DNA of 23,704 bases. Origin: a virus. A program made the position numbers and the translations under genes. The notes under the pieces were generated by a model, which saw only the letters and a program-made list of their open reading frames with translations, had not been told where the DNA came from and made no database searches. This document shows positions 1-23,704 of the stretch, piece by piece. How positions within the stretch are numbered: position 1 is the first letter of the stretch; each line of letters begins with the position of its first letter. The stretch is taken from positions 2,612 through 26,315 of IMG/VR virus record IMGVR_UViG_3300030101_002117; one strand, given 5' to 3'.

Positions 1-3000
1 GCTTTTCCAACACCATCTTTCCATTTGTTTATTGGTATTAGTTGTGCTCTCTTCTCCCATGGTGCTGATAAACTTCTTTTGTATGCTTCTATCTCTTCTA
101 AAGTCACACCTGTTAGAGCCTCTGCTGTTGCACCCACGGCTTTACCCGTACCAACTAATGTAACATATGCACCCAATAATCTTCTAAGACCCATCTGTCT
201 TAGTTGTGGATTTGAAGAAGTTGCTTCTTTCATACCTATTGATACTATGTTTGTAGTTGTTCTAATCATTTCTGCAGGAAACGATACAAAGTTACCAAAT
301 GGTAGTTTTCTAATTGCTTGTATGAACTCAGGAACTTTACTGTATGTCGGATATGTATTTCTAATGTACCATGCAGCTGCCTCATCAATGGCCTCATCAT
401 ATGTTTTTCTTGCACCTGTAAATGTATTAACAGGATCAAACTCTCTTCCAATTATCTCTTTAGTCCATTTAGCAATGTCATTTGTTTTACTAAATGTGCC
501 TCTTAGTTGTGACTTTACATACTCATGACCATACCACTTCCAAAGGTTATCACCACCTGCATATACTCTGGCAGCACCTTTACCAAACTTACTAATTGTT
601 TCTGCTGTTGATTGCAGTGCTTGATCAGAGAAAGCAAACTTACCATCAGATAAAGATCTGATGATTCTATCTATACTTGTTAAACCTTTTGTATTTTTTA
701 TTTCTTGTAATACTGCTTTTAGTTCTGATGCTACAATATTTTCGTCAATTACACCAAGACGTATTTTGTTTTCTAAATTTTTTACAAATGCTTCTTCATC
801 AATAACTTTACCTGCACCAAATATATCATCTACAACCATCTTTAATGATTCTGATACAGATGCTCTACCACCTATATGTCCGTTTGCTAATGGAAATAAA
901 CTTGCAGATGAAACGTTACGTACTTGTGTTACCGGTGATAACACTGTTTTACCATACTGTGCAGCTACTTTTAATTGTAGTATATTTCTATACACACTGT
1001 TTTGTATCCAAGTATCTAAACCTTTTCTTGTTTGTCTAAATATCTGTGTAAGTTCTGGTGTAGCGTATAACTTAGACATATTTGTTTTTAAGATACCTAA
1101 ACTTTTTACCTCACCTATTTTTTCTACATCAAAAAATCTTCTAGCATCTGCGGCTGCTTTACTTCTAAATAACCATCCTTCATCTAAACCTATCTTTGCT
1201 AGTTTATCAAAAGCTTGTTTATTAGTTGCATGTGTGATTGCGTGTGATGTTGTGGTTAATACAGATGCTTTTAGATTATCTTCTTGTCCTAATAATTTTT
1301 TAATTGCATCTGGTAACTCATCACCTGTTCTTATAATTAAATCAGATCGTAACTCTTTTTTAGATACATTTTTTAAAACTTGTAATGGGTCTGCACCATC
1401 TTGTTTACCTGCTTTCAATATCTTATCAGTCAAAGATTCTGCAAACTCATCGTATGCTTGATTGTTTGTCATCTTTGCTGTTTTTAATTTTATTGCTTCT
1501 TCTTTTAAATCTTTGTTTTTTGTAACAACATTTTTTAAAATAAAATTCTTTGCACCATCATATATCTTTTGATCTGGTTGATAGTTAGGGTTGGTAAATA
1601 TAGCAAAAGATTGTCTCATGTATGTTTTCAAATTATTTAACATAAAGTTTTTAAGATCACCTTGCGGTAGTAGATTTGCAAACTTTTCCTTTATTAACGA
1701 CATTTCATTATTTAAACTCTTTGCACTGTTTTGTATTTCTGTTGGTAGTGCTTTTAGTTTTACATTACCTTTTAAATATCCAAGAACTTGATCAAGATAA
1801 TAATCTTGACTTGCTTCTGATGTAGTTTTTGTATTGTGTTTTGTTTCAAAGTCCTTTGCTAGATTGTATGCTTTCTTTTCAATTGACTCCAAATATTTTT
1901 CTATTGTTCTTGATCTTGCTTTTATTTCTCTTCTTGCTTCAGATGATATTTGATAACCTAAACCAGTTTGTTTACCTAGTGATCTAAATCTTGCTAAGAA
2001 TTGATCTAATGATTTTAATCTTCTCTGTAATGGATCTTTACTATCTTTAGAAAACAATCTCCATTGTGAAAATTCAGGTAGTTGTTTTGCACCTGTTCCT
2101 ACCTTTAATGGTGCAAGTGCTTTATTTACTACATAAGAACTAGCATCTCTTAATTTTTGACCAACGGCAGGTGTTATAGCTTTTGATCCAAGGTACGTGA
2201 TCGGTGATACCACAGCCTTGTCTACTGCTTTTAATCCAATACCTGCTACCTTTGCACCAGGTTTGAAAATACCATATTTAAAACCAAGAGCCATTGGTTT
2301 ACCCATTAAAGTAAAACCTGTACCTATCAATGCACCTTCAGCTCCAAATCTAATTCTGTTTCTAAGTCTTGCTAATGCAAGATTTCTACCTTGTAATCCT
2401 TCCGTCTTTTCTTCTTCTATAAATAAATTTTCTCTGTCAGGTGTAGATGCAATGAAATCTGTTGCAGCAATAGCACTGGCCATATAACCGGCTCTCTTTG
2501 CAATTTGTGATGTCTTTTGTAATTTTGTTCCTGTGTCTGCTAGTTTTCTATTTCTTTGAAATATTTTAAATCTGTTTAATATTTTAAATGATGCACCACC
2601 AGGTATACCATATTGTGTTAATACTTTTGTAACTAATCCTGTAAGTGTTTCAGGATCTTGTATTTTATTTTCTTCGTAAACCTCTGTTAGTTTTTCTGAT
2701 AAATCTGTACCTGCAGCAGCATCAATACCTGAAGTTAATAGATCACCCACAGCATAACCAAGATCTTGCAATCCACCTGTTACACCTTTTTCTATATCTT
2801 CAAAAAAGTCTATGTAGTCCTTTTCTTTTTCTTTTGCTCCACCCGTGAGTTGTTTTAGTCTATCTATCTTTAATTTATCAAAAGGATTTGTTGAGAATAA
2901 ACTTGTAGATAAATTAGCTAAACCTTTCCATGTGAACTTTACAGGTTTTTTCTTTTTGTTTAGTGTATCTCTGATAATAGCTTGAAGCTCGTCCGCTTCT

Positions 3001-3032
3001 ACTTGTGGGTCTTTTTTCTTAAAAGGGTCCAT
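1..3032 (-). CDS. Very large virion-associated protein, partial (C-terminus outside window)
   Basis: Translating the minus strand from the ATG at 3032 gives an uninterrupted frame of 1010 codons that runs off the left edge, so the C-terminus is missing. The protein starts MDPFKKKDPQVEADELQ. It is lysine-rich and mostly helical, with long charged segments (REIKARSRTIEKYLESIEKK) and several glycine/alanine-rich hydrophobic stretches such as GALIGTGFTLMGKPMALG and LLGAYVTLVGTGKAVGATAE. A clear Shine-Dalgarno (AGGAGG, 3039-3044) precedes the start, one base after the upstream stop. Size above 1000 residues, helical character, amphipathic segments and position at the end of the late block fit an internal virion protein that is ejected with the DNA, as T7 gp16 is. 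I recognise no enzymatic motif. The reading frame is certain; the role is inferred. Confidence 0.85.
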   Translation of the reverse strand, partial: MDPFKKKDPQVEADELQAIIRDTLNKKKKPVKFTWKGLANLSTSLFSTNPFDKLKIDRLKQLTGGAKEKEKDYIDFFEDIEKGVTGGLQDLGYAVGDLLTSGIDAAAGTDLSEKLTEVYEENKIQDPETLTGLVTKVLTQYGIPGGASFKILNRFKIFQRNRKLADTGTKLQKTSQIAKRAGYMASAIAATDFIASTPDRENLFIEEEKTEGLQGRNLALARLRNRIRFGAEGALIGTGFTLMGKPMALGFKYGIFKPGAKVAGIGLKAVDKAVVSPITYLGSKAITPAVGQKLRDASSYVVNKALAPLKVGTGAKQLPEFSQWRLFSKDSKDPLQRRLKSLDQFLARFRSLGKQTGLGYQISSEARREIKARSRTIEKYLESIEKKAYNLAKDFETKHNTKTTSEASQDYYLDQVLGYLKGNVKLKALPTEIQNSAKSLNNEMSLIKEKFANLLPQGDLKNFMLNNLKTYMRQSFAIFTNPNYQPDQKIYDGAKNFILKNVVTKNKDLKEEAIKLKTAKMTNNQAYDEFAESLTDKILKAGKQDGADPLQVLKNVSKKELRSDLIIRTGDELPDAIKKLLGQEDNLKASVLTTTSHAITHATNKQAFDKLAKIGLDEGWLFRSKAAADARRFFDVEKIGEVKSLGILKTNMSKLYATPELTQIFRQTRKGLDTWIQNSVYRNILQLKVAAQYGKTVLSPVTQVRNVSSASLFPLANGHIGGRASVSESLKMVVDDIFGAGKVIDEEAFVKNLENKIRLGVIDENIVASELKAVLQEIKNTKGLTSIDRIIRSLSDGKFAFSDQALQSTAETISKFGKGAARVYAGGDNLWKWYGHEYVKSQLRGTFSKTNDIAKWTKEIIGREFDPVNTFTGARKTYDEAIDEAAAWYIRNTYPTYSKVPEFIQAIRKLPFGNFVSFPAEMIRTTTNIVSIGMKEATSSNPQLRQMGLRRLLGAYVTLVGTGKAVGATAEALTGVTLEEIEAYKRSLSAPWEKRAQLIPINKWKDGVGK

Positions 3033-3033
3033 G

Positions 3034-4179
3034 TTAACCCTCCTGCGGTATTGTCAAACTTACGTTGTATCTTTGGTTGAATTCGTCAACATCTTGTTGA
3101 TCTCTAATATTTGCAAAATCTAATAATGCTTGTTTGCTATTTGCTAATACGTTTACAACATCATTACTGATTGACTCTGGTAATCTAGATCTTAACTCTG
3201 AGTAAGATAGATCTTGTACCTGTGCTTGTTGTTGTGTTGAAGCCATTGGATTTGTCATACCACCTACGTTATAACCTGCTCTACCGCCTTCTGCCATTGG
3301 TTGTGGTAGTTTAAAATCTGGTCCAAGTATTTCTTTGTAGTTTGGAAATATTTGAGCTATCGCGTTAAATATATTTGTAATACCTTCTGCATCCTCTAAT
3401 TCACCAGCAGTTGCTGCCCCACTTAATATTTTTAATATTACTTCTCTGTTAAATTCAGTATCAGTTTTTTGACCTAAATAGATAGCTTGTTGACCTCTTA
3501 TAATTTTATTTACTAAACCATCTTTTTCTGTTTGATATTGTGAACGTAAATCAGGATCTTCAGTGTCAGCTATTAATCCATTTAATCTATTCATTTCAGC
3601 AGCAAAAGTTGCTTCGTAAGCATCTGCTGCTTGTTTTCTAGCATATGTAGTAGCATCACCTGTTCCAAGTTGTGCTTCTAATTTTATTTTTTCTATCTCA
3701 TTTGCATGTTCTTGGTCTAACGCTGCTATATCAGCATCAATTAACATCTGTGTTTTTTTCATAGATGCATCAGCTGCGTCTGCAGTTTGTTTCATTTCAA
3801 AAGCTTTATCTATTGCATCTCTTTTTATCGCTGCTCTTGTCTCACCTCTTTGTGCAACACCTCTTTGAAATTGTTTGAATGGTTCTTGAGCCGCCATCCC
3901 TGCTGTTTGAAATATGTTTCCGCCTGGAGTTTGTGATACTAAATTTAAACCAAACTGTGTTAGAAATCCTGGTAGTGTACCAGCTGCAAGCGGTGATTGT
4001 CCAGGCATCGCACCCATTCTTCTATAAGTTTGTGTTATATCTCTAACAAAAGGATCTAAACCTTGAGTGACTCTTTCACCGTTTTGATATTGTTTTCTTG
4101 GTTTATCTAGTCCTGACGTAATGCCAGTTCCTGCAGAACCACCTATTCTAAACATCGGTCTACTTAATACTCTTTTCAT
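3034..4179 (-). CDS. Internal virion-like protein with GGRAGY motif and conserved C-terminal segment
   Basis: 381 residues. The N-terminus (MKRVLSRPMFRIGGSAGTG) is basic and glycine-rich. A long charged, helical, probably coiled-coil stretch covers roughly residues 120-220. Near residue 295 comes the motif AEGGRAGYNVGG. The C-terminal 60 residues include SELRSRLPESISNDVVNVL and end in DVDEFNQRYNVSLTIP; from memory this ending recurs in uncultured marine phage proteins, where it has no known function. The start is preceded by a strong Shine-Dalgarno (GGGGAGGGG) and overlaps the upstream stop by one base (TAATG), so translation is likely coupled. The setting among other large helical, Ala/Gln/Gly-rich proteins suggests an ejected or internal virion component. 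A scaffold or assembly role is the alternative. Confidence 0.8.
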   Translation of the reverse strand: MKRVLSRPMFRIGGSAGTGITSGLDKPRKQYQNGERVTQGLDPFVRDITQTYRRMGAMPGQSPLAAGTLPGFLTQFGLNLVSQTPGGNIFQTAGMAAQEPFKQFQRGVAQRGETRAAIKRDAIDKAFEMKQTADAADASMKKTQMLIDADIAALDQEHANEIEKIKLEAQLGTGDATTYARKQAADAYEATFAAEMNRLNGLIADTEDPDLRSQYQTEKDGLVNKIIRGQQAIYLGQKTDTEFNREVILKILSGAATAGELEDAEGITNIFNAIAQIFPNYKEILGPDFKLPQPMAEGGRAGYNVGGMTNPMASTQQQAQVQDLSYSELRSRLPESISNDVVNVLANSKQALLDFANIRDQQDVDEFNQRYNVSLTIPQEG

Positions 4180-5219
4180 TAGCCCCTCCCCAAATATAAA
4201 CCTGCAAGTGTTGATCCTATACCTAAAGCTGTTTGTAAAGGTGTTGGGTTAGGTGCGAATGTTTGTGTAGTTGTGCCTGGGTATCCGCCCATCAATCCTG
4301 TGACTTGAGCACCGTATCTAGCTAGGTTTTCTTGTGGTAACAACGCAGCTTGTCTGTTCGCTTCTCTTGTTGCATCTGCCTCTGCCTGAGCTTGCGCTTG
4401 GTTTATTGCGCCCAATGAACCTAAACGTCCTATGTTACTTCCTAAAATTCCTTCTTGCGCTTGACCTAAACCTGCTTGTTGACTTCCAAGTCCAGATCTG
4501 AAAGCACCTAAACCTTGAGCTGCTTGTGATATACCAAATCTATTTTGTACATCCTGTTGTCTAGCTCCTGCCGCTTGTTGAAAACCTTGTTGCAAGAGAC
4601 CGGCTTGTAATAACGCTCGTTCTCTCGCAGCCCCTGTGCCAAACTCTGCGAGTTGCACTCCCGCTCGGCCACTGCCAAGCGCACCCAAAGCTGCTTGTTG
4701 ATCTCGTATTTGCTGTTGTTGTATTTGCGTGTTACGATCAAACTCTGCTAATGTTGCATCAATCACTTGTGATTGATATGGGGACATAAAATCTTGTACA
4801 CCTTGTTTAAAGGCTGTTGCTCCTGTTCCTATTCCTGCTAACCCTGCTTCAGCTGCTCCTGCTAGTCTTGCTGCTTCTCCTGTTTGTGTCTGTGCTTCTG
4901 TTAAAAATGGTTGAAATGATGCAATACCAGACGCACCTGCTTGTGCTTTTGCTAGTCTCTGTGCTTCTGTTTGTAAAGCTGTTTGATCTGCAACTGTTGG
5001 TGCAAGTCCTGCTATACTTTGTTTTCTAACATCAAATTCTTGTGCAGCCTGTTGTCTTTTTGCAAAGTCTTCAGCTGATTCACCTGCTAATTGTGATATA
5101 CCAGCTGCTCCCGGTGCAACTGTTGGTCGACCAGATTGTGCTACTAATTGTGCGCCTAGATCTGTTCCTAATTCTTCTATAAATTTTGGTGGTAATTGTC
5201 TTGATTCTGTAATAGCCAT
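4179..5219 (-). CDS. Ala/Gln-rich internal virion or DNA-ejection-like protein
   Basis: 346 residues, strikingly rich in Ala, Gln and Gly (for example LAKAQAGASGIASFQPF and NTQIQQQQIRDQQAALGALG), with almost no Cys or Trp. The composition suggests a long, flexible helical protein. This is typical of phage ejection proteins such as the P22 gp7/gp16/gp20 class, though I cannot show homology. The last 20 residues (TALGIGSTLAGLYLGRG) form a short hydrophobic tail that could insert in a membrane. The start is supported by AGAGGAAG upstream and a one-base TAATG overlap with the preceding gene; its own stop forms another TAATG with the next start. G+C is locally higher than in the accessory island. 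Confidence 0.8.
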   Translation of the reverse strand: MAITESRQLPPKFIEELGTDLGAQLVAQSGRPTVAPGAAGISQLAGESAEDFAKRQQAAQEFDVRKQSIAGLAPTVADQTALQTEAQRLAKAQAGASGIASFQPFLTEAQTQTGEAARLAGAAEAGLAGIGTGATAFKQGVQDFMSPYQSQVIDATLAEFDRNTQIQQQQIRDQQAALGALGSGRAGVQLAEFGTGAARERALLQAGLLQQGFQQAAGARQQDVQNRFGISQAAQGLGAFRSGLGSQQAGLGQAQEGILGSNIGRLGSLGAINQAQAQAEADATREANRQAALLPQENLARYGAQVTGLMGGYPGTTTQTFAPNPTPLQTALGIGSTLAGLYLGRG

Positions 5220-7381
5220 TATAATACTTCCTCTAGTCTTTGTGATGTTTGAAACATTTTACGTGCGCCATCCATGCCTTGCGATTCTTCAGATACTTCA
5301 CCTCCGGCTTCGAGATTTTTCATCATGTTATACATGACTTCTGCGCCTTTGTCTATATCTCCCTCACCAGCGTTTCTTACAGCATCGGCTGTAAATACGA
5401 ACTCATTCTTGGACAGTCTGGCAGGCACATCGTCAGCTCTTTCCATTCTACCTATTGGTACAAATCCACCTTCAGCTCTAAAATCCATCTCTTTGCCATC
5501 CATATCTAATAACGGCATAGTCTTTTTAGCTACCGGTTCTGGTCTACCACCATCAGCTAAAAAAGCTGTTCCCATGTATTGTCTATAATTGTTTCTTATA
5601 TCAGCTATAGATGCTGGTAATTGTGCACCCTTTCCACGCTCTCTTAAAAACTTTTGATATTCATCCTCATTCTCATCCTCATCTTGAAATAGCAAAGGTG
5701 ATAATGATAAAGCTGCTCCAAGACCTAATTTAACTCTATCTTTTGTTTCTATGTTACTAATGGCATCACCAAGATATGATTTTCCAAATGTAAATAAATT
5801 TTTAAGATTACTAGGGCTTTTTAAAGCTTCGAAAAAGCCCATACTTCTTTGGGCTCCAGTTATGCCTTTCAACCCTCCTAAATAAGTTCCACCTGCATAT
5901 AATAATGCAGCTTTACCTATCGGTGACTTGACTATTTTTTTAACAGCTCTGGTTGCTTTCTTAACTAACTTACCTAAGAAATACATTTGTCTTCCTGATT
6001 CAAGGTCCATGATCCCACCTTCGTAAGAAGGCATACCACCGTCTGCTGCTGCAAATATAGGTCCTTTTATATCTCTTATAACATCTTGTGTATTTATATT
6101 AGGATTGTTCTGTAGTTCTTGTATTTGACTATTACTATAACCAGCATCCTTTAATGTTTTTCTATCCATTAAATTTAATCCCATTGTATCTGCAGTAGGA
6201 GTCGTTAACGCGTCAGCTAACAACATGTTTTCATCTTCCTCTGTATCTAAACTTGTTTGATCTCCAATAATTTTATCGAATAAAAGTCTTCCTCCAATAT
6301 TTTTTATTATACCCGCTGGATTTAATTCTATTAGATTTTTAAGATAAGAAATGTCTCCACCTAAATCAATTGTCTTTTTAATTATAGGTGGAATTTTTGT
6401 TTTTTTTGGTTCTACTGGTGGCGGTGGACCATCACCTCCGTCTCCCCCACTTGGTGGTGGAGTTGGATCTTCTCCGTAATATCCTGATCCTACATCAAAT
6501 CTTGAATGGCCTCCTTGATCAGCACCTTTGGTAGTTGATTTAGTGGTAGTATTAAAATCTCTAGCATCCATTCCACCACCTCTTAATCCTACTCTTCCGC
6601 CTGTAGCTAAGAAAGCAGTAGCAGCACCTCTATCTTGTATAGCCTGTGCGATCGCACTCAATACTTCTTCTTTTTCAGCTGGTGCTTGATTCATGATTCC
6701 TGTTTGATCTCGAATTATAAAATCGTCGTCACTTACACCTTCTGCAAACTCACCAACAAGATTACCTTCACTGTCATATGAAAAACCTGGTACTGGATTA
6801 CCCATAGCATCTGTTTTACCAGCCATTCTATTATCCATGTAATCTTGATATGCTTCTTCAAGTTCATCTTCACTCATACCATAATTTAAACCAGGATATT
6901 TTCCTCCTGCTATAACTTTATCATAAAAATATCTTCTATTTGGTTCTCTGTTTAAATTAGCCAAAAATTTTACATAACCAGGAGTGTACTTATTATATTC
7001 TGCAGGTTTTGTTACGAACTTATCTTTTACTTTTTCTCTTTTAAGATTATCAATTTCTCTTAATCTTCTTCTCTCTTCTGTGTTTTTTGCAGCATCTGGT
7101 CCTTCAGTAATTACGGCACGTTTTTCTCCACCAATAATCTCATAGGCTTGACTAACACCCTCTTCGTAAGGACCTATTCCTCGGCTCTCAAATCCTAAAT
7201 CTTGAGGACCACCTCTTGTAAATGAAGAAGGTGCAGTATAAGTTGTAGTGGTAGTGGTAGGTTCATTGTAACCTCCAAATCTATCATCCTCAGCCTCTGC
7301 ACTATACGTTCCTTTTTTGAGTCCTATACGTCCTCCGTTTCGTAACATCTGTTTTACCTGTTGTGCTCTAGTTATGGCCAT
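5219..7381 (-). CDS. Large multi-domain virion-associated protein with repeated GGR/GG motifs
   Basis: 720 residues. Short glycine motifs punctuate the chain: NGGRIGLKKG (15-24), LATGGRVGLRGG (258-269), ADGGMPSYEGG (446-456), LADGGRP (608-613) and AEGGFVPIG (636-644). TAFLA[T/D]GGR occurs twice (256-263 and 605-612). A proline/glycine linker (PTPPPSGGDGGDGPPPP, 307-322) divides the N-terminal half from a lysine-rich central region. That region has weakly hydrophobic helices (IGKAALLYAGGTYLGGL, 488-504; LGLGAALSLSPLLF, 552-565). The C-terminal block 645-695 (MERADDVPARLSKNEFVF and following, then GAEVMYNMMKNLE) is, from memory, a recurring module in marine phage proteins. The function is unknown; position suggests an internal virion or assembly protein. 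The Shine-Dalgarno is weak, and nine bases separate it from the preceding small gene. Confidence 0.8.
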   Translation of the reverse strand: MAITRAQQVKQMLRNGGRIGLKKGTYSAEAEDDRFGGYNEPTTTTTTYTAPSSFTRGGPQDLGFESRGIGPYEEGVSQAYEIIGGEKRAVITEGPDAAKNTEERRRLREIDNLKREKVKDKFVTKPAEYNKYTPGYVKFLANLNREPNRRYFYDKVIAGGKYPGLNYGMSEDELEEAYQDYMDNRMAGKTDAMGNPVPGFSYDSEGNLVGEFAEGVSDDDFIIRDQTGIMNQAPAEKEEVLSAIAQAIQDRGAATAFLATGGRVGLRGGGMDARDFNTTTKSTTKGADQGGHSRFDVGSGYYGEDPTPPPSGGDGGDGPPPPVEPKKTKIPPIIKKTIDLGGDISYLKNLIELNPAGIIKNIGGRLLFDKIIGDQTSLDTEEDENMLLADALTTPTADTMGLNLMDRKTLKDAGYSNSQIQELQNNPNINTQDVIRDIKGPIFAAADGGMPSYEGGIMDLESGRQMYFLGKLVKKATRAVKKIVKSPIGKAALLYAGGTYLGGLKGITGAQRSMGFFEALKSPSNLKNLFTFGKSYLGDAISNIETKDRVKLGLGAALSLSPLLFQDEDENEDEYQKFLRERGKGAQLPASIADIRNNYRQYMGTAFLADGGRPEPVAKKTMPLLDMDGKEMDFRAEGGFVPIGRMERADDVPARLSKNEFVFTADAVRNAGEGDIDKGAEVMYNMMKNLEAGGEVSEESQGMDGARKMFQTSQRLEEVL

Positions 7382-7390
7382 CTTACTATT

Positions 7391-7561
7391 CTATTTTGTT
7401 TCTCCAAATAAATCAAGACTTGGCATTATCACTTTTACGTCTTGAGCCATGTCCTCGTTCTTGTAACCTTTAGCTTCCCAGTCTTTTCTTTCCTTAAAAA
7501 GCTCTCCAGTTTCTTTGTGTCTGTACGTTGTTTCTACTTTCGCTGGTTTTAATTCTTTCAT
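7391..7561 (-). CDS. Small conserved-type phage protein, 56 aa
   Basis: A complete 56-codon frame from ATG at 7561 to TAG at 7391, starting MKELKPAKVETTYRHKETG. It is charged and hydrophilic, with a WEAKGY motif near residue 28 and an ending (VIMPSLDLFGETK) that looks like a defined C-terminus. It fills exactly the gap between two structural genes. Its ATG overlaps the stop of the upstream gene in a TAATG, the arrangement used throughout this operon, and that is the main reason to accept it. The function is not recognised; a minor virion or assembly role is inferred from position only. Confidence 0.75.
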   Translation of the reverse strand: MKELKPAKVETTYRHKETGELFKERKDWEAKGYKNEDMAQDVKVIMPSLDLFGETK

Positions 7562-7890
7562 TATGTTGTTACCTCTTTTTTAATGTTTAGATAGCTAATC
7601 GCCACATCAAATGAACTTGTATTACTTGATTGCACGGTTAGGGTATTACCACCTTCAACCACTAAAGGTTGAGTTAATAATTCTGTTGTAGTATTAGCAG
7701 TCAAAGCTGCTGATTTTATAGCTGTAATACTATTATTTACAACTGTCACTGTAGGTGTACCCTCTGATGTAACTAATATAGATTTAATCACATATGTTTC
7801 ACTTACCAAAGGATTACCTGTGCCAAAAGGATTTATAGTGCTTCCTGATGTGCTATTATCTGTTCCTACAAATTTAAATTGGTTAGCCAT
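7561..7890 (-). CDS. Small beta-rich virion protein, 109 aa
   Basis: 109 residues, Thr/Ser/Val-rich, no cysteine, alternating hydrophobic pattern (SETYVIKSILVTSEGTPTVT, then NTLTVQSSNTSSFDVAISYL), which indicates a compact beta-sandwich. Such small proteins in late phage operons are often decoration, head-fibre or tail accessory proteins; nothing here decides between these. The pattern resembles the other small beta proteins at 23366-23662 and 20797-21234, so they may be related in fold. Both ends join neighbours by one-base TAATG overlaps. Confidence 0.75.
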   Translation of the reverse strand: MANQFKFVGTDNSTSGSTINPFGTGNPLVSETYVIKSILVTSEGTPTVTVVNNSITAIKSAALTANTTTELLTQPLVVEGGNTLTVQSSNTSSFDVAISYLNIKKEVTT

Positions 7891-8054
7891 TAATTAATAA
7901 AAAAGTTAAACGCTTCAATTTCGTCTTTCAATTCTTCTTGAAACGTTGAGTTTAATTTTTCTACAATCGCATCAAGATCTCTTACTTGAGCTTCTGCAGT
8001 TTGTACATCATACTCTCTTGATGGTCTAGTTATAACTTGTGCGATTTTTGCCAT
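7890..8054 (-). CDS. Small helical phage protein, 54 aa
   Basis: Complete 54-codon frame from ATG at 8054 to TAA at 7890: MAKIAQVITRPSREYDVQTA, then an acidic amphipathic helix (AQVRDLDAIVEKLNSTFQEE) and the ending FNFFIN. Both ends use TAATG overlaps with adjacent genes, which makes it a real gene despite its length. The heptad-like spacing of Leu/Ile/Val suggests a short coiled coil that might oligomerise or bind a neighbouring virion protein. I do not recognise a family. Confidence 0.75.
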   Translation of the reverse strand: MAKIAQVITRPSREYDVQTAEAQVRDLDAIVEKLNSTFQEELKDEIEAFNFFIN

Positions 8055-10261
8055 TATCTACGTCCATCCGGTTGTGTATCTAATCTAAATGTTCCTAATT
8101 TCCAACTTTGACTTGATGATGTATTTTCTATTTTTAATGCTATGGCTCTTGCTCTTGCTCGTGTATCTACTTTCTGTGTAGATGTTGTAAGATCAAAAGG
8201 TCCAAGTGATGAGCTTGCTGCCGAGTCATTTGGAAAATTTCTTAAATTTAATGTAACTCTAGTTGCTCCTGTTTGTGAAATGAAATCAGGTATAAATCTT
8301 CTTATCTTCATTATAAACTCACCATCCCCTCTAAATGTTGCAACGCCTGTTTGTTGTCCGGTAGATGATCTTGATTGTGTAATATCAAAATCTCCTGATA
8401 ATATGTTAGCAGTCACCGCTGTGATAGTACCATTTCTATTTTGATCTGTTCCTGTTTCGTGTTCATAGTAACTTGTTCTACCCTCTGTGTTTCCTATAAC
8501 ATCAAAAGATGTATCTGTGTCTGCATCGTATTCTAATGCATGTGGTAAACCAAATACAGCAGAGTCACGCCACATTGTTCTAGCTAAACTACCAACTGTC
8601 CATACAGGTCTTTGTTGTGATGAATCAAAGTAATTATAAGAAACCATTCTATTTACAACACTAGATCCTGTTGTTGGATAAAACCATATAACTTCACCAA
8701 ACAAATTATTTAACCCTGCTGATACCATTTGATTACCAGACTGTAGATTTATACTATCGTAAACAAAGTCCTCTACCAAACAAGGTAATGATTCTAACTT
8801 ACCTGCATATCTAAAGAAACCATTCTCTGACATCCAATATGCAGATCCATCAACTTCTACACACGCATTCTGTCCTACTAATCCACAGTTGGTTCCAACT
8901 TGTGCAAACGCAAACGTAAATGGTTGACCAACAAAACGTTGTGTGAATAGTGCTGTATCCGTCCAAACATATATTGCATCTCTACCTCTTATCGCTCCTC
9001 TGATCTGTGATCCGTCTGCCAGTCTCTGTGTACCAGCTGTATTAGTTGCTGTGGGTGTATATGTATTTATATCTTCCTGATCCGAGAATCTAATAAACAT
9101 ATCATCTTGTGATGATGGCGTTCCTATGTTTGTCTCTGTTCCAAAGAATACTAAGTGTCTATCTGGTGTAGATACTATCATATGACGTGATGCTGTCGGT
9201 GCACCAGATATAATTGTTGCTCTTGTTGATGTAGCGTTTGATAAACTAGAGTCCCATTGAAAACATGCACCATCATGAATTAAACAAATAGCTTTATCTC
9301 CAAAGTTATCTAATGACCACATTCCTGGTTCAAGAACTAAGTCTCCTGATGCAGCCTCTCCCCAAGCAACAAAATCAGATGAATTAGTTACTGTTGCACC
9401 ATCAGAGTGTGCAGCTCTTGTACTACCTCTAACTGCTCTTGTAATTCCTGTTAAATCATTTCCTGAAATACCTGTATAAGATATTTCTTCTGTTCCCACT
9501 TGAATAAAGTTTGTACCAGAATCAGGAAAGTTAACTGTGCTTGTCAATGTAATAGATGTTCCTGATCCACCGGTGCCAGCTGTGTCATTTAATAAAGCAC
9601 CGTCCAATGTTGTTGTAACAGGACCAGAAGCTTCACCACCCCAAGAACCTAATCCATAACCAAATCCTTGAGCCTGTACAGCTGGACCAACAGTATAATA
9701 TTTTTGTATTCTAATACCTCCTGATGTCGTTGCACCGGACCCACTTTCGTTTGATGGCATTGTAATAGTTATTGTTGTATTGGTAGGTGTAGTGGTCACC
9801 ATAAATTTTTTGTCATCAAAATCTGATGCACCAAAGTTTGAATTTGTAATAGTTGTAAAACTATCCATTAAAAGTATATCGCCTGGTGCTAATCCATGTG
9901 CACTAGAGTAAGTTATAGTCACAGTTGGCGATCCATTAGTCGTGGTAAATGCGCTTGTTAAAGTGGTTGTAGATTCAATAGGATGTATGTCGTAAAATAC
10001 ACCACCAGAAAAAGCATATAATATTCTATTTGTACCTATGATTGCATATTTTCTAGATAAACTGTTAATAAAGTGATGTAGACCTCGACCTGCCCCAGTC
10101 AATTCATTTTCGTTTAATGTCCCTAATTGATTCCAGCCGCCTATTTTTTCAGGTGTGCCATATCTAAATCTAACATTATCACAATCTACCCATTGTCCCT
10201 CTGCTCCTGTGGGTGTGATTTGTTTGTTGATACCTGGTTGAAAGCCTATTTTTTGTAACAT
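8054..10261 (-). CDS. Large beta-rich tail or head-completion protein, 735 aa
   Basis: 735 residues starting MLQKIGFQPGINKQITPTGA, followed by the signature WVDCDNVRFRYGTPEKIGGW (24-43). I associate this signature with a family of phage structural proteins that line up with tail hub or DNA-stabilisation proteins; the P22 gp10-type assignment is a guess. Two small inserted domains are visible. Residues 105-170 (TTTNGSPTVTITYSSAHGL) match in pattern a domain in the 164-residue protein at 22111-22605. Residues 237-297 (FIQVGTEEISYTGISGNDL and following) look like another add-on beta module. The rest is repeated beta strands with many aromatic residues, ending in LGTFRLDTQPDGRR. It is the first gene of the left minus-strand block; a perfect TATAAT lies nine bases before its ATG. 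Confidence 0.85.
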   Translation of the reverse strand: MLQKIGFQPGINKQITPTGAEGQWVDCDNVRFRYGTPEKIGGWNQLGTLNENELTGAGRGLHHFINSLSRKYAIIGTNRILYAFSGGVFYDIHPIESTTTLTSAFTTTNGSPTVTITYSSAHGLAPGDILLMDSFTTITNSNFGASDFDDKKFMVTTTPTNTTITITMPSNESGSGATTSGGIRIQKYYTVGPAVQAQGFGYGLGSWGGEASGPVTTTLDGALLNDTAGTGGSGTSITLTSTVNFPDSGTNFIQVGTEEISYTGISGNDLTGITRAVRGSTRAAHSDGATVTNSSDFVAWGEAASGDLVLEPGMWSLDNFGDKAICLIHDGACFQWDSSLSNATSTRATIISGAPTASRHMIVSTPDRHLVFFGTETNIGTPSSQDDMFIRFSDQEDINTYTPTATNTAGTQRLADGSQIRGAIRGRDAIYVWTDTALFTQRFVGQPFTFAFAQVGTNCGLVGQNACVEVDGSAYWMSENGFFRYAGKLESLPCLVEDFVYDSINLQSGNQMVSAGLNNLFGEVIWFYPTTGSSVVNRMVSYNYFDSSQQRPVWTVGSLARTMWRDSAVFGLPHALEYDADTDTSFDVIGNTEGRTSYYEHETGTDQNRNGTITAVTANILSGDFDITQSRSSTGQQTGVATFRGDGEFIMKIRRFIPDFISQTGATRVTLNLRNFPNDSAASSSLGPFDLTTSTQKVDTRARARAIALKIENTSSSQSWKLGTFRLDTQPDGRR

Positions 10262-10270
10262 AAGAATCCC

Positions 10271-10298
10271 ATTATAGCCAATTATTTTATTGTTGAAA
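10271..10298 (-). promoter_or_regulatory. Possible promoter for the left minus-strand block
   Basis: On the minus strand a perfect TATAAT (10271-10276) stands nine bases before the ATG at 10261. The -35 region is poor (TTTCAA-like, 16-base spacer, about 10293-10298). If used, the transcript would start within a few bases of the ATG and be nearly leaderless. In favour: the convergent plus-strand arm makes read-through from the right block unlikely to be enough, so a promoter is needed here. Against: TATAAT arises easily by chance in AT-rich DNA. Confidence 0.35.
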
Positions 10299-10322
10299 GG
10301 TTCTTTTTACGTGGTATATATA
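10293..10322 (+). promoter_or_regulatory. Possible sigma70-like promoter for the plus-strand cassette
   Basis: TTGAAA (10293-10298) followed after 16-18 bases by TATATA (10315-10320 or 10317-10322) gives a reasonable -35/-10 pair facing the plus-strand genes. Transcription would begin near 10327-10329. That would place the ATG at 10325 upstream of the transcript start and favour the ATG at 10343. It is back to back with the proposed minus-strand promoter in the same gap. Confidence 0.4.
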
Positions 10323-10342
10323 CTATGTACAGAAAGATTACA

Positions 10343-11056
10343 ATGAAAACAACAATATATTGGTCACCTGGAGATGTAGACTTACATCATGATTGGAGTA
10401 TTTTATACAAAGACCCTTCTATATTGGGCAGTGATTTAAGAAAAAGAATGTCCAAAAATATAGAGAAAACATCTAATCTTTTTTACTGTCCTGCTGTCAA
10501 AGATCTAACTTCTAGAATAGCTGTATTAAAAGCTCCTATGAGTTGTCATTATAAAATGAGGGAGAACGAATTTATACCTGTATCTAAAAATTTTTTAAAC
10601 ATTACTTTTCCACATAAACCAAATTTTGAAAACAATATGATGTTTCAATTATCTACTTCTTACATATTCTTTTGTGAGGAAGATGTGAAAATGACTTTAA
10701 CTTCTCCGTACTTTTCTGATAGCCCACATCTAAAATATGGCTCAATAATACCTGGCTCTTTTAACATATCCACCTGGTTTAGAAACATCAATATGGAGTT
10801 TAATCTATGGGGAGATATAGAAGAGTTTAAATTTAAAAAAAATGAGGACATGGCTTATGTTCATTTTGATAGTGAACATGAGATAGAATTAAAAAGATTT
10901 GATTTTAATGAAAGATTATTAAGAATAATAAGAACTTGTTCTTCTGCAGGCACTTGGGAAAAATTTGTACCTTTAATGGAAAGATATAAAAGATTTAAAG
11001 AGGCTAGATTTAAAAAAATTATATTAAAAGAAATAAAACAAAACCTTCTAGATTGA
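10343..11056 (+). CDS. Unknown protein leading the carbamoyltransferase/oxygenase cassette, 237 aa
   Basis: 237 residues from ATG 10343 (MKTTIYWSPGDVDLHHDWS); an in-frame ATG at 10325 would add six residues. I prefer 10343 because the best promoter-like elements end just before it and because MKTTIYWSPG reads like a natural N-terminus. It is rich in Lys, Phe, Asn and aromatic residues, with LFYCPAVKDLTSRIAVL in the first third and a highly charged C-terminal helix ending KKIILKEIKQNLLD. There is no signal peptide, membrane segment or recognisable catalytic motif. It is the first gene of the plus-strand operon and its stop overlaps the carbamoyltransferase start (TGATG), so it probably works with that enzyme or the two oxygenases that follow. 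The function is unknown; I will not assign a family. Confidence 0.8.
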   Translation: MKTTIYWSPGDVDLHHDWSILYKDPSILGSDLRKRMSKNIEKTSNLFYCPAVKDLTSRIAVLKAPMSCHYKMRENEFIPVSKNFLNITFPHKPNFENNMMFQLSTSYIFFCEEDVKMTLTSPYFSDSPHLKYGSIIPGSFNISTWFRNINMEFNLWGDIEEFKFKKNEDMAYVHFDSEHEIELKRFDFNERLLRIIRTCSSAGTWEKFVPLMERYKRFKEARFKKIILKEIKQNLLD

Positions 11057-12531
11057 TGAATTTTATATCTATTAGACTATGCGAGCATGACTCAAACATA
11101 TCTTTTTTTGATGGTGAAGAGATTCACTATTTAAAATCAGAAAGGATTTTTGATACTAAACATCATGCCTATAATAATCTTATAGAATGGAGACAAACAG
11201 TATTTGATCATTGGAATATAGATATAAACGATGTTAAAGAAATGTCCGTGGTCCTTGACCCGTGGATATATAACTTTCCTCTAGATAAAAAAATATTTTT
11301 TCCAAGCACTAAGTTTTATTGTCATGAACTAGGTAATGTAACAAGAGTAAATCATCATTGGGCTCACGCTTTAAGTAATAACTTGGTACATGGAGATATG
11401 AAAAATCATATGATTATAGATGGGTTTGGAGATAAAGATGTGGCTACCACTGTATTTAAAAACAACAAGTTAGTTCAGACAACATCTTTTAGTAAACATG
11501 GTTCAATTGGAACTTACTACGGTGACGTAGCCTTAGATCTAGGAATAAAAGTTAGCCATGAATGTGACCTTGCAGGTAAATTAATGGGATTACAATCATA
11601 TGGTAGTTTGGATAAAGGTTTTTACAATACAATAAAAAACTTTGACATCACCAAAGTAAAACAAATATATGATTTTAATTTATATATTGATTACAAAAAA
11701 GATCCTTTGATTGCTTTTCATAACAAACTTAATTGGGCACATACTATACACAAAAGACTAGGAGAAGTGATACTAGAATACTTTAAAAAACATTTCAAAA
11801 AGAAAGATACAATAGGATACGCTGGCGGTGTGGCTCACAATATAATATGGAATACACTACTGAAAGAAGAATATCCTAACTTAAATATACCACCTCATTG
11901 TGATGATGAAGGTTTAAGTTTAGGTGGCGTTAAGTTTTTATTAGATAAGTACAAAATAAAAAAATATAAATTAAATAATTTTCCGTTCTGTCAAACTGAT
12001 GAATCTACAGAAGAACCTTCTATAGATACTGTAAAAAAGATTGCGAAGTATTTAGCTAAAGGAGAGATTGTTGCATGGTATCAAGGTCATGGAGAAATTG
12101 GTGCAAGAGCCTTGGGTCATCGTTCTATACTTATGAACCCTTACGTAAAAGATGCTAAAGAAAAATTAAACAAGATTAAAAACAGAGAAGTGTACAGACC
12201 TTTTGGTGCTTCTGTATTAGAAGAAGATTACAGTAAATATACAAAAGCAAGATATCTAAACCCTTATATGCTTTATGTTAATTATTTAATAAAAGATTTA
12301 GATAGTGTTCAGCACGTAGATAAAACCTGCAGACTTCAATCTGTGTCAAAAGACAATAAATATTTCTACGCTTTATTACAAGAATACAAAAAGATAACTG
12401 GAGAATCTCTTATTATTAATACAAGTTTAAATATATCGGGTAAACCCATAATGAATAATATTAAATCTTTATTAGAATTTAAAAACAAGAATAATATAAA
12501 AGCTGTTTATGGAAATACAATTATCAGATAA
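11056..12531 (+). CDS. NodU/CmcH/TobZ-family O-carbamoyltransferase
   Basis: 491 residues, near the lower end of the family's range. Enzymes of this family make carbamoyl-adenylate from carbamoyl phosphate and ATP in a Kae1-like N-terminal domain and pass the carbamoyl group to a hydroxyl of a sugar or small molecule. Visible landmarks: NHHWAHALSN (99-108; H100 and H104 match the family's metal-binding His pair), IDGFGD (121-126), GYAGGVAHNIIWN (254-266), DDEGLSLGG (283-291), and the C-terminal signature GEIGARALGHRS (346-357) with NREVYRPFGASVLEED (376-391) and INTSLNISGKP (454-464). All expected blocks are present, so the enzyme looks intact. A TTG three bases earlier is open in frame, but ATG 11056 overlapping the upstream TGA (TGATG) is more credible. 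Acceptor unknown. Lys/Asn/Ile-rich and very AT-rich. Confidence 0.9.
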   Translation: MNFISIRLCEHDSNISFFDGEEIHYLKSERIFDTKHHAYNNLIEWRQTVFDHWNIDINDVKEMSVVLDPWIYNFPLDKKIFFPSTKFYCHELGNVTRVNHHWAHALSNNLVHGDMKNHMIIDGFGDKDVATTVFKNNKLVQTTSFSKHGSIGTYYGDVALDLGIKVSHECDLAGKLMGLQSYGSLDKGFYNTIKNFDITKVKQIYDFNLYIDYKKDPLIAFHNKLNWAHTIHKRLGEVILEYFKKHFKKKDTIGYAGGVAHNIIWNTLLKEEYPNLNIPPHCDDEGLSLGGVKFLLDKYKIKKYKLNNFPFCQTDESTEEPSIDTVKKIAKYLAKGEIVAWYQGHGEIGARALGHRSILMNPYVKDAKEKLNKIKNREVYRPFGASVLEEDYSKYTKARYLNPYMLYVNYLIKDLDSVQHVDKTCRLQSVSKDNKYFYALLQEYKKITGESLIINTSLNISGKPIMNNIKSLLEFKNKNNIKAVYGNTIIR

Positions 12532-13012
12532 ATTTTATCTATATAAAAGATTAATATCTGTGCCTAAAAATATTTTTATAGAAGATATAGATAACGAGAT
12601 AAATTCAGGAAACCTTTGTGAGGGAGTCCCTAAATATCAGACATACAACAATCTATATGACAAGATGAAAGAAAAAACTCATTGGAAAGTTTTATACAAA
12701 GAAGTATTAAATAAAGTTATGAATATAGATCAAAATCTAAAACTACATAGTTCTTGGGCTAATGTATCAAAAAAAGATTCTTCTTTTAACAATCACACTC
12801 ACAACACTAATCTTACAGCTATATATTATTTAAAAAATAAATATTTAGAATTTGGTACTTCTATAAAAGATTCTGTAATAATTCCTGGAGAAGAAAACTC
12901 TTTATTAATATTTAATGCCAAAGTTATGCACTCAATTGTAAACATTCATCCAGACCTGTATGATAAGACGGGTCCAAGATATTCCATAGTATTTGATTTT
13001 GTATGTCAGTAA
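12509..13012 (+). CDS. Putative 2OG-Fe(II) oxygenase, HxH type, 167 aa
   Basis: 167 residues, the length of a minimal double-stranded beta-helix oxygenase. The metal site reads NNHTHNTNLTAIYYLKN: H96 and H98 in an HxH rather than HxD arrangement, then distal H141 (FNAKVMHSIVN) and R157 (GPRYSIVFDF), which would anchor 2-oxoglutarate. HxH plus the following strand (TAIYYL) resembles the Pfam 2OG-FeII_Oxy_5 group (PF13759), common in marine phages; this is from memory of the family, not a search. Such enzymes hydroxylate unactivated carbons using Fe(II), 2OG and oxygen. The gene overlaps the carbamoyltransferase by 23 bases and the next oxygenase by 10, so the three genes form one transcript. 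The ribosome site is weak; coupling is likely. Substrate unknown. Confidence 0.75.
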   Translation: MEIQLSDKFYLYKRLISVPKNIFIEDIDNEINSGNLCEGVPKYQTYNNLYDKMKEKTHWKVLYKEVLNKVMNIDQNLKLHSSWANVSKKDSSFNNHTHNTNLTAIYYLKNKYLEFGTSIKDSVIIPGEENSLLIFNAKVMHSIVNIHPDLYDKTGPRYSIVFDFVCQ

Positions 13013-13578
13013 TATTAAAAAAATTTAAATTAAACTCTTACGCTTTTGTCTTTCAAATGAAAGAACATAAAAAAATTAAAGATAAATTATTAGATCTTAT
13101 TAATATCACTGACCAACATACAATTAAACCAGATGAAACTTGTAATGATTTTATATCAAAGACTGATTGGAAATTTTCTAAAATACCAGAAAGATTATAT
13201 GCAATGGAGTTTTCTAAGATACTTGAACCCTATATTACTAAAATGCTTTTAGAACTGTCTATGGATGAAGCTACAATACATAACATGTGGTTTCAAAGTT
13301 ATCACAAAAAAGACACTCACAACTGGCATATACATGAAGGGACACATTGGACAAATATTTATTTTTTACAACTACCTGATAAAAATTTTAGAACTGAACT
13401 ATACGATAGTTTTGATAAAAAAATTATTAATAATATAGAAATAAAAGAAGGCACACTGTTAAGCTTTCCAGCAAATATTTTACACAGGTCACCTAAAAAT
13501 ACCTCTAATAAAGTAAAGACAATAATATCTTTTAATACTACTTTTTCTAATACCAAACAAAATTTAATACAATCCTAA
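13003..13578 (+). CDS. Putative 2OG-Fe(II) oxygenase, HxH type, 191 aa
   Basis: 191 residues. The candidate iron site is HNWHIHEGTHWTNIYFLQLP with H109 and H111 (E112 adjacent). Distal H161 lies in SFPANILHRSPKN, a typical closing strand of the family, and K170/K172 could take the place of the usual 2OG-binding Arg. Like its upstream neighbour it looks like the PF13759-type group, but the two share little sequence outside the motif, so they are not a recent duplication. It is the last gene of the plus-strand cassette, and its 3' end overlaps the 3' end of the minus-strand oxygenase gene by 32 bases. Function inferred from motif only; substrate unknown. Confidence 0.7.
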   Translation: MSVILKKFKLNSYAFVFQMKEHKKIKDKLLDLINITDQHTIKPDETCNDFISKTDWKFSKIPERLYAMEFSKILEPYITKMLLELSMDEATIHNMWFQSYHKKDTHNWHIHEGTHWTNIYFLQLPDKNFRTELYDSFDKKIINNIEIKEGTLLSFPANILHRSPKNTSNKVKTIISFNTTFSNTKQNLIQS

Positions 13579-14032
13579 AATTTACGTCGGTATGTGTCTG
13601 TGTTCCGTGTTCCATGTTTGCAGGAAACATTACGAATCTATTGGCTACACTTTCAACAAACTTACCATCTTTAAAATAAGTTCCGCCATTATTTGTATTT
13701 ACATAAAAAATACCTGTCTTACAATTATCCAAACCTTTTTCAAAATCAGTATGTAGACTAGTTTTAAAAGACTCATGGTTTTTGTAATCAAAATTACCTT
13801 TTATTCTTCTTAAAGCCATCACATCACATTTCTCCAACACCGGTGTAATAAAATTAAACCAGTTACTATGAATCATACTTTCTTCAAAAAAAGAATGTGT
13901 GAGAGATGGAAGTTTATCGTCAGGGTTTACTTTACCTTCTTGATAATACCAAGGAAACCTTAATGAAGTTATTTCTTTATATAAAATATTAAAGTGTTCT
14001 TGTGATAAAAAATTATCTAGAACTTTAATCAT
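13547..14032 (-). CDS. Putative 2OG-Fe(II) oxygenase, HxD type, 161 aa
   Basis: 161 residues, starting MIKVLDNFLSQEHFNILYKE. The full facial triad is visible: H94 and D96 (TSLHTDFEKG), H142 (FPANMEHGTQTHTD) and R153 (NFRIVLNFVWY) as the 2OG anchor. The strand GTYFKDGKFVESVANRFVMF between them matches the prolyl-4-hydroxylase-like fold. All residues needed for catalysis appear present. It is the final gene of the minus-strand arm and overlaps the small coiled-coil gene by eight bases. Its tail overlaps the plus-strand oxygenase, so the two transcripts have complementary 3' ends. Substrate unknown; a role with the halogenase-like enzyme two genes upstream is inferred from position. Confidence 0.8.
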   Translation of the reverse strand: MIKVLDNFLSQEHFNILYKEITSLRFPWYYQEGKVNPDDKLPSLTHSFFEESMIHSNWFNFITPVLEKCDVMALRRIKGNFDYKNHESFKTSLHTDFEKGLDNCKTGIFYVNTNNGGTYFKDGKFVESVANRFVMFPANMEHGTQTHTDVNFRIVLNFVWY

Positions 14033-14288
14033 TCTTATTTAATAGTATATCTATGTAATTTCTATATTGAATTATTCTCTTAGAGTATTGTTCTATTATC
14101 TCAACAAGACTGTTTGATTGTAATTTAAAAGTTTCAACCATTTGTTTCAAATCGTGATTAAGAGCTTTTTCAGATTTGTTAATTAACTCTGCTTTAGTTA
14201 AGGAGGTTCTCAAATCCTCATTTTCTCTTAATACTTTTTCATATTTAAATTTAAGTCTACCTAATTGTTCTCTATCTGAAATATTCAT
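14025..14288 (-). CDS. Small coiled-coil protein, 87 aa
   Basis: 87 residues, strongly charged and almost entirely predicted helix by eye (EQLGRLKFKYEKVLRENEDL, then KALNHDLKQMVETFKLQSN). There is no Cys, Trp, Pro or Gly beyond one glycine near the start. Heptad spacing of Leu/Ile/Val suggests a parallel coiled coil. An AAAGG-type ribosome site lies before ATG 14288, and the gene overlaps the halogenase-like gene by 17 bases. No catalytic motif. It could be an oligomerisation partner or adaptor for the neighbouring enzymes, or an unrelated small phage protein. Family not recognised. Confidence 0.7.
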   Translation of the reverse strand: MNISDREQLGRLKFKYEKVLRENEDLRTSLTKAELINKSEKALNHDLKQMVETFKLQSNSLVEIIEQYSKRIIQYRNYIDILLNKND

Positions 14289-15447
14289 AATTTAAGCCTT
14301 TCTGTATTATTCGATAACTTCTTGGAATAAAAGGAAATGATTCTGTTTTATTTCCAAGATACATGTCAACTGTCGTAGGATCATTTATATATTCAACAGT
14401 CTTATCCCAAAACTCATTGTGTTTCAAGTGAGCACTTGTTTTTTCGATGGTGTCTTTCCAAAACGGAGTATTAAATAATGAACCTCCATGATAAACAAAA
14501 CATATGAAATTTTCGTATTGTTTAGCCATAGCATCAAACTCGTTGTTGACATCATCTTCTTTCATTCTTCCTAATATATAATCAAAAAACATTCTATTTA
14601 TATTATCATAAAAGACAGTCGATAGAGCTTCCATAGGTTCATAAAAAATAGCTTTGTTACCATTTTTAATTACTCTATTATTCAAAACATTATTTGCTCT
14701 GTATGGTTTAAATTTAAATTCTTTTAAGTTTAATTTTTTAGTATTGAATATTTTTGATATGTCTTCTTCAGCATCTTTTGTTTTTGTAATATTGTTATTA
14801 AACAAATATCCCCAACCTTGTCTTGTCTTCAAAGGTATTCCAAACATCCAACCATTTTTAGTTGCTTGATGATATGTAAAATTCCAATTACCAGGTTCTT
14901 TTATAGAGTGCACCAAAGCATGATTTAAAGGTAAGAAATCAGAAGTAGTATAATCAGAATAATCTTTTGGGTATCCTGAACAATCTATGACATAGTCATA
15001 TTTCAATTTCTTTTTATTTACAGTTAAAATAACTTCTCTATTGTTTTGTTTAATAGATGAAACATTTCCTTTTATTTCATTAAAATAATCTTTTTTATAG
15101 ATCTTTAATCTTTTAAATATAACATCTTTTAATTTAAAATTATTAAAATGAAATGCATACGCAGGAGGAACTATTGGACTTATGAAATCTTTTTTTCTCC
15201 AGTTTTTATATTTGACTCCGTATTTGATTGTAATATCTAATTCATCTGAATCCTCAAATCCATTAAAATTAGCAGCTCTAAATAAAACATCAGGCACTTG
15301 AATATTAGTGCTTTCTCCTATACCTAAAATATCTTTTTCAGGATTGTGTATGCAATCTACTTGTAAGTTAAGACCTGCTGAATAATGTAATAAATGACAA
15401 ACAGACATTACTCCAACGGTTCCTGTTCCTATAACTGCTATCTTCAT
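14272..15447 (-). CDS. Flavin-dependent tryptophan-halogenase-like protein
   Basis: 391 residues, shorter than bacterial tryptophan halogenases (PrnA is about 540). The FAD-binding Rossmann motif GTGTVG (8-13) opens the protein, followed by the family signature GIGESTN (42-48). K75 in DITIKYGVKYKNW aligns by context with the catalytic lysine (PrnA K79). GWMFGIPL (199-206) corresponds to the halogenase GWxWxIP motif with Phe for the second Trp. EPMEALS (270-276) corresponds to the EPLEAT segment that carries the catalytic glutamate. VIDCSGY (153-159) is the second FAD-contact motif. These enzymes use FADH2, oxygen and halide to halogenate an aromatic or similar substrate. Marine phage homologues are known, including one shown to iodinate substrates (VirX1, cyanophage Syn10). 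The gene overlaps its upstream oxygenase by four bases (ATGA). A flavin monooxygenase that does not halogenate remains possible. Confidence 0.85.
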   Translation of the reverse strand: MKIAVIGTGTVGVMSVCHLLHYSAGLNLQVDCIHNPEKDILGIGESTNIQVPDVLFRAANFNGFEDSDELDITIKYGVKYKNWRKKDFISPIVPPAYAFHFNNFKLKDVIFKRLKIYKKDYFNEIKGNVSSIKQNNREVILTVNKKKLKYDYVIDCSGYPKDYSDYTTSDFLPLNHALVHSIKEPGNWNFTYHQATKNGWMFGIPLKTRQGWGYLFNNNITKTKDAEEDISKIFNTKKLNLKEFKFKPYRANNVLNNRVIKNGNKAIFYEPMEALSTVFYDNINRMFFDYILGRMKEDDVNNEFDAMAKQYENFICFVYHGGSLFNTPFWKDTIEKTSAHLKHNEFWDKTVEYINDPTTVDMYLGNKTESFPFIPRSYRIIQKGLNYEYFR

Positions 15448-16118
15448 CTTTTAACCTTTATATCTGCAGGTATACCCAGATGAGGTCTACCATCGTATAT
15501 GTTTAATTGAGAACCTTTTGTTTCCATATTGTTGTAGTGAAAAAATACTTGAGCACAGTTTTCTCCTTCAAAAGAATCTCTATAGTGCTCTAAATCAATT
15601 CCTCTATAAACTAACATATCACCAGGTTTTAAATCAACTTTTTTACCTTTTTGTTTGGAGGGTTCATAATATACTTTGTCTCCTTGTTTTTTATCTTTAC
15701 CTTCTTTTGGATTTGGGTTGATGTATATAGGCCATGAATCCCCACCTATAAAAAGTGTTGTGGATATTTCACAACTAAATCTATCTTTATGTCTTTTAAG
15801 AATATCTCCATTCTTGTAGATCCTAGAGTAAGAATAGTTTGGAGTTAGTTTTAATTTAGTAGCTTTTTCTGTAGCTATAAGTAATCTACTTAATAAAGTT
15901 TCCATTAAAACATCGCCATATATAGAAAAAGTATTAGGCACTTGATCATCTTTCCAAGTTCCATATATTCTTTCAAAGGGTGTAAAATATTTTACTTCTA
16001 ATAAAGTTTTAGCAGCTTTTCTTTTTAATATTAAATAATCATAACAAAGATCAGCTATTTCTTTTGAAATAATATTTTTAACTACACAATACTTGTCTTT
16101 TTTAAAACTTATCGCCAT
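15444..16118 (-). CDS. Putative 2OG-Fe(II) oxygenase with no obvious 2OG-anchoring Arg, 224 aa
   Basis: 224 residues from ATG 16118 (MAISFKKDKYCVVKNIISKE). A frame extending to ATG 16136 exists, but 16118 has AGGAGA five bases upstream and a shorter overlap with the preceding gene (10 bases). Candidate metal ligands are H110 and D112 (LKRHKDRFSCEIS) and distal H178 (GIDLEHYRDSF). The residue about ten after the distal His is usually Arg or Lys, but here the stretch reads GENCAQVFFHYN. So 2OG binding may be unusual, or Q190 or another residue may replace it. WPIYINPN (129-136) and KPGDMLVYRG (164-173) match the core strands of the fold. The family is widespread in marine phages from memory. 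The stop overlaps the halogenase-like start (ATGA), a strong sign of joint expression. Confidence 0.75.
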   Translation of the reverse strand: MAISFKKDKYCVVKNIISKEIADLCYDYLILKRKAAKTLLEVKYFTPFERIYGTWKDDQVPNTFSIYGDVLMETLLSRLLIATEKATKLKLTPNYSYSRIYKNGDILKRHKDRFSCEISTTLFIGGDSWPIYINPNPKEGKDKKQGDKVYYEPSKQKGKKVDLKPGDMLVYRGIDLEHYRDSFEGENCAQVFFHYNNMETKGSQLNIYDGRPHLGIPADIKVKR

Positions 16119-16750
16119 GGTTCTCCTATACTCCATATAACTAAACTATATCTTGTTCCTTTGGTAACCGGTGTAACTCTGTGCCATAGGTAAGATGGAA
16201 ATACAACTATAGATCCCTGCGGTTTAATTTCTTCAATAATTTTCCCTGATCTTTTATTTCCTTGTTTGGGATTACTTAAATCAAATTCTAAATCTCCACC
16301 TTTATAATCTTTAGGGTCAGACAAAGAAACTGTTACTGAAAGTTTTCGCATTTTTCCATCATAATTTTTATTTGCACTTTTATATGGTTGATAACTTCCA
16401 TCAGTATGCCACTCATAAAAATACCCTTTGTTGTAGGTTGTAAATTGAGCATCCTCTGAAAAACTCCATTCAAAATTCCATCCAGCATTTTTGTTTGCTT
16501 CTTGTATAAATGGACAAATTGCATTGTAGATAAATAAGTCATTTAAAAAAACTACATCTGATTTTCTAATAGCTTTTAAAGTTGTTTTATCTTTTTTAGA
16601 TAACTCATGTTTATTTTTTACAGGAGGTATATCTCCAACAGTACCAATACTTTTAATTTTTTGGTTACCGTATAAAATTAATTCTTCACAAAATTTTTTT
16701 GATAAGGCACTTTTAAAATACCAATAATCATATTTTGAACAAAAACTCAT
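16109..16750 (-). CDS. 2OG-Fe(II) oxygenase (PKHD/P4H-like), 213 aa
   Basis: 213 residues. The complete active-site set is visible: H115 and D117 (YEWHTDGSYQP), distal H190 (PSYLWHRVTPV) and R200 (KGTRYSLVIW) for the 2OG carboxylate. The spacing H-x9-R and the GGDLEFDLSN strand (151-160) fit prolyl-4-hydroxylase-like and PiuC/PKHD-type hydroxylases, whose usual length is near 220 residues, so it looks full length. The ribosome site is weak. It is the first gene of the minus-strand arm of the accessory island, 44 bases after the structural gene at 16795, and a weak promoter is possible in that gap. It overlaps the next oxygenase gene by ten bases. Substrate unknown. Confidence 0.85.
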   Translation of the reverse strand: MSFCSKYDYWYFKSALSKKFCEELILYGNQKIKSIGTVGDIPPVKNKHELSKKDKTTLKAIRKSDVVFLNDLFIYNAICPFIQEANKNAGWNFEWSFSEDAQFTTYNKGYFYEWHTDGSYQPYKSANKNYDGKMRKLSVTVSLSDPKDYKGGDLEFDLSNPKQGNKRSGKIIEEIKPQGSIVVFPSYLWHRVTPVTKGTRYSLVIWSIGEPWR

Positions 16751-16779
16751 ATCTTAATATCTGTATATGTCTTTCTTAT

Positions 16780-16808
16780 ATAGTATAAATAAATTTATAG
16801 CAATACAA
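16780..16808 (-). promoter_or_regulatory. Weak possible promoter before the minus-strand accessory genes
   Basis: Minus strand TTGTAT (16803-16808), 17 bases, TACTAT (16780-16785). The 44-base gap here is unusual among tightly overlapping genes and is very AT-rich, so both hexamers could be chance. It would let the oxygenase/halogenase arm be expressed apart from the tail genes. Confidence 0.2.
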
Positions 16809-17232
16809 ATTCAGATGTTTCTGGATTCCAACGATACACATTAGAGTTATCAGCATGATTAGCTAACCATCTTTGGTTGTCTTCGTCCCAACTTATATTT
16901 CTATAAACTTCTGTCTCTGCAGGTCTAGCAACTGGAGGTTGCCATTCAAATTCTGAATCTAATGTCCAACTAGCAAAAGGTTGATCGTGTATAAAGACAT
17001 CATTTACTGGGTCATAGTACATACCAATTCCAGCAAATCTTTTTCTAAAATTATCATTGTAAGAAGTTTGAACCCACTTAACTCCATTGAAAGAAAGTTT
17101 AACAGTTTTTTGTCCAAAGTGATTTGCGGCTGTCTCTTCTTGATCACCACCATTATCACTTATATCTTTGTCGCATGCTACAACAACTCTTAAAACTTTA
17201 TTATCAGCGTCTAATTCTGCAAAGTGTGCCAT
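16795..17232 (-). CDS. Conserved marine phage protein, probable tail-associated, 145 aa
   Basis: 145 residues starting MAHFAELDADNKVLRVVVAC, with VKWVQTSYNDNFRKRFAGIG (51-70) and a Trp-rich C-terminal half (FASWTLDSEFEWQPP, ending VYRWNPETSEFVLL). From memory this family is frequent in cyanophages and other marine phages, often near fibre and baseplate genes, and lacks a firm function. The fold appears to be small, beta-rich and aromatic. It starts by TAATG overlap with the glycine-rich gene and ends 44 bases before the accessory island, so it closes the tail block. A structural or chaperone-like role with the adjacent glycine-rich adhesin is inferred. Confidence 0.8.
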   Translation of the reverse strand: MAHFAELDADNKVLRVVVACDKDISDNGGDQEETAANHFGQKTVKLSFNGVKWVQTSYNDNFRKRFAGIGMYYDPVNDVFIHDQPFASWTLDSEFEWQPPVARPAETEVYRNISWDEDNQRWLANHADNSNVYRWNPETSEFVLL

Positions 17233-18176
17233 TATATTTTCAAAGTCCCCGATACTGTAAATAGTGCTACTTGATCTCCTCCTACACTAGAGATTGTATT
17301 TGTTGGAGGTGTTATTTGAAATAAAGCATCAGAAGGTGCTCTTAAAATAATAATACCAGAACCACCATTTCCACCTGGTTGATAAGGAGGTCCTCCGGCT
17401 CCGCCGCCGCCTCCGGTATTTGTTCCGCCCGCTCCTCCAGCAGGTCTTGTTCCAGATGCTCCACTATTTCTAGCAGATCCCCCACCTGAACCTAGAGTTC
17501 CACCTGGGCCGCCGGCTCCGCCACCGCCTCCAGATCCTCCATTTCCATGTGAGCTTGGTCCTGGGGGTCCTCCCCCGTTTCCACCGCCACCACCTGAATA
17601 AGTGTAGCCGTTACCATCAATATTGTTTGAACTTCCGCTTCCACCTGGGCCGCCAATTCCTGATCCGCCCCATGGAGATCCCGAACCTCCGGCTCCACCG
17701 CCACCAGCTCCATTCCATGGTCTATGGTTAGCATTACCACCTGGATTTCCCTGTGAAGGTGATACAGGAGGAAAATTACCTGATCCTCCAGTTACTGCTC
17801 CATCTGAATTTCCGTGTCCTGCTCCTCCACCTGAGCCTCCTGGTATACCTGAAGGGTTTGGTGCTCCTGAACCAACACCTGAAGGTGCACCTGCACCGCC
17901 ACCACCTGAAGAAAATTCAGCTGGATGACCGTCTAAAATATTGCTATCTCCACCTCTGTTTGAACTACCACCTGCTCCGACTGTAATTGTATAAGTACCA
18001 GCATCAACTGTGATTCCAGTTCCTCCTGGAAAAGATGTACGAAAACCTCCGCCTCCGCCACCACCTGCGTCGTGACTTCCACCTTTTCCTCCGCCAGCTA
18101 TATTTAAGTAAGCGAATGTAACAGGTGGGTTAGGTGCTTTACCACCGCCTAATCCTAGTAGTCTGTATCCGAACAT
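17232..18176 (-). CDS. Polyglycine-rich adhesin-like tail protein, 314 aa
   Basis: 314 residues. After a short ordered N-terminus (MFGYRLLGLGGGKAPNPPVT) come about 250 residues dominated by glycine blocks separated by Ser/Asn/Pro (for example AGGGGGGGFRTSFPGG, GGGGAGGSGSPWGGSG, YSGGGGGNGGGPPGPSSHG). One conventional motif, AGTYTITVGAGGSS, precedes the main glycine run. The end (GIIILRAPSDALFQITPPTN and VALFTVSGTLKI) is beta strand. Long spaced glycine runs of this sort form polyglycine type II helix lattices in the tip adhesin gp38 of T4-like Salmonella phage S16, where loops bind the receptor. I infer a similar tip adhesin here. The coding strand is a local G-rich island in an AT-rich genome. 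A strong AAGGAG site supports the start. Confidence 0.85.
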   Translation of the reverse strand: MFGYRLLGLGGGKAPNPPVTFAYLNIAGGGKGGSHDAGGGGGGGFRTSFPGGTGITVDAGTYTITVGAGGSSNRGGDSNILDGHPAEFSSGGGGAGAPSGVGSGAPNPSGIPGGSGGGAGHGNSDGAVTGGSGNFPPVSPSQGNPGGNANHRPWNGAGGGGAGGSGSPWGGSGIGGPGGSGSSNNIDGNGYTYSGGGGGNGGGPPGPSSHGNGGSGGGGGAGGPGGTLGSGGGSARNSGASGTRPAGGAGGTNTGGGGGAGGPPYQPGGNGGSGIIILRAPSDALFQITPPTNTISSVGGDQVALFTVSGTLKI

Positions 18177-18188
18177 ATTCTATTCTCC

Positions 18189-19580
18189 TTATGCGTCGTT
18201 TGCAGCGTCAGTAGTAAAGAATAACTTGATACCTAGAAGTTTTGCATCAGCAGTTAAACTATCTTCTGACACATCTCTTGATATTTGAAAGAACACCTGC
18301 TCATCTGTGCTAGGTGAACCTGCAATAGTTACTGCACCACTTTCTGCTGTAACATCTAAATCGTTCGCTGTCCCACTGTGAGCTTTTGCTGTTGGTGCAA
18401 CTTGTGTACCAAAAGCTGTATTACAAGAATCATTATCTGCAATAGCAACACCAGATAAACCCCAAGAAACAGTACCTGTGTTTGTTGAGTTTGCTGTGAA
18501 AAATGCTTGAAAAGTTACTGTGCCTTCATTCCATGATTTTGGAAATGCAACAGCAAATTGTGCAAACTCATCTGAGTCTTTATCAAAATCTAATGTTTTA
18601 AGTTCTGGTCCGTTTCCTAATTCTGTTTGTGCTATGTCAGCACAACCATTTGTAGTGTTAGGATACATAGCAACTGATGGAACCCAAATAGTTTCTTTAC
18701 CTGCAATTTTAACTGCACCAGTAGCATCTCCTGCGTCTACTGCTTTAACAACTCCAGTTCCGTTAGGAGCTAAAGTTATATCTCCATTAGCTGCATCTGT
18801 AATAGTTATTGTTCCTGAGTTTGTTCCAGAATTTGTATCTAATATTAAATCATGTGCTCCGCTAGATGTAATAGTAGCATTCCCTGATCCTGAACCAACA
18901 ACAGTTTCTCCTGATCCTTTTGGTTTAATAGCTATGTCAACATTAGTTTCTCCTGTTGCTGAAAGAGCAGGTGCTTCACCTGTTGCAGCATTTGCTATCG
19001 TAAATTCATTAACTGCTGAACTTGTTGCAGTAAGATTAATTAATTCGTTGCCATTTGTGTCTGAAATTTTTGTCCCTATTACTGGACTAGTTAAAGTTTT
19101 ATTTGTTAAAGTCTGTGTTCCTGTTAAAGTTACATCACCATCGTTAAAACCTAAAGTATAAATATCTGGATTAGTTCCATCGTTACCTGTTGCAAAAACT
19201 AGCTGGTCACCTTTATCAGTTGCTGAAAAAGTAAAGCTATCTCCAGATCCAGAAGCATATTTAAATTGTACTGTATAAGAACCTGATGTTGAATTTCTTA
19301 AAAAATAAAAGGTTTGTGCATCTAAAGGAATTGTTACAATTTGATTTCCTGTAATCGTACCTGTAAATTCAATCATTCTGTGAGACATGACCGCACCAGT
19401 TGATCCGTCTGAAACAGATAAAGCTGTAGTTTGTGCACCACCTGCAATTGATTGTGCAGTGAAACCACCTGAAATTTGTTCAATAATTTGTAAATTAGTA
19501 TTTGTTTTTGTACCCCATGTACCGGCGTTTTCACCAGTTGCCTGAAGCTCTACTCCTAAAGGTGTGTATGTTGATGCCAT
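18189..19580 (-). CDS. Tail fibre protein, 463 aa
   Basis: 463 residues starting MASTYTPLGVELQATGENAG, followed by TWGTKTNTNLQIIEQ, an N-terminal pattern common to marine phage fibres that attach to the tail. TLTGTQTLTNKTLTSPVIGT (151-170) is a well-known fibre shaft motif, followed by Ser/Thr/Gly-rich beta repeats (200-280). The C-terminal part from about residue 293 (ETIWVPSVAMYPN, FPKSWNEGTVTFQAFFTAN, LLGIKLFFTTDAANDA) is a compact beta domain that I recall from many marine phage fibres and that probably contacts the receptor. AGGAGA lies a suitable distance before ATG. It lies between the cupredoxin/repeat protein and the glycine-rich protein, which together look like the host-contact apparatus. 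Confidence 0.85.
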   Translation of the reverse strand: MASTYTPLGVELQATGENAGTWGTKTNTNLQIIEQISGGFTAQSIAGGAQTTALSVSDGSTGAVMSHRMIEFTGTITGNQIVTIPLDAQTFYFLRNSTSGSYTVQFKYASGSGDSFTFSATDKGDQLVFATGNDGTNPDIYTLGFNDGDVTLTGTQTLTNKTLTSPVIGTKISDTNGNELINLTATSSAVNEFTIANAATGEAPALSATGETNVDIAIKPKGSGETVVGSGSGNATITSSGAHDLILDTNSGTNSGTITITDAANGDITLAPNGTGVVKAVDAGDATGAVKIAGKETIWVPSVAMYPNTTNGCADIAQTELGNGPELKTLDFDKDSDEFAQFAVAFPKSWNEGTVTFQAFFTANSTNTGTVSWGLSGVAIADNDSCNTAFGTQVAPTAKAHSGTANDLDVTAESGAVTIAGSPSTDEQVFFQISRDVSEDSLTADAKLLGIKLFFTTDAANDA

Positions 19581-19595
19581 AATTTTTATCTCCTA

Positions 19596-20783
19596 TTACG
19601 CTGCTACGTCTGTATACGATGTATTAGAACCTGTGTCAATAGCTTGATATGCTTGAATTCCAAACTTATCAGAGGTGCCTAATTCAGCAACAGAAGCAGT
19701 AGCTGATACACCTGTTAATCCCATCACATCTGCAGGTGTTAATGCTCCAACACTAGCAGTTGCTGAGACTCCTGTCAATCCCATAATATCTGCAGGAGCA
19801 ATTGAACCCACAGAAGAAGTTACAGAAACTCCAGTTAATTGAATTGTTGGATTAGATGTAACATTAACTTCACCAATACTTGTTGTTGCAGAAACTCCAG
19901 TTACACCAATAACGTCCGCAGGTGTTAACGCTCCAACACTACCGGTCGCTGAAACTCCTGTTAATCCCATAACATCAGCAGGAGCGATTGATCCAACAGA
20001 AGTTGTTGCTGAAACTCCTGTTATCGCCTGTGTTATGTCTCCCACTATTGTTGGAGATCCAACACTTGTTGTCGAAGAAACTCCGGTCAATCCGATTATA
20101 TCTCCAACTGTTAATGATCCAACAGAAGTTGTTGCTGAAACTCCTGTTAATAATATATCACCTTGAATGCCCCAAGCATCATCATTCCAAGCTGCTCTAC
20201 CCCATCCAGTATTTATTTCTGCAGTTACGCTAACAGATCCAATAGATGAAGTTAAACCAAGACCTGTTGGAGTAACTGTTTCGTCACCCATGTCTCCCCA
20301 AGAACCTGAAGAGTCCCATGCCTTAGCACCCCAACCTGTCGTAAATTCATCAGTTATACCCCATCGACCAGCACTCCAATTTCCTGCACCCCACACGTCT
20401 TCATCAACGGTATTTGCAGTCCATCCCATAGCTGAATGGTTTGTACAATAATAATATAAAGTTGGTGCATCGGCAGCAACTGTAATTTGTGTGTATGCTC
20501 CCGAACTACCTGGTGTTCCATTAGTTGTTACACCGGTTGTATATTCGGTGCCTCCCCCGTGTGTTCCGTTTGGAGTGGTAGAAAACCTTAATGGGTGTCC
20601 AGAATTATAATAATCTGATTGATCAAAACGAAAAGTTCCACCTTCAGGTAAACTTAAAGTTACATCTGCTGTGGCTGTCGAACCATCGATAGCATATTTA
20701 TTTGTTGAACCAACATTGTGATATGGGTGATTTGACGGATTACCACTGACAACTGTGACCGTGTATGTTCTATCAACGGACAT
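19596..20783 (-). CDS. Virion protein with cupredoxin-like domain and LTGVSATTSVG repeats, 395 aa
   Basis: 395 residues in three zones. Residues 1-125 form a cupredoxin-like domain: GHPLRFS (H63) and YYYCTNHSAMG (C113, H116, M119). Those are the four ligands of a type 1 copper centre, with the C-x2-H-x2-M spacing of amicyanin. Residues 130-210 are a Trp/Gly-rich stretch (GAGNWSAGRWG, TGWGAKAWDSSGSWGD). Residues 213-366 carry eight copies of a TGVSATTSVG unit, with one degenerate copy near 173. From memory, cupredoxin-like domains of this sort recur in marine phage fibre or tail proteins. Whether copper is bound is untested; the fold may be kept purely for structure. AGGGGG precedes ATG 20783. 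Its place between a small structural gene and the main fibre suggests a fibre or fibre-attachment protein. Confidence 0.85.
   Translation of the reverse strand: MSVDRTYTVTVVSGNPSNHPYHNVGSTNKYAIDGSTATADVTLSLPEGGTFRFDQSDYYNSGHPLRFSTTPNGTHGGGTEYTTGVTTNGTPGSSGAYTQITVAADAPTLYYYCTNHSAMGWTANTVDEDVWGAGNWSAGRWGITDEFTTGWGAKAWDSSGSWGDMGDETVTPTGLGLTSSIGSVSVTAEINTGWGRAAWNDDAWGIQGDILLTGVSATTSVGSLTVGDIIGLTGVSSTTSVGSPTIVGDITQAITGVSATTSVGSIAPADVMGLTGVSATGSVGALTPADVIGVTGVSATTSIGEVNVTSNPTIQLTGVSVTSSVGSIAPADIMGLTGVSATASVGALTPADVMGLTGVSATASVAELGTSDKFGIQAYQAIDTGSNTSYTDVAA
19686..20147 (-). repeat. In-frame degenerate tandem repeats encoding LTGVSATTSVG units
   Basis: Eight in-frame units encode TGV[S][ASV]T[TSAG]S[VI][GA], spaced by 7-14 variable residues such as SLTVGDIIGL or ALTPADVMGL. 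A more degenerate ninth copy (TGLGLTSSIG) lies before, near 20267. Neighbouring pairs (SIAPAD and ALTPAD linkers) are arranged as if two-unit blocks had been copied. The DNA units differ at third positions, so the array is old enough to have diverged or is held by protein selection. Confidence 0.85.
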
Positions 20784-20796
20784 CCGTTGCCACCCC

Positions 20797-21234
20797 CTAC
20801 GCTATTCTGATTATTGCGTTAGATGCGTCTGCTGTTGGGAATTGAATTGTGAAAGTTCCGCTAGTTACAGTTTTATCACCACCAAATGCGATAACAGCAA
20901 CAGCTTTGTCAGATTGATCATCATTATAAATTAATGCACCATTAGCTGTAAAAGAAGCAGAACTAAAAGTTACATCTGAAAAATCACAAACTGCTGTTGA
21001 TCCAGATAAAGCTGGAGTAACACTTGTTAATGTTGCACCACCTGCAGAGTACGCAGAACCAGATGTATTAGAGATCTCATTCGATGTACTATATGCTGTT
21101 GTGCTTGCACCTAAAGATGCAGAACTTGTGTATAAAGCTATTTTAAAAGTATCACCACTAGAAGCGGTAAAATTGTGTGTGCCAACTAAAATTTCTTGTT
21201 TGAAACTATTACAAACTGCTGATGATATTGCCAT
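20797..21234 (-). CDS. Small conserved phage structural protein, 145 aa
   Basis: 145 residues, Ser/Thr/Ala-rich, starting MAISSAVCNSFKQEILVGTH, with TFKIALYTSSASLGASTTAY (29-48) and an ending FTIQFPTADASNAIIRIA. I recall this family from many phages as a virion protein of unknown exact place; the pattern is all-beta. AGGAGA stands at the usual distance before ATG 21234, 11 bases after the upstream stop. It sits between the head-tail adaptor-like gene and the cupredoxin/repeat gene, so a tail or decoration role is likely. Confidence 0.8.
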   Translation of the reverse strand: MAISSAVCNSFKQEILVGTHNFTASSGDTFKIALYTSSASLGASTTAYSTSNEISNTSGSAYSAGGATLTSVTPALSGSTAVCDFSDVTFSSASFTANGALIYNDDQSDKAVAVIAFGGDKTVTSGTFTIQFPTADASNAIIRIA

Positions 21235-21245
21235 AATTTATTCTC

Positions 21246-21950
21246 CTACGGGTTTGCTGAGGTTATTGGAATACGAATGGCGCCATCAGTGTAGTCGTCT
21301 CTTCGTCTTCTACCAACTTGCTCATTAGCAAACTTTTGTACCTCTTGTTTATACTTATTTTCATATAGTGTCAACATATCAATTGGACCTTTTAAAAATG
21401 AGTATGCCTCAGATAGACAACAATATAATAGACCATTTGGAAAGTTTAAACTGATATAATTAGTGTCATTGTTCTCTAATAATGCAGGTGCAGCATTATA
21501 ATGAACTCTAAATTTATATGTAGTATCAGGAACTGGAGCAAACATCATTCTTCCAGATGTAGTGTCAGATTCTCCTGTACCGCCTCCAAACATAGCGTAG
21601 TATTTTGGTTGGCCTCTTTTAGAGGATGCTGTTGATGATACATATTCTTGAAGATATGTTATATCCTTTTTTTCCAACCATACATTAGGTCCAGTTATGG
21701 CTGAAGTAGAATCATAAACCTGTATTCCTCTAATAAATACGGCTCCTGCTGGAGCATTAATTGTCTCTTGACCAGTTACTAAATTACCCTCTTGTTGTTT
21801 TCTATCTGCATCAATTGGCACATCTCTAAAAATTCTATATTGTGCATTTAAAATAATATTCTCCAAAACAGAATCTGATAAAACATTAGAGTCTGTTTCA
21901 GTATAACTTCTTATTTGTGTTTTTAATCCTGATGCACTTAATCCAGCCAT
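21246..21950 (-). CDS. Head-tail adaptor-like protein, 234 aa
   Basis: 234 residues from ATG 21950 (MAGLSASGLKTQIRSYTETD). A frame extending seven codons upstream exists, but 21950 forms a TAATG with the stop of the zinc-ribbon gene and has AGGAGA before it. The opening helix and VLENIILNAQYRIFRDVPID, a beta core (GAVFIRGIQVYDS, WLEKKDITYLQEY, YKFRVHYNAAPALL) and the C-terminal helix (YENKYKQEVQKFANEQ) fit the gatekeeper/adaptor class that sits below the portal (T7 gp11 or P22 gp4-like). It has the same overall plan as the 250-residue protein at 22605. Assignment is by pattern and position, not search. Confidence 0.8.
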   Translation of the reverse strand: MAGLSASGLKTQIRSYTETDSNVLSDSVLENIILNAQYRIFRDVPIDADRKQQEGNLVTGQETINAPAGAVFIRGIQVYDSTSAITGPNVWLEKKDITYLQEYVSSTASSKRGQPKYYAMFGGGTGESDTTSGRMMFAPVPDTTYKFRVHYNAAPALLENNDTNYISLNFPNGLLYCCLSEAYSFLKGPIDMLTLYENKYKQEVQKFANEQVGRRRRDDYTDGAIRIPITSANP

Positions 21951-22114
21951 TACGCTACAATCTCCTGACATCTAGGACAAGTTTTTCTAAATCTTAAATG
22001 TCCTGAACAATGTGTTGGTTTAGGTTTTTCTACCTCTTCGTATAAAACAAGATGTGGATCTTGTTTTTCCGGTACAAACATATTTTTTATCCAATTCCAA
22101 ATTTTATTTATCAT
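21950..22114 (-). CDS. 54-residue protein with C-x2-H/C-x2-C zinc-ribbon motif
   Basis: Complete 54-codon frame from ATG 22114 to TAA 21950. The N-terminal third is an amphipathic Trp-rich helix (MINKIWNWIKNMFVP). The C-terminal part reads HCSGHLRFRKTCPRC with C36, H39, C46 and C49, a compact zinc-binding pattern. Its start overlaps the upstream stop by four bases (ATGA) and its stop overlaps the next start (TAATG), so it is firmly part of the operon. I recall similar tiny Cys-rich genes in marine phage tail blocks; the role is unknown. It could bind a virion protein during assembly or act on nucleic acid. Confidence 0.8.
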   Translation of the reverse strand: MINKIWNWIKNMFVPEKQDPHLVLYEEVEKPKPTHCSGHLRFRKTCPRCQEIVA

Positions 22115-22605
22115 GCGCTTACTGTGACTGGCCCTGCTGAAGCTATGTCACCTCCTCCTTCTAATGTTATTGAAGCCGTAACTCCAGAACTAAAAGTATA
22201 ATTATTATCATCAACTTTAGTGATTGTATACCCCCCTGATGCATTTATTGTTGCTGCTGGTAAATTTGCAACGTTAGAGGCATCTCTAAATCTAACGGTA
22301 TCACTTGTTGATCTTCCATGATCTGGCTCATTAACCGATACTGTTGCAGATCCATTGGTAATGGTAAAAGCATTTAAAGGTAAAAGATTAGGTACAGCTG
22401 TTTCTGTTCTATCTGGTCTGACATTACGTAAAGATATAGAATCACCATTCATAGGTTTTGGTTCTAATTGTGGTTGTTTTGGTTCAAACTCTGATATATG
22501 CACAAACGATCCATTCCATTCTCTAACCATTTCTTTGTATGGAAACTCCATACCTGATCTATCAGAAATTGCTCTTGCGTATTTTCCTGTTGCGTATTTT
22601 GCCAT
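22111..22605 (-). CDS. Conserved virion protein with C-terminal add-on beta domain, 164 aa
   Basis: 164 residues. The N-terminal half (KYARAISDRSGMEFPYKEMV, then EWNGSFVHISEFEPKQPQLE) is a recognisable pattern of a conserved phage protein next to the head-tail connector genes. Residues 79-143 (AFTITNGSATVSVNEPDHGR, then GYTITKVDDNNYTFSSG) form a separate beta module resembling residues 105-170 of the 735-residue protein at 8054-10261. No enzymatic motif. CAGGAG before the ATG and TAATG coupling to the upstream gene support the start. A connector or tail-surface role is likely from context. Confidence 0.8.
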   Translation of the reverse strand: MAKYATGKYARAISDRSGMEFPYKEMVREWNGSFVHISEFEPKQPQLEPKPMNGDSISLRNVRPDRTETAVPNLLPLNAFTITNGSATVSVNEPDHGRSTSDTVRFRDASNVANLPAATINASGGYTITKVDDNNYTFSSGVTASITLEGGGDIASAGPVTVSA

Positions 22606-23357
22606 TATGCTCCTGGGTAGTATGCTTTTGGTGTAATATATGTACTAGAAGCTGAACCATCTTCTGCTAATGCTCTAGATAACTCATCTTCGTAAGCTAA
22701 TTTCATTGCTTGCATAAGTTGTGGAGCATACTTCATTGACAAATAGTATGCTAAACCTGAAACCATACAAGGTACAAATCTAAAAGGAACATCAGTTGCA
22801 TTTGTATAATCTCCAATATCTTGTATTCTTTTTATAAAAAAGAAATGCATATCTTTAGATGCGTTCGTAGAATCAGGTGTTGGATAGATATGTATCGTTA
22901 CTTTATCAATAAATCTTTCTACCCAATATTGATTAGGTGTACCTTTAGATAATTTATTAGAAAATCCTGCGTATGTGGATCTATCCACCTTTGTCATTGG
23001 ACTATCTGATTGAGTTGTTTGGGTTCTATTAGATCTTAATTGTGCCTCAAGAACATCGGACATACCAAACACGCTAGCTGGATCTGTAGTTGTTGCTGAA
23101 GTTCCATCATCACTTGATCTAAAAAAATCATAATCTGCCTGACCCTCTATAAGATCTAGATTTGTAGAACCTACTTCCCAGTAATGAATACCTCTATTAC
23201 CCCATTCTTGAAATAAGATATTAAGAGACCTTCGTGCAGATTTAAGTTGATAACCTGCTACAGAATTTAATCCAATACGTTCGAAAGCATCTTCTATTAT
23301 CTCTTCAATAGCAAAAGTTTTGTCGAACGTTGCTGTTCCTGAAGTAGTGTTAGCCAT
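22605..23357 (-). CDS. Head-tail adaptor / tail-tube-like protein, 250 aa
   Basis: 250 residues. The N-terminal helix IEEIIEDAFERIGL (18-31), then LKSARRSLNILFQEWGNRGI (43-62), is typical of phage adaptor proteins that dock on the portal (T7 gp11 and P22 gp4 style). A beta core (QYWVERFIDKVTIHIYPTPD) and a C-terminal helical part (CMVSGLAYYLSMKYAPQLMQ, then KLAYEDELSRALAEDG) complete the plan. AGGAGT lies close before ATG 23357, eight bases after the upstream stop. Position right after the presumed capsid genes fits a connector. The exact homologue cannot be named without a search. Confidence 0.8.
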   Translation of the reverse strand: MANTTSGTATFDKTFAIEEIIEDAFERIGLNSVAGYQLKSARRSLNILFQEWGNRGIHYWEVGSTNLDLIEGQADYDFFRSSDDGTSATTTDPASVFGMSDVLEAQLRSNRTQTTQSDSPMTKVDRSTYAGFSNKLSKGTPNQYWVERFIDKVTIHIYPTPDSTNASKDMHFFFIKRIQDIGDYTNATDVPFRFVPCMVSGLAYYLSMKYAPQLMQAMKLAYEDELSRALAEDGSASSTYITPKAYYPGA

Positions 23358-23365
23358 TTAAACTC

Positions 23366-23662
23366 CTAGCCAGTGTAACCAATAGTAACAGATGTAGTAT
23401 TTGTTATTGTAGCGTGTAAAGTTGTTTCGAATCTAATACCATTTCCAGGCATGTAAATATCTAAACCTTCTGTGCCAAAATCAGCTTCAAATACTTTATT
23501 TCCACTACCGTCACTACTATCTCTTAAAATAAGTTTAGAACTAGCCACTCCTTCACATTGAATGTAAGTAACTCTACATGGACCCATGTTGGTAGACCCA
23601 CCAGAAATAGTTTTGACCTGTCCCGTACTTGTTATCGTAGTAAACTTTTGATCTGAACTCAT
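23366..23662 (-). CDS. Small virion protein, 98 aa
   Basis: 98 residues, mostly beta strand (CRVTYIQCEGVASSKLILRD, NGIRFETTLHATITNTTSVT), with two cysteines, starting MSSDQKFTTITSTGQVKTIS. It is the first gene after a strong terminator and has an ideal AAGGAG six bases before ATG 23662. A small beta protein just downstream of the presumed capsid gene could be a decoration or head-completion protein; nothing in the sequence settles this. Confidence 0.75.
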   Translation of the reverse strand: MSSDQKFTTITSTGQVKTISGGSTNMGPCRVTYIQCEGVASSKLILRDSSDGSGNKVFEADFGTEGLDIYMPGNGIRFETTLHATITNTTSVTIGYTG

Positions 23663-23671
23663 ATTTTCTCC

Positions 23672-23703
23672 TTAAAATTAAATGTGGGGCCGAAGCCCCA
23701 CAT
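23672..23703 (-). terminator. Intrinsic terminator with UUCG tetraloop
   Basis: A perfect 9-bp inverted repeat, ATGTGGGGC (23682-23690) and GCCCCACAT (23695-23703), encloses four bases. Read on the minus strand the loop is UUCG closed by C-G, an unusually stable hairpin, followed by TTAATTTTAAG (23671-23681). It ends a minus-strand transcript arriving from outside the window, just before the AAGGAG site of the 98-residue gene. Partial read-through would set the ratio of the upstream gene to the tail genes. Confidence 0.85.
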
Positions 23704-23704
23704 C

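What the first reader, a model, noticed from the sequence alone, without database searches (positions are those of the whole stretch)
10343..16750. Accessory island: five 2OG-Fe(II) oxygenases, a halogenase-like enzyme and a carbamoyltransferase beside the fibre genes
Seven of the nine genes in this 6.4-kb stretch encode enzymes with visible catalytic motifs that install hydroxyl, halogen or carbamoyl groups, and they are embedded in an otherwise purely structural region. Single genes of these types are known in marine phages, but five distinct oxygenases with one halogenase and one carbamoyltransferase in overlapping operons look like a pathway. An inferred idea: hydroxylases make acceptor hydroxyls that the carbamoyltransferase caps, while the halogenase edits an aromatic or other group on a virion protein, a host glycan or a small molecule.
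Basis: partly seen in the sequence, partly recalled or inferred. Interest (0 to 1): 0.85.

Follow-up and report, generated by a model that had tools for sequence, protein, structure and literature searches.

The report
Tailoring-enzyme island beside phage tail adhesin
A marine virus that probably infects SAR11 bacteria carries, next to its cell-attachment genes, a swappable set of enzymes (five predicted hydroxylases, a carbamoyl-adding enzyme and a halogen-adding enzyme) that most likely decorate one of its own surface proteins; the enzyme kinds are known, but their modular, attachment-linked arrangement has not been described as such.

Summary
At 10343-16750 there are nine tightly overlapping ORFs. 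Seven encode enzymes: five 2OG-Fe(II) oxygenases, a flavin-dependent halogenase with all checked catalytic motifs, and a NodU/CmcH/TobZ-type carbamoyltransferase. All have dN/dS well below 1. The contig is an HTVC023P-type pelagiphage. The location is a conserved hotspot: in 113 of 116 distinct related contigs, chosen without regard to island content, one or more oxygenase genes lie between the tail adhesin and the tail stabilisation-like gene. Halogenase (7/116) and carbamoyltransferase (10/116) are sporadic add-ons, never together in the sample (0.6 expected), so the fixed seven-enzyme pathway is not supported. In sister phages a second, 32%-identical halogenase sits exactly in the carbamoyltransferase slot. 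Sulfotransferases and methyltransferases occur in the slot elsewhere. Within islands, carbamoyltransferase lies next to PF13759 oxygenases more often than shuffling gives. One oxygenase family, published as 'ferrochelatase', co-varies with a glycine-rich adhesin and is itself a 2OG-fold protein. Best reading: interchangeable enzymes that modify the phage's own adhesin, inferred from linkage only. The substrate is untested; host glycan, DNA, small molecule, or a mere gene-acquisition hotspot remain possible.

The parts
8054..10261 (-). Tail stabilisation-like virion protein (phrog_3287), island boundary and anchor gene for comparative sampling
10343..11056 (+). g1, unknown protein (phrog_17480); 73-100% identical in the few close relatives; fold prediction failed
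11056..12531 (+). NodU/CmcH/TobZ-type O-carbamoyltransferase; occupies the slot that holds a second halogenase in sister phages
12509..13012 (+). g3, 2OG-Fe(II) oxygenase, PF13759-like (H96xH98...H141...R157)
13003..13578 (+). g4, 2OG-Fe(II) oxygenase PF13759 / phrog_81 (H109xH111...H161)
13547..14032 (-). g5, 2OG-Fe(II) oxygenase, phrog_274 (library name 'DNA endonuclease V'); H94xD96...H142...R153
14025..14288 (-). g6, small probable coiled-coil protein, unknown
14272..15447 (-). Compact (391 aa) flavin-dependent halogenase, PF04820; GxGxxG, K75, GWxxxxP, EP/E273 conserved; AF2 pLDDT 95, canonical fold
15444..16136 (-). g8, 2OG-fold oxygenase family phrog_2954 (library and literature name 'ferrochelatase'); H116xD118...H184
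16109..16750 (-). g9, PKHD-type 2OG-Fe(II) hydroxylase PF13640; near-universal gene of the slot (112 of 116 contigs)
16795..17232 (-). g10, unknown (phrog_7759), usually next to the glycine-rich protein
17232..18176 (-). Glycine-rich tail protein (weak Gly_rich_2), probable adhesin; its presence co-varies with g8
18189..19580 (-). Conserved tail protein used here as the far boundary marker of the slot

Best explanation
The stretch is a modular tailoring-enzyme island at a fixed hotspot between the adhesin genes and the tail stabilisation-like gene of HTVC023P-type phages. Shown: the enzyme families, the hotspot, purifying selection, gene-for-gene exchange, and co-variation of g8 with the glycine-rich adhesin type. 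Inferred: the enzymes act on the phage's own tail adhesin (most likely the glycine-rich protein 17232-18176 and/or its neighbours). On this reading the core oxygenases (g9, g8) hydroxylate side chains; PF13759 oxygenases (g3/g4) make a hydroxyl that the carbamoyltransferase caps; the halogenase adds a halogen to an aromatic side chain. Optional enzymes (HAL, CT, and in relatives sulfotransferase or methyltransferase) are swapped, changing the surface chemistry of the receptor-binding tip and hence host recognition.
For: Position: 113 of 116 unbiased loci carry 2OG genes exactly between adhesin and anchor gene. Adhesin coupling: loci with glycine-rich adhesins have g8 in 53/57 and the oxygenases on the tail strand (247:2); collar-type loci have g8 in 15/50 and the opposite strand (131:2); beta-propeller-like loci have g9 without g8 (5/5); the three SPRY/DUF7483 loci have no oxygenase. 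On independent pairs of the anchor tree g8 follows the glycine-rich type 7.5:0.1 (median p 0.016), whereas the equally close g4 does not (2.8:2.4). Exchange: CT versus HAL2 between g1 and g3 with breakpoints at the start codons and identical 1-base and 23-base overlaps. Capping enzymes as a class: carbamoyl-, sulfo- and methyltransferases in the same slot. CT next to PF13759. Similar HAL/CT/2OG islands in other contigs lie beside tail genes (T4 gp15-like, tail assembly chaperone, tail-fibre-like). Fe(II) oxygenase genes are listed among metaviromic-island genes together with host-recognition genes (PMC3909814).
Against: No substrate was tested; co-variation could reflect physical linkage and co-recombination, although g4 does not follow. 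The g8 test is one of nine families examined and would not survive Bonferroni correction. Fifteen collar-type loci also have g8. In collar-type phages, and for half of the window's island, the genes run against the tail operon, so co-transcription with the adhesin is not required. NodU-type carbamoyltransferases and sulfotransferases usually act on sugars or small molecules. Halogenase and carbamoyltransferase also occur in cyanophages away from tail genes. Single-HMM typing of glycine-rich proteins may mix unrelated low-complexity proteins.
Confidence: 0.42

Rival explanations
1. Acquisition hotspot only: the boundary between the adhesin module and the next structural module recombines often and collects unrelated accessory genes that share no substrate.
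For: HAL and CT are sporadic and independent (0/116 together, 0.6 expected), gained or lost many times, and their dS to relatives is often lower than that of neighbours (CT 0.51 against 0.76 for g1 and 0.80 for the anchor gene in L011), as expected for separately moving genes.
Against: The contents identified are nearly all group-adding enzymes or oxygenases rather than a random sample of phage morons; g9 is near-universal; CT pairs with PF13759 oxygenases; all genes are under purifying selection.
Confidence: 0.23
2. The enzymes modify host surface glycans or outer-membrane proteins during infection (for example to block superinfection or keep progeny from rebinding debris).
For: NodU/TobZ carbamoyltransferases and sulfotransferases classically decorate sugars (family knowledge); HTVC023P and HTVC027P carry glycosyltransferase genes a few genes downstream.
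Against: Sugars already have hydroxyls, so several 2OG oxygenases would be superfluous; strict linkage to adhesin type is not predicted; no glycosyltransferase inside the window's island.
Confidence: 0.15
3. Auxiliary metabolism: 2OG drawdown, iron/haem or small-molecule synthesis, as proposed for marine phages.
For: Published readings: 2OG/nitrogen signalling in cyanophages (PMC3037559); oxygenase plus 'ferrochelatase' partner genes in HTVC023P-type phages (PMC9599517); seasonal enrichment of both (PMC11561400).
Against: The 'ferrochelatase' partner has no ferrochelatase match in 60 members and is 2OG-fold, removing the iron/haem argument; fixed position at the adhesin and adhesin-type coupling are not predicted.
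Confidence: 0.12
4. DNA or nucleotide hypermodification: oxygenase creates hydroxymethyl bases that the carbamoyltransferase caps.
For: A phage-associated 5hmC carbamoyltransferase of this superfamily is proven (PMC8670742); weak best PDB match of g8 is to TET-like dioxygenases (E 0.013); HTVC023P-type phages are reported to encode DNA hypermodification genes (PMC9599517).
Against: No thymidylate synthase-type hydroxymethylase in 14 CT-bearing contigs or in the window's contig (the records may be fragments); no island gene matches Tet_JBP in Pfam; a genome search for Tet_JBP was also empty but its control failed, so it is uninformative; the halogenase and adhesin coupling would be unexplained.
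Confidence: 0.08

Closest known systems
2OG-Fe(II) oxygenase + 'ferrochelatase' gene groups of HTVC023P-type pelagiphages (Wittmers et al. 2022, PMC9599517)
   Same: Same phage group, same co-located oxygenase families (this window adds a relative)
   Different: That paper's main text does not mention halogenase or carbamoyl genes and reads g8-type genes as ferrochelatase; here g8 is a 2OG-fold protein, and the set is tied to the adhesin slot and type
VirX1 and other marine viral flavin-dependent halogenases (Gkotsi et al. 2019; PDB 6qgm)
   Same: Same superfamily and flavin/lysine/halide machinery; both from marine phages
   Different: 391 aa against 531 aa; only a local match (E 2e-9); nearest annotated phage homologues are S-MS29/S-SSM5 halogenases at 42%; sits in an oxygenase island rather than alone
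NodU/CmcH/TobZ O-carbamoyltransferases, and phage 'Nol-like' carbamoyltransferases (phrog_1601)
   Same: Both domains present, conserved H100/H101/H104/D122 and C-terminal motif; best phage relatives 39-40% (P-RSM6, ACG-2014d)
   Different: Acceptor unknown; adjacent to PF13759 oxygenases in a tail-adhesin island
5-hydroxymethylcytosine carbamoyltransferase (MetaGPA, PMC8670742)
   Same: Same Pfam domains; phage-associated
   Different: That enzyme co-occurs with thymidylate synthase-type genes; not seen here or in 14 CT-bearing contigs
Metaviromic islands at host-recognition genes of marine phages (PMC3909814)
   Same: Variable islands holding tail fibre, lectin-like and Fe(II) oxygenase genes
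   Different: Here shown as a modular slot with interchangeable group-adding enzymes and adhesin-type coupling

Membership tests
Flavin-dependent (tryptophan-type) halogenase | GxGxxG FAD-binding motif | tested here: met
   G7, G9, G12 invariant in 98 relatives
Flavin-dependent (tryptophan-type) halogenase | Catalytic lysine (PrnA K79 equivalent) | tested here: met
   K75 invariant and aligned to the K of LooH/BorH
Flavin-dependent (tryptophan-type) halogenase | WxWxIP motif and EP/E346-type glutamate | tested here: met
   GW200-MFGIP205 (second W replaced by F), E270-P271 invariant, E273 90%
Flavin-dependent (tryptophan-type) halogenase | Overall fold | tested here: met
   AF2 pLDDT 95; Foldseek PDB E 3e-26, TM 0.80 to PyrH
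Tryptophan-specific halogenase | Trp-pocket segments (PrnA region about 89-157) | tested here: not met
   Most of that region is absent: query 85-96 spans target about 90-157 in the phmmer alignments
NodU/CmcH/TobZ O-carbamoyltransferase | Both Carbam_trans_N and Carbam_trans_C domains with conserved motifs | tested here: met
NodU/CmcH/TobZ O-carbamoyltransferase | Transfers carbamoyl to a hydroxyl acceptor | not testable with these tools
   Needs biochemistry
2OG-Fe(II) oxygenase (g5, g9) | HxD...H iron triad plus distal R | tested here: met
2OG-Fe(II) oxygenase (g3, g4) | HxD...H iron triad plus distal R | tested here: inconclusive
   HxH...H conserved instead of HxD...H (family-wide in the PF13759-like set); g3 keeps R157, g4 has K at the expected R; Pfam and profile matches support the family
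2OG-Fe(II) oxygenase (g8) | HxD...H triad and homology to known members | tested here: met
   H116, D118, H184 invariant in 127 relatives; hhalign 84% to g9 against 0.1-0.3% controls; 1 of 60 members hits PF13532
Ferrochelatase (name given to g8 family) | Match to the ferrochelatase Pfam family | tested here: not met
   No such match among 60 diverse members
5hmC carbamoyltransferase DNA-modification system | Partner thymidylate synthase-type hydroxymethylase or TET oxygenase | tested here: inconclusive
   None found in 14 contigs or own contig, but records may be incomplete; the Tet_JBP control failed

The most novel reading that the evidence does not exclude
Phages chemically diversify their receptor-binding adhesin after translation with an interchangeable cassette of hydroxylating, carbamoylating, halogenating, sulfating and methylating enzymes, matched to the adhesin type and exchanged gene by gene as a way of changing host recognition without changing the adhesin sequence.
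Probability: 0.3. Interest if true: 0.85.

Novelty: new variant of a known kind. Interest (0 to 1): 0.55.

Why it matters
2OG oxygenases are among the commonest unexplained accessory genes of abundant ocean phages and have been read as host-metabolism genes (nitrogen sensing, DNA repair, iron/haem). Placing them in an adhesin-linked slot with capping enzymes, removing the ferrochelatase argument, and showing gene-for-gene swaps turns a vague 'auxiliary metabolic gene' into a testable claim about virion chemistry and host recognition. Mass spectrometry of one cultured phage (HTVC023P or HTVC027P) would go far to decide it.

Tried and rejected
Near-identical DNA in annotated phages: none. Structure of g1: only four distinct sequences, pLDDT 34, unusable. 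g1 as a member of the recurrent phrog_7084 family: profile match 5%, not supported. g8 against g5 by hhalign: 7-14%, uninformative, though g8 against g9 and g4 is positive. HAL-g8 adjacency as a functional pair: p 0.0006 at first, but p 0.05-0.30 after collapsing similar halogenases, so rejected as evidence. HAL tied to glycine-rich adhesin: Fisher p 0.006, but no support on independent pairs. Adhesin type against strand on independent pairs: 3:0, too few. TET/JBP search: control failed, uninformative. Promoters/terminators: fewer promoter-like sites than in shuffles, no usable signal. Rfam and tRNA: nothing. Literature search for a published halogenase-bearing pelagiphage tail island: none found in the held library, which lacks many subscription papers.
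Full report
What the window is. The window is C1:2612-26315 of a 26,315-base virus record. Its stabilisation-like gene (8054-10261, -) has its best relatives in phage 023Pt_psg01, HTVC027P and HTVC023P (47-48% over most of the length), so this is an HTVC023P-type phage; the two cultured ones infect SAR11. No annotated phage is close in DNA.

The observation. Nine ORFs fill 10343-16750, four on + and five on -, converging with a 32-base overlap at 13547-13578. Pfam and PHROGs give a carbamoyltransferase, a tryptophan-type halogenase and oxygenases. The two oxygenases that Pfam does not recognise directly (g5, g8) are supported by relatives, profile comparison and invariant HxD...H residues. g3 and g4 belong to the PF13759-like branch, which keeps HxH...H rather than HxD...H in this set. 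The halogenase keeps its flavin motif, catalytic lysine, GWxxxxP and EP/E motifs in 98 relatives; its predicted structure (pLDDT 95) matches flavin halogenases at TM 0.80 while being about 140 residues shorter than VirX1 or PrnA. Most of the segment that corresponds to PrnA 89-157 is missing, so free tryptophan is an unlikely substrate (inference). All genes show purifying selection against relatives with 63-99% protein identity (dN/dS 0.01-0.26).

The slot. To avoid selecting for the finding, I sampled contigs by the anchor gene alone, once with the window's protein and once with that of HTVC027P, removed near-duplicates at 97% DNA identity and typed the genes between tail adhesin and anchor with HMMs built here. 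Of 116 distinct loci 113 hold at least one 2OG gene there; g9 is in 112 and g8 in 68. The cultured HTVC023P and HTVC027P and the assembled psg01 have 3-5 such genes at the same place. The halogenase is in 7 loci and the carbamoyltransferase in 10, never both (0.6 expected, so absence of the pair is not itself significant). On the anchor tree they change state at least 6 and 8 times. The complete set of the window is found only in its close lineage (L002, L003, L005, L011). HAL, CT and oxygenases together also occur in four other contigs, but these were found by HAL- or CT-based searches and so cannot be used for rates.

Exchange of parts. In sister phages (L008-L010 and others, first halogenase 84% identical) the gene between g1 and g3 is not the carbamoyltransferase but a second halogenase, 31-32% identical to the first. 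DNA similarity runs through g1 to the stop/start junction, is lost over the carbamoyltransferase/halogenase, and resumes at the g3 start codon; both versions overlap g1 by 1 base and g3 by 23 bases. Other contigs carry sulfotransferases, methyltransferases and further oxygenase-like proteins in the slot.

Adhesin coupling. Loci fall into adhesin types: glycine-rich (57), collar domain (50), beta-propeller-like (5, my reading of the repeats) and SPRY/DUF7483 (3); one is untyped. g8 is in 53/57, 15/50, 0/5 and 0/3; oxygenases are absent altogether in the SPRY type. On phylogenetically independent pairs g8 follows the glycine-rich type 7.5 to 0.1 (median p 0.016), while g4, in the same island, goes 2.8 to 2.4. 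Nine families were examined, so this is suggestive, not proof. Strand differs between types (247:2 against 131:2), but on independent pairs only 3:0.

Pairing inside islands. Carbamoyltransferase is beside a PF13759 oxygenase in 22 of 36 islands against 11.3 expected (p 0.0004); at 70-80% protein-identity collapse p is 0.01, at 60% it is 0.13. The halogenase-g8 adjacency does not survive such collapse.

A name to correct. The g8 family (phrog_2954) is called ferrochelatase in PHROGs and has been treated as a ferrochelatase partner of 2OG oxygenases in two papers (PMC9599517, PMC11561400). None of 60 diverse members matches the ferrochelatase Pfam family, the HxD...H residues are invariant, and profile comparison links it to the 2OG family. 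It is better read as another 2OG-type oxygenase; a structure or assay would settle it.

Mechanism. I favour modification of the phage's own adhesin: position, adhesin-type coupling of g8, loss of the set with the SPRY adhesin, exchange of capping enzymes, and similar islands beside tail genes in other contigs all fit. Everything about the substrate is inferred. Host glycan, metabolic and DNA rivals, and a plain acquisition hotspot, are given with their tests; the last is the strongest because HAL and CT move independently.

Novelty. Halogenase, carbamoyltransferase and clustered oxygenases in marine phages are all published (PMC3037559; PMC9599517). The modular slot with gene-for-gene replacement, the g8 re-reading and the adhesin coupling were not found in the held literature, which is incomplete.

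Limits. Mechanical ORFs, HMMs built from the fetched loci, contigs that are mostly fragments, the 80 best hits per scan, and glycine-rich typing partly by composition.

Noticed in passing
window 15444-16136 and phrog_2954 relatives: Gene family named ferrochelatase in PHROGs and literature has no ferrochelatase match and looks like a 2OG oxygenase; a gene with a 'ferrochelatase domain' is also listed in cyanophages (PMC3037559) and may be the same case.
   Followed up: partly
window 13547-14032 (phrog_274): PHROGs names this 2OG-type family 'DNA endonuclease V'; the same name stands on the corresponding gene of phage 023Pt_psg01.
   Followed up: partly
L055:1-13300, L058:645-12165, L062:1-12485: Contigs with four or five halogenases, several 2OG genes and (L058, L062) a carbamoyltransferase in one island beside tail genes; L055 also lies next to GroEL/GroES-like genes.
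   Followed up: partly
L092:1318-2028, L062:1780-2547, L055:1827-2615 and about 40 loci: phrog_7084 family of unknown function recurs next to g9-g8 or next to halogenases.
   Followed up: partly
L089:5685-6500, L090:9396-9995, L116:8889-9431; L089:7556-8140, L090:6421-7005: Sulfotransferase-like and methyltransferase-like genes in the same adhesin-side slot.
   Followed up: partly
L179, L201, L219, L224, L236 downstream of the anchor gene: A second slot just past the stabilisation gene carries PF13759 oxygenase plus carbamoyltransferase pairs.
   Followed up: no
window 19596-20783: Predicted tail-fibre-like protein with many repeats of the type LTGVSATTSVGSL.
   Followed up: no
L336, inside the ORF 857-1507 (own contig, outside the window): Short run of unknown bases inside an M15-peptidase-like gene, so the contig has a scaffold gap or masked stretch.
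   Followed up: no
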